From: Dehalogenimonas lykanthroporepellens BL-DC-9
GTDB lineage: Bacteria; Chloroflexota; Dehalococcoidia; Dehalococcoidales; Dehalococcoidaceae
Assembly: GCA_000143165.1 (NCBI GenBank)
Contig: CP002084.1
Span: forward strand, 434,001 to 498,000
DNA: 64,000 nt
Direction: 5' to 3'
The notes below the pieces were generated by a model. It worked only from the letters and a program-made list of their open reading frames with translations, ran no database searches and was not told where the DNA came from. Shown here piece by piece: positions 1 through 64,000 of this stretch (position 1 is its first letter; each line of letters starts with the position of its first letter). The position numbers and the translations under genes were made by a program.

Positions 1-44
1 GCAGACCGGCTTTGTGCGACTGGCTGAGGACTTCCTTGTTCATG
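1..44 (-). CDS. 5' end of an unidentified gene downstream of recR (partial)
   Basis: An ATG at 44-42 lies 6-7 bases after a strong GGAGG ribosome binding site and 13 bases after the recR stop codon. It opens a frame running off the window edge; the visible start reads MNKEVLSQSHKAGL. Spacing and strand suggest it is the last visible member of the dnaX-ybaB-recR operon. Fourteen residues are too few to assign a family. Confidence 0.5.
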
Positions 45-57
45 CGAAGACCTCCGA

Positions 58-669
58 TTAAAACTCCTGACGGTTCTCCAGCGCCCGGGACAGGGTGACG
101 TCATCGGCGTATTCTATTTCACCCCCGAACGGCAGTCCGCGGGCCAGCCGGGTCACCCGGATGCCCAGCGGGGCAATTAACCGCTGGAGGTACATGGCTG
201 TAGTTTCGCCTTCGACATTGGCGTTGGTGGCCACGATGACTTCGGTCACCATGCCGCTTTCCAGGCGGCTCATCAGTTCCGCCAGCCGGATATCGGCGGT
301 GCCGACCCCTTCCGAAGGCGAGATAGCCCCGTGAAGCACATGGTAGCCGCCTTTGTAAATGCCGGTGTGTTCCAGCGTCAGCATATCCTGAGGCTGTTCC
401 ACCACGCAGATGCGGCTGGTGTCACGTTCCGGCGAGGCGCAGATGGAACAGGTATCACCATCGGCGATGTTCCAACAGGTACGGCACAGCCGGGTCTGCT
501 GTTTAACACAGACCAGGGCGTCGGCCAGTTCTCTCACCTGTTCAGCCGAGGCCTTCAGGATATGGTACGACAGGCGCTGGGCGCTCTTGGGGCCGATGCC
601 CGGCAGACGCCCCAACACTTCGGTCAGACGATTGACTGCCGCGGCGGTGGACTTGGGAGCCTCTTTCAT
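58..669 (-). CDS. recR: Recombination mediator protein RecR
   Basis: RecR acts with RecO/RecF to load RecA on gapped DNA during recombinational repair. The 203-residue product has the usual family length and domain order: a helix-hairpin-helix region around 22-33 ([12 protein letters not shown]), a four-cysteine zinc finger (C62, C65, C74, C77) and a Toprim domain starting near ICVVEQ (about 87) with the acidic EGET motif (about 153). The C-terminal [13 protein letters not shown] stretch is typical. It starts four bases after the ybaB stop, so co-transcription with dnaX and ybaB is very likely; this gene order is common in bacteria. Confidence 0.97.
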
Positions 670-672
670 AGT

Positions 673-972
673 TTAGCCCAGTCCGGGCATTCCCATGCCG
701 CCCATCATGCCGGACATTTCCTTGCTGGCGGCTTTCTTGGCTTTTTCGGTAGCGTCATTAACAGCCTTGATGATGTTATCCTCAAGCTGACGCGTTTTTT
801 CCGGTTTCATGGCCTCCTGGTCGATGGTAATGGACAGGAGTTTCTGCTGGCCGTTGACGGTTACTTTAACCGGGCCTTTCTCCCCTTCCATTACGATCTT
901 GTCCAGTTCCTTCTGAATCTTGGAAAGCTGTGATTTGAGTTCCATGGCTTTTTTTACCTGTGAGAAGTCCAT
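673..972 (-). CDS. ybaB: YbaB/EbfC family nucleoid-associated protein
   Basis: Small DNA-binding nucleoid-associated protein of 99 residues, normally encoded between dnaX and recR as here. I chose the ATG at 972 (MDFSQVKKAMELKSQL) because GGAGG lies just upstream and the family begins like this; the longer upstream frame is only dnaX read in another phase. The N-terminal half is a charged helix (KSQLSKIQKELDKI), followed by the conserved beta region VKVTVNGQQKLLSITID and a Met/Gly-rich tail. Its start overlaps the end of dnaX by 19 bases, implying translational coupling. Confidence 0.93.
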   Translation of the reverse strand: MDFSQVKKAMELKSQLSKIQKELDKIVMEGEKGPVKVTVNGQQKLLSITIDQEAMKPEKTRQLEDNIIKAVNDATEKAKKAASKEMSGMMGGMGMPGLG

Positions 973-2624
973 TCTTCCTCCACGTTTATTATCTCGGCAC
1001 CGCGACGCTGTGCCTCTTTGACCAGGTGATTGGCGGCAGGGGCGTGAATACACTCGACCTCGCACGGCACGCCCAGGCAGGCCGACAGGATCTTGACCGT
1101 AATCCGCTTGTTTTCCGGCTCGTTTATCTTGTTCATATGAATCGGGAACTTGAAAGACAGAGTGAGCTTGCCGTTCTCGAAGCTGATGGGTTCGACGCCG
1201 GCAGAGCGCATGATGGCCAGCGCCGGTGAACGGCGGAGATCTTTCGGCACCCGCGACAGTATCTGCGGCCAGGCTTCTTTAAGTTCTTCCAGATTGGCGA
1301 CCGGCGCGTTACTGGCCGACTCGACGACGGGCGCGACTTCCGTTGCCGAAGTTTCAGGTGCGGCAGAAGGCGTGTCCACTGGAGTTGCCACAGGACGGGG
1401 AGCCGGTGTTTCCGGCGGCTTCGAATCCGGAACCGGTTTCACCGGCGGCGGGGGCGTAGCCGGGGCCGGGGTCGGCCGAACCGGTGTCCGGGCGGAAGCC
1501 GTCACTGACTTTTGCTGTTCCGGGGCGCCGGTGACCGGGGGCGTCCGGGCGGTCAGCGTGGTTTCGATGATAGCCATTTCCATGGCCAGGGTCGAGTGCA
1601 TATCGGCATTGCCGACCAGCGCGGTAAAGGCTTTAAGGGCCCGTAGAAGATATTCCATGCCGGCGTCGGCGGCGGCATGGCGGGCATTGTCCAGTTCTTC
1701 CGCTGACAGGGTAAGGGAACCGGTAGAGCCCGTTTTTATCAGGAGGGCCTGGCGCAAGACTTCGACCACTTCGCGGTTGAACTGCTTGAGATTAACACCG
1801 TCGTCAGCCACGCCAGCCAGAATCCGTATAGCTTCCACGGTATCGGCGGCGGCTACCGCCCGAACCAGGCGCGCCGCCCGGTCGTCACCGCTCAACCCCA
1901 GGCTGTCCTGCACCTGACGCAGGCTGATTTTGCCCTGACTGGCGGTGGCGGTCTGCTGGAGCAGGTTTTCAGCGTCCCGGAGGGAGCCTCCGGCGGCGCG
2001 GGCCAGCAGTACCAGGCCGTCACGTTCGATATCTACACCCTCAGAAGTAGCGATTTCGGCCAGCTTATCGGTGATGTCATCGGTGGTCAGGCGGCGGAAG
2101 TCGAAGCGCTGACAGCGGGACATGATGGTTGGCAATATCTTGTGCAGTTCGGTGGTAGCCAGGATGAAGATGACCCGAGGCGGTGGTTCTTCCAGCGTCT
2201 TGAGCAGGGCATTGGAGGCACTGGTGGACAGCATATGGAATTCATCGATGATATAGACTTTATAACGGGCTTCCGCCGGGGAGTAATTCACCCGGTCATT
2301 GAGTACCCGGATGTCGTCAACGCTGTTATTGGAGGCGGCATCGATCTCAATGATATCCATGGCGGAGCCGTTGGTGATGGCCCGGCACATGGAACATTCA
2401 TTGCAGGGTTCGCCGGAGCCTTCATTGTTGAGACAGTTGACCGCCTTGGCCAGAATGCGGCCGGTGGATGTTTTACCGGTGCCGCGCGGCCCGCAGAAAA
2501 GATAGGCCTGGGCTACCCGGTTTTGCTGAAGTGCCGACAGCAGGGTATCGGTAATCGGCTTCTGGCCGACCACTTCGGCCAGCCGTTGCGGCCGCCATTT
2601 ACGGAAGAATACTTGAAATGTCAT
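954..2624 (-). CDS. dnaX: DNA polymerase III subunit gamma/tau
   Basis: Clamp-loader ATPase of the replicative polymerase. Visible features of the 556-residue product: Walker A GPRGTGKT at 45-52, a zinc module (C64, C74, C77, C80), Walker B with IIDEFHML near 125-132 (DEFH in place of the commoner DEVH), and the SRC sensor motif MSRCQRF near 168. Residues about 365-430 form a Pro/Ala/Thr-rich linker before a C-terminal tau-like domain. I noticed no A-AAA-AAG-type slippery heptamer, so a programmed gamma product is not evident. First gene of the dnaX-ybaB-recR operon; the promoter places the transcript start almost at the ATG. Confidence 0.97.
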   Translation of the reverse strand: MTFQVFFRKWRPQRLAEVVGQKPITDTLLSALQQNRVAQAYLFCGPRGTGKTSTGRILAKAVNCLNNEGSGEPCNECSMCRAITNGSAMDIIEIDAASNNSVDDIRVLNDRVNYSPAEARYKVYIIDEFHMLSTSASNALLKTLEEPPPRVIFILATTELHKILPTIMSRCQRFDFRRLTTDDITDKLAEIATSEGVDIERDGLVLLARAAGGSLRDAENLLQQTATASQGKISLRQVQDSLGLSGDDRAARLVRAVAAADTVEAIRILAGVADDGVNLKQFNREVVEVLRQALLIKTGSTGSLTLSAEELDNARHAAADAGMEYLLRALKAFTALVGNADMHSTLAMEMAIIETTLTARTPPVTGAPEQQKSVTASARTPVRPTPAPATPPPPVKPVPDSKPPETPAPRPVATPVDTPSAAPETSATEVAPVVESASNAPVANLEELKEAWPQILSRVPKDLRRSPALAIMRSAGVEPISFENGKLTLSFKFPIHMNKINEPENKRITVKILSACLGVPCEVECIHAPAANHLVKEAQRRGAEIINVEEEWTSHR

Positions 2625-2634
2625 TAGTTGATGA

Positions 2635-2663
2635 ATTATACCTTATCTCGTTCTACCTGTCAG
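2635..2663 (-). promoter_or_regulatory. Sigma-70-like promoter of dnaX-ybaB-recR
   Basis: On the minus strand CTGACA (2663-2658) and TATAAT (2640-2635) are separated by 17 bases. The dnaX ATG at 2624 begins only ten bases after the -10 box, and no Shine-Dalgarno sequence lies between them. The predicted message is therefore leaderless or nearly so. Confidence 0.65.
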
Positions 2664-2970
2664 CCGTGAAGAGCTGTCGGCTTTCAACTCTCAGCTGATA
2701 TATTACAAGCTCCAAATCTTAAACAGCAGACAAGTCTCAATATTCAATTCTCAATAAAACGACGAGGCTACGGATTTCCGAAACTGCCTCGGCATAGCCT
2801 CGCAGAGACGGGATGCCGATGGTAGAGTGTGTAATCGGGAATTGTTTCGTCTTGCCGACGGCAATTTCAGGAAACGAATGCATTTTTCAGCTTTGATGGC
2901 GGAGGCCCTCAAACGTGAATCGTTTCGACGACACAATCCCAAACAATATAAACAATCCGACGACGTTTTC
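2664..2970. repeat. Dispersed intergenic repeat, split by the IS256-type element
   Basis: This non-coding stretch holds a degenerate AT-rich module (2700-2757) and then, from about 2835, a module very similar to 63249-63378. Shared blocks include gggaattgttt, gaggaaacgaatgc (approximate in this copy), cgtttcgacgacacaat and aaacaatataaacaatc. Short frames on both strands here are translations of the repeat, not genes. The unit resumes after the IS at about 4380. Confidence 0.7.
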
Positions 2971-4345
2971 GGTAGTGTCCCGTCAAGTGGTGTAAATTCA
3001 TCATTGGTGGTTTCCCGAATAATCAAGCTGGTAAAGCCATGATCAGGGGTTCCTCCTGCGCCCCTTCCAGCGTTTTCTTCATCGAATCCAAAGAAAAGTA
3101 GCGTCGTCCGACCTCCCACTCGTCCTGCTGTTCCATTAACACCGCCCCAATCAGCCTGATTACCGATTGGCTGTTGGGAAAGATGCCGACCACATTACTG
3201 CGGCGCTTGATTTCCTTGTTCAGTCTCTCCAGGGGATTGGTAGAGTACAGTTGCCGCCAGTGTTCCCGGGGGAAGGCGGTATAGGCCAGGATATCCGGTT
3301 CTGCCTCTTCCAATTGGTCGGCCACAGGACCGAATCGGAGTCTGAGGTTATCGGCTACCCGGCGGAGCTGGCTGTAAGCGCTGTCGCGGTCAGGTTGAGC
3401 GAAGATGGTCCGGATAGCGGCAGATACCATAGCCTGGGCGCCCCGCGGCACTCTGGCCAGCGCATTGCGCATGAAGTGCACCCGGCAGCGTTGCCACGAT
3501 ACCCCGGTGAGTACCGTGCTGATGGCTTCCTTCAGTCCCAGATGAGCATCACTGATTACCAGCATCACCCCGCTCAAACCACGGCTGACCAACCCCCGCA
3601 GAAACTCTTTCCAGAATACACCGTCTTCACTGGGGCCGACCTCAAGCCCGATGATCTCGCGTTCTCCGGTTTCACGGACTCCGTAGGCGATAATTACCGC
3701 CTGACTGACCACCCGCCCTGAATCCCTGACCTTGACGTAGGTCGCGTCCAGCCACAGATAGGGATAACGCCATAACAAAGGCCGGTGGCGCCATCGTTCC
3801 ACTTCATCGTCCAGAGCCCCGCATATTCGCGATACCTCGCTCTTACTGACCCCGTTAAGCCCCAGTGACTGAACCAGAGATTCCACCTTGCGGGTGCTGA
3901 TGCCCAATACATAGGCTTCCTGGATTACCGCCAGCAAGGCTTGTTCCGCCCGGCGCCGGGGCTCGAGCAAGCTGGGGAAATAACTGCCGTCCCGCAACCG
4001 GGGAATCGCCAAGGGTATCGTGCCGGCCCGGGTGTCCCAGATACGCCCCCGGTAGCCGTTACGGTAGGTTAAACGACCGTTACTGCGCTCATGTTTCTCA
4101 GCTCCGGTCTTCTGCTTAACCTCAAGCTCCATGACCGCTTCGGCCAGCATCTTCACCCCTTCTCTCAGAAAATCAAGATCACCGTCACTCCCTGACTTGC
4201 GTAGCAGTTCCAAAAGTGTCATCCTGTCTTTGGCCATTGTTGTGGTTACCTCCTGAAAGTCTTTGTTGTTATTTTCTTTCAAGAAACCACACAATGGCCT
4301 GCTTTTTCAATTCCAGGAATTTACACCACGTACGGGGATTCTACT
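2971..4345 (-). mobile_element. IS256-type insertion sequence, copy 1 (1375 bp)
   Basis: The element is bounded by imperfect inverted repeats of about 29 bp: left GGTAGTGTCCCGTCAAGTGG..., right the complement of AGTAGAATCCCCGTACGTGG.... It is flanked by an 8-bp direct repeat ACGTTTTC (2963-2970 and 4346-4353), the duplication size expected for the family. It encodes one transposase on the minus strand. A nearly identical 1375-bp copy lies at 14952-16326. This copy landed inside a dispersed intergenic repeat and disrupts no gene. Confidence 0.95.
3023..4237 (-). CDS. IS256-family (MULE-like) transposase, copy 1
   Basis: DDE transposase of 404 residues. I chose the ATG opening MAKDRMTLLELL because AGGAGG lies about 10 bases upstream; an in-frame upstream ATG would add 19 residues without a ribosome binding site. 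Catalytic landmarks: first Asp in LWLDATYVKV, second Asp in VISDAHLGLKEAI, the Cys/His signature CRVHFMRN, and the Glu in STNPLERLNKEIKRR. It differs from the second copy at only a few residues (for example N/D in the KHERSNGR segment, Q/H in RRAEQAL, S/T in VRDSGRV, Y/C in DSAYSQL). The frame is open throughout, so it is probably active. Confidence 0.95.
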   Translation of the reverse strand: MAKDRMTLLELLRKSGSDGDLDFLREGVKMLAEAVMELEVKQKTGAEKHERSNGRLTYRNGYRGRIWDTRAGTIPLAIPRLRDGSYFPSLLEPRRRAEQALLAVIQEAYVLGISTRKVESLVQSLGLNGVSKSEVSRICGALDDEVERWRHRPLLWRYPYLWLDATYVKVRDSGRVVSQAVIIAYGVRETGEREIIGLEVGPSEDGVFWKEFLRGLVSRGLSGVMLVISDAHLGLKEAISTVLTGVSWQRCRVHFMRNALARVPRGAQAMVSAAIRTIFAQPDRDSAYSQLRRVADNLRLRFGPVADQLEEAEPDILAYTAFPREHWRQLYSTNPLERLNKEIKRRSNVVGIFPNSQSVIRLIGAVLMEQQDEWEVGRRYFSLDSMKKTLEGAQEEPLIMALPA

Positions 4346-4353
4346 ACGTTTTC

Positions 4354-4680
4354 TGAAACCCAGAACGGAAATGGGGTTGCGAGGATTTTACTGAATGGCG
4401 TATATATGTTCGTAATAATAAGTCTGATTTTAGGTTCTTATAAATGTAATGTCAATGGGGAAATGGCACAGGCCCGGCTTTCTGCCGGGAAATTCCAAAT
4501 CTCAAGCCACAAATAGCAAACAATATCAAATCTTAAATTTCCAAAAAGAGGCACCGAGATTGCTTCGCGGCCTGGGGCCAAATCGCAATAACGAGGGGCA
4601 GTTAGATGATCGGGATTACCACGGCCGCTTTTGTGGCGGCCTCGTAATGACTTGAAATATATGCCTTTCATGGTTCGACA
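4354..4680. repeat. Dispersed intergenic repeat, right part
   Basis: Continuation of the repeat after the IS. The block gcgtatatatgttcgtaata (from 4390) recurs at about 63430; the rest of that module (aatggggaaatggcaca, then an AT-rich module beginning aattccaaatctcaagcc) follows in the same order as in the copy near 63480-63600. The phrase gcaccgagattgcttcgcgg occurs in both. From 4680 to the next gene at 4823 I see nothing assignable. Confidence 0.7.
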
Positions 4681-4822
4681 AGCTCACCACGAACGGGGCG
4701 GGGTGACGTGGAATACCTGTTTTCACGGGTAATGACAGAACGGGGATGGCTGGGGTACGGAAGAACTGTTCCGAAAAATGTAGCCAGGTATGGAAAAATG
4801 CTCATCCGGGGAATGAAACCGG

Positions 4823-5305
4823 CTATTGGCAACGGTCAGATTTGGTGACCACTTTGGCCGCCAGCAGTTCCCAATCGTCCTTCAGATGGTGTTCCAGAGC
4901 CGAGGGCGTTTCGAATTTGAAATGTCTGATTCGGTGTTCGAAAAGGCCGATAATGCGATCAATGTCTCGTTGAACTACTAAAACGGAACTTTGATTTATC
5001 AAGTCCGGCTGGATATACACACTCATCCAAAATGGAGAAGCAGTGTTCAACCCGTAAGACTCGGCTACGCGATCAGCAAGATACCGGTAAAATAGATAAA
5101 ACTTGTCCAGACAGATGGTCAACGGGTCTTCATCCCGAAATACTCCGACCGGGTCACCGGTACCATCGGCTGAATAAACCGCCCAAGAGCAGGGGAAGGC
5201 CGACCAGGCATATGGGACTGAATTTTTCGAAACGCGATGGTCAGCCAGTTGTTCTCTAAGCCTGGTTTCCAGCCCGAATGTCAGCGGGTACATTTCAGGC
5301 GACAT
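4823..5305 (-). CDS. Hypothetical protein paired with DpnI-like nuclease
   Basis: Protein of 160 residues whose ATG follows the stop of the DpnI-like gene by two bases, so the two are almost certainly co-expressed. I do not recognise a family. It is mixed alpha/beta with several aromatic residues and no signal peptide, transmembrane segment or zinc motif; the C-terminal half contains RDIDRIIGLFEHRIRHFKF and HLKDDWELLAAKV, likely amphipathic helices. It is not a methyltransferase: no DPPY or FxGxG motif is present. A role connected to the neighbouring restriction enzyme is inferred only from coupling. Confidence 0.75.
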   Translation of the reverse strand: MSPEMYPLTFGLETRLREQLADHRVSKNSVPYAWSAFPCSWAVYSADGTGDPVGVFRDEDPLTICLDKFYLFYRYLADRVAESYGLNTASPFWMSVYIQPDLINQSSVLVVQRDIDRIIGLFEHRIRHFKFETPSALEHHLKDDWELLAAKVVTKSDRCQ

Positions 5306-5307
5306 AA

Positions 5308-6078
5308 TTATTTCAACCGGTAGTGGCCATTACCGAGGAATTCCAGCAAACCACGGTCGCGCAGTACCTGTAATTGTTGTCTTATTTTATCCTTGATGTG
5401 ATGGTTGTCGGGATGAAGTTTTTCCAGAATGGGGGTGAATTCGTAGATTTGAGATAATTTGAATTCATTACTATTCAATTTATCCATACACGACATGATA
5501 TCCAATAACCATCCCTTTGAGTCGAAGTTGGTTTCTTCACGTAAAAAAAGAGTTTTCTGCCAGGTCGCCATGACATCGGACAAGGGCTCGATATTTCGGT
5601 TTCTGACCAAGTATATACGACCTGGACGGGGAATGTCGTCAATAAGGATGTTACAACCAACCCACCCGGCGCGTCGGGCCGTGGGAGAAAGAGCTTTGCG
5701 TTTTTCGATTATCGTCGGTGTGAAGAAATGCTTGGGTACGACCAGAAAATCAGTAACTGAATGGCTGATGGCGTCGTAGTTCATCAGGAAAAGATTGGGA
5801 TTGGTACGGGATGTCAACCTTTCCATCATCGCTGAAAAAGCACCATCAACGACCCGTCCGGTAAGGACGGATTTCTTGCTTTTTAATTCGAATTCTTCGC
5901 CACAGACGGAGCAGAAAAAGTCGGCAACCCGCCGGCCGGCTTCGAATTGGTTGAGCTGACGGTGCCCACAATTCGGGCAGTAGGACTGCCCGGCGACCCA
6001 GCCCTCAGTCAAAACTCGGGCTTTCTGGGTTGGACTGTGATAGGAAGCGGCTATTGACGGGTCGAAGTTAAGTTCCAT
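5308..6078 (-). CDS. DpnI-like methyl-directed type IIM restriction endonuclease
   Basis: Strong resemblance to DpnI, which cuts GATC when the adenine is N6-methylated. The product is 256 residues (DpnI 254) and opens MELNFDPSIA. The zinc cysteines C34, C37, C56 and C59 and the PD-(D/E)XK residues D53, E64, K66 (VADFFC...EFELKSKK) fall at the numbering I recall for DpnI. The middle segment ALSPTARRAGWVGCNI and the C-terminal winged-helix reader (about 183-256, DKIRQQLQVLRDRGLLEF) are also conserved. No Dam-type methylase is seen in the window, as expected for a solitary enzyme that destroys methylated incoming DNA. Confidence 0.93.
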   Translation of the reverse strand: MELNFDPSIAASYHSPTQKARVLTEGWVAGQSYCPNCGHRQLNQFEAGRRVADFFCSVCGEEFELKSKKSVLTGRVVDGAFSAMMERLTSRTNPNLFLMNYDAISHSVTDFLVVPKHFFTPTIIEKRKALSPTARRAGWVGCNILIDDIPRPGRIYLVRNRNIEPLSDVMATWQKTLFLREETNFDSKGWLLDIMSCMDKLNSNEFKLSQIYEFTPILEKLHPDNHHIKDKIRQQLQVLRDRGLLEFLGNGHYRLK

Positions 6079-6128
6079 GGAAGCATTATATGATCATCTT
6101 GAACGCAGGCACAAGGCGGGATGGATTC

Positions 6129-6296
6129 CTACTTCCCTTCGGCCTGGTCCAGTTCGTCGGAGGTATCGCCGGTAAGGTCGAGGTTGTAGAAATCACTGTC
6201 AGGGCCGGGCAGGGCCAGTTGGAATATGGAGATTTCGTCTATGGAGGCGACGGCCAGGAAGAACCCTGCCGTCCTGCGAGTGAGCAGACTTTTCAT
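6129..6296 (-). CDS. Small hypothetical protein coupled to mutL
   Basis: A 55-codon frame whose ATG overlaps the mutL stop as ATGA, an arrangement that often signals translational coupling. The product begins MKSLLTRRTAGFFLAVASID and ends in an acidic tail rich in Asp and Glu. No family is recognised. It could be a real small gene or a chance open frame after mutL; the overlap is the main support. Confidence 0.4.
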   Translation of the reverse strand: MKSLLTRRTAGFFLAVASIDEISIFQLALPGPDSDFYNLDLTGDTSDELDQAEGK

Positions 6297-7981
6297 ATCC
6301 GTTTGAAATGGCGTTCCAGAGCCGAGGTTTCCAGTTTCATCAGGGTGGGCCGGCCGTGGGGACAGGTAGCCGGCAAATCGGTGCGTTCCAGATCGGCCAG
6401 AAGCGCCCGTATTTCTTCCGGAGACAGGGTGCGGCCGGCACGGACGGCGGAGTGACAGGCGATCAACTCAGCCATTTTCTGTTCACCCCGGGTTCGGGAT
6501 TCCGGTGAGTTGAGAAACTCATGGAGGGCGGTTTCCCAGTCACCGTCGGCCAGTATCGCCGGGACAGCCCGAACCAGAACGGTTCGGCCGCCGAAATCCT
6601 CGACGATGAAACCGAATTCTTTCAGCAGGTCGGATGTCCCGGTCAGAGCGGTAGTTTCCGCCGGGGACAGACCGATATCACGGGGAGACAGGAGGGATTG
6701 CGACGCCGGTACCCGGGAAGCGCGGGCGGCCAGCGCCTTTTCGTACATGACCCGTTCATGGGCGGCGTGCTGGTCGATGATATAAAGACCATCCGGACCT
6801 TCGGCCAGCAGGTAGCAGTCGGCAATCTGACCCACGGGACGCAGGGCCGGCAGGGCCCGCGCAACGGTCAGTCCGGGTTCAGGGAGTGACGATGTTCCCG
6901 GAGCCGTCGGCGGGAAGAGGTTTTCGATGAAGTTCGCCGAGGCTCTGCGGTCCAGGGATGGCCGGTAGGATGACGGCGACTCATGAATCACCGGTACCGG
7001 CGATTCACCGACCAATAACGAGCGGACGGAGCGACGGATAAAATCAAAAACCCGGGAGTCCTGGCGGAATTTTATTTCCGTCTTGGCCGGATGAATGTTG
7101 ATGTCGGTTTCAGCCGGGGGCAGGGTCAGTGACAGAACGGCTATCGGGTAACGGCCGACGGTCAACAGGCCGTGGCCGGCTTCTGCCAGCGCCCGGGTCA
7201 GCATGGGGCTTTTCACCCAGCGGCGGTTGACGAAAAAGTACTGACCGGAACGGTTGGCACGGGCGATTTCCGGGGGCGCGACCAGGCCGTGGAGCGCCAT
7301 GGAATCAATGGCGGAGTCTATATCCATCATCCGGGCGGCGGTTTCCCGACCCAGCACTTCGGCGGCGGCGTCCCGCAGTCGGCCGGAACCCGGTGAGGCC
7401 AGAACACGATGGCCGTCAACGCTCAGCGTGAAGCGGATATCCGGCCGGGCCAGGGCGTAATGACCGACGACGGCGGTAACGTGGCCGGTTTCAGTAGCGG
7501 TGGTTTTTAAAAACTTGAGGCGTGCCGGGACGGCTGAGAACAACCGGGATACGGAGACAGTGGTGCCGCGGGCGCGGGCGGCGGTCTTGACGGTCACCTC
7601 GCCGTGGCGAGAAACCAGTGACGAACCGGATTCGTCCGCGGTGGCGGTCAGGACTTCAAGTTCGGCCACAGCGGCTATGCTGGACAGGGCTTCGCCCCGA
7701 AAACCGAGGCTTGAAAGGGAGTCGAGGTCGTCGAAAGAGGTAATCTTGGAAGTGGCGTGGCGTTCAAGAGCCAGGGGCAGGTCGACGGCGGCAATGCCGA
7801 TGCCGTCGTCACTGACGCGGATGAGGGCGGTGCCGCCGTCCCTGATTTCAATGTCAATGGCTCCGGCGGCGGCGTCGATGGCGTTTTCCACCAGTTCCTT
7901 GACCACCGAGGCCGGGCGTTCCACCACCTCGCCGGCGGCGATGCGGGCGACGGTGTTGCGGTCGAGTTGCTGTATTGGCAC
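6293..7981 (-). CDS. mutL: DNA mismatch repair protein MutL (endonuclease type)
   Basis: 562-residue MutL. The N-terminal GHKL ATPase is clear: AAGEVVERPASVVKELVENA, VSDDGIGI and LGFRGEALSSIAAV. The C-terminal domain carries the metal-binding nuclease motif DQHAAHERVMYE (pattern DQHA-x2-E-x4-E), together with ACHSAVRAG and CPHGRP. This marks the nicking MutL found in bacteria that lack MutH and Dam-directed strand discrimination. Start is GTG (product begins MPIQQLDRN). No Shine-Dalgarno sequence precedes it; TACAAT lies only about six bases upstream with CTGACA 18 bases further, suggesting a leaderless message. No mutS is adjacent. Confidence 0.96.
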   Translation of the reverse strand: MPIQQLDRNTVARIAAGEVVERPASVVKELVENAIDAAAGAIDIEIRDGGTALIRVSDDGIGIAAVDLPLALERHATSKITSFDDLDSLSSLGFRGEALSSIAAVAELEVLTATADESGSSLVSRHGEVTVKTAARARGTTVSVSRLFSAVPARLKFLKTTATETGHVTAVVGHYALARPDIRFTLSVDGHRVLASPGSGRLRDAAAEVLGRETAARMMDIDSAIDSMALHGLVAPPEIARANRSGQYFFVNRRWVKSPMLTRALAEAGHGLLTVGRYPIAVLSLTLPPAETDINIHPAKTEIKFRQDSRVFDFIRRSVRSLLVGESPVPVIHESPSSYRPSLDRRASANFIENLFPPTAPGTSSLPEPGLTVARALPALRPVGQIADCYLLAEGPDGLYIIDQHAAHERVMYEKALAARASRVPASQSLLSPRDIGLSPAETTALTGTSDLLKEFGFIVEDFGGRTVLVRAVPAILADGDWETALHEFLNSPESRTRGEQKMAELIACHSAVRAGRTLSPEEIRALLADLERTDLPATCPHGRPTLMKLETSALERHFKRI

Positions 7982-8017
7982 AGGAAGATTGTACAGGATT
8001 AGGCTATTAGCTGTCAG

Positions 8018-8290
8018 CCATCAGCTATAAGATGTCATTGTTGGAAACACCGGGATGGCTTTATGGCCAATGGCCATACTTCATGACGGGTTGATGGGGG
8101 ATACCGAGATTACCGCGTCGCTGAGCTCCTCATAATGACGATTGAGGGACAGTCGGGTATTGGAAACACCGAGATTACAAGCTAAATACCAAACAATATC
8201 AAAATTATAATACCAAATGACCGAAACGGGGGACAACTTTCAGTCTTTAGCCGTCAGCTTTCAATGGCGTCGTAAGTCAAGGATGTACCG
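8018..8290. repeat. Repeat-rich intergenic region upstream of the metal cassette
   Basis: Non-coding. It contains a degenerate AT-rich module (8176-8222, ending in accaaatgaccgaaacggg) of the same family as those near 4490, 18282, 24000, 28345, 63080 and 63540. Partial ctgtcagccatcagctata and ttcagtctttagccgtcagc blocks, related to those near 2660, 18355 and 63155, lie on either side. No open frame here looks like a gene. Confidence 0.6.
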
Positions 8291-8305
8291 GACTTTTACA
8301 GGGTA

Positions 8306-8352
8306 TTGACAAGAGCTATTTTTAAATATATAATGGGCATATGCTCATTATA
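8306..8352 (+). promoter_or_regulatory. Promoter overlapped by a palindromic operator
   Basis: TTGACA (8306-8311) and TATAAT (8329-8334) are perfect consensus boxes 17 bases apart. The -10 box is the left end of a 24-bp near-perfect palindrome (8329-8352, centred on GCATATGC, one mismatched pair). A repressor bound there would block transcription of the downstream metal/Fe-S cassette. Architecture resembles ArsR/SmtB-type metal-responsive operators, but no such regulator is encoded in the window. Confidence 0.7.
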
Positions 8353-8414
8353 TACGATTATAAACAGCTTCCCGGCAACTTGCCGGATCTGAAAGAAACA
8401 AGGAGGTGAATAAA

Positions 8415-8681
8415 ATGTTTGGACGTAATTTTATAGGAGCAGGACAGCAAAGAGGCGCTGGATTCGGGTTCAGAGGCAACTCCCCGCCGTGGCCGTATGT
8501 CGGCCGGGGCAGGGGCGGATTGCCCAGATGCGCTTATTACGGCGGTAGTTTAAGTGCTGTGTCGCCGCAAACCATTTCCCGTGATGAAGAGATACACTCG
8601 CTGAAAACCCAGACGGAATTCCTGCAAAAGGAGTTGGCCAACATGGAAGCCCGAATGCATGAACTGCAAAAAGAGGGATAA
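8415..8681 (+). CDS. DUF5320 family protein
   Basis: Small protein of 88 residues opening MFGRNFIGAGQQRGAGFGFR; an AAGGAGGTG site supports the ATG at 8415. The Gly/Arg/Pro-rich N-terminal half is followed by a short coiled-coil helix (HSLKTQTEFLQKELANMEAR). This pattern fits the DUF5320 family, whose members usually sit beside NifX/MTH1175-like proteins, as here. Biochemical function is unknown. First gene of the cassette controlled by the promoter at 8306. Confidence 0.75.
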   Translation: MFGRNFIGAGQQRGAGFGFRGNSPPWPYVGRGRGGLPRCAYYGGSLSAVSPQTISRDEEIHSLKTQTEFLQKELANMEARMHELQKEG

Positions 8682-8712
8682 AGAGGGTTAAAAAACCCCA
8701 GGAGACGATGAA

Positions 8713-9114
8713 ATGAAAATAGCTATTACCGCCGGTAGTCCAAACCTGGATTCAAACGTGGATCCCCGTTTCGGTCGTTGCAGATATCTGATACTGCTTA
8801 ACCCGGAAACTATGGACCACGAAGCGATTGAAAATTCCAGCGCCGAGGCTCCCGGCGGTGCCGGTATCGCCGCTGCTCAGCTGGTTGCCGGCAAAGGTGC
8901 CCAGGTGTTGTTGACTGGTAACTGCGGCCCTAAAGCCTACCGCGCGCTGTCTGCCGCCGGAATTAAAGTGATGACTGGAGTAAGCGGCAGTATCAATGAT
9001 GCCATAAAGAGCTACAAAAAAGGGGAACTGACCGAAAGCACCCAGGCTAACGTAGCCGAACATTTCGGTACCGGTAGCGGCGGCGGATTTCGCCGCGGCA
9101 CCGAAATAAAATAA
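8713..9114 (+). CDS. NifX/NifB-type dinitrogenase iron-molybdenum cofactor biosynthesis-like protein
   Basis: 133-residue protein of the family that includes NifX, NafY and MTH1175 (RNase H-like fold binding metal clusters). Diagnostic residues: the start KIAITAGSPNLDSNVDPRFGRC, ENSSAEAPGGAGIAAAQLV, and VLLTGNCGPKAYRALSAAGI. No nif structural genes are nearby, so it more likely handles an Fe-S or other metal cluster than FeMo-co. It lies 31 bases after the DUF5320 gene and is probably co-transcribed. Confidence 0.9.
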   Translation: MKIAITAGSPNLDSNVDPRFGRCRYLILLNPETMDHEAIENSSAEAPGGAGIAAAQLVAGKGAQVLLTGNCGPKAYRALSAAGIKVMTGVSGSINDAIKSYKKGELTESTQANVAEHFGTGSGGGFRRGTEIK

Positions 9115-9130
9115 CAAAGGGGGTGTCATT

Positions 9131-9328
9131 ATGCCTAGAGGAGATGGAACAGGCCCTCCGCAAGGATCAGCAGGCAGAGGCGGCAGAATGGCGGGTTCAC
9201 GAGCTGGCGCCGGCCCCGGCGGTAGTTGTGTATGCCCGAAATGCGGCACTAAGTTGCCCCATACCCAGGCCAATCCCTGTTACAACCTGAGTTGCCCGAA
9301 ATGCGGCACCAAAATGGTCAGGGAATAA
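9131..9328 (+). CDS. Small zinc-ribbon protein
   Basis: 65-residue basic protein with a Gly-rich N-terminus and two rubredoxin-like knuckles, CVCPKCGTK and SCPKCGTK, forming a likely four-cysteine metal site. A GGGGGTG element precedes the ATG. Similar small proteins accompany NifX-like/ParA clusters; the exact role is unknown. Confidence 0.75.
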   Translation: MPRGDGTGPPQGSAGRGGRMAGSRAGAGPGGSCVCPKCGTKLPHTQANPCYNLSCPKCGTKMVRE

Positions 9329-9359
9329 TGATCCTTGTGCGGAGTAAGAGGAAAAGGTT

Positions 9360-10202
9360 TTGATTATTTCTGTCGCCAGTGGTAAAGGTGGCACCGGAAA
9401 AACGATGGTGGCTACCAGTCTGGCTATTGCGTTGGGTGAAACCAGACCGGTACAGATCCTTGACTGCGACGTTGAAGAGCCAAACAGCCATATCTTTATT
9501 AAACCACGTTTTACCGACTCACAAGCCGTCAATATACCAGTACCCAAAATAGATGAGGCCAAGTGCCGCGTCTGCGGGAAATGCGCTGAGGTCTGTGCCT
9601 ACCACGCGCTGGCCGCTTTCTTGGAGCAGGTCATGGTTTTCCCGGAGTTATGCCATGGCTGTGGCGCTTGTAGCTATTTGTGTCCGGAAAAAGCCATCTC
9701 GGAAGAAAACCGGCAAATCGGCAGTGTTGATTCAGGCATGGCGGGTGGCATTAGTTTTGTCCAGGGAAAACTGAACATTGGCGAAGCCATGCCCTCACCG
9801 GTAATACGAGCGGTGAGGGCAACGGCCAAACCGGACAGCGGCACGGTTATCATTGATTCTCCTCCCGGCACTTCTTGTCCGATGGTAGAGTCAATCCAGG
9901 GAAGCGATTTCTGCCTGCTGGTCACCGAACCTACACCTTTTGGCCTGAATGACTTGAAACTGGCCGCGGCTACGGTTAAGCAGTTGGGCATACCCTGCGG
10001 CATTGTTCTTAACCGTGCCGGCATCGGCGACGGTCAAACCGAAGAATACTGCCGCCTTGAACACATACCCATCATGCTGACCATACCGCTGAATGCCGAG
10101 ATAGCCAGCCTTTATTCGCGCGGAAAACCGTTGGTAACGGCTATAAACGGTTACAAAGACAAATTTATTGAACTATTTGATCGTATTGGAGAAAAGCAGT
10201 GA
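9360..10202 (+). CDS. ParA/MinD-type ATPase with 2[4Fe-4S] ferredoxin domain (first)
   Basis: 280-residue cytoplasmic P-loop ATPase. The deviant Walker A SGKGGTGKT lies at residues 7-15 from a TTG start. A bacterial ferredoxin insert (CRVCGKCAEVCAYHAL and CHGCGACSYLCPEKAI, about 60-125) carries two Cys-x2-Cys-x2-Cys-x3-Cys motifs. Such pairs of MinD-like Fe-S ATPases typically occur in tandem, as here, with a NifX-like partner; they are thought to act in cluster or metal handling. Its stop overlaps the next gene's GTG. Confidence 0.92.
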   Translation: MIISVASGKGGTGKTMVATSLAIALGETRPVQILDCDVEEPNSHIFIKPRFTDSQAVNIPVPKIDEAKCRVCGKCAEVCAYHALAAFLEQVMVFPELCHGCGACSYLCPEKAISEENRQIGSVDSGMAGGISFVQGKLNIGEAMPSPVIRAVRATAKPDSGTVIIDSPPGTSCPMVESIQGSDFCLLVTEPTPFGLNDLKLAAATVKQLGIPCGIVLNRAGIGDGQTEEYCRLEHIPIMLTIPLNAEIASLYSRGKPLVTAINGYKDKFIELFDRIGEKQ

Positions 10203-11077
10203 AAGAAGTGGTTATCCTCAGCGGTAAAGGCGGCACCGGCAAAACCAGCATCGTCGGCTCCTTCGCCGCCATCGCCCATGATAAAGTAATGGCTGACTGC
10301 GATGTGGATGCCGCCGATTTGCATCTGCTACTCAAACCTATTACTACGGAGACACACCAGTTCCGCAACGGACAAGTTGCTGTGATTGATAAAAGTATCT
10401 GCACCGAATGCGGTTTGTGCCGGGATTTATGCCGTTTTGAAGCCATTAGCGCCAACACTGTTGATCCCGTTGCCTGTGAGGGTTGCGGTTTTTGTTTTCA
10501 CCTTTGCCCAATTGGAGCCATCAGTATGCGGGAATGCCAGGCCGGAGAATGGTTTATTTCCGATACCCGACACGGACCAATGGTTCATGCCAGGCTGGGC
10601 ATCGCCCAGGAGAATTCCGGTAAATTAGTAGCGCTGGTAAGGCAACAGGCCAGAAATCTAGCCCAGGAAAATGGGCTGGAGTACATAATTGTCGACGGAC
10701 CGCCCGGCATCGGCTGTCCGGTTATTTCTTCATTATCCGGAGTAAACCTGGCCCTGATCATTACTGAACCGACCCTGTCCGGCATTCATGACATGGAGAG
10801 GATACTTGGGGTCTGTGAGCATTTTAAGGTGCCGGCGATGGTCTGCGTCAATAAATGTGACGTTAATGAGGAAAATACCCGGACTATTTTGGAATACTGT
10901 AAGGCTCGCGGGGTAACCGCCGAAACCTTGATTCCTTTTGATAATATTTTCACCGAGGCCATGGTCAGAGGCAAATCCGTGGTGGAATATGGTGAGGGCA
11001 GGGTTACCAGCAAAATTAAGAATATGTGGCAAAAAGTATTAAGCAAACTTAATGAAGTGCCGGCTACCTCCCCCTGA
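10199..11077 (+). CDS. ParA/MinD-type ATPase with 2[4Fe-4S] ferredoxin domain (second)
   Basis: 292-residue paralogue of the preceding gene, beginning at a GTG that overlaps the previous stop (GTGA). It has Walker A SGKGGTGKT near 7-15, ferredoxin motifs CTECGLCRDLCRFEAI and CEGCGFCFHLCPIGAI, and a Walker A'-like DGPPGIGCP. The two ATPases probably form a heteromer. A CVNKCD segment and a C-terminal VEYGEG motif are as in the family. Confidence 0.92.
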   Translation: MKEVVILSGKGGTGKTSIVGSFAAIAHDKVMADCDVDAADLHLLLKPITTETHQFRNGQVAVIDKSICTECGLCRDLCRFEAISANTVDPVACEGCGFCFHLCPIGAISMRECQAGEWFISDTRHGPMVHARLGIAQENSGKLVALVRQQARNLAQENGLEYIIVDGPPGIGCPVISSLSGVNLALIITEPTLSGIHDMERILGVCEHFKVPAMVCVNKCDVNEENTRTILEYCKARGVTAETLIPFDNIFTEAMVRGKSVVEYGEGRVTSKIKNMWQKVLSKLNEVPATSP

Positions 11078-11119
11078 AAATACCGATACAGTTCACCCGT
11101 TCAACGGAGCATGTCATAA

Positions 11120-11854
11120 ATGACTTTAGTTTATATTCTCACAGCCACCATCGCGGTAAGTCTTATCGCTCTGGCAGGTGTTTTCGCCCTTTTGTTGAAG
11201 AAAGACCTGGAAAACAAAACCCTGCTGGTAATGGTAGCTCTTTCCAGCGGTGCCCTGCTTGGCGGGGCTTTTTTGCACCTGTTGCCAAACGCCATCGCGA
11301 AAAAGGGAGAGGACATTGCAGTCTTTATGTTCCTGCTACTGGGCTTCTCCATCTTTTTCATGCTGGAACAATTCCTCCAGTGGCGTCATGAACATAACAC
11401 GGCTCCGACAATCAGGCCCTTTTCCTACCTGATTCTAACCGCGGACGCACTCCATAATTTTATTGACGGACTCATTATCGCCGCCAGTTTTATTATCAGC
11501 CCGCCGCTCGGAATCGCCACCACACTAGCCGTGGCCCTGCATGAAATACCACAGGAGATAGGCGACTTCGCCGCCCTGGTTTACGGTGGGTTCAGACCCA
11601 GGAAAGCTCTGCTGTTCAACCTTCTTTCCGGCTTGACCGCCGTGTTGGGCGGTGTCGCCGGTTATCTGGCTTATTCCATAATGGAAGCTTCCATGATTTA
11701 CCTGCTGCCATTTGCTGCCGGCAACTTTATTTATATTGCTGCTGCCGACCTTATTCCGGAAATCAAACACCAGAAGAGCCTGAAAAGAGCGGCTCTGCAT
11801 TTTATTGTTTTTCTGGCCGGCATCGGCATGATGTTAGCGGTCAGGTATCTATAA
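11120..11854 (+). CDS. ZIP-family metal transporter
   Basis: 244-residue inner-membrane protein with about eight hydrophobic segments. The two ZIP signature helices carry the metal ligands: HNFIDG (near 113) and HEIPQEIGD (near 142). ZIP proteins import Zn, Fe or other divalent metals. Placed inside the Fe-S/NifX cassette on the same strand, 42 bases after the second ATPase, it likely supplies metal to that system; the substrate cannot be read from sequence. Confidence 0.93.
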   Translation: MTLVYILTATIAVSLIALAGVFALLLKKDLENKTLLVMVALSSGALLGGAFLHLLPNAIAKKGEDIAVFMFLLLGFSIFFMLEQFLQWRHEHNTAPTIRPFSYLILTADALHNFIDGLIIAASFIISPPLGIATTLAVALHEIPQEIGDFAALVYGGFRPRKALLFNLLSGLTAVLGGVAGYLAYSIMEASMIYLLPFAAGNFIYIAAADLIPEIKHQKSLKRAALHFIVFLAGIGMMLAVRYL

Positions 11855-11906
11855 ACAATAATTCAGTCAACAAAAATAGCTAAAACCATAATTAAGGGAG
11901 AAAGCC

Positions 11907-12923
11907 ATGATTTCAAAAAGCACCGTACTAGCTACACTTGAGGAACTCAAGATTCCGGAAACACCCTACAAGCTGAAAGAACTGAGATTAATCAGGGATT
12001 TGAAAGTTGAAAATGATACGGTTATTGTTGTCTTATCCAGCGGTGCCTTGCCGCCGGAAATATTTAAACGACTGGAAGCATCCGTCAAGCAAGCTTTGGA
12101 GCACCAGTCCGGCGTTGACCGGATAGAGATAAACAGAGCGGAAAATAAACCAAGTGAACTGAACCGAATTAAAAATGTAGTGGCGGTGATGAGCGGCAAG
12201 GGCGGCGTCGGCAAGTCCACCATCAGTAGCCTGCTGGCTGTTTCCCTGCAACGCCTTGGTTACAGCGTTGGTATCTTGGACGCCGATATTACCGGCCCGA
12301 GCATCCCCAAGCTTTTCGGTATTTCCGGTAAGCCGCTAGGTAGTGAAAAAGGCATAATACCTTTATCTTCCGGTACTTTAATCCGTATTATGTCAATCAA
12401 TCTTGTCTTAAACAGTGATTCCGATTCCGTGATATGGCGCGGGCCTTTAATCAGCAAGGCCATAGGCCAATTCTGGGAAGATGTACTGTGGGGTGAACTG
12501 GATTACCTGATCGTTGACCTGCCGCCTGGCACGTCAGATGCGGCCTTGACAGCTATGCAACAGATACCGTTAACCGCGGTATTAATGGTGACCACGCCTC
12601 AGGCATTGGCCGGTCTGATAGTACGCAAGGCAATGGATATGACTCAAAAAATGGAAATCCCGGTGCTGGGGCTGGCAGAAAACATGGCTTTCTTTCCCAA
12701 CCCGACCACCGGTGAGGCGATTGAGATTTTTGGCCGCAGTCAGGCCGGGGAAATACTGAAAATGTTCAAGCTCCCTTTAATAATCCGATTGCCCATTGAC
12801 CCAAAACTGGCGGAACTGTGCGATGCCGGAAAAATCGAGCACTATTCATCCGACGCTATCAATAATATAGGCACCGCCGTTGTTGAAAGACTGGCCGCTT
12901 TGAAAGACGGAAAAGGGCAATGA
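11907..12923 (+). CDS. Mrp/NBP35-family Fe-S cluster carrier ATPase
   Basis: 338-residue scaffold or carrier ATPase. Residues 1-85 form an N-terminal MIP18/DUF59-like domain; Walker A SGKGGVGKST follows near 95-104, then DLPPGTSDA. The usual C-terminal CxxC of many Mrp proteins is absent (that region reads ENMAFFPN), so cluster binding may be altered. It ends in an ATGA overlap with the next gene. Confidence 0.9.
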   Translation: MISKSTVLATLEELKIPETPYKLKELRLIRDLKVENDTVIVVLSSGALPPEIFKRLEASVKQALEHQSGVDRIEINRAENKPSELNRIKNVVAVMSGKGGVGKSTISSLLAVSLQRLGYSVGILDADITGPSIPKLFGISGKPLGSEKGIIPLSSGTLIRIMSINLVLNSDSDSVIWRGPLISKAIGQFWEDVLWGELDYLIVDLPPGTSDAALTAMQQIPLTAVLMVTTPQALAGLIVRKAMDMTQKMEIPVLGLAENMAFFPNPTTGEAIEIFGRSQAGEILKMFKLPLIIRLPIDPKLAELCDAGKIEHYSSDAINNIGTAVVERLAALKDGKGQ

Positions 12924-13747
12924 TTAAAATTACCAAAATTATTGACGAAGACGCAGCCCTGCCGTTCAAAGGGGAGTGGGGTCTGAGCCTGTTGATTGAA
13001 GCTTACGGGAAGCGACTTATTTTCGATACCGGCGGAAGTGACCGGGCCGTAATCAATGCCTGGCTACTGAGTATCGACCTTGCCAAAATCGAAGGAATAA
13101 TCCTAAGCCATGGACACGGGGACCATACCGGCGGACTGCTACCAGTGCTCCAAGCCGCCGGTGAGCAGATAATTTACGCTCATCCGACTGTCTGGCAGGA
13201 GAGGTACAGCAGACCTGGAGATAATGAGCAACCACAGGAAGCAGGTATTCCCTATACCAGGAAGGAGATTGAATCTAGCGGGGGACAGCTGGAAGATGCT
13301 TCCCGGCCAGTCTTCATCAACAGCAATATATTTGTTTTTGGAGAAATACCGATGAAGACCGAAATGGAGAACCTTGAACCCGGCTTGCTGACGCGGCAGG
13401 AAAATGGTTTTATAGTAGATCACTTCCCGGATGAGATTGCGCTGGGCATATACTCGAAACAGGGGCTGATAGTCATCACCGGTTGCGCTCATCGCGGCAT
13501 AATTAACACGCTACACCGCGCCCGGGACCTCAGCGGGATTCCCGGTATATACGCGGTAATCGGCGGCTCTCACCTGTACCAGGCATCGAAAAAAAGAATC
13601 AGCCGTACTGCCCAAAAACTGAATGATTACGGAGTGCGTAAGCTGGGCCTGTGTCATTGCACAGGGCAACAAGCGGCCGGGCTTATTCAAAAACAATCCG
13701 GGGCTGAAACCATACTAACCGGGGTGGGGCAAACAGCCGTACTTTAG
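12920..13747 (+). CDS. Metallo-beta-lactamase fold hydrolase
   Basis: 275-residue MBL-fold protein with the dinuclear metal motif SHGHGDHTGGL near 62-72 and later ligands in GCAHRGI and GLCHCTG. It resembles the MBL subgroup annotated as 7,8-dihydropterin-6-methyl-4-(beta-D-ribofuranosyl)aminobenzene-5'-phosphate synthase, but the reaction is not certain. Translationally coupled to mrp; last gene of the cassette. Confidence 0.88.
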   Translation: MIKITKIIDEDAALPFKGEWGLSLLIEAYGKRLIFDTGGSDRAVINAWLLSIDLAKIEGIILSHGHGDHTGGLLPVLQAAGEQIIYAHPTVWQERYSRPGDNEQPQEAGIPYTRKEIESSGGQLEDASRPVFINSNIFVFGEIPMKTEMENLEPGLLTRQENGFIVDHFPDEIALGIYSKQGLIVITGCAHRGIINTLHRARDLSGIPGIYAVIGGSHLYQASKKRISRTAQKLNDYGVRKLGLCHCTGQQAAGLIQKQSGAETILTGVGQTAVL

Positions 13748-13805
13748 TAACCCAGACTGTTAATTAACCTATTAAGCAATTGATTGCTGTGATTTGCCGT
13801 AAATC

Positions 13806-13834
13806 TTGACAATTGTAGCAAAAAGGGGGACAAT
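13806..13834 (+). promoter_or_regulatory. Putative promoter of the rdhA leader/rdhA unit
   Basis: TTGACA (13806-13811) is followed after 17 bases by GACAAT (13829-13834), four of six matches to the -10 consensus. It lies 46 bases upstream of the small leader ORF. No clear MarR-type palindrome was noticed, although regulated promoters are usual for rdhA genes. Confidence 0.5.
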
Positions 13835-13879
13835 GCGTCTATGGAATAACAAAAGGTAATATCGTAGCTGGAGGAGGTT

Positions 13880-13957
13880 ATGAAACATGACATCCGGCAG
13901 AGTCCGGATGACGGAGGGAAAGGTCGTAGCCCAAATAAAAACAAAAGGAGAATTTGA
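13880..13957 (+). CDS. 25-residue upstream ORF translationally coupled to rdhA
   Basis: A GGAGGAGG ribosome binding site precedes an ATG at 13880 that opens 25 codons (begins MKHDIRQSPDDGGKGRSPNK, very basic). The TGA stop at 13955-13957 shares its A with the rdhA ATG (TGATG). This may be a leader peptide that couples ribosomes onto rdhA or controls it. It has no recognisable domain. Confidence 0.45.
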   Translation: MKHDIRQSPDDGGKGRSPNKNKRRI

Positions 13958-14951
13958 TGTCTAATTATCACAGCACAATGTCCCGCAGAGATTTCATGAA
14001 AACCCTTGGCTTGGCCGGAGCCGGGCTTGGCGCCGCGGCGGCTGTAGCCCCGGGTTATACTGACCTGGATGAGGTAGTATCCTCGCCCAAGGGGGACTGG
14101 AAAAGACCATGGTGGGTTAAGGAAGTGGATAAGCCTACCGCTGAAGTTGACTGGCAGGTCATGCCGTATTTTGATAACCGGGAAACAATGTTTAACCCAT
14201 CAGCTTTTATCAGGCAAATAGGGCAGGACGAATATGACCGATTGAATCAGCTCAGCGCGACTAATCAAACTAACTGGGCTCAGGAGGAACGTCCTGGGTT
14301 TACTTTGAAGGATATCGCATTGGGAGGATCGGTTGGTTTCGGTTACGCTTACGGCATGAGAGCTCATTTTGTAGCGCCAAATGTTCCTCAACCCGAGGAT
14401 TATGGTGTCTCCAAGTGGCAAGGCACTCAGGAGGAAAATCTGCAAATGGTGCGAGTAGCAGCTCGTTTTTTTGGAGCCAGGGACGTAGGCGTCTATGAGC
14501 TTGATCAGAATACCCGTAAAACTGTGTATTCCTATGAAAGCGACGGCAAAGCCTATGAGTTTGAAAATGTTGAAAAAGGTTACGAAACTGATACCAAAAG
14601 AGTCATACCGGATAAAGCCAAGTATGTGGTGATTTTCACGGTTTTGGAATCCCAGGAAATGATGAAGCGGGCGCCGGATCAATTGAGTTCCGCAAGCGTA
14701 AGCATGGGGTACTACCAGGGCGCTATCGTGAACAACCGCCTGCAGAGTTTTATCAGCCGTTTGGGTTATAATTGCATGGCAGAGATGGGTTCCAACGCAA
14801 TGGTGCAGTGTGCCGGGGCGCAATCCCTGGCTGGCATTGCAGAAATTGGGCGAATGAGCCTGACGGTACTCAATCCCAATTTTGGGCCCATTATGCGCGC
14901 TTACAAGGTTATTACCGACCTTCCTCTTAAGCCTACCAGTCCGATTGATTC

Positions 14952-16326
14952 GGTAGTGTCCCGTCAAGTGGTGTAAATTCATCATTGGTGGTTTCCCGAA
15001 TAATCAAGCTGGTAAAGCCATGATCAGGGGTTCCTCCTGCGCCCCTTCCAGCGTTTTCTTCATCGAATCCAAAGAAAAGTAGCGTCGTCCGACCTCCCAC
15101 TCGTCCTGCTGTTCCATTAACACCGCCCCAATCAGCCTGATTACCGATTGGCTGTTGGGAAAGATGCCGACCACATTACTGCGGCGCTTGATTTCCTTAT
15201 TCAGTCTCTCCAGGGGATTGGTAGAGTACAGTTGCCGCCAGTGTTCCCGGGGGAAAGCGGTATAGGCCAGGATATCCGGTTCTGCCTCTTCCAGTTGGTC
15301 GGCAACAGGACCGAATCGGAGTCTGAGGTTATCGGCTACCCGGCGGAGCTGGCTGCAAGCGCTGTCGCGGTCAGGTTGAGCGAAGATGGTACGGATAGCG
15401 GCAGATACCATAGCCTGGGCGCCCCGTGGCACTCTGGCCAGCGCATTGCGCATGAAGTGCACCCGGCAACGTTGCCACGATACCCCGGTGAGTACCGTGC
15501 TGATGGCTTCCTTCAGCCCCAGATGAGCATCACTGATTACCAGCATCACCCCGCTCAAACCACGGCTGACCAGCCCCCGCAGAAACTCTTTCCAGAATAC
15601 ACCGTCTTCACTGGGGCCGACCTCAAGCCCGATGATCTCGCGTTCTCCGGTTTCCCGGACGCCGTAGGCGATAATTACCGCCTGACTGACCACCCGCCCG
15701 GTATCCCTGACCTTGACGTAGGTCGCATCCAGCCACAGATAGGGATAACGCCATAACAAAGGCCGGTGACGCCATCGTTCCACTTCATCGTCCAGAGCCC
15801 CGCATATTCGCGATACCTCGCTCTTACTGACCCCGTTAAGACCCAGTGACTGAACCAGAGATTCCACCTTGCGGGTGCTGATGCCCAACACATAGGCTTC
15901 CTGGATTACCGCCAGCAAGGCATGTTCCGCCCGGCGCCGGGGCTCGAGCAAGCTGGGGAAATAACTGCCGTCCCGCAACCGGGGAATCGCCAAGGGTATC
16001 GTGCCGGCCCGGGTGTCCCAGATACGCCCCCGGTAGCCGTTACGGTAGGTTAAACGACCGTCACTGCGCTCATGTTTCTCAGCTCCGGTCTTCTGCTTAA
16101 CCTCAAGCTCCATGACCGCTTCGGCCAGCATTTTCACCCCTTCTCTCAGAAAATCAAGATCACCGTCGCTTCCTGACTTGCGTAGCAGTTCCAAAAGTGT
16201 CATCCTGTCTTTGGCCATTGTTGTGGTTACCTCCTGAAAGTCTTTGTTGTTATTTTCTTTCAAGAAACCACACAATGGCCTGCTTTTTCAATTCCAGGAA
16301 TTTACACCACGTACGGGGATTCTACT
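14952..16326 (-). mobile_element. IS256-type insertion sequence, copy 2 (1375 bp), inside rdhA
   Basis: Same length, ends and orientation of transposase as the copy at 2971-4345. Flanked by the 8-bp direct repeat ATTGATTC (14944-14951 and 16327-16334). Intact ends, an open transposase frame and an exact target duplication indicate a recent simple insertion. Confidence 0.97.
15004..16218 (-). CDS. IS256-family (MULE-like) transposase, copy 2
   Basis: 404-residue DDE transposase, nearly identical to the product at 3023-4237, with the same catalytic landmarks (LWLDATYVKV, VISDAHLGLK, NPLERLNKEIK) and the same SD-supported ATG. Transcribed opposite to the interrupted rdhA. Confidence 0.95.
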   Translation of the reverse strand: MAKDRMTLLELLRKSGSDGDLDFLREGVKMLAEAVMELEVKQKTGAEKHERSDGRLTYRNGYRGRIWDTRAGTIPLAIPRLRDGSYFPSLLEPRRRAEHALLAVIQEAYVLGISTRKVESLVQSLGLNGVSKSEVSRICGALDDEVERWRHRPLLWRYPYLWLDATYVKVRDTGRVVSQAVIIAYGVRETGEREIIGLEVGPSEDGVFWKEFLRGLVSRGLSGVMLVISDAHLGLKEAISTVLTGVSWQRCRVHFMRNALARVPRGAQAMVSAAIRTIFAQPDRDSACSQLRRVADNLRLRFGPVADQLEEAEPDILAYTAFPREHWRQLYSTNPLERLNKEIKRRSNVVGIFPNSQSVIRLIGAVLMEQQDEWEVGRRYFSLDSMKKTLEGAQEEPLIMALPA

Positions 16327-16797
16327 ATTGATTCCGGCATGATGCGATTCTGCAAGACCTGTATGCTGTGCGGCGACGCCTGTCCGTCCGGCGCTATCAG
16401 CATGGAAGAAGAACCCTCCTTTGATATCCAGGGGCCGTGGAATAAACCGGGTATCAAGAACTGGTACTATAACGGTGCCAAGTGTTTGTCCTGGTGGCGC
16501 AACGTTACCACCGGTTGTTCTACCTGCCGATCGGCTTGTCCGTTTGCCGCCAAGAGTCATGCGTCAATTCATGATTACGTGGTCAAACCGGTCCAGTCGG
16601 TAACGCCTTTGTTCAACGGCTTCTTTGCTGAAATGGACAAGTTCTTCGGGTATGAAGGTATGGATGAAAACGGTTTCTCAACCCGTGAACGTGAACAGAG
16701 CTGGTGGGATCTAAGCAATGCGCCGGTCTATGGTTTTGATACTGCCAGATACGCATTGAAACTGCAGTGAAGCCAGTAAATTAACCCTAAAAGGCGG

Positions 16798-16836
16798 ACA
16801 GAGAGTCGAGGTTAACACCCGGCTCTCTGTTTTTTA
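16798..16836 (+). terminator. Intrinsic terminator after rdhA
   Basis: An 8-bp stem (ACAGAGAG with CTCTCTGT) closes a 17-base loop and is followed by a run of six to seven T. It lies 28 bases after the rdhA stop and shows that rdhA is the last gene of its transcript. Confidence 0.75.
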
Positions 16837-17069
16837 TTGGTAATATTATATCTGTGTCAGGTTGTTAGAAATAACAATATAGTCAAGGACAAGAAACACG
16901 AAAAGTTTTATTCAGGAAATATAAGGTAAAAAAAGATAAGGGAAAGAGTATTGGCAAAAAACCCCGCTACGCTATTATCTGGATAAATTCATCACTGACC
17001 CCGAAAAGTCCCATATGTATTGGACCCTTACAAATGGTTGACACCAGGCCGGCTTGAGAATATAATCCC

Positions 17070-17205
17070 GGTAACTCCGCTGAAATGGCGGTGACTCTTC
17101 GAGTTCCGCAGGCCTAAAACTAAAGGTCAGGGCCCCGGAACCGGTGAGCCGCAAGGCTCCGAGGGTACAGGTGGAAACGCCGGTGCCTCCCGTATTTGGA
17201 AAGGA
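17070..17205 (+). ncRNA. Molybdenum-cofactor (Moco) riboswitch, orphaned
   Basis: The 3' segment GCCTCCCGTATTTGGAAAGG matches the diagnostic 3' core of the Moco RNA motif known from the E. coli moaA leader almost exactly. The GGCGGTGACTC hairpin region and the GAGCCGCAAGGCTC hairpin also fit its architecture. GGAAAGGAG overlaps the Shine-Dalgarno sequence of an ATG at 17214, but that frame stops after 13 residues (TGA at 17253-17255). No Mo enzyme or Moco biosynthesis gene follows directly, so the switch appears cut off from its original gene. The 5' boundary is approximate. Confidence 0.8.
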
Positions 17206-17430
17206 GAGAGACGATGACATTTGCCTTAAGGCACAGGGAGACGCTTAATTTCTGAGTGTTTCCTTTACCATTTTTTCCGTCATTCCGTTCTTTTCCACAT
17301 TACCGAAGGGTCGCTTCCGTTTGAGCGAGAGAATTTGCTCAGGAGGTCGATCAGCACACCCGGGCACCCGGCCCGACGAAGTTCTGGATCGTTCCAGTTC
17401 AGCTGTGGCCGGTGTCATTCATGTTGTTCC

Positions 17431-17651
17431 CGGGGAGTGGAATAGGGCGGAATTCGGTTTTCCGGCGCAAGTCTCCCGGTAACGGTCGTGTACCCTCCCG
17501 GCGGTTATCGGTGGTAGCGGAGCTGTGAAAAGCGGCCTTACGGTCGTACCTGGGTCACGCCGCAAGGGTCGGCAGGGGGTCCGGCAATCTCCTTGCCATC
17601 AGACCCGGCGGCAGGATCTTTCCCGAAAGTCCGCTTTATTCCACTCCCGTT
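17431..17651. ncRNA. Candidate structured RNA of unknown class
   Basis: No gene is visible here. Twelve-base arms at 17433-17444 and 17637-17648 are perfectly complementary, and GCGGA/TCCGC (17447-17451 and 17630-17634) extends the helix. The enclosed segment of about 180 bases is GC-rich and contains further hairpins, such as GGGTC...GACCC enclosing GGCAA/TTGCC near 17578-17607. It does not match the RNase P, SRP, tmRNA, 6S, cobalamin, TPP or T-box features that I know. A TATAAT box at 17693 suggests the next gene has its own promoter, so this could be a separate RNA; strand is not certain. The stretch 17256-17430 holds nothing I can assign. Confidence 0.45.
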
Positions 17652-17721
17652 GTTTCTATGGATAAATTACACAGAAATCTTGCCCTCGGTAGTATAATAA
17701 TCGTAGTAAAAGGAGGGCGTT

Positions 17722-17928
17722 ATGCTCAGTGCCAGAAATCAGTTCAAGGGTATCGTTAAAAGTATCAAGCTGGGAACGGTTATGGCCGAAGTGGTCGTCG
17801 AAACCGGAGGTCTGGAAGTGGTCAGCGTAATTTCACGGGCTTCCGCCGAGTCGATGAACCTGAAAGAGGGTGATGCCGTTACCGCCGTCATCAAGTCCAC
17901 CGAGGTGATGGTCGCCAAAGGACTTTAG
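17722..17928 (+). CDS. Molbindin (Mop/TOBE-domain molybdenum-pterin binding protein)
   Basis: 68-residue single TOBE domain. Family hallmarks: SARNQFKGIVKSIKLGTVMAEV, then ISRASAESMNLKEGDAVTAVIKST. Molbindins store or buffer molybdate/tungstate in the cytoplasm. AAAGGAGGG precedes the ATG, and a terminator follows at 17971. Together with the upstream Moco riboswitch it indicates local molybdenum metabolism. Confidence 0.93.
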   Translation: MLSARNQFKGIVKSIKLGTVMAEVVVETGGLEVVSVISRASAESMNLKEGDAVTAVIKSTEVMVAKGL

Positions 17929-17970
17929 CCGGGCGGAACCGACCATTGCAAAAGTTCAGAAACATTATGG

Positions 17971-18004
17971 GACTCCCGGGGAGGTGAAACCCGGGAGTCT
18001 TTTT
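17971..18004 (+). terminator. Intrinsic terminator after the molbindin gene
   Basis: Perfect 10-bp stem (GACTCCCGGG with CCCGGGAGTC), nine-base loop and a T5 tail. Confidence 0.85.
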
Positions 18005-18127
18005 AGTGAAACAGATATATGTGGAAAGCTATTACCGTAGAGGCTATAGTCGTTGGATGCAAAAGATTAACGGTGCTGTCCAAAATGAGGTTGTCTGATA
18101 AACGTTGAAATTTGGAAATCAGGTCAA

Positions 18128-18350
18128 TCGTGATTTTTCACAAACCACCAAAATACGGGGCGGGTCAGGCGTGCCTGACCCCTACATGCCCTGGCGGCGA
18201 TACGGCGACGGTTTTCGGGTCAAGCAGTTTTATAGGCACAGATGGATTGTATATGAGACGGCAATCAGTATTAGCCTGATAAATTCCAAATCTCAAGCCT
18301 CAAATAACAAACAAATTTCAATTTCCAAATATTAATGACCAAAACGGGAT
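18128..18350. repeat. Composite intergenic repeat, copy A
   Basis: Order of modules: ttttcacaaaccaccaaaat; a gggtcaggcgtgcctgaccc palindrome; a cgacggttttcgggtcaagc block; then the AT-rich module (aaattccaaatctcaagcct... to aatgaccaaaacggg). The same order occurs at 23837-24065 and 28133-28412. Non-coding; the rest of 18005-18418 shows nothing else assignable. Confidence 0.85.
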
Positions 18351-18418
18351 AGATGGCTATCAGCCTTCAGTCCTTGCGTTCATCGTATGTGGGCTTACCA
18401 TTACTTAAACGCGGGGAT

Positions 18419-19786
18419 TTATCTTTTAGGACGGACCGGCAGAAACACCCGGAAGGTTGTTCCTTCGCCCACTTCGCTTTCCACTTCCACCCGACCACCG
18501 TACATTTGCGCGATGCCCTCGACGATGGGCAGCCCCAGACCGTTTCCCGCGGCGTTCCGGTCAACCCGGTAGAAGCGCCAGAATATCTTTTCGAGCTGGT
18601 CCGGCGGTATGCCGCAGCCCGTGTCCGCGACGGTGATCGTTATCATCCCGCTACTTTCTGTCATCGTAAAGGTGACGCCGCCTTTCGAGGTGGCCTTGAC
18701 CGCGTTTTCGATGAGATTGTCGGCGATTCGGTGGAGGTCTAGCGGTTCGCCCGTCGTCCAGATGTCCTGCTGGATGCAGCGTTCCAAGGCGATGCCCTTC
18801 TTGGCGCACGGCGCCTCCCATCCGTCGCAAACGTCATCCATGGCGTTGGATAGGTCGAAGTGGGTGGAGTATTCGCTGTTCGGCACCGTATCTGTGCTGG
18901 CTAGCGTCAGCAAGTCTTCCACCATAGACTCCATCTGCTCCGTATCTTCCTCAATGGAGACCAGCGCCTCCCGGTAGTATTTCCACGGCCGGTCGCGCTC
19001 CAGCGCCAAAGATGTCTGCGCCTTGATGTTGGACAGCGGCGCCCGCAGGTCGTGGGTGGCATCCTCGGTGAATTGCCGCTGGCGGGCGATGAAGCCGTGG
19101 ATGCGGTCGAAGGTGGTGTTTAGTATCCCGGAGAGCTGCCCCAACTCGTCGTTGCCCCTCACCGGTATGCGGTCTGTCATTTTGGCCGGGTCGATGCCCT
19201 CGGCCGTCAACCTTATCGCCTTCACCTGCCTCATTGAGTGGGAAGCCAGAGCGTATCCGGATGCCCCGGCGACGGCCAACGCCAGAGGGATCGCCGCAAA
19301 CAGGCTATTCTTATAGAAATCGAGGGCAGAAGAAATATAGCCTGTATTGCTGGTGACAACCAATAGTTTTTCCGGCGCGGCCACAATATCCAATGTAGTG
19401 ATATATAGCCGTGAGCTACCGTCGGGCGAATTCATCGTCTGAGACCCTGCGCCGAAATGGCCGTTGATATTGGATAACGCGGCCTGGATCATCGTAAGCG
19501 AGGAGCCACTGCCGTAGACATCTTTCGATTCTGTATCGTAAATAAAAAATGATTCATCAGGATTATCTTCCAAGTCGGCGAGGAAGCTGTCAAGATCTTC
19601 GCTCCCGTTCTGCAGGATGATATTACGAACTTTTTCAGCATCCGCCGCCAGCGATTCTTTCAAATTGTGGAACAGGCCGTAGGACAGCATCGCCCAGGAA
19701 ATAAACCCGGACATCACCAGCACAGCCACGAGCACCGCAGAATAGATCGCCGTGAGTTTGAACTTGACGCTCTTCAGCCAGTTCAC
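18419..19786 (-). CDS. Membrane sensor histidine kinase
   Basis: 455-residue kinase. Two transmembrane helices (about 12-35 and 160-182) flank an extracellular sensor of about 125 residues; a HAMP linker follows. Catalytic boxes: H-box DATHDLRAPLSNIK, N-box RIADNLIENAVKA, and G-boxes VADTGCGIPP and GNGLGLPIV. It overlaps the response-regulator gene by four bases and diverges from the secreted crystallin-like genes. A C-terminal fragment of a paralogue survives at 24134-24275. The extracellular ligand is unknown. Confidence 0.95.
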   Translation of the reverse strand: MNWLKSVKFKLTAIYSAVLVAVLVMSGFISWAMLSYGLFHNLKESLAADAEKVRNIILQNGSEDLDSFLADLEDNPDESFFIYDTESKDVYGSGSSLTMIQAALSNINGHFGAGSQTMNSPDGSSRLYITTLDIVAAPEKLLVVTSNTGYISSALDFYKNSLFAAIPLALAVAGASGYALASHSMRQVKAIRLTAEGIDPAKMTDRIPVRGNDELGQLSGILNTTFDRIHGFIARQRQFTEDATHDLRAPLSNIKAQTSLALERDRPWKYYREALVSIEEDTEQMESMVEDLLTLASTDTVPNSEYSTHFDLSNAMDDVCDGWEAPCAKKGIALERCIQQDIWTTGEPLDLHRIADNLIENAVKATSKGGVTFTMTESSGMITITVADTGCGIPPDQLEKIFWRFYRVDRNAAGNGLGLPIVEGIAQMYGGRVEVESEVGEGTTFRVFLPVRPKR

Positions 19787-20457
19787 GGCCTTCTCAGCCT
19801 GTAGCCTTCACCATAGATGGTCTGCAACGGCCCCTTTCTGGCATCCCAACCCAGGCGTTGCCGCAACCTTTTAACCAGGCTTTCTACAGCCCCCGGGCCA
19901 AGATCAGCCTCCCCGTCCCACACATGTTCTTCTATCATTGCCCGTGTGAGCACCCTTTCGGGATTGTTGATGAAGTAGTTAAGCGCCCGGTACGCCATGG
20001 CTGTCAGGTTAACCGGCTTTCCGTCCGTCGTGACTTCATGTGTCACGGTATCGATCGTGACACCGGCGATTTCCACCGTTGCTTGTCCGCCCGCGGCCTG
20101 CCGCCTTTGCAGCGCCCTGATCAAAGCCTTTAGCTCGGTTATCGAGAAAGGTTTGCACAGGTAGTCGTCGGCACCGGCGTCCAGACCTTCAACGCGGTGT
20201 CCGATGCGCGTTTTGGCTGTCAGCAGGAAGATCGGCGTGGCTATGCCCTGTTTTCTTAAGATACGACAGACATCGGTGCCCGTGAGCTCCCCCGGCAACA
20301 TAACGTCCAGGATGAGGAGGTCAAATTCGGATGTTTCGGCATACAACAGCCCTGATTCGCCTTCATGAGCAAGTTCTATGACATGCCCATCATCACCCAA
20401 CCCCTGTTTTAGCAGTCGAGCGAGTTTGAGGTTATCTTCGACGAGCAATATCCTCAT
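19783..20457 (-). CDS. OmpR/PhoB-family response regulator
   Basis: 224 residues: receiver domain with D51 as phospho-acceptor (LLILDVMLPG) and the conserved Lys in DDYLCKPF, then a winged-helix DNA-binding domain (about 125-224, MAYRALNYFINNPERVLTR, ESLVKRLRQRLG). Cognate partner of the overlapping kinase. Its divergent promoter region carries the inverted repeat at 20498-20515, the most likely target. A frameshifted N-terminal copy exists at 24276-24387. Confidence 0.96.
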   Translation of the reverse strand: MRILLVEDNLKLARLLKQGLGDDGHVIELAHEGESGLLYAETSEFDLLILDVMLPGELTGTDVCRILRKQGIATPIFLLTAKTRIGHRVEGLDAGADDYLCKPFSITELKALIRALQRRQAAGGQATVEIAGVTIDTVTHEVTTDGKPVNLTAMAYRALNYFINNPERVLTRAMIEEHVWDGEADLGPGAVESLVKRLRQRLGWDARKGPLQTIYGEGYRLRRP

Positions 20458-20497
20458 TTACAAAAAACCTTCGTAATACCCAAATCTTAGCTTCGGG

Positions 20498-20515
20498 CTG
20501 TCATAATTCTGACAG
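20498..20515. promoter_or_regulatory. Inverted-repeat operator candidate in the divergent promoter, copy A
   Basis: CTGTCATAATTCTGACAG, a perfect 6-bp inverted repeat with a 6-base spacer, between the response-regulator start and the first crystallin-like gene. The same sequence is preserved at 24428-24445 in the collapsed duplicate. TATTAT at 20526 may be the -10 box of the plus-strand gene. Confidence 0.55.
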
Positions 20516-20568
20516 GCTTGGGTGCTATTATGTGGCAGATGAAAAGAATTACTACCTGGAGGTATGTA

Positions 20569-21243
20569 ATGAGAAACTTGGTTTTGAGCCTTTGCGCGTG
20601 TCTGTTGCTGGTGAGCTCCACCTCCGGCATCACCTCCGCAGCCACTATAGTAGAAAGTTACACCCCCGTGTATGCGCCTGTCAATAGTACCAAAGCCAGC
20701 AGACCTTCTGAGATGGTCGCCATGTATCCCATGTCCGCGGCTGCGGAAGATGAGATCGTACATATCGTGCCGGAAGTACCTGTCAACATAGATGGTACTT
20801 GGTATAAAGCTGAAGATATCACTCTTTTCAACGGTCACCGGCTTCATCTCACCGTGGATTTAGCGGGTGCGCTTTTTGCCTTCACGGATGTGTTCGCGAT
20901 GGAAACTTTCATTGAAAATGAGTATGGCCCGGTTTTTGATCTGGCCGGCGATATTGCCATGACCGGGACGGGAGAAAGTTATGGCATGATTTACGAAGAT
21001 TGGCTTTTCGGAGGTAAAGACAAGGAAATTCCGGCATATGAATTACACAATGATCTCACTTTAATCGGCTGGAATGACTGTATTTCTTCCGTCAAGGCCG
21101 GCTATTTAGCCCCTATAACGCTTTGGGAGCATATCAACAAAGGGGGGGATTCCTTAACTATCATGCCCGGCACAGAACATCCGGCGTTAACATTTGCCGG
21201 CTTTAACGATCGTGCGTCCTGTATCACGGATTGGGCGGACTAA
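20569..21243 (+). CDS. Secreted beta/gamma-crystallin-like protein 1
   Basis: 224 residues with an N-terminal signal peptide (MRNLVLSLCACLLLVSS, cleavage probably after ITSAA). The ATG at 20569 is preferred because CTGGAGG lies about 8 bases upstream. The C-terminal quarter has two crystallin-type motifs, WNDCISSV and FNDRASCI, matching the N/D-N/D-x-x-S/T-S calcium signature, separated by ITLWEHINKGGDSLTI. The central part (VNIDGTWYKAEDI, HRLHLTVD) aligns with the next gene. Probably exported and Ca-binding; biological target unknown. Transcribed divergently from the kinase operon. Confidence 0.75.
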   Translation: MRNLVLSLCACLLLVSSTSGITSAATIVESYTPVYAPVNSTKASRPSEMVAMYPMSAAAEDEIVHIVPEVPVNIDGTWYKAEDITLFNGHRLHLTVDLAGALFAFTDVFAMETFIENEYGPVFDLAGDIAMTGTGESYGMIYEDWLFGGKDKEIPAYELHNDLTLIGWNDCISSVKAGYLAPITLWEHINKGGDSLTIMPGTEHPALTFAGFNDRASCITDWAD

Positions 21244-21458
21244 CCAGTCCATGACCCTCAGGGGGCACGGGCGGAAGGCGGTGCTGAGATGAATGGATGA
21301 AGGTTCCCGCAGAGTGGCCTTTACACAGGAAAGAAAAAGGTTCCCAAACGGTAGTCAGAGGTCTAAAATGAACGAAAGGAAACTCAGATGCAATTCAAGA
21401 AACGGTTTCTAATGGTATTCATGTCACTGACGCTCCTGGCAGGGATGATGGGTGGGGG
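21244..21458 (+). repeat. Duplicated spacer and signal-peptide segment, copy A
   Basis: These 215 bases (144-base spacer plus roughly the first 24 codons of the next gene) are almost identical to 24626-24840. Identity stops at the end of the signal peptide, where the two downstream proteins become unrelated. The spacer itself contains no gene. Confidence 0.85.
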
Positions 21459-22023
21459 TTCCGTGGTGGCGGCGGACGAGGGTAAAACACAGGTTGTGAC
21501 ACTATCTAACTTTGACATATTGTTCCCGATGCCCGCAGATCTTGAAAAAGCTATTGTTCACGACATACCTAAAACACCAGTGATAATTGATGGTGTTTTG
21601 TATCAGCCAGAACAAATTAGTAGTTTCGATGGACAACGGTTGCATTTTACTTCTGGAAAAGATGGGAAAGAGTATGCATTCACGACTTCAGAGTCTTTGG
21701 AAAAGTTTTTGGTAAGTGAATTTGGGACAGGATGGAAAGGGCCGGGTGAAGGATACGGCATATTGGCAGAAGGGAATAACGTCTTTTTCAAAGATTGGTA
21801 TTTTGGGGGAGGCTATGTTTCTTATTGGTCTGGAACCAGTGTTCCTAATCTAGGTAGCTTTACGAATAGTATTTCGTCTATGAGGTTGACGAATTCGGTT
21901 ACGCTGTGTGATTTGGTTAACTATGGCGGTGACACACGAATGTACGTTTATGGGGTGTATACTAGTCTCTTTTTTGACGGTTGGAATGATAAAGCATCGT
22001 CTCTCGTAACATGGAGTGATTAG
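21388..22023 (+). CDS. Secreted beta/gamma-crystallin-like protein 2
   Basis: 211 residues: signal peptide MQFKKRFLMVFMSLTLLAGM with cleavage near VVAA, then a domain homologous to the preceding protein over nearly its whole length (IVHDIPKTPVIIDGVLYQPE; DWYFGG). Crystallin motifs are FTNSISSM and WNDKASSL. AAAGGAAA precedes the ATG. Base composition is more AT-rich than neighbours, suggesting transfer. It is followed by a strong hairpin and then the ABC transporter, probably in one transcript. Confidence 0.75.
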   Translation: MQFKKRFLMVFMSLTLLAGMMGGGSVVAADEGKTQVVTLSNFDILFPMPADLEKAIVHDIPKTPVIIDGVLYQPEQISSFDGQRLHFTSGKDGKEYAFTTSESLEKFLVSEFGTGWKGPGEGYGILAEGNNVFFKDWYFGGGYVSYWSGTSVPNLGSFTNSISSMRLTNSVTLCDLVNYGGDTRMYVYGVYTSLFFDGWNDKASSLVTWSD

Positions 22024-22037
22024 GTATAAGTGAGTCG

Positions 22038-22078
22038 AATGGTGCCTCAGGTTAGTAAATCTAACCTGAGGCACCATT
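22038..22078 (+). other. Strong hairpin between secreted cargo and ABC genes
   Basis: Perfect 18-bp stem (22038-22055 with 22061-22078) with loop TAAAT. No T-run follows; AGGAGG of the ABC gene begins three bases later. It may be a partial attenuator or an mRNA-stability element rather than a classical terminator. Analogous hairpins follow the cargo genes at 25666 and 27141. Confidence 0.85.
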
Positions 22079-22091
22079 ATAGGAGGTTCTA

Positions 22092-22823
22092 TTGAGTCAT
22101 ATCGAGAATGAAGTTAAGCTGTGCGGATTATCCAAATCATTCGGCTGTCAGGAGGCGTTAAAGGAAGTCAGCCTTGGAATACCAAAAGGCGCCATCTTCG
22201 GTCTCCTCGGCCCCAACGGCGCCGGTAAGTCCACCATCATCAGTATCCTTTTGGGGCTGACGCGCTCGACTTCCGGAACCTTCAGCCTTTTCGACCAGCA
22301 AGGCAATGGTAAGAAACTGCCGGGTTTACTGCGCCAGGTGGGCACCGTTTTTGAGCACCCGGTTTTCTACCCCCAGCTTTCCGGACGGCTTAACCTGAGA
22401 TTACTGGCGGGTGCCAAAATAACGGAAGTGCGTATTGCTGAACTGGCGGAGTTCGTCGGTCTGCAAGGCCGTTTGAAAGACAAAGTTGGTACTTACTCAA
22501 TGGGGATGAAACAGCGGCTGGCTTTGGCGCTGGCGCTGTCAGGTAAACCAAAATTATTGATTCTTGATGAACCCACCAACGGCTTGGACCCTATAGGCAT
22601 TGCCGATTTAAGGCTGATGATTCACCAGGTCCATGAGGTGGGGACAACTATTTTGCTGGCCAGCCACATGTTGACTGAAGTGGAAAAAGTATGTACCGAT
22701 GTGGCAATCATGAATAAAGGACAAATCGCGGTGCAGGGGAAGCTGTCATCCTTGGTGGCCGAAAACGGTGGGTCGCTGGAAGAACTTTTTCTGAGTCTGT
22801 TGGGACGGGGGGGGCTGCGATGA
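22092..22823 (+). CDS. ABC transporter ATP-binding protein
   Basis: 243 residues from a TTG start with AGGAGG five bases upstream. Walker A LLGPNGAGKST, signature YSMGMKQRLALAL and Walker B LLILDEPTNGLDP are all intact. The closest type is the drug/bacteriocin exporter or immunity ATPase (BcrA-like). The stop overlaps the permease ATG. Energises the neighbouring permease. Confidence 0.94.
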   Translation: MSHIENEVKLCGLSKSFGCQEALKEVSLGIPKGAIFGLLGPNGAGKSTIISILLGLTRSTSGTFSLFDQQGNGKKLPGLLRQVGTVFEHPVFYPQLSGRLNLRLLAGAKITEVRIAELAEFVGLQGRLKDKVGTYSMGMKQRLALALALSGKPKLLILDEPTNGLDPIGIADLRLMIHQVHEVGTTILLASHMLTEVEKVCTDVAIMNKGQIAVQGKLSSLVAENGGSLEELFLSLLGRGGLR

Positions 22824-23767
22824 CAAGCGTCATCGGTACCGAATTGCACAAACTGGCCGCCAGCCGGTTCACCTGGATTGCCCCGCTTATTCTGTTATTG
22901 TACATGTTCTGGGGCATGAGCGGGGTTTATTCGCAGTACCAACTGGAAAAAACCGCGATTCCGATGTGGCCCGAAGACCCTCCGCCTGGTGTGACACTGG
23001 AACGTTGGCAGGAGCAAAAAACTCAGTTCATCGCTTCCCAGTCAAAAACGGTGGCTGACCTGGAAAAGATGTTGACCTATCCCAGTTCGATCGGTTCGGT
23101 TGCGGCTGATATTCAGTGGTTTGGCGGGTTGTTGATAATCGGCCTGGCTGTCAGTGCCATGGCGGGTGAATTTCGCCATGGGACAATAGCGCAGATAATC
23201 GCTCGCGGCACCACCCGACGGCGGTTTGTGCTGGGTAAAATCGGAGCCCTGTCAATCGTTACCCTCGGTTGGATTGTCGTGGCCGTGGTATTCGGTTTTT
23301 TTCTGAGTTTGTACTACGGCGCTCAGATCGGGGAAGCTTCCACCGTGGCTGGTTCCATACCGGATATCCTCGTTGTTATCGGTTTCACATGGCTGACTCT
23401 TCTGATTTATGTTTTGGCTGGAGTGTTTCTGGCTATGGTGTTTAAAAGCGGCATGGTAGCCATAGCAACGGGTATATTTTTGTTTATGTTTGACTGGTTA
23501 TTTATCACCTTCGGCATGCCTGGCAGCGGAGCGTCTTTAGCTGTGATTCGTAATTATGCGCCGAACTTCAACATTATATCGGTGATGCATGCCATCATGC
23601 CGGGCGAGGCAGAATTTACCGGCGGTTATCTAATGCGCTGGGGGAGTGCCGCTTTTGATGAATATCCGGATCCAAGTTCTGCGGCTTTGGTATTAGCTTT
23701 TTATGCCCTGATTTTTGCCGGTGTGAGCATGTATATCATGTCGCGACGGGAATTGAAGGTAGCCTGA
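22820..23767 (+). CDS. ABC-2 type permease
   Basis: 315-residue membrane protein with about six transmembrane helices and a large first external loop (about 35-105), the layout of ABC-2 permeases in bacteriocin immunity or peptide export. Coupled to the ATPase gene by ATGA. It may export the secreted crystallin-like proteins' partner, or protect the producer; Sec signal peptides on the cargo make direct export by this transporter less likely. Confidence 0.9.
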   Translation: MTSVIGTELHKLAASRFTWIAPLILLLYMFWGMSGVYSQYQLEKTAIPMWPEDPPPGVTLERWQEQKTQFIASQSKTVADLEKMLTYPSSIGSVAADIQWFGGLLIIGLAVSAMAGEFRHGTIAQIIARGTTRRRFVLGKIGALSIVTLGWIVVAVVFGFFLSLYYGAQIGEASTVAGSIPDILVVIGFTWLTLLIYVLAGVFLAMVFKSGMVAIATGIFLFMFDWLFITFGMPGSGASLAVIRNYAPNFNIISVMHAIMPGEAEFTGGYLMRWGSAAFDEYPDPSSAALVLAFYALIFAGVSMYIMSRRELKVA

Positions 23768-23836
23768 CAACCATAACTAATGTAGAGGAGGAGATAAATC
23801 AGGAATGTTGTTGTACTTATTGGCATGCAACCTGGG

Positions 23837-24065
23837 ATTTTTCACAAACCACCAAAATACGGGGCGGGTCAGGCATGCCTGACCCCTACATGCCGCGGGT
23901 GGGGATACGGGCGACGGTTTTCGGGTCAAGCAGTTTTACAGGCACAGGGGATTGTACATGAGATGGCAGTCAATTGTCAGCAGTTGACGTCAGACTGATA
24001 AATTCCAAATCTCAAGCCTCAAATAACAAACAAATTTCAATTTCCAAATATTAATGACCAAAACG
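23837..24065. repeat. Composite intergenic repeat, copy B
   Basis: Near-identical in module order to 18128-18350, including ggtcaggcatgcctgacc and the AT-rich module. It marks the edge of a duplication: homology with copy A continues directly into kinase-derived DNA. No gene. Confidence 0.85.
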
Positions 24066-24133
24066 CGATAGATGGCTATCAGTCTTCAGTCATTGCGTTC
24101 GTCGTGCGTTTGCTATTGCTTAAAAGCGGGGAT

Positions 24134-24387
24134 TTATCTTTTAGGACGGACCGGCAGAAACACCCGGAACGTCGTGCCCATACCCAACTCGCTTTCCACT
24201 TCTACGCGATCGTTGTAGATCCGGGAAAGGGATTTGACGATGGGCAGCTCAAGCCCGTTGCCCGTTCCGGCGCACAGCAGGTCGGATTCGCCTTCATGAG
24301 CCAGCTCTAAATGTGTCCCTCATCACCCAGCCCCTGTTTTAGCAGCCGGGCGAGTTTGAGGTTATTTTCGACGAGCAATATCCTCAT
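24134..24387 (-). pseudogene. Response regulator/histidine kinase hybrid remnant
   Basis: Reading from the ATG at 24387, about 24 residues match the response regulator (MRILLVENNLKLARLLKQGL, with the acidic-pocket Asp changed to Asn). A frameshift follows (TTTAG), then ELAHEGES continues in another frame. The sequence jumps directly to the last 42 residues of the kinase (VESELGMGTTFRVFLPVRPKR) with the same stop. About 1.8 kb of the ancestral pair has been deleted. Confidence 0.9.
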
Positions 24388-24427
24388 TTACAAAAATCTT
24401 TCGTACTACCTAAATCTCAGCTTTGGC

Positions 24428-24445
24428 CTGTCATAATTCTGACAG
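24428..24445. promoter_or_regulatory. Inverted-repeat operator candidate, copy B
   Basis: Exact copy of the 18-bp inverted repeat at 20498-20515, retained together with the downstream TATTAT and GGAGG elements. It could still drive the genes at 24770 onward through the intact regulator at 19783. Confidence 0.55.
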
Positions 24446-24498
24446 GTTCGGGTGCTATTATGTGGCAGATGAAAAAGATTATAACCTGGAGGCATGAA

Positions 24499-24625
24499 AT
24501 GAGAACCCTGGTCTTGAGCCTATGAGGGGGATTCCTTAACTATCATGCCCGGCACAGAACATCCGGCGTTAACATTTGCCGGCTTTAACGATCGTGCGTC
24601 CTGTATCACGGATTGGGCGGACTAA
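24499..24625 (+). pseudogene. Collapsed copy of crystallin-like protein 1
   Basis: The first eight codons (MRTLVLSL) end in TGA at the deletion joint. Immediately after, the last 32 codons of the crystallin-like gene (GDSLTIMPGTEHPALTFAG... to the stop) are preserved. About 620 bases are missing compared with 20569-21243. Confidence 0.92.
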
Positions 24626-24840
24626 CCAGCCCATGACCCTCAGGGGGCACGGGCGGAAGGCGGTGCTGAGATGAATGGATGAAGGTTCCCGCAGAGTGGC
24701 CTTTACACAGGAAAGAAAAAGGTTCCCAAACGGTAGTCAAAGGTCTAAAATAAACGAAAGGAAACTCAGATGCAATTCAAGAAACGGTTTCTAATGGTAT
24801 TCATGGCACTGACGCTCCTGGCGGGGATGATGGGTGGGGG
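24626..24840 (+). repeat. Duplicated spacer and signal-peptide segment, copy B
   Basis: Almost identical to 21244-21458, including the AAAGGAAA ribosome binding site and the signal-peptide codons; divergence begins exactly where the mature protein begins. Confidence 0.85.
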
Positions 24841-25645
24841 CGGGGCTGCTTATGCCCAAGAACGTGTTCCTGATTTGGCAGGATTAGATATCACTGGGAC
24901 GGTTGAAGGTGAAAACATTAGCCAAGAAGCGGTTGCCCGGTGGCAATCAGGCGATGGTACCGCCTACACCGAGGTGAATGTATACAAATTTGGGGAAGGA
25001 GATTACCTGGTTGTTCCGGCTGGAACGCAAATCCGATTGGAATATGTAAAGACAGCCGAGGGTGAAAATAAAATTAACCCTCTGATTGTAACAATGCCAC
25101 AACCTGATGGTTTTAAAAGTTGTAGCACCGCTCTTGATTCAATCCCTTATTGGCACCAAGAAGCATGGTTTGTCTACACTCGTATCGAAAATAGTACAGG
25201 CTGGATTGACCATCGTTACTATCTAAATAAACTTTATGACGAAACGGACAACACATATGACTATTTTCAACTTGAACATCGGGCGACTGCTAAAAGTAAG
25301 GGCATTTTCCGGTTAATATCAGCATCATTGGACTGTCGAAAAACAGAAGCGAGCTCAACTATGGGTTGGTATGATTGGACTCCAGGAGCAGATCTGCCAA
25401 ATGGTGTTGGCAACACCATTACATATGGGGTAACTGCTTTCGGTATTACGATTTCCAATTCTATCGTTCATTATGACCTTTGGGACATAACGAAGTATAT
25501 AGAAGCTGGGAAATTCAAGAACGAATGGAAAGGTAGTGCAAATGATTCAGAAAGAGAGGTAGGTTATATGGTTGGCGTAACAGTGCCTCAAGGTGGTTGG
25601 CCACAATGGTATCTGGGTGCGAACTTTGATTGCGCTCTCGGGTAA
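24770..25645 (+). CDS. Secreted protein with shared signal peptide and unrelated mature domain
   Basis: 291 residues. The leader MQFKKRFLMVFMALTLLAGM is that of crystallin-like protein 2; cleavage probably after AYA (AAYAQ). The mature 260 residues are not crystallin-like and match no family I recognise: rich in aromatic residues (WYDWTPGAD, WHQEAWFVY, YLNKLYDETDNTYDYF), with three cysteines (CSTAL, LDCRK, FDCALG), likely a beta-rich extracellular domain. Lower GC than flanking operons. Followed by a hairpin and a lipoprotein gene. Confidence 0.8.
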   Translation: MQFKKRFLMVFMALTLLAGMMGGGGAAYAQERVPDLAGLDITGTVEGENISQEAVARWQSGDGTAYTEVNVYKFGEGDYLVVPAGTQIRLEYVKTAEGENKINPLIVTMPQPDGFKSCSTALDSIPYWHQEAWFVYTRIENSTGWIDHRYYLNKLYDETDNTYDYFQLEHRATAKSKGIFRLISASLDCRKTEASSTMGWYDWTPGADLPNGVGNTITYGVTAFGITISNSIVHYDLWDITKYIEAGKFKNEWKGSANDSEREVGYMVGVTVPQGGWPQWYLGANFDCALG

Positions 25646-25665
25646 CCAAGAAGGTTAGACGGATA

Positions 25666-25704
25666 TAGCGAACCCAATTTATAACTAGCGAATTGGGTTC
25701 GCTA
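25666..25704 (+). other. Strong hairpin after secreted cargo gene
   Basis: Perfect 14-bp stem (TAGCGAACCCAATT and its complement) with an 11-base loop, 20 bases after the stop codon, and no T-run. Positionally equivalent to the hairpin at 22038 but unrelated in sequence. Confidence 0.85.
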
Positions 25705-25792
25705 ATCCTCTCAAAATTACGCACGATTAAAGGTTGCGCTATTCGCATACCAGCGTACTTTAATATAAACTTAAAATTATCGAGGTATCATA

Positions 25793-26482
25793 ATGATCAA
25801 GCATAAGATTATTACAATGATAGGGTTATGTTTGTTAGTAATCATAAATTTGGCAATACCAGGATGCAACCGTTCCGAAGTAGTATTGGCATCGAATAAG
25901 CTGGAAGAATTATCTTTAGTCGATACCTGGAATACGGTATTGGCGAAAATGGATATGCGGAATGCGGAGATTGAATTAACATCTTTTCACCTCAACGTTA
26001 GTGCTGAAGGGATAATAGAGTCACTATCCTACGGATTCTACGCATTGACCGGCGAGGGAAAGCCTTCAAACAATATCGCCTCCATCGATGACCGTGGCAA
26101 GCTGAGCTGGAGTTCCCGCGATACCGGCGAAACACCTCAACAGCACGATCCATTGAAGCTGTTTACGGAAACGGATAAATATGGACTGGACTCCTTGACC
26201 CCCGGGCCGGACGGTCTGTCCATCCAGATCGGATTTCGACAAGGTAGAGTTGTTATCAGCAGCGAACAAACAGGTTTATATTACCTGGAAGACGGACGTC
26301 TGATCCCGCTCTCCCGGATAGGGTTATTCTCTTCCAGTGTCATAACATTCGAGGTTTATCAACTCATCCCGACCGAAGGTCAAACCACGACAGTGCCCGA
26401 CGCCGAATCTTCTGGAAGCGTGACAAGCCAGTTATGGTTCCTCGCAGAGGATTTGAATAAAGCAGACCTACTTGAATTCTAA
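25793..26482 (+). CDS. Putative lipoprotein
   Basis: 229 residues with a hydrophobic leader and a lipobox-like AIPGC (Cys near 25), so likely anchored to the outer face of the membrane. The mature part is a soluble domain without recognised motifs. Its location directly after a cargo gene and hairpin parallels the ABC genes after crystallin protein 2; a self-protection role is possible but unsupported by homology. The ATG follows an AT-rich leader (CGAGGT as weak ribosome binding site). Confidence 0.75.
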   Translation: MIKHKIITMIGLCLLVIINLAIPGCNRSEVVLASNKLEELSLVDTWNTVLAKMDMRNAEIELTSFHLNVSAEGIIESLSYGFYALTGEGKPSNNIASIDDRGKLSWSSRDTGETPQQHDPLKLFTETDKYGLDSLTPGPDGLSIQIGFRQGRVVISSEQTGLYYLEDGRLIPLSRIGLFSSSVITFEVYQLIPTEGQTTTVPDAESSGSVTSQLWFLAEDLNKADLLEF

Positions 26483-26679
26483 TGCCCAATTCAGGACTAC
26501 ATTTTATTTATGAGAAATAGGCTTCGATAGGGTTCTTGCCACTCGCGTACTGGATAGCTTGAAGGAAACAATAATATCTCCAAAAATTCTTGACAACCGC
26601 CCCGTTTATTCATCTCCCATTCATCTTGGAATGTTATAATTCAAAAAGAATAGGAAATCCCGATCACGGAGGCATCACC
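26483..26679. other. Intergenic region before the broken lipoprotein copy
   Basis: No gene seen. The end (from taggaaatcccgatca) is homologous to the leader of the lipoprotein gene at 27598, showing that the leader was copied together with the gene start. Confidence 0.5.
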
Positions 26680-26727
26680 ATAAAGTGGCATAAACTCATG
26701 CCGGCGGCATTGCTGACCGTTATACTG
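26680..26727 (+). pseudogene. Truncated copy of the lipoprotein gene at 27598
   Basis: Sixteen codons align with the start of 27598-28044 (KWHKVLPAVLL there, KWHKLMPAALL here), but the ATG has become ATA and the frame is cut by the end of an IS3-like element at 26728. Confidence 0.8.
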
Positions 26728-26844
26728 TGAGGTGGTCCCCAAAATTCGGACAGGTTGTTAAGGTGGAAAACTGCTCTTAGAATAAGCGAAGAAAAGGAGC
26801 AGAGAATGAAAGGAATCCGCAAACAACATTGGGGGGCTGAGTTT
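26728..26844 (+). mobile_element. Left-end remnant of an IS3-family element
   Basis: TGAGGTGGTCCCCAAAATTC resembles the terminal inverted repeat of IS3-family elements (IS150/IS911 type). It is followed by an AAAAGGAG site and the typical OrfA start MKGIRKQHWGAEF. The rest of the element is missing and the frame runs into a foreign coding fragment. Confidence 0.7.
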
Positions 26845-27117
26845 AACTATTCTCCGGAGATGACTGCAAACTGGATTCTCGAGACACCCTTCAAAGCTGG
26901 AGGGGGTCAGTTCAATATCGGTCATTTCGGTACGGTTACTGTTAATTCAGCATGGTGGTGGAATAAAGATGGGTTTGACCCGGGTTTCGAAAATTTTCGG
27001 ATTGATAATTCAGGAACCGTACACAGAGACCGCATGTGGCCAACTCTTAACTATGAGTACCTAGCGCCTTCGAACCTTGGTGCAGATGGTAAGAGTTTCT
27101 CGTTCACACGAAACTAA
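26806..27117 (+). pseudogene. IS3 OrfA start fused to a peptidase G1-like C-terminal fragment
   Basis: The 103-codon frame starts with 13 IS3 OrfA residues and continues as SPEMTANWILETPFKAGG and GHFGTVTVNSAWW, which resembles the C-terminal part of eqolisin (family G1) glutamic peptidases (pattern AEWI-E-P...FGTV-F). The catalytic N-terminal part is absent. The family call is from memory of the pattern and is moderate; the fusion itself is clear. A hairpin follows, as after intact cargo genes, so this is probably the remnant of a third cargo gene. Confidence 0.55.
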
Positions 27118-27140
27118 TAGGCAGCGGGAATATTCAAGAA

Positions 27141-27173
27141 GTGCCGAGCATGGGAATCACCCATGCTCGGTAC
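27141..27173 (+). other. Strong hairpin after cargo remnant
   Basis: A 14-bp stem with one G-U pair (core CCGAGCATGGG/CCCATGCTCGG), loop AATCA and no T-run, ending 19 bases before the next ATG. Third hairpin in the equivalent position. Confidence 0.85.
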
Positions 27174-27192
27174 CAAAATATGAGGAGGAGCC

Positions 27193-27549
27193 ATGTATCC
27201 GAAAATATATTTCTTCATTCCAGTATTATTAGGGATTTTTCTTTTTACGGGGTGTTCGCCAAAAAACGAACCGCCGGCTGATGCTTATCATGGACAAATC
27301 ATTCCAAAAATAATTACGTTCCAAGGAAGGGTCTATTCAAGTACTGGTGAGACCATACTTCAAACACCGGTCGGTACCCCGGATACTACCGGAACTGTTC
27401 AGTTCCTGGGTAGCGTTCTCAGCGAAGGGGAAACGTATGAGGTTTATTCGTTCAGGGATGTCGATCCGGTCACCGCGATTGCCGTGAAAAGACTTCTTGC
27501 CAACACTGAGGGTGGTTCTGATTTCTATTTTAAGTACGTCGTTGAATAA
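27193..27549 (+). CDS. Small putative lipoprotein
   Basis: 118 residues with a clear lipoprotein signal (leader MYPKIYFFIPVLLGIFLF, lipobox FTGC, Cys 21). TGAGGAGG precedes the ATG. The mature 98 residues look beta-rich (VYSSTGETI, GTVQFLGSV, EGETYEVYSF). No family recognised. It follows the peptidase-like remnant and hairpin, so a partner or protection role for that lost protein is conceivable. Confidence 0.75.
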   Translation: MYPKIYFFIPVLLGIFLFTGCSPKNEPPADAYHGQIIPKIITFQGRVYSSTGETILQTPVGTPDTTGTVQFLGSVLSEGETYEVYSFRDVDPVTAIAVKRLLANTEGGSDFYFKYVVE

Positions 27550-27597
27550 ATATTATTGAGCGGCGGGAGTAGGAAATCCCGGTCAAGGAGCATCGCC

Positions 27598-28044
27598 ATG
27601 AAGTGGCATAAAGTCTTACCAGCGGTCTTGTTAGCTGTGGTACTGGCGACCGGCCTTTTAGCCGGTTGCGCGAAGGTAGAACCCGACACACCGACAGGAA
27701 TCGTCATCAATCCCCTTTCATCCTCGATTGGCAACGTCGATGGAGACCCGGAGAAACCGGTTAAGGTCTCATACACCATTACGATTCGGAATAAAACTAA
27801 TGGCGACGTGTTCATCAGCAGTGTGACTCCCGTTTTGTCCGGTTCTATGAATGATTATTTCCTGAACCAGCCTGATGATTTTGCCGTAAACACCACGTTA
27901 GCCCCCGATTCAGGTGTCAATGTTACCGGGGAGCTGATTTTTGATTTCACCGGCACCGGCTTTTCCAAGGCGGAAATGAGTTCGTCACTCAAGATCACGA
28001 GTGTGGAAGTTGAATCCACTTTCATCATCGATTTGCCGGCTTAG
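27598..28044 (+). CDS. Putative lipoprotein with Ig-like domain
   Basis: 148 residues beginning at the ATG after AAGGAG: leader MKWHKVLPAVLLAVVLATGL and lipobox LAGC. The mature part (KPVKVSYTITIRNKTNGDV, ELIFDFTGTGFS) suggests a beta-sandwich, but no named family is certain. A truncated copy with a dead start codon lies at 26680, so this gene too has been duplicated in the array. Confidence 0.75.
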   Translation: MKWHKVLPAVLLAVVLATGLLAGCAKVEPDTPTGIVINPLSSSIGNVDGDPEKPVKVSYTITIRNKTNGDVFISSVTPVLSGSMNDYFLNQPDDFAVNTTLAPDSGVNVTGELIFDFTGTGFSKAEMSSSLKITSVEVESTFIIDLPA

Positions 28045-28132
28045 GGATGGCCGGATAGACCAGGCGCGGCGGTGCTGGCTGAAACGAGGTCGTTAGATGA
28101 GCATCGAAATTTAGTTATCAGGTCAATCGAGA

Positions 28133-28552
28133 TTTTTCACAAACCGACCGAAATACGGGGCGGGTCAGCAAACCTGAGCCCTACAAACGCGGGCAGATTT
28201 GAATACGGGGCGGGTCAGGCATGCCTGACCCCTACATGCCCTGGCGGCGATACGGGCGACGGTTTTCGGGTCAAGCAGTTTTACAGGCACAGGGGGATTG
28301 TACATGAGATGGCAGTCAATTGTCAGCAGTTGACGTCAGACTGATAAATTCCAAATCTCAAGCCTCAAATAACAAACAAATTTTAATTTCCAAATATCAA
28401 TGACCAAAACGGGTAACGAGTTGTCATCGATAACTGAGCATCTGTGGGGCTGAGACACAATCCGACCGATAAACAGGGGCGGGTCAGGCATGCCTGACCC
28501 CTACAGGTTGCGGGCGGGGATTTGAATACGGAGTGGGTCAGGAAGTCTGACT
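28133..28552. repeat. Composite intergenic repeat, copy C with extra palindromes
   Basis: The module order of copies A and B is repeated (28133-28412), with two gggtcag-type elements near 28160 and 28216. A further ggggcgggtcaggcatgcctg block follows at 28476. The perfect 18-bp palindrome GGTCAGGCATGCCTGACC occurs twice. No gene is visible from 28045 to the trp promoter. Confidence 0.85.
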
Positions 28553-28570
28553 CCACGGTACGGAACGAAT

Positions 28571-28600
28571 TTGACAACGTAATACCGTTTGCGGTATTTT
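28571..28600 (+). promoter_or_regulatory. trp operon promoter candidate
   Basis: TTGACA (28571-28576) with TATTTT (28595-28600) 18 bases downstream. A 7-bp inverted repeat (AATACCG/CGGTATT, 28581-28598) lies between the boxes and reaches into the -10, so an additional repressor site is possible. Confidence 0.55.
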
Positions 28601-28634
28601 TAAATTAACTTAAAAATTTAACAGCGTTGATCCA

Positions 28635-28917
28635 GACGAGTACGTCGCTGGCGGGCTTCAGAGAGCCGGGTAAGGTGTGAGCCGGTAGTTGCGCAGAGGC
28701 CGAATGGACTGGGGAGCTTCAGACCGAAAGCGTTAAGCGAGTAGGCTCTGACGGAAAGGGCGCCGTTAGCCGGCCCAGGGTATCGCCATACCTGAGAGTA
28801 TGCGCCGTATCCGACAAATGAGATGGTTTTTTACCTGTCGCAAGATTTGTAATAAACCGAACCAGGGTGGCACCGCGAGATTTAAAGCTCTCGCCCCTAG
28901 TGGGCGGGGGCTTTTTT
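28635..28917 (+). ncRNA. tRNA-Trp-sensing T-box riboswitch
   Basis: Leader with stem I elements (GAGAGCCGGG, GTGTGAGCCGG), a probable UGG (Trp) specifier in GCCGAATGGACTGG (28699-28712), the AGTAGG motif, and the T-box AGGGTGGCACCGCG at 28864-28877. The antiterminator bulge reads UGGC, whose last base would pair with the G discriminator of tRNA-Trp. The competing terminator is GCTCTCGCCC/GGGCGGGGGC (28887-28911) followed by T6. Uncharged tRNA-Trp should allow read-through into trpE at 28939. Confidence 0.92.
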
Positions 28918-28938
28918 ATTTGGTCGCGGGAGAGAAAA

Positions 28939-30369
28939 ATGTACAAGCCGACTCTGGAAGAAATCAGGAAACTCAAAGGCAAGGGTAACCTGGCGGCGGT
29001 CAGCCGGGAACTGATGGCTGACCTGGAAACGCCGGTTTCCGCCTTTCTCAAGATACAGCGCGGCGGGCTGTCCTTTCTGCTGGAAAGTGTGGAGGGCGGG
29101 CAGAGGATGGCGCGTTACAGCTTCCTTGGCACGGAGCCCGGCCGGGTTATCGTTGCCGATGGCGCGTCACCTTTTGACGACCCGCTGACAGCCGTGGAAG
29201 AGGCATTAAAAGACCGCTGTGTCGTGCCCCAGCCCGGCCTGCCCCGTTTCAGCGGCGGCGCAGTAGGCTACCTGTCTTATGAAGCCGCCGGGCGGTTTGA
29301 AAAGCTCCCATCGCCGGAAGCCGACTCGCTGGGACTGCCGGAAGGCATGTTCATGCTGACCGATACCTTTCTGGTATTCGACCACGTGGCCCACCGGATC
29401 AAGGTCATCTCGCTGATGCCGCTGGACGGGGATCTGGAAAAGGCTTATGCCGCCGCAGTGGGGCATATCGACGAAATGTGCCGCCGGCTGGCGGAACCGC
29501 TGGCCAACGGGCACAAAGCCGCCGGTACCGTCGCCACGGAATTCACTTCCAGCGTCACCAGGGAAGTCTTTGAGGCCGGAGTGACGGCCATCAAGGAAGA
29601 TATTGCCGCCGGAGAAGCTATCCAGGTGGTGCTGTCCCAAAGATTGTCGCGGCCCACCGGCGCCGCACCGTTTGATATCTACCGTTCACTCCGGAGCATC
29701 AATCCCTCCCCGTATATGTTTTTCCTAGATTTCGGCGGTTTCCAGATTATCGGCGCTTCACCGGAGATACTGGTCCGGGTGGAAGACGGCGAGGTTGTGA
29801 CCCGGCCGCTGGCCGGCACCAGGAAGCGCGGGGCGACACCGGAAGAAGACCTGGCGCTGGAAACCGCACTGAAAGCCGACCCCAAGGAGCGCGCCGAACA
29901 TATCATGCTGGTGGATCTGGGCCGCAACGACATCGGGCGGGTGGCGGAGCCGGGCTCGGTGGTCGTTTCCGACCTGATGAATGTGGAGCGTTATTCCCAC
30001 GTGATGCACTTGGTCAGCCACGTCAAGGGAAGATTAAAGAAAGGCCTGACGGCTTATGACGCCCTGCGGGCCACCTTTCCGGCCGGTACGGTTTCCGGAG
30101 CGCCAAAGGTGCGGGCCATGCAGATTATCGCGGAGCATGAGCCGGAAAAACGCGGGCCTTACGCCGGGGCGGTGGGCTATTTCAGCTATAACGGCAACAT
30201 GGATATGGCCATCGCCATCCGCACCATGTTAACCAAAGACGGCCGGGCTTACGTTCAGGCGGGAGCGGGCATTGTCTATGACAGCCAGCCGGAAGCGGAG
30301 TACTACGAAACATTGAATAAGGCCCAGGCGCTGTTCAAGGCAGTCAGTCAAGCCGAAGCCGGAGGCTAA
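28939..30369 (+). CDS. trpE: Anthranilate synthase component I
   Basis: 476 residues; with TrpG it converts chorismate and glutamine to anthranilate. The start [12 protein letters not shown] is preferred over longer frames that run into the T-box. Feedback-site motifs FLLESVEGG and NPSPYMFFL, and chorismate-site motifs [29 protein letters not shown] and AGAGIVYDS are present. First gene of the trp operon. Confidence 0.97.
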
Positions 30370-30379
30370 AAAGGAAACG

Positions 30380-30961
30380 ATGATTTTACTCATTGATAAC
30401 TACGACAGCTTTACCTATAACCTGTACCAGTATCTGTGTGAACTGGGGGCGGAGGTTGAGGTCAGGCGTAACGATGAAATCGACATCGCCGGCATCGAAG
30501 CACTGGCTCCGGAGCGGATTGTGATTTCTCCCGGCCCTTCAACGCCGGATCATGCCGGTATTTCCATGGATGTAATCCGGCACTTCGGGCCGAAGCTGCC
30601 GGTGCTGGGCGTCTGTCTGGGGCACCAATGCCTGGGTCAGGTGTATGGAGGTGAGGTGGTCAGGGCCGGGGCGGTGATGCACGGCAAAGCGTCGGTGGTG
30701 GAACACACCGGGGCGGGCGTCTTCGCCGGCGTGCCTTCACCTTTCAACGTCATCCGTTATCACTCACTGGCGGTGCGCCGTGAATCGCTCCCGGAGTGCC
30801 TGGAAGTGACCGCCTGGACGGCGGATGGCGAAATCATGGGGCTGAAGCACCGGCGATACCAGGTTCAGGGGGTGCAGTTTCACCCGGAATCCTTCATGTC
30901 CGAATACGGGCGGGAAATACTGAAAAACTTTCTGCAAGGAGGCAGTAACCATGATAATTAA
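30380..30961 (+). CDS. trpG: Anthranilate synthase component II (glutamine amidotransferase)
   Basis: 193-residue class I amidotransferase supplying ammonia to TrpE. Nucleophile motif [11 protein letters not shown] (Cys near 78), oxyanion-region SPGPSTP, and the His/Glu pair in QFHPES are intact. It overlaps trpD by 11 bases. Confidence 0.97.
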
Positions 30962-31985
30962 GGAAGCCATCGAAAACCTGGTCTGCGGCCGCTCACTGAG
31001 TGCCGATGAGGCGGCGGCGGTGATGGAGGAAATCATGGAAGGACAGGCCACACCGGCGCAGTTCGGCGCTTTCGTTACCGCGCTTCGATGCAAGGGTGAG
31101 ACGGTGGAAGAAATGGTGGGTCTGGCGCGGACGATGCGGGCTAAGGCACTGCCGATGACGGTGACCGGACCGGTGGTAGATACCTGCGGTACCGGGGGCG
31201 ATAAGGCCGGCACCTTCAATATATCGACCGCCGCCGCCATTATTGCCGCCGCCTGCGGCGTCAGGGTGGCCAAGCACGGCAACCGGGCGGTTTCCTCCCT
31301 GTGTGGTTCCGCCGACGTGCTGGAAGCCCTGGGGGTGCGCATCGACCTGACGCCGGATGAAGCCGGCGAGTGTCTGGAACAGGCCGGTATCGTCTTCATG
31401 TTCGCCCCGGTGTTCCATCCGGCGATGCGCCACGCCGGGCCGCCGCGACGGGAAATCGGCATCCGGACGGTCTTCAATCTGCTGGGGCCGTTGTGCAACC
31501 CGGCCGGAGCGACCACCCAGGTCATCGGCGTACCGCGGCGAGAACTGGTGACGAGCATTGCCGAGGTGCTGAGAGACTTGGGCAGTGAGCACGCCCTGGT
31601 GGTTCACGGCAGTGACGGACTGGACGAGATTACCCTGACCGGACCGACGCGGGTGTGTGAACTCGAAAACGGGCGACTCGAATGTTACGATATCAATCCG
31701 GAAGAATTCGGCCTGGACCGATGCCGCGCTGAGGATATAAAAGGCGGCGACGCCGCCTGGAACGCCGCGGCCATGCTGAGGCTGTTGCATGGCGAGGGTG
31801 GAGCGCTCAAGGGCGCGGCGATACTGAACGCCGCCGCCGCGCTGAGGGCGGCCGGCCGGGCCGGTTCCCTGGTCGAAGGCGCCAGTCTGGCCGGTGAAGC
31901 GCTGGACAGCGGCGCGGCGTTGTCACGGCTGGAAAAATTCACAGAGGTCAGCCAGATGCTGGAGGCGCGACGGAATGCTGGATAA
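30951..31985 (+). CDS. trpD: Anthranilate phosphoribosyltransferase
   Basis: 344 residues. Transfers phosphoribose from PRPP to anthranilate. Glycine-rich PRPP motif [26 protein letters not shown] and the conserved [11 protein letters not shown] are clear. GGAGG precedes the ATG, which lies inside the trpG end; the 3' end overlaps trpC by 11 bases. Confidence 0.97.
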
Positions 31986-32763
31986 ACTGACGGCGGCGGC
32001 GCGGGTAGCGACCGAACGACGCCGCCGACTGGTACCGGAGGCTGAGTTGGTCAGACAGGCAGAGGCTTGCCCGGTACCGCCGGATTTCCGGCAGGCGCTC
32101 CTTGGACAGGGGGTAGCCGTTATCGCCGAAGTCAAGAAGGCTTCACCGTCCCGGGGTGTTATCCGACCGGACTTCGACCCGGTGGCCATCGGTCTCGATT
32201 ACGCCGAAAGCGGCGCCGATGCCATTTCGGTGCTGACCGAGGAGGAGTACTTTCTGGGCAGTCCCGAATACCTGAAACGGATCGCGCTAGCTACCGGCGG
32301 TCAGCGGATGCCGCTGTTACGCAAGGATTTTATTACCGAAGACTATCAGGTGTACGAAGCCCGGGCCTGGGGTGCCGGAGCGGTGTTGTTAATCGCCAGC
32401 ATCCTGGAAGCGTCCCGGTTGAAATCATTGCTGGCGCTGAGCCGGGAGTTGGGGCTGGCGGCGCTGGTGGAGGTCCATGACGAAGCCGAAACCGGGCGGG
32501 CGGTGGAGGCCGGCGCCGGGATTATCGGAATCAACAATCGTGATTTGAAGACGTTTCAAGTTGACATAAAAACGACGGAAAGGCTCCGGCCGCTGGTGCC
32601 GGCTGACCGGCTGGTGGTGGCTGAAAGCGGCATCACCGGACGGGAAGATGTGGTTTACCTGGACGGGTTGGGCATCGACGCGGTGCTGGTGGGTGAAGCG
32701 CTGATGCGGGGTTTGCCGCTCAGGGAACTGAGGCTGGACGAACCGGGGCGGGGTAATCAATGA
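31975..32763 (+). CDS. trpC: Indole-3-glycerol phosphate synthase
   Basis: 262 residues; ring closure step of tryptophan synthesis. Motifs: VIAEVKKASPSRGVI, ADAISVLTEEEYFLGS, LLRKDFI, GINNRDL and AESGI. The ATG at 31975 ([16 protein letters not shown]) fits the family; the longer frame is trpD in another phase. TGA overlaps the trpF ATG. Confidence 0.97.
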   Translation: MLDKLTAAARVATERRRRLVPEAELVRQAEACPVPPDFRQALLGQGVAVIAEVKKASPSRGVIRPDFDPVAIGLDYAESGADAISVLTEEEYFLGSPEYLKRIALATGGQRMPLLRKDFITEDYQVYEARAWGAGAVLLIASILEASRLKSLLALSRELGLAALVEVHDEAETGRAVEAGAGIIGINNRDLKTFQVDIKTTERLRPLVPADRLVVAESGITGREDVVYLDGLGIDAVLVGEALMRGLPLRELRLDEPGRGNQ

Positions 32764-33425
32764 CGCATATCAAGATCTGCGGGGTGACCGATGTGGAAAC
32801 GGCGGCGCTGTGTGGCCGGCTGGGCGCTGATTTCATCGGGTTGGTATTTGCCGAATCACGACGCCGGGTGACCCCGGAGAAGGCGATGGAGATAACCCAT
32901 CACCTGTTGAGCCAGGCCCGACGGCCCAGGCTGGTGGGGGTGTTCGTCAACGAGCCGGCCGAAGAGGTTAACCGTATCGCCGAATACTGCCGGCTGGACC
33001 GGGTGCAGTTGTCCGGTGATGAAGATGACGATTACTGCGCCCGCATTGAGCGGCCGGTGATACGAGCGATGAGGGTTGGCGCCGATACCAGTGTTCAGGA
33101 AGTGGTGGCCGGTATAATCAGGGCTCCGGCCCACCGCATTCATCTGCTGGATGCCCGGGCCGACGACCGCTATGGCGGTACCGGGCGGGTTTTCGACTGG
33201 CAACTGCTGGCAGGATTCGGCTCGGAATTGTCGCTGATGGTGGCCGGCGGCCTGACGCCGGAAAATGTCGGCGAACTGATCAGGCGTTACCGGCCGTGGG
33301 GAGTGGATGTGTCCAGCGGGGTGGAGAAAAACGGGTACAAGGACCCGGCCAGTATAAGGGATTTCATCCGCGAGGCGCGGCAAGCAGAAGCTGTTTTGAG
33401 AGGAGTCACCGATGCAACCGGATAA
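32760..33425 (+). CDS. trpF: Phosphoribosylanthranilate isomerase
   Basis: 221 residues, TIM barrel. [11 protein letters not shown] with the catalytic Cys, [32 protein letters not shown], and [14 protein letters not shown] with family-typical residues. Overlaps trpC and trpB, so tightly coupled. Confidence 0.97.
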
Positions 33426-34596
33426 CAGAGGCTATTTCGGGGATTACGGGGGGCGTTATGTCCCGGAAACCATCATGCCGGCGCTGACGGCGCTGGCCGA
33501 AGGCTACCTGAGCGTAAAGAATGATGAAGAGTTCCAGCGGGAGTTAAGCGACCTGCTGGGCAATTACGCCGGCCGGCCGACGCCGCTGTATCATGCCGCC
33601 AACCTGTCGAAGCGGTGCGGCGGGGCCCAGATATATCTTAAGCGGGAAGACCTGGCTCATACCGGCTCCCACAAGATCAACAACGCCCTGGGCCAGGGTC
33701 TGCTGGCCCGCCGGATGGGCAAGCGGCGCATTATAGCTGAAACAGGCGCCGGGCAACATGGCGTGGCTACAGCGGCGGTCTGCGCCATGCTGGGACTGCA
33801 GGGCGTGGTTTACATGGGCGCCGATGATGTCAAACGCCAGGCGCTCAATGTTTTTCGGATGCGACTGATGGGCACCGAGGTGATATCGGTGGCCTCCGGT
33901 TCCCGGACGCTCAAGGACGCCATCAACGAAGCCATGCGCGACTGGGTGTCCCATCCCGATGATTCTTATTATCTGATAGGTTCGGTGGTAGGGCCGCACC
34001 CGTACCCGATGATGGTCCGGGACTTTCAGACGGTCATCGGCCGGGAAGCCCGTGCTCAAATGCTGGCGGCTACCGGACGCCTGCCGGACCAGGTGGTGGC
34101 CTGTGTCGGCGGCGGCAGTAACGCCATGGGCATGTTCTATCCGTTCATCGGCGACAGCGATGTCCGCCTGAGCGGCGCTGAAGCCGGCGGCTCCGGAATC
34201 GAATCCGGCTGTCACGCGGCCACTCTCACCGGCGGCCGACCGGGGGTGCTGCACGGCGCCATGTCCTACCTGATGCAGGACGAGCACGGTCAGGTGGCCG
34301 GCACTCACAGCATCTCTGCCGGCCTGGACTATCCCGGGGTGGGCCCGGAGCACAGTTACCTGAAAGACAGCCGGCGCGCCGAATATCACGCCGTGACCGA
34401 TGACGAAGCGCTGGCTGGTTTCCGTCTGCTGTCGGAGACCGAAGGCATCATGCCGGCGATGGAGTCGGCCCATGCCGTTGCCCTGGCTGAGCGCCTGGCT
34501 CCAGCGATGAGCGCTGACCGGTCACTGCTTATCTGCCTTTCGGGACGGGGTGACAAGGATATGGATATTGTCATGAATGCCATGGAGGTGAAATGA
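33412..34596 (+). CDS. trpB: Tryptophan synthase beta chain
   Basis: 394 residues. PLP lysine in [41 protein letters not shown] (phosphate-binding loop) and [12 protein letters not shown] are present, as in the canonical TrpB1 form. ATG overlaps the trpF end; GAGG precedes it. Confidence 0.98.
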
Positions 34597-35381
34597 TGAG
34601 CGCGCTGAGCGAGGTCTTCGGCCGGGCCGGATGCAAGGCTCTGATAGGTTATCTGACCGTTGGTTACCCCGACCTGGCGACGACACTCCGGGCGGTGGAG
34701 GTACTGGAAAAGGCGGGTTGCGATGTGGTGGAGCTGGGGATTCCCTTTTCCGACCCCATCGGTGACGGGCCGGTCATTCAGTCAGCCAGTTTCCGGGCGC
34801 TGGAGAACGGCGTGACACCGCAGGACTGCATCGAAACGGCGCGACAACTCCGGCGGACAGTACGGTTGCCACTGGTCTTCATGGGTTATTACAATCCGGT
34901 GCTGAGTTACGGGCCGGTAGCCTTCTGCCGGAGCGCCGCTGAAGCCGGGGTTAACGGCCTGATTGTACCCGACCTGCCGCCGGAGGAGTCCGGCGTGTTG
35001 TCCGAAGCCGCCCGCGACGCCGGACTGGACCTGGTTCATCTGCTGGCCCCGACTTCTACTGCCGAAAGAGTGGCAACGGTGGCCAGACAGAGCCGGGGAT
35101 TCATCTATCTGGTATCGGTAGCCGGCGTCACCGGCACCCGTTCCGGGGTGCCGGACTACCTGCCGGAGTTCATCGGCCGGGTCCGATCAGCTACTTCCCA
35201 GCCGCTGGCGGTGGGATTCGGCGTGTCTACGCCGGAACAGGCTGAGGCTATGGCGGCTCACGCCAACGGCGTCATCATCGGCAGTCAGCTCATCCGGTTG
35301 ATAGACGAAGACCCGTCGCTGGGTAAACTGGCAGAATTTATCAGGGCGACGCGGCGGGCTCTGGACGGGGTGAAGGACTGA
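34593..35381 (+). CDS. trpA: Tryptophan synthase alpha chain
   Basis: 262 residues. Catalytic Glu in [18 protein letters not shown], then [23 protein letters not shown] and [10 protein letters not shown]. An ATGATG start overlaps the trpB stop. Last gene of the operon; the following 35382-35499 has several inverted TACT/GTAC segments but no T-rich terminator. Confidence 0.97.
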
Positions 35382-35499
35382 AGTACTGACGACTTCCAGG
35401 TGCGAACCAGTACTATGGTACCGGATAAACATACTGGATAGTACTAAAGTACCATACCGAAGCTGTCCGAAAATGGCCGTTTATAGCCAGATAGTATTA

Positions 35500-35528
35500 T
35501 AGACATTCGTCACGCGACCTACTATAGT
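35500..35528 (+). promoter_or_regulatory. Promoter of the PAS histidine kinase gene
   Basis: TAGACA (35500-35505) and TATAGT (35523-35528) with a 17-base spacer, 55 bases upstream of the ATG. Confidence 0.6.
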
Positions 35529-35583
35529 AAGACATTGTGACAAATGGCAAAAAAATCCATCGGTCCGGGATGGGGAGGCGCCG

Positions 35584-36690
35584 ATGAGTGAACAGCGTCC
35601 TGTCGACGAGGCGTTGCGCAACGCTGCCGAAGAATGGCGCATTACCTTCGATTCCATCGCCGACCCCATCTCCATCCACAGCAACGATTTCCGCATCATT
35701 CGCCTGAATAAGGCCTTCGCCCGGACCTATGGCGACGGCAATGTCAGTTCCTGCCTGGGCCGCCGTTGCTACGAAGTGGTTCACGGCAGTAGTGCCCCTC
35801 CCGCTGACTGCCCGCACCGACGGGTGATGGCTACCCGGCAGGCGCTGGAGACCGAGCATTTCGATGTCGAACGGGGGCGTCACATCGAGGTGTCGATGTC
35901 GCCGGTGCTTAACGATACCGGGGATATCATGGGGGTGGTCCAGGTCATCAAGGACATCTCCGAGCGCAAGCAGATGGAGGAAAACCTGATAGTCACCGAC
36001 CGGCTGGTATCGCTGGGCGAGATGGCCTCCGGCCTGGCCCACGAGGTCAATAATCCGCTGACCGGGATTATGGGTTTTACCCAGTTGCTGTTGACCGATC
36101 CCCGGATGCCGGAAGCCCTCAAAGGTGACCTGGAACTGGTCAACGGCGAAGCGCATCGGGCGGCGGAAATTGTGCGCAAACTCCTCAATTTCGCCCGGGG
36201 CGGCGCCAAGTCGGTTGAACCGGTGGACGTCAATGAAGTGCTGTTGAATGTAGTGCGTCTGCGGGAGTACGAGCTGAGGATCAAGAACATCGAAGTGGAA
36301 AAACGGCTGACGCTGGCGTTACCGGCAGTCAAGGCTGATCAGATGGAACTGCAACAGGTTTTCATCAATCTGATCATCAACGCCGAATACTTCATGTATC
36401 GTGACCACCATGGTGGCAACCTGCGACTGGAAACACGGGATAACAACGGCTGGGTGACGGTTGTGGTTGCCGATGACGGGCCGGGGATACCCGAAGATAA
36501 ACTGACCCATATATTCACACCGTTTATTACGACGAAGGAAGTCGGCCAGGGAACCGGCCTGGGGCTGTCAATCTGCCGCGGCATCATCAACCGCTTCGGC
36601 GGCCGGATACGGGCCGAAAACAATGAAAACGGCGGTGCTCGTTTTGTGGTGGACCTGCCGGCGGTTGCCCCCGATGTCCCGGTGGTTTGA
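35584..36690 (+). CDS. Soluble PAS-domain sensor histidine kinase (orphan)
   Basis: 368 residues without transmembrane segments. An N-terminal PAS domain (about 10-130) has a cysteine-containing loop (CLGRRCYEVVHGSSAPPADCPHR) of the type seen in redox or haem-linked sensors of organohalide respirers. Kinase core: H-box GLAHEVNNPLTGIMG, N-box LINAEY, G1 DDGPGIP and G2 GTGLGLSICRGI. No response regulator is adjacent. GGGGAGG supports the start. The signal is unknown. Confidence 0.92.
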   Translation: MSEQRPVDEALRNAAEEWRITFDSIADPISIHSNDFRIIRLNKAFARTYGDGNVSSCLGRRCYEVVHGSSAPPADCPHRRVMATRQALETEHFDVERGRHIEVSMSPVLNDTGDIMGVVQVIKDISERKQMEENLIVTDRLVSLGEMASGLAHEVNNPLTGIMGFTQLLLTDPRMPEALKGDLELVNGEAHRAAEIVRKLLNFARGGAKSVEPVDVNEVLLNVVRLREYELRIKNIEVEKRLTLALPAVKADQMELQQVFINLIINAEYFMYRDHHGGNLRLETRDNNGWVTVVVADDGPGIPEDKLTHIFTPFITTKEVGQGTGLGLSICRGIINRFGGRIRAENNENGGARFVVDLPAVAPDVPVV

Positions 36691-36699
36691 CCTAAGTAG

Positions 36700-36942
36700 C
36701 TATTCGATGGGAACGGTCTGGCCGCAGTGGGGGCACTTGATGGTGGTACGGAAGTACGCCTGATACTCGGCGACAATGCCGTTCTGCGGGAATACGGCGT
36801 AGCGGACGCCGATATTGTTCTTAGCCAGTTCGATGGCCTTGTCCCTGGCCTGGTCGAAATCTCCCAGAAAATTGAGCCGGGACACGGTTTTATTGGGAGA
36901 ATATTTGGTTTCCACGATCTCGTACTGACGCTCGTCGACCAT
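36700..36942 (-). CDS. Small hypothetical protein with CxxC knuckle
   Basis: 80 residues ending in TTIKCPHCGQTVPIE, a single zinc-knuckle pair at the C-terminus, possibly completed by dimerisation. The rest is a compact alpha/beta stretch (DFDQARDKAIELAKNNIG). No known family. Stands alone between two convergent or unrelated units; GGTCCCGGAAA precedes the ATG weakly. Confidence 0.65.
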   Translation of the reverse strand: MVDERQYEIVETKYSPNKTVSRLNFLGDFDQARDKAIELAKNNIGVRYAVFPQNGIVAEYQAYFRTTIKCPHCGQTVPIE

Positions 36943-37043
36943 TTTCCGGGACCTCCAGTTCGCTGACTATTACGCCTACCGATTATAGAGCACGGGAGGC
37001 GAAAAATAAATACCCCGGCCAAAATAATTCTACCGGGGTTTAG

Positions 37044-37448
37044 TCAGCTTGAGGCGCCGGATTCCAGGTACTCCCGGAGGCGGTCCCAGTAGTAGTCATG
37101 CCAGCCCTGGGCGATGGCTTCGGCGAATTCGGCCGGTACTCCCTCTTGGTTCAGCATCAGGGTGGTAGTCCCGCGTTTTTCCTGGAGTTCGATGGTAACC
37201 CGGGAATTGACTCCATCCGGCCAGTCCGAAGCCCGCCAGTCCTGAACGACCAGTGACGGCGACTTGATATCGATGAAACTGCCGGTGATATAGCCGCCGT
37301 AGGCTGAAAAACCGCCGCCGGGTTCGGCGTGGATGTCAGCCCGGTCGCCGGTGAAGGCGGCATGGCGGGCGGAGTCGGTCAGCGCTTCGAAAACACGGCG
37401 AACCGGGAACTCAAATACCGCCAGCTGGACGATGGTTTTAACGCTCAA
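37044..37448 (-). CDS. SRPBCC/AHSA1-like domain protein
   Basis: 134 residues from a proposed TTG (SVKTIVQLAVFEFPVRRVFE), overlapping the preceding small gene by 11 bases. The long N-terminal extension otherwise possible is the small Cys-rich gene read in another phase. Motifs typical of the Activator-of-Hsp90 ATPase-1-like START fold: PVRRVFEALTD, GGGFSAYGGYITGSF and the terminal GWHDYYWDRLREYL. Ligand unknown. Confidence 0.8.
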   Translation of the reverse strand: MSVKTIVQLAVFEFPVRRVFEALTDSARHAAFTGDRADIHAEPGGGFSAYGGYITGSFIDIKSPSLVVQDWRASDWPDGVNSRVTIELQEKRGTTTLMLNQEGVPAEFAEAIAQGWHDYYWDRLREYLESGASS

Positions 37449-37605
37449 CCGACCGCTCGCAGTGGGGCAGGGTGTTGCGGTGTTTAGCCCGGCAGGCGTC
37501 ACAGTCACCGTGGCGGGAGCAGGAATGCTGGGGGCAGGAACAGTCCGCCCCGCCGTTGTGGCGGAGCGGACCGGTACAGGTGTCATGGCAGTATTCGGCT
37601 GACAT
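37438..37605 (-). CDS. Small cysteine-rich protein (metal-binding)
   Basis: 55 residues with nine cysteines, including CSCPQHSCSRHGDCDACR and PHCER, a pattern common in short bacterial proteins with one or two zinc or Fe-S sites. Its ATG shares bases with the cyclophilin stop (TGATG), and it overlaps the following AHSA1 gene, which supports it as a real operon member. Easily missed because the overlapping frame is longer. Confidence 0.7.
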   Translation of the reverse strand: MSAEYCHDTCTGPLRHNGGADCSCPQHSCSRHGDCDACRAKHRNTLPHCERSVER

Positions 37606-38156
37606 CAAGCCTCGGTGATTTCGATACTTTCGATGACGGGTGGTTCCACCGGGCAGGACATCTCACCGTGGGGGGAACGGGTTACCCGGGTGTCGGCGAT
37701 GGCCTGAACGATATCCATGCCTTCAACGACTTTGCCGAACTGGGTGTAGTTGGGAGCGCCGTTGAGACCGCGGGAATCGGCGCCGGTGCAAACGAAGAAC
37801 TGGGAGCCGTTGGTATCAGGGCCGGCGTTGGCCATGGCGACGATGCCGGGGTCATAGGAATGCCTGGCCGGCAGTTCGTCGGCGAAACGGTAGCCGGGGC
37901 CGCCGGCGCCGGTGCCGGTGGGGTCGCCGGTCTGAATCATGAAAGTCTTGATGACGCGGTGGAAGATGACGCCGTCGTAGAAGCCCTCCCCGGCCAGGAA
38001 AACGAAGTTGTTGACCGTTTTGGGGCTTTCCGAGGCCAGGAGCTCGACGGTGAAAGAACCCAGCGAAGTGGTGATTCTGGCCCGATAGTTTTTTGCCGGG
38101 TCAATTTTCATCTCCGGCGGGGTTGTCCAGCGTTTGGATGGTTGATTCTGGTTCAT
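37605..38156 (-). CDS. Cyclophilin-type peptidyl-prolyl cis-trans isomerase (cytoplasmic)
   Basis: 183 residues, opening MNQNQPSKRWTTPPEMKI; an AAGGAT sequence lies eight bases before the ATG. Cyclophilin core: FHRVIKTFMIQTGDPTGTG, GSQFFVCTGA and the family-typical FGKVVEGMDIV. No signal peptide. It is followed by a coupled small Cys-rich gene and sits next to a lipoprotein paralogue. Confidence 0.95.
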   Translation of the reverse strand: MNQNQPSKRWTTPPEMKIDPAKNYRARITTSLGSFTVELLASESPKTVNNFVFLAGEGFYDGVIFHRVIKTFMIQTGDPTGTGAGGPGYRFADELPARHSYDPGIVAMANAGPDTNGSQFFVCTGADSRGLNGAPNYTQFGKVVEGMDIVQAIADTRVTRSPHGEMSCPVEPPVIESIEITEA

Positions 38157-38178
38157 GATTATCCTTTCTGAAGGCTTA

Positions 38179-38745
38179 TTACGCGGTAATGGTGATGCCG
38201 ATGATGTAAGGTGGATCAATGGGTTTGGACAGTTCACCCGTGGCTGTGTGGGTGACGGGTACGGCGGCGATGGCCTGGACGACGTCCATGCCTTCGACTA
38301 CCTTGCCGAACTGAGTGTAAGACGGGTTCTGGTTCAGAGACAAGGCCTGGGCGCCGGTACAGATGAAGAACTGACTGCCACCGGTGTTCGGTGCGCCGCG
38401 GTTGGCCATGGCCACGATGCCGGGGTCATAGGAGCGTTTGACCGGCAGTTCGTCGTCGATGGTATAACCCGGGCCGCCGGTGCCGTTGCCATTGGGGTCG
38501 CCGGTCTGTACCATGAAACTCTGGATGATGCGGTGGAAAATGATATCGTCATAGAAGCCGGATTCAGCCAGGTCGACGAAGTTCCTGACGGTATTGGGGG
38601 CGTCCTGGTTGAAGAGCTCGATTTTGAACGAGCCAAGACTGGTTTCGACGATGGCGTAGCGCGGTTCCGGTTCTGAGGAACAGGCGGACAACACCGGCAG
38701 GACAATCAGAGCCAGGATGACCGGCAGGGTTTTCAGATATTTCAT
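38179..38745 (-). CDS. Cyclophilin-type peptidyl-prolyl isomerase, lipoprotein
   Basis: 188 residues. Leader MKYLKTLPVILALIVLPV with lipobox LSAC (Cys 22) predicts anchoring on the outer face of the membrane. The isomerase core (FHRIIQSFMVQTGDPNGNG, GSQFFICTGA, FGKVVEGMDVV) matches the cytoplasmic paralogue downstream. Likely assists folding of exported proteins. Confidence 0.95.
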   Translation of the reverse strand: MKYLKTLPVILALIVLPVLSACSSEPEPRYAIVETSLGSFKIELFNQDAPNTVRNFVDLAESGFYDDIIFHRIIQSFMVQTGDPNGNGTGGPGYTIDDELPVKRSYDPGIVAMANRGAPNTGGSQFFICTGAQALSLNQNPSYTQFGKVVEGMDVVQAIAAVPVTHTATGELSKPIDPPYIIGITITA

Positions 38746-38870
38746 GCGACCTCTTTGCGGTAAGAATATCAGCCTAAATGATACGGGAAATCGAGGTCGG
38801 TTGCCAAATCAGGGGTACCCAAACTGACATCTACGTTATATAATCCGTATATATGCCGGTGGAGGAAACG

Positions 38871-39095
38871 ATGCAAATAGAAAAACCTATCTCCAGCGTC
38901 TCCATCAACTATAAGGACGGCACCCGAGAGTACTTCGATGTCTATGCGGTGGTCGGCCTGTCCGGCGAAACCTGGTACAGCGCGCTGATGTCGCCAGCCG
39001 AAGAGGACGACAAGGTGACGCTGAACAATCTGATGGTGGACCTGTCGGATGCCATACTGGACGGCCTCGATCGCCAACGAGGCCAAAAGAAATAA
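38871..39095 (+). CDS. Small hypothetical protein
   Basis: 74 residues; the ATG at 38871 is placed seven bases after GGTGGAGG. The product (VSINYKDGTREYFDVYAVVG... SDAILDGLDRQRG) is soluble with alpha/beta character. No family recognised. Short, but an ideal ribosome binding site and its isolation between divergent genes support it. Confidence 0.6.
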   Translation: MQIEKPISSVSINYKDGTREYFDVYAVVGLSGETWYSALMSPAEEDDKVTLNNLMVDLSDAILDGLDRQRGQKK

Positions 39096-39108
39096 GGTCA
39101 ACCAGGGT

Positions 39109-39279
39109 CTAATCGGTGTCGGTTCCCCGGCGGTTTTCCCTGACTCGCAGGTACAGCGCGACGGCAATGGCCAGCCCCAGAATTACCCAGGCGGCGCCCA
39201 TGGCCGTCTGGCCGGCGCGCATCATGGTGATGCCCAGCCCGTCCAGCAGACCGGCGGTTATTCCGATAATCATTGGCAT
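39109..39279 (-). CDS. Small membrane protein
   Basis: 56 residues starting MPMIIGITAGLLDGLGITMM, with a hydrophobic helix (MGAAWVILGLAIAVALYLRV) and a basic/acidic tail. GAGGACA precedes the ATG. No family known. The following 39280-39416 shows nothing else. Confidence 0.5.
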   Translation of the reverse strand: MPMIIGITAGLLDGLGITMMRAGQTAMGAAWVILGLAIAVALYLRVRENRRGTDTD

Positions 39280-39416
39280 ATTGTCCTCTTCCGCCGCGGA
39301 AGGGAGTGAGCGGGTGCAGCTTGCTTTATGGTTATTTTAAAGGTCGGGTTCAGAAAGGGGAATAAGGGAAACTACCCGATTCGGGAATGTCGCCTACATG
39401 ATTTCGGTCGGGACTA

Positions 39417-39662
39417 TTACCCGGAGAGCTTTGTTTCCAGTTCGGGGTTGGAGGGTTCTACCAGGATGGCGCCGTCGGGGAATACGATGGTGGGCACACT
39501 GCGGTAACCCTTGTTCAGCCGCTCTACCTCGGCGGCGGCTTCGGCGCTTTGTCCGATGTCCACCCAACGGTAAGCCACGCCTTTAGATTCAAAAACACGT
39601 TTTGCCCGATGGCAGTCAGGACACCAGGCGGTGCCGTACATGATGATTTCCTGTTCTGTCAT
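39417..39662 (-). CDS. Glutaredoxin-like (mycoredoxin-type) protein
   Basis: 81 residues. Thioredoxin fold with redox motif WCPDC (near 12-16) and cis-proline segment YRSVPTIVFPDG. The start opening MTEQEIIMYGTAW is preferred because AGAGG lies about 10 bases upstream. Thiol reductase with unknown electron donor. Confidence 0.88.
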   Translation of the reverse strand: MTEQEIIMYGTAWCPDCHRAKRVFESKGVAYRWVDIGQSAEAAAEVERLNKGYRSVPTIVFPDGAILVEPSNPELETKLSG

Positions 39663-39725
39663 GAATTCAATACCTCTTGAATCCATTATAAAACGAATCC
39701 GGCCGAATCGGTTAATCTGGGTCGT

Positions 39726-39980
39726 TCAGTAGCGGAAATGGACGAAGATGCGGCCGAAGTTCTTATCGTCTTTTTCCAGCCGGTGGTAGAGCTTCTTGAT
39801 TTCCGGCTGAGCCAGGAAGCGCAATACTTTTTTCTTGAGCTGACCGGAGCCCTTGCCGGGGATGATTTCCACCGGGGTTATGCGTTTGGCGACGGCTTCG
39901 TTGATGACACGATTGAGTTCGGCGTCGATGGCGGCGCCTTTGTTGTAGATGTCATGGAGGTCCAGAGTGATTTTAGCCAT
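39726..39980 (-). CDS. Smr-domain protein
   Basis: 84 residues: LDLHDIYNKGAAIDAELNRVI followed by EIIPGKGSGQLKKKV, the LDLH and GxGxG motifs of the Smr (MutS2 C-terminal) nuclease-like domain as a free-standing protein. Possible endonuclease or RNA-processing role; not linked to mutS here. Confidence 0.85.
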   Translation of the reverse strand: MAKITLDLHDIYNKGAAIDAELNRVINEAVAKRITPVEIIPGKGSGQLKKKVLRFLAQPEIKKLYHRLEKDDKNFGRIFVHFRY

Positions 39981-40004
39981 GGGTCAATAATTCCGTGGTG
40001 AAAA

Positions 40005-40081
40005 TGGTGGGCGGTAGAGGATTTGAACCACTGACCCCTGCGATGTCAACGCAGTGCTCTAACCAACTGAGCTAACCGCCC
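40005..40081 (-). tRNA. tRNA-Val(GAC) with encoded CCA
   Basis: Cloverleaf on the minus strand: acceptor GGGCGGT/ACCGCCC with A discriminator and genomic CCA, D-arm GCTCAGTTGGTTAGAGC, anticodon stem CTGCG/CGCAG with loop TTGACAT (anticodon GAC), and T-arm GGTTCAAATCC. Length 77. Confidence 0.96.
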
Positions 40082-40154
40082 TTGAAGAGGCGCTAAGATT
40101 TTAGCGGAAGCGGCGCTTTAAGGCAAGCGCCGGTTTCACTAAATAAGTTTCGAA

Positions 40155-40763
40155 TCAGACCCGGTAGTCCCGGCCGGGGGTGATGACCCGGGCGACCGTA
40201 GCGGCGGCGGCTGTCTTGATGAGGTCGCCGGCGAGGAAGGGAGCGACGCCCATGGCCATGGCCGAAGCCAGAGTGGCCGTCTGGCCGACGATGCCCAACC
40301 AGAGATAGAGCCAGATGACGCCGGGAACGTAAATCAGGGCGACCGTAGCGGCAGTCATCAGACCGAACATCCGGGGCAAAGAACGGAAAGCGACATAGCG
40401 GTCGGTGACATGACCGATGAGCAGAGCGGCCAGGACGAAACCGACCAGGTAACCGAAGGTGGAGCCGAAACCGGCGGCGCCGCCGGCAAACCAGGGAACG
40501 CCGGCGATACCCAGCCCGGCGTAAAGAGCCATGGCGCCGCCGCCCCACCAGCGCCCCAAAGTTACGCCGGCCAGAAGGACAGCGAAGGTCTGCAGGGTGA
40601 CCGGTACCGGCGTGAAGGGCAGGAGTGAGAACTTGACCTGGCCCAGCAGGCCGGTCAGCGCGGCAAAAGCGATGACCAGGCCGATCCTGGCCGGCACCGA
40701 CAGCGCCTGACGGCGGCGGAATACGTCATATTTGACTTGTTCGAAATGAGATAGCAGTTCCAT
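40155..40763 (-). CDS. bioY: Biotin transporter BioY
   Basis: 202-residue membrane protein with about six hydrophobic helices and the BioY signature (VPVTLQTFAVLLAGVTLG, PWFAGGAAGFGSTFGYLVGF). It is the S component of an ECF biotin importer; no bioMN energising genes are adjacent, so it uses a shared ECF module or works alone. Suggests biotin uptake. Confidence 0.95.
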   Translation of the reverse strand: MELLSHFEQVKYDVFRRRQALSVPARIGLVIAFAALTGLLGQVKFSLLPFTPVPVTLQTFAVLLAGVTLGRWWGGGAMALYAGLGIAGVPWFAGGAAGFGSTFGYLVGFVLAALLIGHVTDRYVAFRSLPRMFGLMTAATVALIYVPGVIWLYLWLGIVGQTATLASAMAMGVAPFLAGDLIKTAAAATVARVITPGRDYRV

Positions 40764-40778
40764 GCGAGACTCCGGTTG

Positions 40779-41018
40779 TTATTTTCTGGCGATAGTGGGT
40801 TTTTCACTGGCCAGAAGGTTGTAGGTGCTGACCCGGCCGCAACCGGAACAGGTGACGGAGATGGTGATGGGCTGGCTCATAACCCGTTCGGCGACGTTGG
40901 TGACGATAGAGTCGATATTGTCCAGGCGTTCATCCAGAACCGCCAGGTGCTGGGCGACATCTTCCAGTGACGGGGCGGCATCGCGCCGCGGGACCTGTTG
41001 CTTGGATTTGTCAGCCAA
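40779..41018 (-). CDS. Small hypothetical protein with CxxC
   Basis: 79 residues: acidic coiled-coil helix (LEDVAQHLAVLDERLDNIDS) followed by ITISVTCSGCGRVSTYNL with one CxxC. No family recognised. It lies 15 bases before bioY on the same strand and may be cotranscribed. Confidence 0.6.
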   Translation of the reverse strand: MADKSKQQVPRRDAAPSLEDVAQHLAVLDERLDNIDSIVTNVAERVMSQPITISVTCSGCGRVSTYNLLASEKPTIARK

Positions 41019-41100
41019 ATTTAACTCCGGGATATGAACGTTGCTTCATTATAGGAACTGAACCGGCGGGTGTCAAAACCGCCGGTTGCCCAGCCGCGGT

Positions 41101-41565
41101 TTAACCCATGGATTTGAGCAGATTGGCCATCTCAATTGCCTGAACGGCGGCGTCGAAACCCTTGTTGCCCATCTTGGAGCCGGCGCGCTCGATGGCCTGC
41201 TCCAGGGTGTCGGCGGTAATGACGCCGAAGATGACCGGGACGCCGGTGTCCAGATTGACGGCGGCCACGCCCTTGGCGACCTCGGAGGCGACATAATCAA
41301 AATGGGGGGTGGAACCCTTGATGACGGCGCCCAGGCAGATGACGCCGTGGTAGCGGCCGGTGGCGGCCAGTTTCTTGGCCGTCAGCGGGATTTCGAAAGC
41401 GCCGGGCACCCAGGCGTAATCGATGTCATCTTCGGCCACGCCGTGGCGGGTAAAAGCGTCCTGAGCGCCGGTGAGCAGTTTGCCGGTCATGAACTCGTTG
41501 AAACGCGAGATGACCACCGCGAATTTCAGACCCTGACCGAGCAGGGAGCCTTCGAACTTAACCAT
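41101..41565 (-). CDS. ribH: 6,7-dimethyl-8-ribityllumazine synthase
   Basis: 154 residues; condenses the pyrimidinedione with dihydroxybutanone phosphate. Motifs: [42 protein letters not shown] and [20 protein letters not shown]. Overlaps the end of ribBA by 8 bases; last gene of the rib operon. Confidence 0.97.
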
Positions 41566-42790
41566 TATCCTCTCCTTGGGCCGTAACGGCCGGCTTGAAG
41601 GTGTGCCCCATCTTCACCCGCTTGGTTTCCAGATACCTGGCGTTGTGCGGGTTGGGGGCGATTTCTATCGGTATAGTTTCTACCACTTTCAGGCCGTAAC
41701 CTTCAAGTCCGATGACCTTCTTGGGGTTGTTGGTCAACAGTCTGATTTCGGTCAGGCCGAGGTCGGCCAGAATCTGGGCGCCGATGCCGTAATCCCGGAG
41801 GTCGGCGCCGAAACCGAGGCTTTCATTGGCTTCGACGGTATCCATGCCCTGATCCTGAAGGGCATAGGCAGACAGCTTGTTGTGGAAGCCGATGCCCCGG
41901 CCTTCCTGGCGCATGTAAAGCAGGACGCCGCGGCCGGCGGAGGTAATTTGCCGAAGGGCCAGGTCAAGCTGTTCGCCGCAGTCGCACCTCAAGGAGCCCA
42001 GGACATCGCCGGTCAGGCATTCTGAATGAACCCGGACCATCACCGGTTCGTTTCCGGCGGCGATGTCGCCGTAGATGAGAGCCATGTGCTCCCCGGGGTC
42101 GATATCGCTCTTGAAGCCGATGGCCGAGAACTCGCCGTAACGGGTGGGCAGGCGGGCTTCGGCGACGCGACGAACCAGTTTTTCCTTGCGGCGGCGGTAG
42201 GCAATGAGGTCGGCGACACTGCCGATTTTAAGCCCCCACTCAGCGGCAAGTTGCCGCAGAACGGGCAGACGGGCCATGGTGCCGTCCTCATCCATTATTT
42301 CACAGATGACACCGGCCGGGTAAAGTCCGGCCAGGCGGGCCAGATCCACCGCGGCTTCGGTGTGGCCGGCCCGTACCAGCACGCCGCCCTCGCGGGCGCG
42401 CAGGGGGAAGGTGTGGCCCGGGCGGAGCAGGTCATCCGGACGGGTGGCCGGGTCTACCAGTGCCTTGATGGTGGCTGACCGGTCAGCGGCCGAGATGCCG
42501 GTGCTTACATGGTGGCGTGCCTCCACCGATACGGTGAATGCGGTATAGTGCTTGGCGGTATTGTCCTGAACCATCATGGGGATGGACAGCTCGTCCAGAC
42601 GCTGGCCAGGCAGGGACACGCAGATCAGACCACGGCCGTTGCGGGCCATGAAGTTGACTATCTCCGGGGTGATCTTTTCGGCGGCGACGACCAGGTCGCC
42701 TTCATTTTCGCGGCGTTCATCATCGACGATGACGACCATTTTGCCGGCGGCTATGTCGGCGATGATATCTTCAATGGGGTCCAGAGTCAT
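41558..42790 (-). CDS. ribBA: Bifunctional DHBP synthase / GTP cyclohydrolase II
   Basis: 410 residues. The N-terminal RibB half (about 1-200) has [12 protein letters not shown] and [14 protein letters not shown]; the C-terminal RibA half has the zinc motif [18 protein letters not shown] and RQEGRGIG. It makes both precursors of riboflavin. Typical fused form of many bacteria. Confidence 0.97.
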
Positions 42791-42858
42791 AAATGGAATA
42801 TCTCCTCTGCGGGGCGTTTATGGTTCTACCCAATAATGATACAACAGAACCGGAAAAT

Positions 42859-43485
42859 TTACGAAGTGAAGCCGTGTTCGGCCAGGAAGTCAGAGGTGAT
42901 GCGGCCTTCCCGTCGGGCGGTGAAACGCTCGGTGTACTTGGCGATGATGTCGGCTTCCAGATTGACCCGGTCGCCCGGCCGGCGCGTGGCGATGGTGGTG
43001 GTGTCCCGGGTGAAGGTGACGAGTGAAACGGTAAAAGTTTCTGTGGTGACGTCGAAGGCGGTCAGGCTGAGGCCGTCCACGGCAATGAATCCCTTTTCCA
43101 CTACATAACGGATGAGTTCCGGGGGCGCGGCAATGGTCATGAGCTGGGCGTCGCCCTCGCGGCGGATGTTTTTGACCAGGCCGGTAGCGTCGATATGTCC
43201 CTGTACCAGGTGCCCACCCATACGGGAAGACAGGGTCATGGCGCGCTCCAGGTTGACCCGGACGCCGGGGCGGAGGTCGCCAAGATTGGTACGGCGCAGG
43301 GTTTCGGGCATGACATCAACGGTGAAAACGCCGCCGCCGATGTCGCGGGCGGTCAGGCAGACGCCGTTGACGGCCACCGAATCCCCGGGTTTCAGGTCGC
43401 TGAAAATGACATCGGCCTGGATGGACAGGCTACCGGCGTCCAGGGATTTGACCGTGCCGGTTTCTTCTACGATGCCGCTGAACAC
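42859..43485 (-). CDS. ribE: Riboflavin synthase alpha chain
   Basis: 208 residues starting at GTG (FSGIVEETGTVKS), five bases after the ribD stop; a longer upstream frame overlaps ribD and lacks homology. Duplicated lumazine-binding barrels: GDSVAVNGVCLTA near the first and GFIAVDGLSLTAFDV in the second, plus GHLVQGHIDATG. Final step of riboflavin synthesis. Confidence 0.96.
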   Translation of the reverse strand: MFSGIVEETGTVKSLDAGSLSIQADVIFSDLKPGDSVAVNGVCLTARDIGGGVFTVDVMPETLRRTNLGDLRPGVRVNLERAMTLSSRMGGHLVQGHIDATGLVKNIRREGDAQLMTIAAPPELIRYVVEKGFIAVDGLSLTAFDVTTETFTVSLVTFTRDTTTIATRRPGDRVNLEADIIAKYTERFTARREGRITSDFLAEHGFTS

Positions 43486-43489
43486 GATA

Positions 43490-44587
43490 TCAGTCCTTGT
43501 TGACGTAACCGGTGATGACGGTGTCTTCACCGAGACGCCAAGTACGAGTCTTTTCCAGGCGGCAGGCCTGGTCCAGCGTTTCAGCGCCGTTGCCGCCGAC
43601 CGCCGTCAGGGCGCCGCCACCGCCGATGATCATGGGGGCGATGAAGACGATGACCTTGTCCACCAGTCCGGCATCGAACATGCTACCCAGCAGGGATGAG
43701 CCGCCTTCGACGATGACGCTGGTTATCTGTTGTTTGCCCAGAAAGCTCATCAGCGCCGGCAGGTCCACCCGGCCGTTGCCGTCCGGGAAGCTCTCCAGTT
43801 CAGCGCCAGCCTGGGTGTACGGGATGCGACGTTCTTCGGATACCTGCCCGCCGAAAGCCAGAATGGTGCGTCCCGGTTCATGGAACAGGACGGCGGTGTC
43901 CGGCGTCCTGCCGTGGGAATCGACGACGATGCGCAGAGGCTGTTTGTGGGACGTGCCACCCGATCCGGCGCAACATCTGGCGGTCAGTTTAGGGTTGTCG
44001 GCGATGACGGTGCCGACACCAGCCATGATAGCGTCGGCTTCGTGACGGAGCGAATGGGCGAAAGCTCGGGATTCGTCGTTGGAAATCCACTTGGAATCAC
44101 CGGTACGGGTGGCGATTTTGCCATCCAGGCTCATGGCGAACTTGGCGGTGACGAAAGGCAGTCCGGTATTGATGTATTTGAAATAGGCTTCGTTGAGTTC
44201 TCGGGCGGCGTCCCGGTGTTCACCGACGTGAACCTCGATGCCGGCCGCGGTCAGCGCCGCCTTACCCTTGCCGAAGACGACCGGATTGTCGTCCAGGGTG
44301 GCGAAATGGACTTCCTTGATGCCGGCGGCGATGATGGCATCGGTGCAGGGCGGGGTGCGGCCCTGATGGGCGCAGGGTTCCAGGGTGACATACATAACGG
44401 CACCCTGGGACCGGGCACCGGCCTGGTTGAGTGCCATGACCTCGGCGTGTTCCTGCCCGGGGGGTTGGGTGTAGCCCTGACCGACGATTTCGTCGTCTTT
44501 GACGACAACGGCACCGACGGCCGGATTGGGGCTGACTTCTCCGAGGGCCAGACCGGCCAGTTTCAAGGCCTGTTGCATATAGTCCAT
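43490..44587 (-). CDS. ribD: Riboflavin biosynthesis deaminase/reductase RibD
   Basis: 365 residues. Deaminase half with zinc motif HAEVMAL and EPCAHQGRTPPC, reductase half with TAKFAMSLDGKIATRTGDSKWIS and IVEGGSSLLG. First gene of ribD-ribE-ribBA-ribH. I found no FMN riboswitch in the 66 bases upstream, so the operon may be read from the ferredoxin gene's promoter. Confidence 0.97.
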   Translation of the reverse strand: MDYMQQALKLAGLALGEVSPNPAVGAVVVKDDEIVGQGYTQPPGQEHAEVMALNQAGARSQGAVMYVTLEPCAHQGRTPPCTDAIIAAGIKEVHFATLDDNPVVFGKGKAALTAAGIEVHVGEHRDAARELNEAYFKYINTGLPFVTAKFAMSLDGKIATRTGDSKWISNDESRAFAHSLRHEADAIMAGVGTVIADNPKLTARCCAGSGGTSHKQPLRIVVDSHGRTPDTAVLFHEPGRTILAFGGQVSEERRIPYTQAGAELESFPDGNGRVDLPALMSFLGKQQITSVIVEGGSSLLGSMFDAGLVDKVIVFIAPMIIGGGGALTAVGGNGAETLDQACRLEKTRTWRLGEDTVITGYVNKD

Positions 44588-44653
44588 GACAGGGGCATTC
44601 TAGCATCGGGCGTCAGGTGGCGCAAATGACGGTGGCGGTGTCGAGAGTCGCTC

Positions 44654-45496
44654 TTACCAGAGTCCGGCGACTGGTGATGTAGATCGGTCGACCAGGGTGA
44701 CGGCGCCGGAGGGGCAGGCGGCGCGGCAGATGCCGCAACCGTAACAGAAGCGGTTATTGACCCGGACGTCCGAATCGGTATGGGAAAAGGCGAGGGCACC
44801 GAAGTGGCAGACGGCCAGGCAGGCGCGGCAACCGGTGCAGGCGTCGGTATCTATGGCGGCGACATATTCGGCGCGGAACAGTACCGGGGTTTCCAGATTC
44901 AGGCTGACGTTGAGCGCCATGCAATCTGCCCGGTCGCAGTTGCAGATGCCGCCGATGAACGGCGTCTGAAAGGTCCAGATGGTATGGCACATTCCGTCTT
45001 CGTCATGACGGCGGATGGCAGTCCGGGCTTCCTGTGGTGTCAAGACCTCCAGGCCGGCGGTATCCGGGCCGTGGAGGAAGGTATCGTCCAGTTCGTCAAG
45101 GATTTCCTTGATTCTGCCGCCGCCGGGTGACAGACTGAGGCCGTAGCAGTAGCGGGCTTCCGGTTTGCCGATGGAGTGACGGCAGATGCAGGCCAGGCGC
45201 ACCACCGAAGTGGTCATCGACAGCACTTCATCGACGTCTTCCAGTGGCAGAACCTGGCCGAAGTGATTCCTTTTCTGCCGGGCGGTTATCAAGGGGGTCA
45301 CCATGCGTCGCACGATGGCCGGAGTTCGGTGCAGGCGCTCCAGGTTGGCGGCGCCGGCGGGGAGTCCTTCAGGGTGACGGAAGAACCCCGCGATGTAACG
45401 CCGACGTTCGATATCGGCCAGCAATTCATCGGCGTAATTGGCGGCGTTAAGGTACCACTTGCGGCCTTCGCCGTGCTGGTGGCAGAATTGACACAT
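44654..45496 (-). CDS. 4Fe-4S ferredoxin-domain protein
   Basis: 280 residues. N-terminal MCQFCHQHGEG and a central Cys-rich region (CICRHSIGKPEARYC; CNCDRADC) precede a C-terminal two-cluster ferredoxin (CTGCRACLAVCHFGAL and CYGCGICRAACPSGAV). No membrane segment. Such proteins are common in anaerobes; the electron partner is unknown. Upstream of the rib operon on the same strand; the ISL3 element lies in its promoter-side intergenic region. Confidence 0.85.
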   Translation of the reverse strand: MCQFCHQHGEGRKWYLNAANYADELLADIERRRYIAGFFRHPEGLPAGAANLERLHRTPAIVRRMVTPLITARQKRNHFGQVLPLEDVDEVLSMTTSVVRLACICRHSIGKPEARYCYGLSLSPGGGRIKEILDELDDTFLHGPDTAGLEVLTPQEARTAIRRHDEDGMCHTIWTFQTPFIGGICNCDRADCMALNVSLNLETPVLFRAEYVAAIDTDACTGCRACLAVCHFGALAFSHTDSDVRVNNRFCYGCGICRAACPSGAVTLVDRSTSPVAGLW

Positions 45497-45572
45497 GACG
45501 TAACTTTAAGGGTACGGGTAGCCTCCAGTCAAGAATCAGGATAGTAAATTGAAGCCGGGACAGAAAAAAATT

Positions 45573-46894
45573 GGTTCTACGTCAATTAGTGTGAAATTGC
45601 CTCTCTGTCTTGGTAGTTAGCAGCCAATACTCTCAATCCTAAGTTGTAAGTGTTCCGATATCCGTAACCCGCCCTTTTAATGGTCTTGATCCGGTTATTC
45701 TTGCCTTCGACGAATCCATTGGTGATGGGGTAGTCATGGTAGTTGAGTATTTCTTCACGCCAATCCCGGATCGTCGTTTGGAGAAGCTGAAACCTTTTAT
45801 ATGGGTTGTTTTTGATTCCATGCTCAAGTTTCATGATTGTAAGTTCAGCCCCCTTCTTTGTTTCCGCATGATAACACTCGCGGAGAATCTCCTTTAGCTT
45901 CCAGGCATGCCAGATCTCCGGATAATCCCAGAATATCATGGAAATCCGACTATTCTCTTCCTCCGTCAAACATTCTTTTCCCTTGAGCAAAAGAAACCGA
46001 TTCTTGAACAAATCCCGTCTTTCATCCGTTTTAAGACCGCCACCCTGATTGTTGCTGCGGGCCTTTTCAAGGGCCTGATTGAAGTGCCTGATTACATGGA
46101 ATTTATCAGCCACAATCTTGGCTTGAGGCAAGCTCTTTCTTACCGCATCGCGGAAGGGGCGATGCATATCTATTGCGACCGCTTTTACCCGCTGGGGCTC
46201 TTTCAGGCCACCAAGATACCCAGCCAGTCTATGACTCCCTCTTCCTTCGATTACCGCCATCACTCTCTTATTTTGGAGGTCACAGATGACTGTGTTGTAG
46301 ATATGCCCCTTTTTGACTGAGAATTCGTCTATTCCGATAATCTCTGGCGTTTCTCCCGTCCCGTCATCTACAAGGCGTTTGCCTATTTCCTCGGTTACAC
46401 AGCGCCTTACAAGACCCTCGCCTACCCCTTCTTTTCTGGCTACTCCCTTGATCGTCTGATGAAGCCCTTCTTGCCCCAGGTGTTCTCTGAAACGCCGGCT
46501 GGACCTCCGCCTGATACCAAAGATATCATCCGGTTCGCTGAATATATGGCTGCACCAAAGGCAACGAAAGCGCCGCTTAATTAGAGTCAGGAATACCGGC
46601 TTATCTCGGATGGCGCGGTCTTGCTTCGACTGCTTTCTCCGATCGTGCACCTTTGAGGCCGTTTGCCCACACCTGGGACATTCGGCTTTCGTACGCCGGT
46701 AAAATACCGTCACTTCGAACCGGTTATCCAACTCCTTTTCTTCTACTACTTTTAGCTCTGGCAATCCCATTGATACTACGATACAATCATCCGGCACCTG
46801 CTTTCCTCCTTGTCTTGATGTCTGCTAACAAAAGACTATGAGGTAAGTGGGTGTCTTTTCAACTATTCAATTTCACACTTAATAGTGTAGACCC
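45573..46894 (-). mobile_element. ISL3-family insertion sequence (1322 bp)
   Basis: Imperfect 27-bp inverted repeats: left GGTTCTACGTCAATTAGTGT..., right the complement of GGGTCTACACTATTAAGTGT.... Eight-base direct repeats AAAAAATT flank it (45565-45572 and 46895-46902), the duplication size typical for ISL3. One transposase is encoded. It lies between the divergent ferredoxin and nusA transcription units, just upstream of the nusA promoter. Confidence 0.96.
45586..46797 (-). CDS. ISL3-family transposase
   Basis: 403 residues from a GTG with GGAGG seven bases upstream. N-terminal zinc knuckles (CPRCGQTA and CLWCSHIF), then DDE region: IGIDEFSVKKGH, VAIDMHRPFRDAV and GFVEGKNNRIKTIKR. Full length and open, so probably functional. 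Confidence 0.95.
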   Translation of the reverse strand: MPDDCIVVSMGLPELKVVEEKELDNRFEVTVFYRRTKAECPRCGQTASKVHDRRKQSKQDRAIRDKPVFLTLIKRRFRCLWCSHIFSEPDDIFGIRRRSSRRFREHLGQEGLHQTIKGVARKEGVGEGLVRRCVTEEIGKRLVDDGTGETPEIIGIDEFSVKKGHIYNTVICDLQNKRVMAVIEGRGSHRLAGYLGGLKEPQRVKAVAIDMHRPFRDAVRKSLPQAKIVADKFHVIRHFNQALEKARSNNQGGGLKTDERRDLFKNRFLLLKGKECLTEEENSRISMIFWDYPEIWHAWKLKEILRECYHAETKKGAELTIMKLEHGIKNNPYKRFQLLQTTIRDWREEILNYHDYPITNGFVEGKNNRIKTIKRAGYGYRNTYNLGLRVLAANYQDREAISH

Positions 46895-46903
46895 AAAAAA
46901 TTA

Positions 46904-46932
46904 TTGCATAGAGCCTGTCGCGGTGCTATACT
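46904..46932 (+). promoter_or_regulatory. nusA operon promoter
   Basis: TTGCAT (46904-46909) and TATACT (46927-46932) with an exact 17-base spacer. The ISL3 element ends at 46894, so only nine bases separate its right end from the -35 box (one target duplication lies between). Confidence 0.65.
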
Positions 46933-46957
46933 TTGCTTCAGTTGAAGAGACCTGAAG

Positions 46958-46982
46958 AGGTGGGTTGAAATCCCACTTTTTT
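46958..46982 (+). terminator. Terminator-like hairpin in the nusA leader
   Basis: GTGGG/CCCAC stem (extended by a G-T and an A-T pair), seven-base loop and T6 tail, located between the promoter and nusA. It may attenuate the operon, perhaps in response to NusA itself. Confidence 0.55.
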
Positions 46983-47021
46983 GTTGTATTAACAATTCGA
47001 AGGGGGAGCGGTAAAAAAGAA

Positions 47022-48524
47022 ATGAAAAGCGACTTTCTGCTCGCTATTACGCAACTCTCCGCTGAAAAGAACCTCTCCAAGGAGGTAGTACTGGCGGCGG
47101 TGGAAGCGGCGCTGGTGTCAGCGTATCGCAAGGAAAGTTTTACCCCCAATCAGAATATTCAGGCGGAACTCGACACCATGACCGGCAAGATAAAGGTCTG
47201 GGCGGAGAAAAAAGTAGTCGAGAAGGTCACGGACCGTCGTATTGAGGTTACTCTGGATGAAGCCCGTAAGGTAAATCCGTCCATCCAGTTGGGTGAGCCG
47301 GTTCTTATCGAGGATACTCCCCATGACGCCGGGCGCATCGCCGCCCAGACGGCCAAACAGGTCATTCTTCAGCGACTGCATGAAGCAGAGAATACCGCCA
47401 TCGTCGACGAATATGCCGGCAAGGCCGGTGATATAGTTTCCGGAGTCATTCAGCGCGTGGAACCCAAGCAGGTCATCATCGACCTGGGTCGTGCCGAGGC
47501 TGTCATGCCGCCATCCGAACAGGTGTACACTGAACGCTATCGGCCCGGACAGCGGCTCAAGGTGTTCCTGGTGGAGGTAGCCACTACCATAAAAGGAGCG
47601 ACCGTTATCGTGTCACGTTCCCATCCCGGCCTGCTGAGGCGGTTGTTCGAGATGGAGATTCCTGAAATTTACTCCGGCATGGTGGAGATAAAGGCTGTAG
47701 CCCGAGAAGGCGGCGCCCGCTCCAAGGTGGCTGTTTCCGCCCGCCAATCCGGGATTGACCCGGTGGGTTGCTGTGTCGGTCTGCGCGGCATTCGCATCCA
47801 GAATATCGTCAGTGAGCTGAATGGCGAAAAAATCGATGTCATTCCGTGGAGCGAAGACCCGGCGCTTCTTATTACCAACGCTCTCAGCCCGGCCCAGGTG
47901 GTGCGGGTTATTATCAACGAAGCCCTGAAGTCGGCTACCGCCGTTATTCCCGACCGGCAACAGTCTCTGGCCATCGGCAAGGAAGGCCAGAACGTGCGTC
48001 TGGCCGTTAAGCTGACCGGCTGGCGGATAGATATCAAAAGCGTTTCCGATTACGAAGCCGAGTTGCCGGCAGTCGCCCCGGCGCCGGCCGTTGAAACTGA
48101 AAAGCCTGAAGACAAGACAGCCCAAGTCGCCAAGGAAAAGCCGGCCAAACCAGTGGAGAAGCAGGCCGAAGACGCCAGGGAAAAAGCCACTGTCAAAGCC
48201 GAGGCTAAACCTGAGGAGAAACCGGTCGAAGTTCTGCTTGAATTGCCTCCGGAAGCGCTGGAGCCGGCATTGGCGACGGCGCCTTCGGCCGAACCTGAAG
48301 TTGAAGAAGGCGGTACTAAACTGTCGCTGGATATGGCTGAGCGGCCCGATATCAAGAACGAATCCGGCGTCAGGTTCGCCGAGGATATACTCGGACGTGG
48401 CGGCGACGCCATTGCCGCCAAGAAGAAACGCCGCGGCGGTAAAGGCCCCGACGATGGCGGTAAGCGCAAGAAAAAACGTTCCGGCGGCGCCGGAGAATTC
48501 GATTTCGGAGATGACTATTCATAA
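47022..48524 (+). CDS. nusA: Transcription termination/antitermination factor NusA
   Basis: 500 residues, start opening [17 protein letters not shown] after AAGGGGGAG. The N-terminal RNA-polymerase-binding domain, S1 domain ([21 protein letters not shown]) and KH domains ([34 protein letters not shown]) are followed by a Lys/Glu/Pro-rich tail (from about 355) and a basic end ([20 protein letters not shown]). First gene of nusA-ylxR-infB-rbfA-truB; the rimP normally found before nusA is absent here. Confidence 0.96.
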
Positions 48525-48807
48525 AACCGGAAAAGTACCACAGCGTACCTGCGTGATCTGCCGCCAGGTGGGCGGTAAGCGGGGTTTACAGCGGTTCGTG
48601 CGCACCGCTGAAGGGAAAATACTGCCGGATGATACCGGCAAGGCACCTGGCCGTGGTGCATATCTTTGCCGGGAAAGCACCTGTTTGGCCGGCGCTCTCA
48701 AGGGCAACCAGTTGGAATACGTGCTGAAGGTGAAGCTCGGCAGTGCGGATCGCGAGACACTGAAGGCGGCCATCAGTGAAATGTTGAAGGAGCAATCCAG
48801 TGTCTGA
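48511..48807 (+). CDS. ylxR: YlxR family RNA-binding protein
   Basis: 98 residues with the YlxR signature [21 protein letters not shown] and [20 protein letters not shown]. Its ATG overlaps the nusA end by 14 bases and its own end overlaps infB by 8. Reported in other bacteria as a nucleoid/RNA-associated regulator; role here not known. Confidence 0.9.
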
Positions 48808-50566
48808 AGAAAGTCAACAATCTAATAACAACGCCCACCTGCGACCGGTGGTAGAACTGCCGGCCGCGCTGACCGTGCGCCAACTGTCGGCCACCATCCG
48901 GCAACATCCCATTGAGGTCATCAAGCAGTTGATGCGCAATGGCCTGATGGTCAATATTAATGAAGTCATTGATTATGAATCGGCCGCCCGGCTGGCCGCC
49001 GATTTCGGCATCGAAGCCCGCCCCCTCCCGGTCAAGACCACCGCTCACAAGAAGAAACGCCCCGACGATGAGAGTCAGAGTCACTTGCCCCTGCGACCGG
49101 CGGTGGTTACCATCATGGGGCATGTCGACCACGGCAAGACTAGGTTGCTCGACGCCATCCGCAAGACCCATGTGATGGAGAGCGAAGCCGGCGGTATCAC
49201 CCAGCATATCGGCGCTTACCAGGTGGATGTCAACGGGCAGAAAATTACCTTTCTGGATACTCCCGGTCACGAGGCTTTTACCGCGATGCGGGCTCGCGGT
49301 GCCCGGGCTACCGATATTACCGTGCTGGTGGTTGCCGCCGATGACGGCATCATGCCTCAGACACTGGAAGCTATCGACCACGCCCGCGCCGCCAATGTAC
49401 CGATTATTGTGGCGGTCAATAAGATAGACAAACCCGGCGCTAACCCCGACAGGGTCAAGCAACAGTTGGCTGACCAGGGTCTGGTCATCGAGGAATGGGG
49501 CGGTGACGTCATTGCCGTCGGCACTTCGGCCAAGGACGGTGTCGGCATTGATGAACTGCTAGAGAACATCCTGCTGGTGGCCGAAGTTGAAGACCTGCAC
49601 GCCGATCCTGCCACCTCGGCCACCGGTGTGGTCATCGAAGCCAAGATGGACAAGAGTCGCGGTGCCATGACCACAGTACTGGTACAGAACGGCACGCTCA
49701 AGGTCGGCGATATCGTGGTGGTGGGCAATGTGTTCGGCAAAGTCAAGGCGATGTTTAACGATAAGAATATGCAGATACGCAAAGCCGAGCCGTCAACCCC
49801 GGCGGCTATCCTCGGTCTGCCGGCGGTTCCCAATGTCGGTGATACCCTGAGTGTGGCTGTCAATGAGCGACAGGCTCGCCAGCAGATATCCGAGAAAGCC
49901 GAGCGCAAGCCGGCCGCGGTCAGCCTGTCCAGCCTGCACGACCAGATTGCCGCCGGTAACGTCAAGGAACTGAGCATCGTCCTGAAGACCGACGTACAGG
50001 GCAGTATTGAGCCCATCCGGACGTCGCTGGAGAAATTGACCACCGATAACCTGTCGGTGCGCATCATACATGCCGGCACCGGCAACGTGACTGAGAATGA
50101 CGTCATGCTGGCCATTGCCTCTCAAGGCCTGGTCATCGGGTTTTCCACCGGTGTGGAGGTCGGCGCCCGGCGTCTGGCCGATGCCGAACATATCGATATC
50201 CGGCAGTATGACATCATCTATAACCTGATTGAGGAAGTGGACAAGGCGCTCAAGGGTCTGATGGAACCCGAGATCAAGGAAGTTATCGAAGGCCGGGCTG
50301 AGGTCCGCGCCGTTTTTTCGGCCGGCAAGAAAGTCAATGTGGCCGGTATGTATGTCCTGGAGGGCAAGGTTGCCCGTGGCGCCCGTGTTCGGGTGATGAG
50401 GGGCGGCCAGGAAGTGGCCGAAGCGCCCATCATCTCCCTGCGGCGCTTCAAGGACGATGTCCGTGAGATTCTGGCCGGGTTCGAGGGCGGTGTCGGTCTG
50501 GACGGCTTCAATGAGTTTGAAGTCGGCGATATTCTGGAGTTTGTCCGCCGGGAGAAAAGCAGTTGA
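48800..50566 (+). CDS. infB: Translation initiation factor IF-2
   Basis: 588 residues, a short form lacking the long repetitive N-terminal region. G motifs: GHVDHGKT (107-114), DTPGHEAF and NKID, followed by the beta-barrel and fMet-tRNA-binding C-terminal domain. Start GTG overlaps ylxR. Confidence 0.97.
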
Positions 50567-50925
50567 GCCACCGCATCGAAAAAATCAACCAGTTGATTCG
50601 CGAGGAACTCAGCCAGGTGATGCAACGGGAAATTCGCGACCCGCGGCTGGAGTTGCTGTCCATCAACGCGGTGGAGACTACAGCTGACCTCAAGCTGGCC
50701 AAGGTGTTCGTCAGCCACCTTTCATCATCTGAAAACCGGCCGGAAATCATGAAAGCCCTCGGCGGCGCCACCGGCTATTTCCGGGGGGAGCTTGGCAAGG
50801 TGCTGACGTTGCGGTACGTTCCCGAGCTGGCTTTTTACTGGGATGATTCCATCGAGCGAGGCGCCCGGATGGACCGGCTGATAGACCGGGCGCTGGAGAG
50901 CCAGCCGTCATCTTCCGGTGAGTGA
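50563..50925 (+). CDS. rbfA: Ribosome-binding factor A
   Basis: 120 residues from a TTG overlapping the infB stop (TTGA). KH-type fold: [46 protein letters not shown] and [18 protein letters not shown]. 30S subunit maturation factor. Confidence 0.95.
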
Positions 50926-51832
50926 AGTCGGGGGGCGCGGGGGCTGGCTCAACATCGACAAGCCCGCCGGTATGACCTCCTTTCAAGTGGTAGCCCGGTT
51001 GCGCCGGGTTATCGGTCGGTGTCGCATCGGGCATGCCGGCACGCTGGATCCGCTGGCTACCGGTGTTTTGCCGGTAGCGGTGGGCGCCGCTACCCGGACA
51101 ATCGAGTTCCATCACCGCCATCCCAAAACTTACCGGGCGGAAATCCTTTTTGGGATTGCCACCGATACCTACGACGCTGAAGGCAAGATTGTGTCTCAGG
51201 CGGACGCTTCTTCCTTAAAACCTGCGGAGATAATTCAGGCACTGGCAGATTTTCGGGGTGAAATCCAGCAGGTGCCGCCAATCTATTCCGCGCTTAAACA
51301 ACAAGGGCGACCGATGTATGCCATCGTCCGTAGCGGCGGTTCGGTGTCACCGGAACCGCGCCGGGTGAATATTTTCCGTCTGGAGGCGGTTGAGGTGGAA
51401 TTGCCGACGGTAGTGCTGGAAGTTGAGTGTTCCGGTGGCACCTATATCCGCTCGCTGGCTCATGATCTGGGTCAGGCGTTGGGGGTCGGCGCTCATCTCC
51501 GGGCGCTGAGGCGTACCGCTTACGGGCCTTTTGGTATTGAGACCGCGCTCGGATCCAACAGACTGACCACTCCTGAGGCAGTTGCGGCAGGGATGCTGGG
51601 GGTCGATTATGGTCTCGATATATTGCCGCGGATAGACCTGGATGAGCTTTCAGCTGGAAAAATTGTTCACGGGGTGATTACGGAAGAGCTCTCGGCTCGG
51701 TTATCATCCGGTCAGGCATACAGGTTGTATGGACGCGACGGACAATTGGCGGCGGTTGTCGATACTGCAGGGGAGGAGCCTCGGCTCAAGGTCTTCGCGT
51801 CGGTGGTTCAGGTTCACCAAAACGGGGAGTGA
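50918..51832 (+). CDS. truB: tRNA pseudouridine(55) synthase
   Basis: 304 residues from a GTG inside rbfA. Catalytic motif GHAGTLDPLATGVL with the nucleophilic Asp, GWLNIDKPAGMTSF near the start, and a PUA-like C-terminus. Ends exactly before the stop of the convergent gene. Confidence 0.96.
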   Translation: MSEVGGRGGWLNIDKPAGMTSFQVVARLRRVIGRCRIGHAGTLDPLATGVLPVAVGAATRTIEFHHRHPKTYRAEILFGIATDTYDAEGKIVSQADASSLKPAEIIQALADFRGEIQQVPPIYSALKQQGRPMYAIVRSGGSVSPEPRRVNIFRLEAVEVELPTVVLEVECSGGTYIRSLAHDLGQALGVGAHLRALRRTAYGPFGIETALGSNRLTTPEAVAAGMLGVDYGLDILPRIDLDELSAGKIVHGVITEELSARLSSGQAYRLYGRDGQLAAVVDTAGEEPRLKVFASVVQVHQNGE

Positions 51833-52267
51833 TTATTCTTCGGTCGGGTCTGGTACGGCAGGTTTCCGTTTGCCGGGCTTTTCCGGGTAACAGTAACAGT
51901 AGTAGCTGTTGGCGTCCCGGATTTTTTCCGTGGCGACGTCGTTGGTAAGCCACCATACCGAACGATTCCAGGGGGACGGTTTCTGGAAATAGGCGATACC
52001 GTAGCCGCAACCTTCCAGAAATACCTTGTAGGCTTTTTGAAAGCGACCGGCGATGTTTCGCTGTTGCTTCTCCGGAGCCCTCGGCAGGTCCTTCAACTGA
52101 CCGACCAGCGCCGTCAGTTCGGTGACCGCTTTTTCCAACATCACCGTCGTAGCGGTTTCGTCCTGGCGTTCAATGGCTTGGGCTACTTCGTCGATTATCT
52201 CGTCCGCCCGGGAATGAATCGGTTGGAAGGCCTCCAACCAAGCTTTTTCACTGAATTTGTCGCTCAT
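51833..52267 (-). CDS. Hypothetical helical protein
   Basis: 144 residues, N-terminal two-thirds helical and charged (HSRADEIIDEVAQAIERQDETA), C-terminal with a cluster of aromatic and Cys residues (ANSYYCYCYPEKPG). No signal peptide or known family. Convergent with truB; CTTTGGAGAGGATGG sits before the ATG, giving a good ribosome binding site. Confidence 0.7.
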   Translation of the reverse strand: MSDKFSEKAWLEAFQPIHSRADEIIDEVAQAIERQDETATTVMLEKAVTELTALVGQLKDLPRAPEKQQRNIAGRFQKAYKVFLEGCGYGIAYFQKPSPWNRSVWWLTNDVATEKIRDANSYYCYCYPEKPGKRKPAVPDPTEE

Positions 52268-52415
52268 TGCTCCATCCTCTCCAAAGTATAGCAGAAAATG
52301 AACTCCGTTACAGATTCTGGTAAATATTTGTTGCCTCGAAGGCCAGATAGCTTGACAATGACCGCATAATCAACGATGATATGGGACTGGAATAACAAGC
52401 CAAGGAGCTGAAACG

Positions 52416-52550
52416 ATGGAAGCTTATTGCGTCAAGTGCCGGGCCAAGAAGGAAATCAAGGATGCCAAGAAGGTAACCCTCAAGAACGGCAAACCAGCGA
52501 CGCAGGGAGTTTGTCCGAGTTGCGGCACCAAGGTCTTCCGCATCGGCTGA
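52416..52550 (+). CDS. DUF5679 zinc-ribbon protein
   Basis: 44 residues: MEAYCVKCRAKKEIKDAKKV, then GVCPSCGTKVFRIG, a complete four-cysteine ribbon (two CxxC). The pattern matches DUF5679, common in Chloroflexota and actinobacteria. CAAGGAG precedes the ATG; a TTGACA at 52352 may be its promoter. Confidence 0.88.
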   Translation: MEAYCVKCRAKKEIKDAKKVTLKNGKPATQGVCPSCGTKVFRIG

Positions 52551-52656
52551 AAAGCCTTTGGCCGCGTTTCCGAAGCTGTCGGGTCATTGAGTATGATTAC
52601 GATTGGCCGGCGCGGCAACTCACTACCGTCAATTATTAGAAAGGAGTTCATGTAAC

Positions 52657-53775
52657 TTGGGCAAGATAAATGTTGCCATTATTGGCGCAGGTAATTGCGC
52701 TTCATCGTTCGTTCAGGGGGTCCAGTACTACCGTAAGGCCAAGGAGAACGAATTCGTTCCCGGCCTGATGCATGTCAATCTCGGCGGGTATCATGTCAGC
52801 GACATTGAATTCGTAGCCGCCTTTGACGTGGATAAGAACAAGGTAGGCAAGGATCTCTCCGAAGCCATCTTCACCAAACCGAACAACACCATGAAATTCT
52901 CCGATGTCCCCAATCTGGGCGTCAAGGTTGAGCGGGGCATGACTCACGACGGTCTGGGCAAGTACCTGTCCCAGATTATCGAGAAGGCTCCTGGCCCGAC
53001 CGCCGACATCGTCGGCATCCTCAAGGAAAAGAAGGTTGATGTGGTCATCAACTACCTGCCGGTCGGCTCCGAAGAAGCCACCAAATGGTATGTCGAGCAG
53101 GTGCTGGAGGCCGGTTGCGCCTTCGTCAACTGCATTCCGGTATTCATTGCCCGTGAAAAGTACTGGCAGGATCGCTTCATCAGCAAGGGCCTGCCGATTA
53201 TCGGCGACGACATCAAGAGTCAGGTTGGCGCTACCATTATTCACCGGGTGCTGACTCATACTTTCCGGGAACGCGGTGTTCGCCTGGAGCGCACCTACCA
53301 ACTCAACTTCGGCGGCAATACGGATTTCATGAACATGCTGGAGCGTGAGCGTCTGGAGAGCAAGAAGATTTCCAAGACCAACGCCGTTTCTTCACAGCTT
53401 GACTACAAGATGAATCCGGGTGATATCCATGTTGGCCCTTCCGATTACGTCCCCTGGCTGGAAGATCGTAAGTTCTGCCATATCCGTATGGAAGGCCGGG
53501 CCTTCGGCGATGTGCCCCTGAACCTGGAATGCAAGCTGGAGGTCTGGGACAGCCCCAACTCGGCGGGCGTGGTCATCGATGCCGTTCGCTGTGCCAAACT
53601 GGCCCTTGACCGTGGTCTGAAAGGTTCGCTGTTCGGGCCGTCGTCCTATTTCATGAAGTCACCGCCGGAACAGTACTCAGATGCCTCCGCTCACGACGCT
53701 ACCGAGGCTTTCATCGCCGAGTCCGTTGCCGAATTGAAAAAAGGCAAGAAAACTGACACCAAAGAGGGCTGTTAA
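52657..53775 (+). CDS. Inositol-3-phosphate synthase
   Basis: 372 residues from a TTG after AAAGGAG. NAD-binding loop [16 protein letters not shown], then [20 protein letters not shown] and [15 protein letters not shown] with the conserved catalytic lysine region, and [12 protein letters not shown]. Converts glucose-6-phosphate to inositol-3-phosphate. First of three genes for an inositol phospholipid/glycolipid pathway. Confidence 0.95.
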
Positions 53776-53817
53776 GCCCCAGGCCGAGCCGTTCTACGGA
53801 CGGCAGGGGAGGTGCCG

Positions 53818-54996
53818 GTGAAAATTGCCCTGGTTGCACCATACGATTTCGCCTATCATGGTGGTGTGGTTAACCATGTAACCGCACTGGAGCGGCAGCT
53901 GACTGCCCGAGGTCATCGGGTGGTGGTCATCGCTCCGGCTTCGCGTCCGATAACTGCTTTTGGCGACCGATTCGTCCATATAGGCACCCCTCGGCCAATG
54001 CCGGCTTCCGGTTCGGTAGCGCGTATCACCGTATCCGTCCGGCTGGCCAATAAAATCAAGGCTGTTCTGGCTAAAGAGCAATTCGACATCGTGCATCTGC
54101 ATGAGCCGTTCATGATCATGCTCTGCTCGGCGATACTGCGGTATTCTCACGCGACCAACATCGGCACCTTCCATGCCGCTGAGGGTAAGCCGGGTTACAA
54201 CTTGGGCTGGCCGATATCACGCTGGATATTACATCGGCGGGCTAAAAAATTGCATGGCCATATCGCCGTATCACCGGTGGCAAAGAACTATCATCACCGT
54301 TATGTTCCAGCCGAATATACCATCATTCCCAACGGCATAGACCTGAATCATTTCCGCCCGGATGTGGAACCTATCGACCGGTTCATGGACGGCAAGCTCA
54401 ATCTTCTGTTTGTCGGGCGGCTGGAAAAGCGCAAAGGCATCAAGTACCTGATAGATGCCTTCAAGAAGGTTCATAAGTTATATCCGGAAACTCGATTAAT
54501 TGTGGTCGGTCCGGGCACCAGAATGAGGCCCAAGTTCGAGAAACAGGTTCGCAACGCCCGGCTGGAGGGCGACGTTGTCTTTGTCAGCGATGTCAGTTAC
54601 GACGACCTGCCCCGATACTACCAGACAGCCGATATCTTCTGCGCCCCGGCCACCGGGCAGGAGAGCTTCGGCATTATTCTGCTGGAAGCCATGGCGGCCG
54701 GCAAGCCGATAGTGGCTTCCCGGATTTCCGGTTACGCCTCGGTATTGACCGATGAGCAGGAAGGACTGCTGGTCAAACCAAAAAATGCCGGTGAGCTGGC
54801 TAAAGCCCTCATCCGGCTGATCGCCGACCCGGCTCTGCGGGAACGTTTGGGCGCCCGGGGACTGGATACGGTTCAGAACTTCGGCTGGGACAAGGTGGCC
54901 GCCCGGGTGGAAGCCTATTACCGCCAGGTACTCGAACGCCGGGGTCTGGCCGAACAGACCGATGATACCGATACCCGGGTATTGAGTCAGGTCTGA
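53818..54996 (+). CDS. GT4-family glycosyltransferase (PimA-like)
   Basis: 392 residues. The GTG at 53818 is preferred because GGAGG ends six bases upstream; the other GTG, six bases earlier, sits inside that site. GT-B fold with YDFAYHGGVVNHVTALERQL near the start, FVGRLEKRKGIKYLI, and the nucleotide-sugar site ATGQESFGIILLEAMAAGKPIVAS (EX7E). It most resembles phosphatidylinositol mannosyltransferase PimA, which fits the flanking inositol genes. Confidence 0.88.
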   Translation: MKIALVAPYDFAYHGGVVNHVTALERQLTARGHRVVVIAPASRPITAFGDRFVHIGTPRPMPASGSVARITVSVRLANKIKAVLAKEQFDIVHLHEPFMIMLCSAILRYSHATNIGTFHAAEGKPGYNLGWPISRWILHRRAKKLHGHIAVSPVAKNYHHRYVPAEYTIIPNGIDLNHFRPDVEPIDRFMDGKLNLLFVGRLEKRKGIKYLIDAFKKVHKLYPETRLIVVGPGTRMRPKFEKQVRNARLEGDVVFVSDVSYDDLPRYYQTADIFCAPATGQESFGIILLEAMAAGKPIVASRISGYASVLTDEQEGLLVKPKNAGELAKALIRLIADPALRERLGARGLDTVQNFGWDKVAARVEAYYRQVLERRGLAEQTDDTDTRVLSQV

Positions 54997-55018
54997 CCGC
55001 CGACGGAGGGGAATTATA

Positions 55019-55603
55019 TTGAGCTTCAATGATACCCGCCGCCGTATCGGCGGTCGGATGACCGGAGGATTGTCCCGACTGCTGGCCCGAAGCGGTCTCA
55101 GTCCTAACGCGGTAACTGTCATCGGTTTCCTCATCACTGTCGCCGCGGCCTGGATAACTACCACCGGAGAATTGTTCATCGCCGGGCTGGTGGTGCTCTT
55201 TGCCGGGTTTTTCGATATGCTCGATGGGGCGCTGGCTCGGGCTACCGGCCGGGTGACCCGCTTCGGCGCTATCCTGGATGCCACACTCGACCGGCTGTCG
55301 GAAGCGGCGCTTTTCATCGGTATCATGGTTTATTACGCCCCTGACGGCAATACCGCGGCCGTTGCCCTGGCCGGGGCGACGCTGGCCGGGGCGCTGACCG
55401 TCAGTTACCTGCGCGCCCGCGCCGAGGCGACCGGTCTGGAAGGTAAGGAAGGCCTGTTCACCCGTCCGGAGCGCGTCATCACCCTGGCCGCCGGTCTGCT
55501 GACCGGCTGGCTGATACCGGCGCTCATCGTCATCTGTGTTCTGAGTTATGTGACCGTTATTCAGCGCCTGGCGAGCGCTTACCGCCAGCTTGGCGGTAAA
55601 TGA
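55019..55603 (+). CDS. CDP-alcohol phosphatidyltransferase (phosphatidylinositol-type)
   Basis: 194 residues, membrane enzyme with several helices. Signature D-x2-D-G-x2-A-R-x8-G-x3-D-x3-D is complete (DMLDGALARATGRVTRFG, AILDATLDR). Start is TTG after GGAGGGG. Located after inositol-phosphate synthase and a PimA-like transferase, so an inositol-phosphate head-group acceptor is likely. Confidence 0.92.
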   Translation: MSFNDTRRRIGGRMTGGLSRLLARSGLSPNAVTVIGFLITVAAAWITTTGELFIAGLVVLFAGFFDMLDGALARATGRVTRFGAILDATLDRLSEAALFIGIMVYYAPDGNTAAVALAGATLAGALTVSYLRARAEATGLEGKEGLFTRPERVITLAAGLLTGWLIPALIVICVLSYVTVIQRLASAYRQLGGK

Positions 55604-55691
55604 CAGCCTGCTGTAAAGGTGATAAAATGATTCCTTGGCTTTTACGGACGCCGGTGGCGGCGGCCGCAGGAGAAAATCTGGGGGGAATTCA

Positions 55692-56975
55692 ATGCCAGTA
55701 ACGGTAATCGTCGGCGCTCAGTGGGGCGACGAGGGAAAAGGAAAAGTCATCGACATGCTGGCCGAACGGGCGGACGCCGTGGTGCGTTTTTCCGGCGGCG
55801 ACAATGCCGGCCATACGGTCATGAACCCGGGCGGCACTTTCAAGTTGCACCTGATTCCATCCGGCGTTTTCTATCCTGAATGCACCTGCATCATCGGCAA
55901 CGGCGTAGTGGTCAACCCGGAAATCTTCATCAAGGAGCGGGATGAGCTAAATTCCCGTGACGTGTCCACCAGCAACGTCTTTATTTCCGATCGGGCGCAC
56001 CTGGTCTTGCCCTATCATCTGCAACTGGACGGACTGGAAGAGTCTGCCCGCGGCAAGAAATCGCTGGGCACCACCCTCCGCGGCATCGGCCCGGCTTTCG
56101 CCGACAAGGTGGCCCGTATGGGTATCCGCGCCGGCGACCTGCTGGATCCGGAGGTGCTGAGAATCCGGCTGGAGTATGTGCTGGAATATAAGAACAAGAT
56201 TCTGACCAAGCTCTACGGCGAACCGCCGGTGGATATCGAGGAGCTCTATAACCTCTGCCGCTCTTACGCTGAAGCCCTGGAATCCAATATCCGGGAAACC
56301 TCCGCCATGCTTAACGACATGGTGGACGCCGGTAAGTCAGTAATCCTGGAAGGCGCCCAGGGAGCGCTTCTGGATACCGATTTCGGTACTTATCCCTACG
56401 CTACCTCATCCTCACCGCTGGCCGCCGGGGCCTCACTGGGCGCTGGCATCGGCCCGACCCGCATCGACCGGGTGCTGGGCGTGTTCAAGTCTTACTGCTC
56501 CCGGGTCGGCGCCGGCCCTTTCCCGACCGAACTGCTGGATAAAGACGGCGACCGCATCCGCGACCTGGCTCACGAGTACGGCACCACTACCGGCCGGCCC
56601 CGCCGCATCGGCTGGTTCGACGGAGTGGCGGCGCGCTTCTCGGCCAGGATCAACGGCATGACCGATATGGCGGTGACCCGCCTGGATATCCTGGACTCAT
56701 TCGACGAGGTCAAGGTATGTACCGCTTACCAGTTGAACGGTGACATCATCAACGATTTCCCGGCCGAACCCGGACTGCTCAACAAGTGCCAGCCGGTCTA
56801 TGAGACTTTGCCCGGCTGGAAGTCGGAGACCACCGGCCTGACCAAACTGGAGAAACTGCCGAAGGAAGCCCGGGTATTCATTGAGCGCCTGGAGGAGCTG
56901 TCCGGCTGTCCGGTGGCGTATGTCTGTATCGGCCCGGTACGCGACCAGACCATCGAACTGCGCCACGTAGTCTGA
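55692..56975 (+). CDS. purA: Adenylosuccinate synthetase
   Basis: 427 residues beginning MPVTVIVGAQWGDEGKGKVID. GTP loop GDEGKGK, NAGHTVMNPGGTFKLHLIPSG, EGAQGALLDTDFGTYP and TTGRPRRIGWFD are conserved. IMP to adenylosuccinate step of AMP synthesis. GGGGGG lies about five bases before the ATG. Confidence 0.97.
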   Translation: MPVTVIVGAQWGDEGKGKVIDMLAERADAVVRFSGGDNAGHTVMNPGGTFKLHLIPSGVFYPECTCIIGNGVVVNPEIFIKERDELNSRDVSTSNVFISDRAHLVLPYHLQLDGLEESARGKKSLGTTLRGIGPAFADKVARMGIRAGDLLDPEVLRIRLEYVLEYKNKILTKLYGEPPVDIEELYNLCRSYAEALESNIRETSAMLNDMVDAGKSVILEGAQGALLDTDFGTYPYATSSSPLAAGASLGAGIGPTRIDRVLGVFKSYCSRVGAGPFPTELLDKDGDRIRDLAHEYGTTTGRPRRIGWFDGVAARFSARINGMTDMAVTRLDILDSFDEVKVCTAYQLNGDIINDFPAEPGLLNKCQPVYETLPGWKSETTGLTKLEKLPKEARVFIERLEELSGCPVAYVCIGPVRDQTIELRHVV

Positions 56976-56995
56976 CCGACCGTCTTCGGGTGGTC

Positions 56996-57619
56996 TTAGC
57001 GGACGCCCGGTTCCCGGAGCAGAAGATACATGTCGATGTCGGATTTGGGTAGTTTTTCGGTGCGAAGCAGGCGGAAACCCCAGTGACTGTACATGTCGGC
57101 GTTGCGCCGGTTCTGAGTCTCCACATAAGCCGGCAGGGCTTCCCGATCCAGTCGTTCCAGCATCGGCCGCACCAGGCGTGAAGCCAAGCCTTTATCCCGG
57201 TGCCCCGGGTCAACACCCAGTAGAGCCAGATACATGTGGCGTCCCGGTACCAGCTTGCCCCGTAATCGGGAAAAGCGGGCGTCGGAGGCGGCTTCGCGCC
57301 ACAGGGAGCGCCAGCCGAGTCGCAGAGGCAGAAACGGCCAGCCGGCCCGGAACTGCGTCAGCAGGTGGTCAGCGGCGTCCGGTCCCACCCAGACGGCCAC
57401 TGCCTCGCACTCCGGCGAGGTGACATAAGCCTCATAACCTTTGGACAACAGGGCCAGCTGAAGGTAGTACTCAAAAGAGTAGTTGAGGTTGCCCCTTTTA
57501 CCGGCATCCGGCACGAAGTACGCGGTGGACGGGTCGTCAGCGAAGGCGCGGGCCAGCGACAACGACGCCGGCTCGACCAATTCCGGGCTCAGGGGCAGAA
57601 GTCCGTCAAACCCGGTCAT
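56996..57619 (-). CDS. GNAT-family N-acetyltransferase
   Basis: 207 residues. The acetyl-CoA motif appears as LLGVDPGHRDKGLASRLVRP, followed by PAYVETQNRRNADMYSHWGF. Substrate unknown. It follows dapA by two bases on the same strand. Confidence 0.88.
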   Translation of the reverse strand: MTGFDGLLPLSPELVEPASLSLARAFADDPSTAYFVPDAGKRGNLNYSFEYYLQLALLSKGYEAYVTSPECEAVAVWVGPDAADHLLTQFRAGWPFLPLRLGWRSLWREAASDARFSRLRGKLVPGRHMYLALLGVDPGHRDKGLASRLVRPMLERLDREALPAYVETQNRRNADMYSHWGFRLLRTEKLPKSDIDMYLLLREPGVR

Positions 57620-57621
57620 GT

Positions 57622-58524
57622 TCAGCTGAGCGGCAGGTCTATTTCATAATTCTTCAATGTTTCCCGGACAAGAGCGGCTGTTTTTTCGTCCGGTTCGGTC
57701 AGCGGCAGGCGCGGCGCGCCGACCTTAAATCCGATGTGGTTCAGGGCGTACTTGACGGGAATCGGGTTGGCCACCACGAACAGGTTGTTGAAGATGGGTG
57801 TCAGATGGCGGTGTATGGCCGCGGCTTCTTCCAGATTGCCGGCGACAAAGCTTTCCATCATGCGTTTAATCTGCCGGCCGACCAGATGGGAAGCGACGCT
57901 GATGACGCCGTGGGCGCCGATAGCCATCATCGGCAGGGTGTCCGAGTCATTACCGCTCCAGACGGTGAAATCCGGGCGAATCTTGCGGGTTTCGTCGATG
58001 ATGCGGGCGATTTCCCCCAGATTGCCGGAGGCTTCCTTGGTGCCGGCGATGTTGGGGATGGCTGACAGCCGGATGGTGGTGTCCGCCGAAAGAGAGGTCA
58101 CTGTCCGGGACGGTACGTTGTACAGGATAATCGGCAGGGTGGTGGCCAGAGCGACGGCCTTGAAATGGCGGTACAGCCCCTCCTGGGTGGGTTTGTTGTA
58201 ATAAGGCACGACCAGCAGGGCGGCATCAACTCCCAGTTTCTCTGCCTTGATGGTGTTTTCTACGGCTTCAGCGGTGGAGTTGGAGCCGGTGCCGGCGATG
58301 ACCCGGGCGCGGTCGCCAACAGCCTCCTTGACGGCCATGAACAGCTCATGTTCCTCCTCCCAGGTGACGGTGGGTGATTCCCCGGTGGTGCCGGCGACGA
58401 CGATGCCGTCAGAACCGGAAGCCACCAGCCCCCGGGCCAGCTTGCGCGTCTGGTCAAAGTCGATACTGCCATCTTCCTTGAACGGCGTCACCATGGCGGT
58501 AATCAGTCTGCCCAGTTCTTTCAT
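57622..58524 (-). CDS. dapA: 4-hydroxy-tetrahydrodipicolinate synthase
   Basis: 300 residues. TIM barrel aldolase of the lysine/diaminopimelate route. TTGESPTV, YYNKPTQEGLYRHF (substrate Tyr), IILYNVPSRT and the Schiff-base Lys in NIAGTKEASG. Two bases after the asd stop. Confidence 0.97.
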   Translation of the reverse strand: MKELGRLITAMVTPFKEDGSIDFDQTRKLARGLVASGSDGIVVAGTTGESPTVTWEEEHELFMAVKEAVGDRARVIAGTGSNSTAEAVENTIKAEKLGVDAALLVVPYYNKPTQEGLYRHFKAVALATTLPIILYNVPSRTVTSLSADTTIRLSAIPNIAGTKEASGNLGEIARIIDETRKIRPDFTVWSGNDSDTLPMMAIGAHGVISVASHLVGRQIKRMMESFVAGNLEEAAAIHRHLTPIFNNLFVVANPIPVKYALNHIGFKVGAPRLPLTEPDEKTAALVRETLKNYEIDLPLS

Positions 58525-58526
58525 GG

Positions 58527-59546
58527 CTAACCTCCCAGCCAGCCGCGCCGGTGCATCTCTTCGGCGATCTGCACTGCGTTGAGCGCGGCTCCTTTTCTGA
58601 TATTATCGGCGACTACCCACATCACCAGCCCTTTCGGGTGGGATGAATCCTGCCGGATACGGCCGACCCAGGTTTCATCGGTAGAGGCGGCCATCCACGG
58701 GTGGGGGTAAAGGCTGATGGTCGGGTCATCCAGCACCCTGATTCCGGGGGCCCTGGCCAGGATATTCCGGGCTTCGTCCTCAGAGATAGGACGTTCGAAC
58801 TCTACATTGAGTGCTTCCGAATGCCCGATATAAACCGGGACCCGGACGCAGGTGGCTGAGACCGGCAAGTTCGGCAGGTGCATTATCTTGCGGGTTTCCA
58901 CCATCATCTTCCATTCCTCTCTGGTGTAGCCGGTATCCAGGAAGATATCTATCTCCGGCAGGAGATTGAAGGCTATCTGGTGTGGATAGACGTGCGGTGT
59001 CACCGCCTGACCTTCCAGCACGGTGCGTGTCTGCTCCGACAGGGCGTCGATAGCCGGGGTGCCGGAGCCCGAAACCGCCTGGTAGGTGGAGACGATCACC
59101 CGCTTGATGGGGTTGAACTTGTGAAGCGGGTTAAGGGCGACCACCATCTGTATGGTGGAGCAGTTGGGGTTGGCGATGATGCCCTTGTGATTTTGAGCAT
59201 CTTCGATGTTGACCTCAGGCACCACCAGCGGTACCCCGGCTTCCATGCGGAAAGCCGAGCTATTGTCGATGACTACGGCGCCTTTTTTGGCGGCGATGGG
59301 GGAGAAATGCCGGCTGATGTCGGCGCCGGCTGAAAAGAGGGCCACGTCAATATCCTCAAAGGAATCAGACGTGGTTTCTTCTACGGTCAGGCTCTGGCCG
59401 TTGTAATCCAGTTTGCGGCCGGCCGAGCGGTCGGAGGCCAGCAGTGACAGACGCTCCACCGGGAACCGGCGTTGCTGAAGAATCTTGATGAATTCCTGGC
59501 CCACCAACCCGGTGGCGCCGACGATGGCGACTCTTAAAGGTTTCAA
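58527..59546 (-). CDS. asd: Aspartate-semialdehyde dehydrogenase
   Basis: 339 residues from a TTG preceded by GGGAGG; upstream in-frame residues are an out-of-frame reading of dapB. NADP loop VAIVGATGLVGQEF, catalytic Cys in ANPNCSTIQMV, STYQAVSGSG and a catalytic His in CVRVPVYIGHSEALN. Feeds dapA. Confidence 0.96.
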   Translation of the reverse strand: MKPLRVAIVGATGLVGQEFIKILQQRRFPVERLSLLASDRSAGRKLDYNGQSLTVEETTSDSFEDIDVALFSAGADISRHFSPIAAKKGAVVIDNSSAFRMEAGVPLVVPEVNIEDAQNHKGIIANPNCSTIQMVVALNPLHKFNPIKRVIVSTYQAVSGSGTPAIDALSEQTRTVLEGQAVTPHVYPHQIAFNLLPEIDIFLDTGYTREEWKMMVETRKIMHLPNLPVSATCVRVPVYIGHSEALNVEFERPISEDEARNILARAPGIRVLDDPTISLYPHPWMAASTDETWVGRIRQDSSHPKGLVMWVVADNIRKGAALNAVQIAEEMHRRGWLGG

Positions 59547-59547
59547 A

Positions 59548-60348
59548 TCAGCCTCCCTGGAAATCAAGCAGTTTTTCCAGCCCGAAGATGAACTCACCCG
59601 GGCGGCCGGCGATTTCCCGTACGGCCAGCAGAACCCCGGGCATGAAGCATTCGCGGCTGGTGGTATTGTGGCGGATGGACAGGGTCTGGCCGACGGCGCC
59701 CAGGATGACCTCCTGGTCGGCCACCAGCCCTGGCAGGCGCACCGAGTGGACGGTAACGCCGTCGAACTTCTGGCCGCGAGCCGGCAGAGCGGAGTCGCCG
59801 TCGGGCGAGCGGAACGGCTTGTCGCGGTTGGCGGCCATAGCCCGAGCGGTGGCGATGGCGGTGCCGGACGGGGCGTCGGCCTTCTTTTCATGGTGGAGTT
59901 CGATGATTTCGGCCCAGTCGAAATAGCGGGCGGCGGTGCGGGCCAGTTCCATCATGACGACCGCACCCAGGGCAAAATTGGGGGCGATGAGAATGCCGAT
60001 GCCGTGTTCCCGGGCCAGCTCATCAAGGCGAGCCAGTGATTGGGGCGCCAGCCCGGTGGTGCCGATGACCAGTGAAACGCCGGCGCGGGCGGCCAGTTCG
60101 GCGGTATGGGGAACGGCCGCGGCCAGGGAAAAGTCCACCAGCACCTGAGGCCGGGTTTCCTTCAGCAGGCGGGCCAGGTCATTATCGATGGGGACTTCAG
60201 TAGCGCCTTCGGCCGGTATGACCCGCCGGCGCTGTTCCGCCTTGCTGTCGCAACCGCCGACCAGTTCCATGTCCGGCGCACCGGCTACGGCTCGCATTAC
60301 CTCCTGGCCCATCCGGCCCAGGGCTCCCTGAACGGCTACTTTTATCAT
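59548..60348 (-). CDS. dapB: 4-hydroxy-tetrahydrodipicolinate reductase
   Basis: 266 residues. NAD(P) loop KVAVQGALGRMGQEV, catalytic ELHHEKKADAPSGTA and IGTTGLAP. The asd TTG begins one base after its stop. First of dapB-asd-dapA, following the pnp terminator. Confidence 0.96.
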   Translation of the reverse strand: MIKVAVQGALGRMGQEVMRAVAGAPDMELVGGCDSKAEQRRRVIPAEGATEVPIDNDLARLLKETRPQVLVDFSLAAAVPHTAELAARAGVSLVIGTTGLAPQSLARLDELAREHGIGILIAPNFALGAVVMMELARTAARYFDWAEIIELHHEKKADAPSGTAIATARAMAANRDKPFRSPDGDSALPARGQKFDGVTVHSVRLPGLVADQEVILGAVGQTLSIRHNTTSRECFMPGVLLAVREIAGRPGEFIFGLEKLLDFQGG

Positions 60349-60377
60349 CTGTCGGTTACCTGCTTTCCGAAAAAGAA

Positions 60378-60452
60378 TAAAAAAACACGAGGCAAGCGTT
60401 ATTCCAGTTCAGTTGTCCGGTGTCCCGGCCTGGCTGGACGGCTGCCTCGTGT
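60378..60452 (-). terminator. Intrinsic terminator of the rpsO-pnp unit
   Basis: On the minus strand ACACGAGGCA (60452-60443) pairs with TGCCTCGTGT (60394-60385), enclosing further GC-rich hairpins, followed by T7. It lies just after the pnp stop and 30 bases before dapB. Confidence 0.8.
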
Positions 60453-60460
60453 TCGATAGG

Positions 60461-62662
60461 CTACCTCCTGAAACGGGGACGGTCGGACCGGTCCATGGGC
60501 GCCCCTGGCGCCGAACGCCGGAAACCACCCTGGGGCGGCGGCTGATTCCGCATGGCTTCCCGCTCTTCCTCGGTCGGCGGGGGCAGTAGCGCCCGGATGG
60601 AGAGGTTGATGCGGCCCTGGGAATCTATTTCGATGACCTTGACGGTCACGGTATCGCCGATTTTGAGGACATCTTCCACCTTGTCCACCCGGCGGTTGGC
60701 CAGTTCCGAAATATGAACCATGCCTTCCTTGCCCGGCAGGATTTCGACGAAGGCACCGAAGCTCATGATGCGGCTTACCTTGCCGGTGTAGATGCTGTCA
60801 GGCTCAATATCCTTGGTCATGCCTTCGATGATGGCGATGGCTTTCTTGGCGCTTTCGCCGTCGGAGGCGCCGATGATGACGGTGCCGTCATCTTCGATAT
60901 CGATGGTGGTTTTGGTCTCCTCGATGATGGAGCGGATGACCCGGCCGCCGGGGCCGATGACGGCGCCGATCTTGCCCGGGTCTATCTTCAGTTTGTACAT
61001 CCGCGGGGCGTAGGGAGACAGCTCGGCGCGGCTCTGGGCGATGGCTTTGTTCATAACCTCCAGAATAACCTCACGGGCGCGCCTGGCCTGAGCCAGCGTC
61101 TGCTCGATGACGGCAAAGGTTATACCCTTGAGCTTCATGTCCAGCTGGATGGCGGTGATGCCGTCACGAGTACCGGCCACCTTGAAATCCATGTCGCCAT
61201 AGTTGTCTTCCAGACCTTCGATGTCGGTCAGGGTAACGAAACGGTCCGGGTTGGTGTCATCGGTAATCAGACCGATGGAGATACCGGCTACCGGCTTCTT
61301 GATGGGAACACCGGCGTCCATCAGCGACAGGCTGGAAGCGCAGGCGCTGGCCATGGAAGTGGAGCCGTTGGAGCTGACCGCCTCCGAAACCAGACGCAGG
61401 GCGTAAGGGAACTCCGCCTCTGACGGGACGACAGGCAGTAAGGCCCGCTCCGCCAGGGCGCCGTGGCCGATTTCTCGCCGACCGGTGCCGATACGCTTGG
61501 TTTCACCCACTGAATAGGGCGGGAAGTTGTAGTGATGGATGTACCGCTTGGAAGTTTCCGGTGAGATATTATCCAGCTTCTGCTCCATCTGGAGCGAGCC
61601 GAGGGTAACGACGTTGAGAATCTGGGTCTGACCCCGGGAGAACAGGGCGGAGCCGTGAACCCGCGGCAGAACGCCGACTTCGGCGGACAGCTCACGGATT
61701 TCTTCGATGCCGCGGCCGCTGACACGTTCCTTTTTATCCAGGATGGTGGAGCGCACCAGTTGGCGGATTTTCTTGTCCCAGGCGGCCATGATATCACCGG
61801 AGTCATATTCGTCTTCATTCAGGGCTTCGAGCAGTTCGGCCTTGACCTTGTCCAGGTTTTCCTGGCGGCGGGCTTTGTCGGCCTGGTAGAAGGCTTCAGC
61901 CAGCTTGCCGTCGATGATGGAGGAAACCTTGTCCATCAGTTCCGGGTTTACTACCGGGGCCTCGATGGTCCACTTGGCCTTGCCGACGGCGGCGATGATT
62001 TCGTCCTGAATGGCGATGATTTCCTGGTTGGCCTGGTGACCGAAGCGGATGGCTTCGAACATCAGGTCTTCCGGGGCCTCATTGGCGCCGGCTTCGAGCA
62101 TGGTCACGGCAGAACGGGTGCTGGCGACAACCACGTCAAGGGTGCTGTTTTCCAGCTGGGAATGGGTGGGATTGATGACGAACTCACCGTCGATGTGACC
62201 GACACGAACCGCCGAAAGCGGGCCGTCGAAGGGCATTTCCGAAATGCCCAGGGCGCAGGAAGCGCCGATGACACCGAGGACATCGGGATCGTTTTCCTGG
62301 TCGGCGGTGAGTACGGTGACAATAATCTGGATTTCCCGGCGCCAGCTCTTGGGCAGAAGGGGCCGGAGCGGACGGTCAGCCAGACGGGCGGCCAGGGTGG
62401 CCTGTTCCGACGGGCGGCCTTCGCGGCGGATGAAACCGCCGGGGATGCGGCCGGCGGCATACATCCGCTCTTCCACATCTATGGTCAGGGGCAGGAAATC
62501 CACCCCGGGCCGGGGTTCTTTGGCGATGACCGCAGTCACCAGGACCACGGTGTCGCCGTAGCGGACGGTGACGGCGCCGTTGGCCTGTCCGGCCATCCTG
62601 CCGTTCTCGATTACGAGATTACGCCCGCCGATGGTGCGTTCAAATGTTTTAATTTCTGGCAA
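60461..62662 (-). CDS. pnp: Polyribonucleotide nucleotidyltransferase
   Basis: 733 residues: two RNase PH domains (about 1-230 and 320-550), KH domain (GKIGAVIGPGGRVIRSI) and S1 domain (YTGKVSRIMSFGAFVEILPG), then a Pro/Arg-rich tail. Phosphorolytic 3'-5' exoribonuclease. Cotranscribed with the upstream rpsO. Confidence 0.97.
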   Translation of the reverse strand: MPEIKTFERTIGGRNLVIENGRMAGQANGAVTVRYGDTVVLVTAVIAKEPRPGVDFLPLTIDVEERMYAAGRIPGGFIRREGRPSEQATLAARLADRPLRPLLPKSWRREIQIIVTVLTADQENDPDVLGVIGASCALGISEMPFDGPLSAVRVGHIDGEFVINPTHSQLENSTLDVVVASTRSAVTMLEAGANEAPEDLMFEAIRFGHQANQEIIAIQDEIIAAVGKAKWTIEAPVVNPELMDKVSSIIDGKLAEAFYQADKARRQENLDKVKAELLEALNEDEYDSGDIMAAWDKKIRQLVRSTILDKKERVSGRGIEEIRELSAEVGVLPRVHGSALFSRGQTQILNVVTLGSLQMEQKLDNISPETSKRYIHHYNFPPYSVGETKRIGTGRREIGHGALAERALLPVVPSEAEFPYALRLVSEAVSSNGSTSMASACASSLSLMDAGVPIKKPVAGISIGLITDDTNPDRFVTLTDIEGLEDNYGDMDFKVAGTRDGITAIQLDMKLKGITFAVIEQTLAQARRAREVILEVMNKAIAQSRAELSPYAPRMYKLKIDPGKIGAVIGPGGRVIRSIIEETKTTIDIEDDGTVIIGASDGESAKKAIAIIEGMTKDIEPDSIYTGKVSRIMSFGAFVEILPGKEGMVHISELANRRVDKVEDVLKIGDTVTVKVIEIDSQGRINLSIRALLPPPTEEEREAMRNQPPPQGGFRRSAPGAPMDRSDRPRFRR

Positions 62663-62717
62663 AGGACTCTCCTATAAATAATAGATGAAGCCGAAAACCG
62701 CCGAAGCGGTTTTCTAA

Positions 62718-62981
62718 CTACTTGCGCAAACCCAGTTTGGCGATTACAGCCTGATAGCGACCGGCATCCTCTTTCCTGAGATAGGCGAGCATGCGGCGGC
62801 GCTGGCCGACCAGCCGAAGCAGGTTGCACTTGGCGTGAGAATCCTGTTTGTTCAACTGCATGTGACTTGTCAGTTGCATGATGCGGGCTGAGAGAATGGC
62901 AATCTGCACCTCAGCCGAGCCGGTGTCACTGTCATGCCTCTTGAAGGTGTCGATTACGGTGATTTTGTCCTGTTTTTCCAA
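62718..62981 (-). CDS. rpsO: 30S ribosomal protein S15
   Basis: 87 residues from a TTG (EKQDKITVIDTFKRHDSDTG) preceded by AGAGGAAA; the longer upstream frame lacks homology. Core DTGSAEVQIAILSARIMQLT and LVGQRRRMLAYLRKED is typical. The usual rpsO-pnp order is conserved. TATACT at about 63013-63018 (minus strand) is a possible -10 box. Confidence 0.96.
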   Translation of the reverse strand: MEKQDKITVIDTFKRHDSDTGSAEVQIAILSARIMQLTSHMQLNKQDSHAKCNLLRLVGQRRRMLAYLRKEDAGRYQAVIAKLGLRK

Positions 62982-63059
62982 TTTCTTTCCTCTTAATGTT
63001 TTATCAAACATGAAGTATAACACAAAGGGGAGGGAGGGGGAAAGAGAACCGCAACTGTC

Positions 63060-63700
63060 AGCCTTCAACGGTCAGCGGGAAATTCCAAATCTTAAATCAC
63101 AAATAACAAACACTATTAAAATTCCAATATTAAATGGCCGAAACGGGGAAACGGGCTGTCAGCCTTCAGCTATCAGACAATGATTTTTGTCAGGCAGTAT
63201 ACGGTTGATAATGAGTCGGCAATTCGCAAGTGTCAGGACTTCAGAGCATCGGGAATTGTTTTGTCTGACCGACTGTGATTTGAGGAAACGAATGCCGTTT
63301 TCAGCTTTGCCGATGAAGGCCTTCAAACGTGATTCGTTTCGACGACACAATGTAAAACAATATAAACAATCAAGCTGATATTGCCGATACCCGGGACAGG
63401 AGTGGTGTTACGGGAAATTTAACTAATAGCGTATATATGTTCGTAATAATAAGTCCGATTCTAGCGTTCTGTTGAACATATTGTCAACGGAGAAATGGCA
63501 CACCGCGGCTTTCAGTCGAAAGCCGCGAAAATCACAAATAACAAGCTCCAAGTAACAAACAATATCAAAATTCAAAATTATAATGACCGAAACGGGGCAC
63601 CGAGATTGCTTCGCGGTTGACGGCAGAGTGTAATGACGGCATGTATGGGATGTAAGCTATCAGCGGTCAGCCATCAGCTATATGCCTTTTAGATCTCCGG
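63060..63700. repeat. Repeat cluster between rpsO and the exonuclease gene
   Basis: Contains two AT-rich modules (63080-63147 and 63530-63600), ctgtcagccttcagctatcag-type elements (63155, 63660) and the module matching 2835-2970 plus 4380-4570 (gcgtatatatgttcgtaata at about 63429). Here the unit is uninterrupted and shows what the copy at 2.8-4.6 kb looked like before the IS insertion. Frames in it are not genes. Confidence 0.75.
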
Positions 63701-63769
63701 TTTTCACCGGAGATGACAGAGAAGGTGTATACCAGGTCATGGTCCGATGGATTCGCTACGAACAGATAA

Positions 63770-64000
63770 TCAGCGTTTGGGGAATTCGCCTTTGAGGGCG
63801 TCGGCAACGATACCTTTGACCTGTTCAGAAAAATCAGCCCGCATTATCCATTCCAGAAAGCCCGGGTCGGTATCGGCCAGGGTGCGCAGGGTGACGCCTT
63901 TGTTCTTGCTGAAGTTGACCGCCGCTTCCTGGTTGACCCAGATGAGCTTGCCGTCGGCGTCGATATAATCGGCTTCTTCCGGCCGGCAACAGAATTCATG
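63770..64000 (-). CDS. 3'-5' exonuclease (DnaQ-like), C-terminal part
   Basis: The last 76 codons of a gene entering from the right edge. CCRPEEADYIDADGKLIWVN and FSKNKGVTLRTLADTDPGFL followed by LEWIMRADFSEQVKGIV match the accessory C-terminal domain found in DnaQ/exodeoxyribonuclease X-type exonucleases (pattern GKxKG...DPGYLxWM). The catalytic domain is outside the window. Confidence 0.7.
   Translation of the reverse strand, partial: HEFCCRPEEADYIDADGKLIWVNQEAAVNFSKNKGVTLRTLADTDPGFLEWIMRADFSEQVKGIVADALKGEFPKR

Follow-up and report, generated by a model that had tools for sequence, protein, structure and literature searches.

The locus analysed here raises the question of what a well-preserved molybdenum cofactor (Moco) riboswitch may control if the open reading frame behind it ends after only 13 codons. 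It lies in a stretch of 64,000 nucleotides from Dehalogenimonas lykanthroporepellens BL-DC-9 (contig CP002084.1, positions 434,001 to 498,000), referred to below as the window, and a preliminary description had taken it for an orphan switch driving a stub. The reading favoured here, to which we assign a probability of roughly 0.6, is that a Moco riboswitch with a leader ORF and an intrinsic terminator as its expression platform heads the rest of a tungstate/molybdate (wtp) operon, represented by mop, and acts as a ribosome-dependent OFF switch.

Results

The riboswitch and its leader ORF

The following elements make up the 5' part of the locus:

17038..17066, + strand: sigma-70 type promoter TTGACA-17 nt-TATAAT, 12/12 consensus matches, just 5' of the aptamer
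17085..17222, + strand: Moco riboswitch aptamer with P3 (RF01055, 75 bits)
17198..17208, + strand: Shine-Dalgarno sequence (SD) of the leader ORF, GGAAAGGAGAG, from the Rfam alignment and MFE fold
17214..17255, + strand: leader ORF of 13 codons, MTFALRHRETLNF followed by a stop, read from the sequence; ATG 7 nt past the AAGGAG core of the SD
17235..17265, + strand: terminator-like hairpin of 13 pairs with a loop of 5, then an interrupted U tract to about 17273; dG -15.7 kcal/mol

That the switch is genuine, as had been proposed, was borne out by a cmscan covariance-model search of the window, in which the match to RF01055 scored 75.0 bits, well above the gathering score of 36 (E-values of 2.7e-16 for the window and 1.7e-18 for the genome), and extended over model positions 1-135, the complete length of the model. 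The ribosome binding site is sequestered as claimed, because GGAGAG at 17203-17208, a part of the SD, represents the 3' strand of P1 and is paired with CUCUUC at 17095-17100, as shown by the Rfam alignment as well as by the MFE fold; a calculation of how far the SD is unpaired gave no informative change along the growing transcript. The P3 stem is visible in the alignment of the window aptamer; Regulski et al. 2008 (PMC2408646) suggest that aptamers without P3 might be those binding Tuco. The genomic context also fits the family, with Mo/W genes located downstream (mop in the window, and a lipoprotein-wtpABC-mop series in the related genome G006), and we infer Moco as the putative ligand. Three Moco riboswitches are present in the genome containing the window (G000; 1,686,510 bases), the second of which is followed by a gene for a TupA-like protein; TupA-like sequences also occur at most other loci tested. 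Similar promoters directly precede the orthologous switches of G006 and a further relative, G001.

The ORF behind the switch indeed stops after 13 codons (ATG at 17214, stop at 17253-17255), and its stop codon coincides with the edge of the hairpin loop. No long ORF follows the aptamer in any frame, and none is revealed by correcting a frameshift; this and the occurrence of leaders at the same place in many Moco switches of the order led us to reject a truncated or frameshifted gene. The ortholog in G001 likewise carries an ORF of 13 codons at the same place with an unrelated sequence (MKRIYSCVEMPIS followed by a stop), so the leader amino acids are not conserved, and that in G006 starts with GTG and ends after 7 codons, ahead of the loop. 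As judged from these comparisons, the 13-codon ORF is a leader and not a truncated gene. The hairpin and its U tract are probably the expression platform, noting that hairpin hits in this stretch of the window were not above the number in shuffled sequences. The orthologous hairpins in G006 and G001 show cleaner U tracts than the window, whose tract is interrupted (CCTTTACCATTTTTT), and the window terminator may therefore be weak.

Leaders of related Moco switches

A view on the relatives shows that such leaders are common. Within the genus, 19 Moco loci were found in seven of the eight genomes, most of them with the same succession of aptamer, SD in P1, mini-ORF, hairpin with U tract and gene, and many Moco switches of the order carry an SD-gated mini-ORF ahead of or on a terminator. 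At many loci of the order and class, the 5' arm of the terminator contains the sequence GCnCCTCC, which reads Ala-Pro-Pro after an Arg codon in the leader frame. The resulting RAPP motif is known to stall ribosomes (PMC10951233, PMC7897499). The arrest by RAPP and RGPP is robust, refractory to EF-P and tolerant of varied N-terminal sequences in vitro, and the motif is under-represented in or excluded from proteomes (PMC12992588; figure EV2 covers Chloroflexota).

The statistics on this motif are based on 40 unique loci with GCnCCTCC past a Moco SD, comprising 39 from Dehalococcoidia or unclassified Chloroflexi and one actinobacterial pattern match (L171), which belongs to the out-of-frame set; start codons were assigned by rule, and the extraction pattern missed some loci. 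An ATG occurs 3-13 nt past the SD at 29 of the 40 loci, and 25 of these 29 leaders read the Ala-Pro-Pro frame (binomial p 6e-9; 13 v 3 and p 1e-4 if collapsed by genus), with the reservation that all p values given here, including the genus-collapsed ones, are optimistic because the loci share common ancestry. Open ATG leaders in this frame are present at 25/40 loci, compared to 1.9 +/- 1.3 in spacer shuffles (maximum 8 in 2000). The codon preceding GCN-CCT-CC specifies Arg in 21 of the 25 in-frame cases, but only in 3 of the 15 out-of-frame or leaderless ones (p 1e-4; by genus 12/13 v 3/12, p 9e-4), which amounts to RAPP-containing leaders at 21 of the 40 loci. Five different Arg codons are used (AGA 9, CGC 5, CGT 3, CGA 3, AGG 1): the triplets starting with A always end with a purine (10/10) and never read as Ser (AGY), whereas those starting with C end with a pyrimidine in 8/11 cases (p 0.001). 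This mixture of synonymous Arg codons without AGY indicates selection on the amino acid rather than on the hairpin. Moreover, among 40 terminator-bearing ATG loci, a stop codon of the leader frame falls into the terminator loop in 16, versus 5/80 for the other two frames (p 1e-5). The signal is contributed by the RAPP class (13/24 v 3/48); a general rule for non-RAPP leaders was rejected, as their values are not significant (3/16 v 2/32, p 0.2).

These patterns argue strongly for translation of the leaders of the RAPP subgroup. The genes following them mostly start with one for a TupA-like substrate-binding protein, whose copy in G000 matches the TupA model with a score below the cut-off. None of the few Moco loci inspected elsewhere in the phylum, outside Dehalococcoidia, showed a RAPP leader. 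In the window, the motif is absent from the leader MTFALRHRETLNF, and the tup leader of the same genome reads VAPP instead of RAPP; translation of the window's own non-RAPP leader is only suggested by the sequence.

A second group of RAPP leaders occurs in family f36, where three longer leaders with TTG start codons encode the motif (CGT GCA CCG CCT in G092 and G095, CGT GCC CCG CCC in G113); the leader of G090 reads RASP, and in G094 the frame is lost. A standard terminator was not seen in this group. At the f36 loci of genus g54, the RAPP element can form base pairs with the sequence around the SD of the following gene, and the RAPP codons would therefore again be part of the 5' strand of a hairpin with an inhibitory effect. 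Other leader types were also encountered: family f15 (L249, L297, L228) shows longer Moco leaders with seemingly conserved amino acids (..RAHxxxxHHLSPAYRRLxxSLS..) and no clear terminator, and in other Dehalococcoidia (L335 1595, L217) a Moco leader MGNKLRIMLGRPPPD followed by a stop, which contains RPPP, is located 3' of a tandem Moco switch.

An alternative is a classical attenuator consisting of RNA only. The P1 3' strand with its AAGGAG would then pair with CUCCUU of the terminator 5' arm as an antiterminator if Moco is absent, and the mini-ORFs would be fortuitous or harmless. Several Moco loci of the order without a usable leader, and some without RAPP, have indeed retained a CCTCC arm able to pair with the SD, and where no in-frame leader exists, more positions of this arm are complementary to the SD strand (7-8 pairs in 12/15 loci, versus 6/25 in-frame RAPP loci); terminator-type Moco switches are already known as well (PMC2408646). 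The relatives without ORFs therefore seem to employ such an antiterminator. Yet the conserved frame, the mixed Arg codons and the loop stop in the leader frame only are left unexplained, and the terminator 5' arm of the window (AGGGAGACGC) offers no CUCC for pairing with the SD. As an account of the window, RNA-only attenuation appears rather unlikely.

The shortened operon behind the leader

Downstream of the hairpin, an intact gene and the remains of others were recognized:

17298..17345, + strand: leader/RBS remnant of a lost gene for a molybdopterin-domain lipoprotein, start codon gone (alignment with G006)
17433..17522, + strand: wtpA start remnant (RBS, signal peptide and lipobox region), 82-83% identity to G001 and G006 over 54-57 nt
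17433..17648, + strand: extended hairpin region with a 19-bp inverted repeat at its base (17433-17451 / 17630-17648)
17722..17928, + strand: mop, molybdate/molybdopterin-binding protein of 68 aa (PF03459, E 4.5e-17; TIGR00638)

The preliminary description had regarded the DNA behind the 13 codons as non-coding and the switch as an orphan or a stand-alone sensor. These views do not hold, since the terminator-like hairpin is followed by an intact mop gene. This gene starts 466 nt past the leader stop and has its own SD, and a search of the DNA between leader and mop yielded no promoter-like site. The Mop protein passes the curated cut-off of TIGR00638 (68.5 vs 55 bits), and the gene is under strong purifying selection, as judged from pN values of 0.11-0.18 versus pS values of 0.62-0.85 in the genus. 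The suspected gene loss is correct insofar as the genes for the lipoprotein and wtpABC, which are present in G006, are gone; it does not apply to the 13-codon ORF itself. In G006, the orthologous leader precedes five genes, coding for a lipoprotein with a molybdopterin domain (PF00174), WtpA (above the cut-off of TIGR03730), a WtpB-like permease, an ABC ATPase at the position of wtpC, and Mop. The ABC genes are missing from both the window and G001. With mop intact and wtp remnants between it and the leader, the locus represents a switch with an operon cut down rather than a switch without genes, and mop is the surviving operon gene and probably the target of the switch.

The structured sequence noticed earlier downstream of the ORF was recovered at 17420-17660 (z -5.3) and overlaps the wtpA remnant. 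A second riboswitch or another known ncRNA at this place was rejected, since Rfam searches up to E 5 yielded weak chance matches only and the DNA search led to the 5' remnant of wtpA. The counterpart of the inverted repeat in G001 is an 11-bp stem (L028 3563-3573 / 3797-3807), and the repeat sequences, GGGAGTGGAATA... in the window and GGGAGCGGAAC... in G001, differ by a paired change from T-A to C-G on both sides. The wtpA-derived block (window 17466-17522; L028 3595-3650; L027 2776-2828) is 82-83% identical, versus 70-73% for the mop coding sequences, despite near-saturated synonymous sites, and the aptamer contains a complement of its core TGTACCCTC, namely GAGGGTACA; this block may have a function at the RNA level. 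In G003 (L029 3242-3959), the orthologous Moco switch and a leader reading MGAKHLFRGAS followed by a stop are succeeded by an ORF of 136 aa in place of wtp/mop, which by eye resembles a Fur-type regulator. Elsewhere in the window, an rdhA gene for a reductive dehalogenase is split (13954-16770) into an N-terminal part (13954-14976) and a C-terminal Fe-S part (16339-16770) by a Mutator-family (IS256-like) transposase gene on the minus strand (15004-16275), and a T-box leader (RF00230, 98.8 bits) is located at 28618-28901.

The losses may also be taken to mean that switch and leader are neutral remains of a decaying operon and that mop is expressed independently, an assumption in line with the lost operon genes, the interrupted U tract, the disruption of the adjoining rdhA by a transposase and the regulator-like ORF now headed by the orthologous leader in G003. 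We consider it quite unlikely, because the promoter matches the consensus at every position, neither the aptamer core nor P1 is damaged (75 bits) and mop has been conserved; moreover, the synonymous sites between G000 and G001 are close to saturated (pS 0.84), and an unconstrained leader would be expected to have drifted much further. A relay in which the leader acts on the next gene by reinitiation or coupling, as known for ppe2 of Mycobacterium tuberculosis (PMC11260477), is highly improbable for the window, with mop at 466 nt and an SD of its own, and fits tup-type loci poorly, where the leader is set apart from the gene by a terminator and tens of nt, although leader stops overlapping or adjoining the ATG of a moaA-like frame (ATGA; L034, L035, L039) suggest translational coupling at moaA loci.

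Discussion

The ribosome-dependent reading of the window may be summarized as follows. If Moco is absent, P1 would open and expose the SD, allowing a ribosome to load and to translate the 13 codons; a ribosome halted on the terminator hairpin would block its formation, and RNA polymerase would continue into mop. If Moco is bound, P1 would mask the SD, the leader would stay untranslated, the terminator would form and transcription would end, which defines an OFF switch. In the related switches, chiefly those before tupA-type genes for tungstate, the leader ends with Arg-Ala-Pro-Pro codons in the terminator 5' arm, which would park the ribosome there. For the window leader, which lacks RAPP, only the last step would apply, namely a ribosome reaching the stop codon on the hairpin; its translation, the arrest at RAPP leaders, the antitermination and the role of mop as target are all proposed from sequence.

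A more general proposal, for which we see about even odds, is a riboswitch-gated arrest-peptide attenuator, in which the switch admits or bars a ribosome that arrests itself by RAPP on the terminator arm. It would be widespread among the tungstate and molybdate genes of Dehalococcoidia, and f36 would represent a sister form, with the RAPP codons perhaps located in a hairpin masking the next SD. The nascent leader peptide could even serve as a second sensor. If true, riboswitches and arrest or leader peptides, which have been described apart so far, would be united in one unit, offering an explanation of how an aptamer masking an SD could control transcription and adding a ribosome-dependent type to the known expression platforms of riboswitches. 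The role of RAPP would be extended to metal-cofactor control, beyond protein export and copper, and "orphan" riboswitches before tiny ORFs may turn out to be complete devices. A search of the open-access literature turned up no work that combines a riboswitch with a leader of the arrest-motif type, which does not prove that none exists.

In attenuators of the trp/his type, the position of the ribosome on a leader ORF decides on terminator formation. These systems depend on codon-specific stalling at scarce aminoacyl-tRNA, whereas initiation on the leaders described here would be gated by an RNA-bound ligand. The Moco riboswitches of Regulski et al. (PMC2408646) share the aptamer, the location of the SD within P1 (an arrangement known from E. 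coli moaA), the association with genes for Mo/W transport and cofactor synthesis, and examples of the terminator type; in its searched passages, that paper describes RBS-type and terminator-type platforms and no case of an aptamer separated from its terminator by a leader ORF, whereas the hidden SD of the window serves a mini-ORF before the terminator instead of the regulated gene. The B12 riboswitches of M. tuberculosis with uORFs (metE, ppe2; PMC11260477) likewise mask the SD of a short translated uORF, and the downstream gene is expressed only if this uORF is translated in the case of ppe2, but they couple by termination-reinitiation at AUGA, whereas the mini-ORFs reported here overlap an intrinsic terminator and often end with RAPP. 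ApdA and ApdP (PMC10951233, PMC7897499) and the RAPP/RGPP ORFs of Streptomyces (PMC12992588) contain the same motif, again close to the C-terminal end of a short ORF 5' of the regulated gene. They are larger proteins, in contrast to the tiny leaders considered here, which carry RAPP at about residues 5-12, encode it by terminator-arm codons and depend on riboswitch-gated initiation, with a putative arrest at a chain of about 10 residues. Finally, the copper uORF CruR of Bordetella (DUF2946; PMC9426467) is likewise a RAPP uORF before a metal homeostasis operon, which it controls via Rho, and a stalled ribosome is proposed to stop termination; unlike in the present proposal, the nascent CruR protein itself is the sensor, termination is Rho-dependent and no riboswitch is involved.
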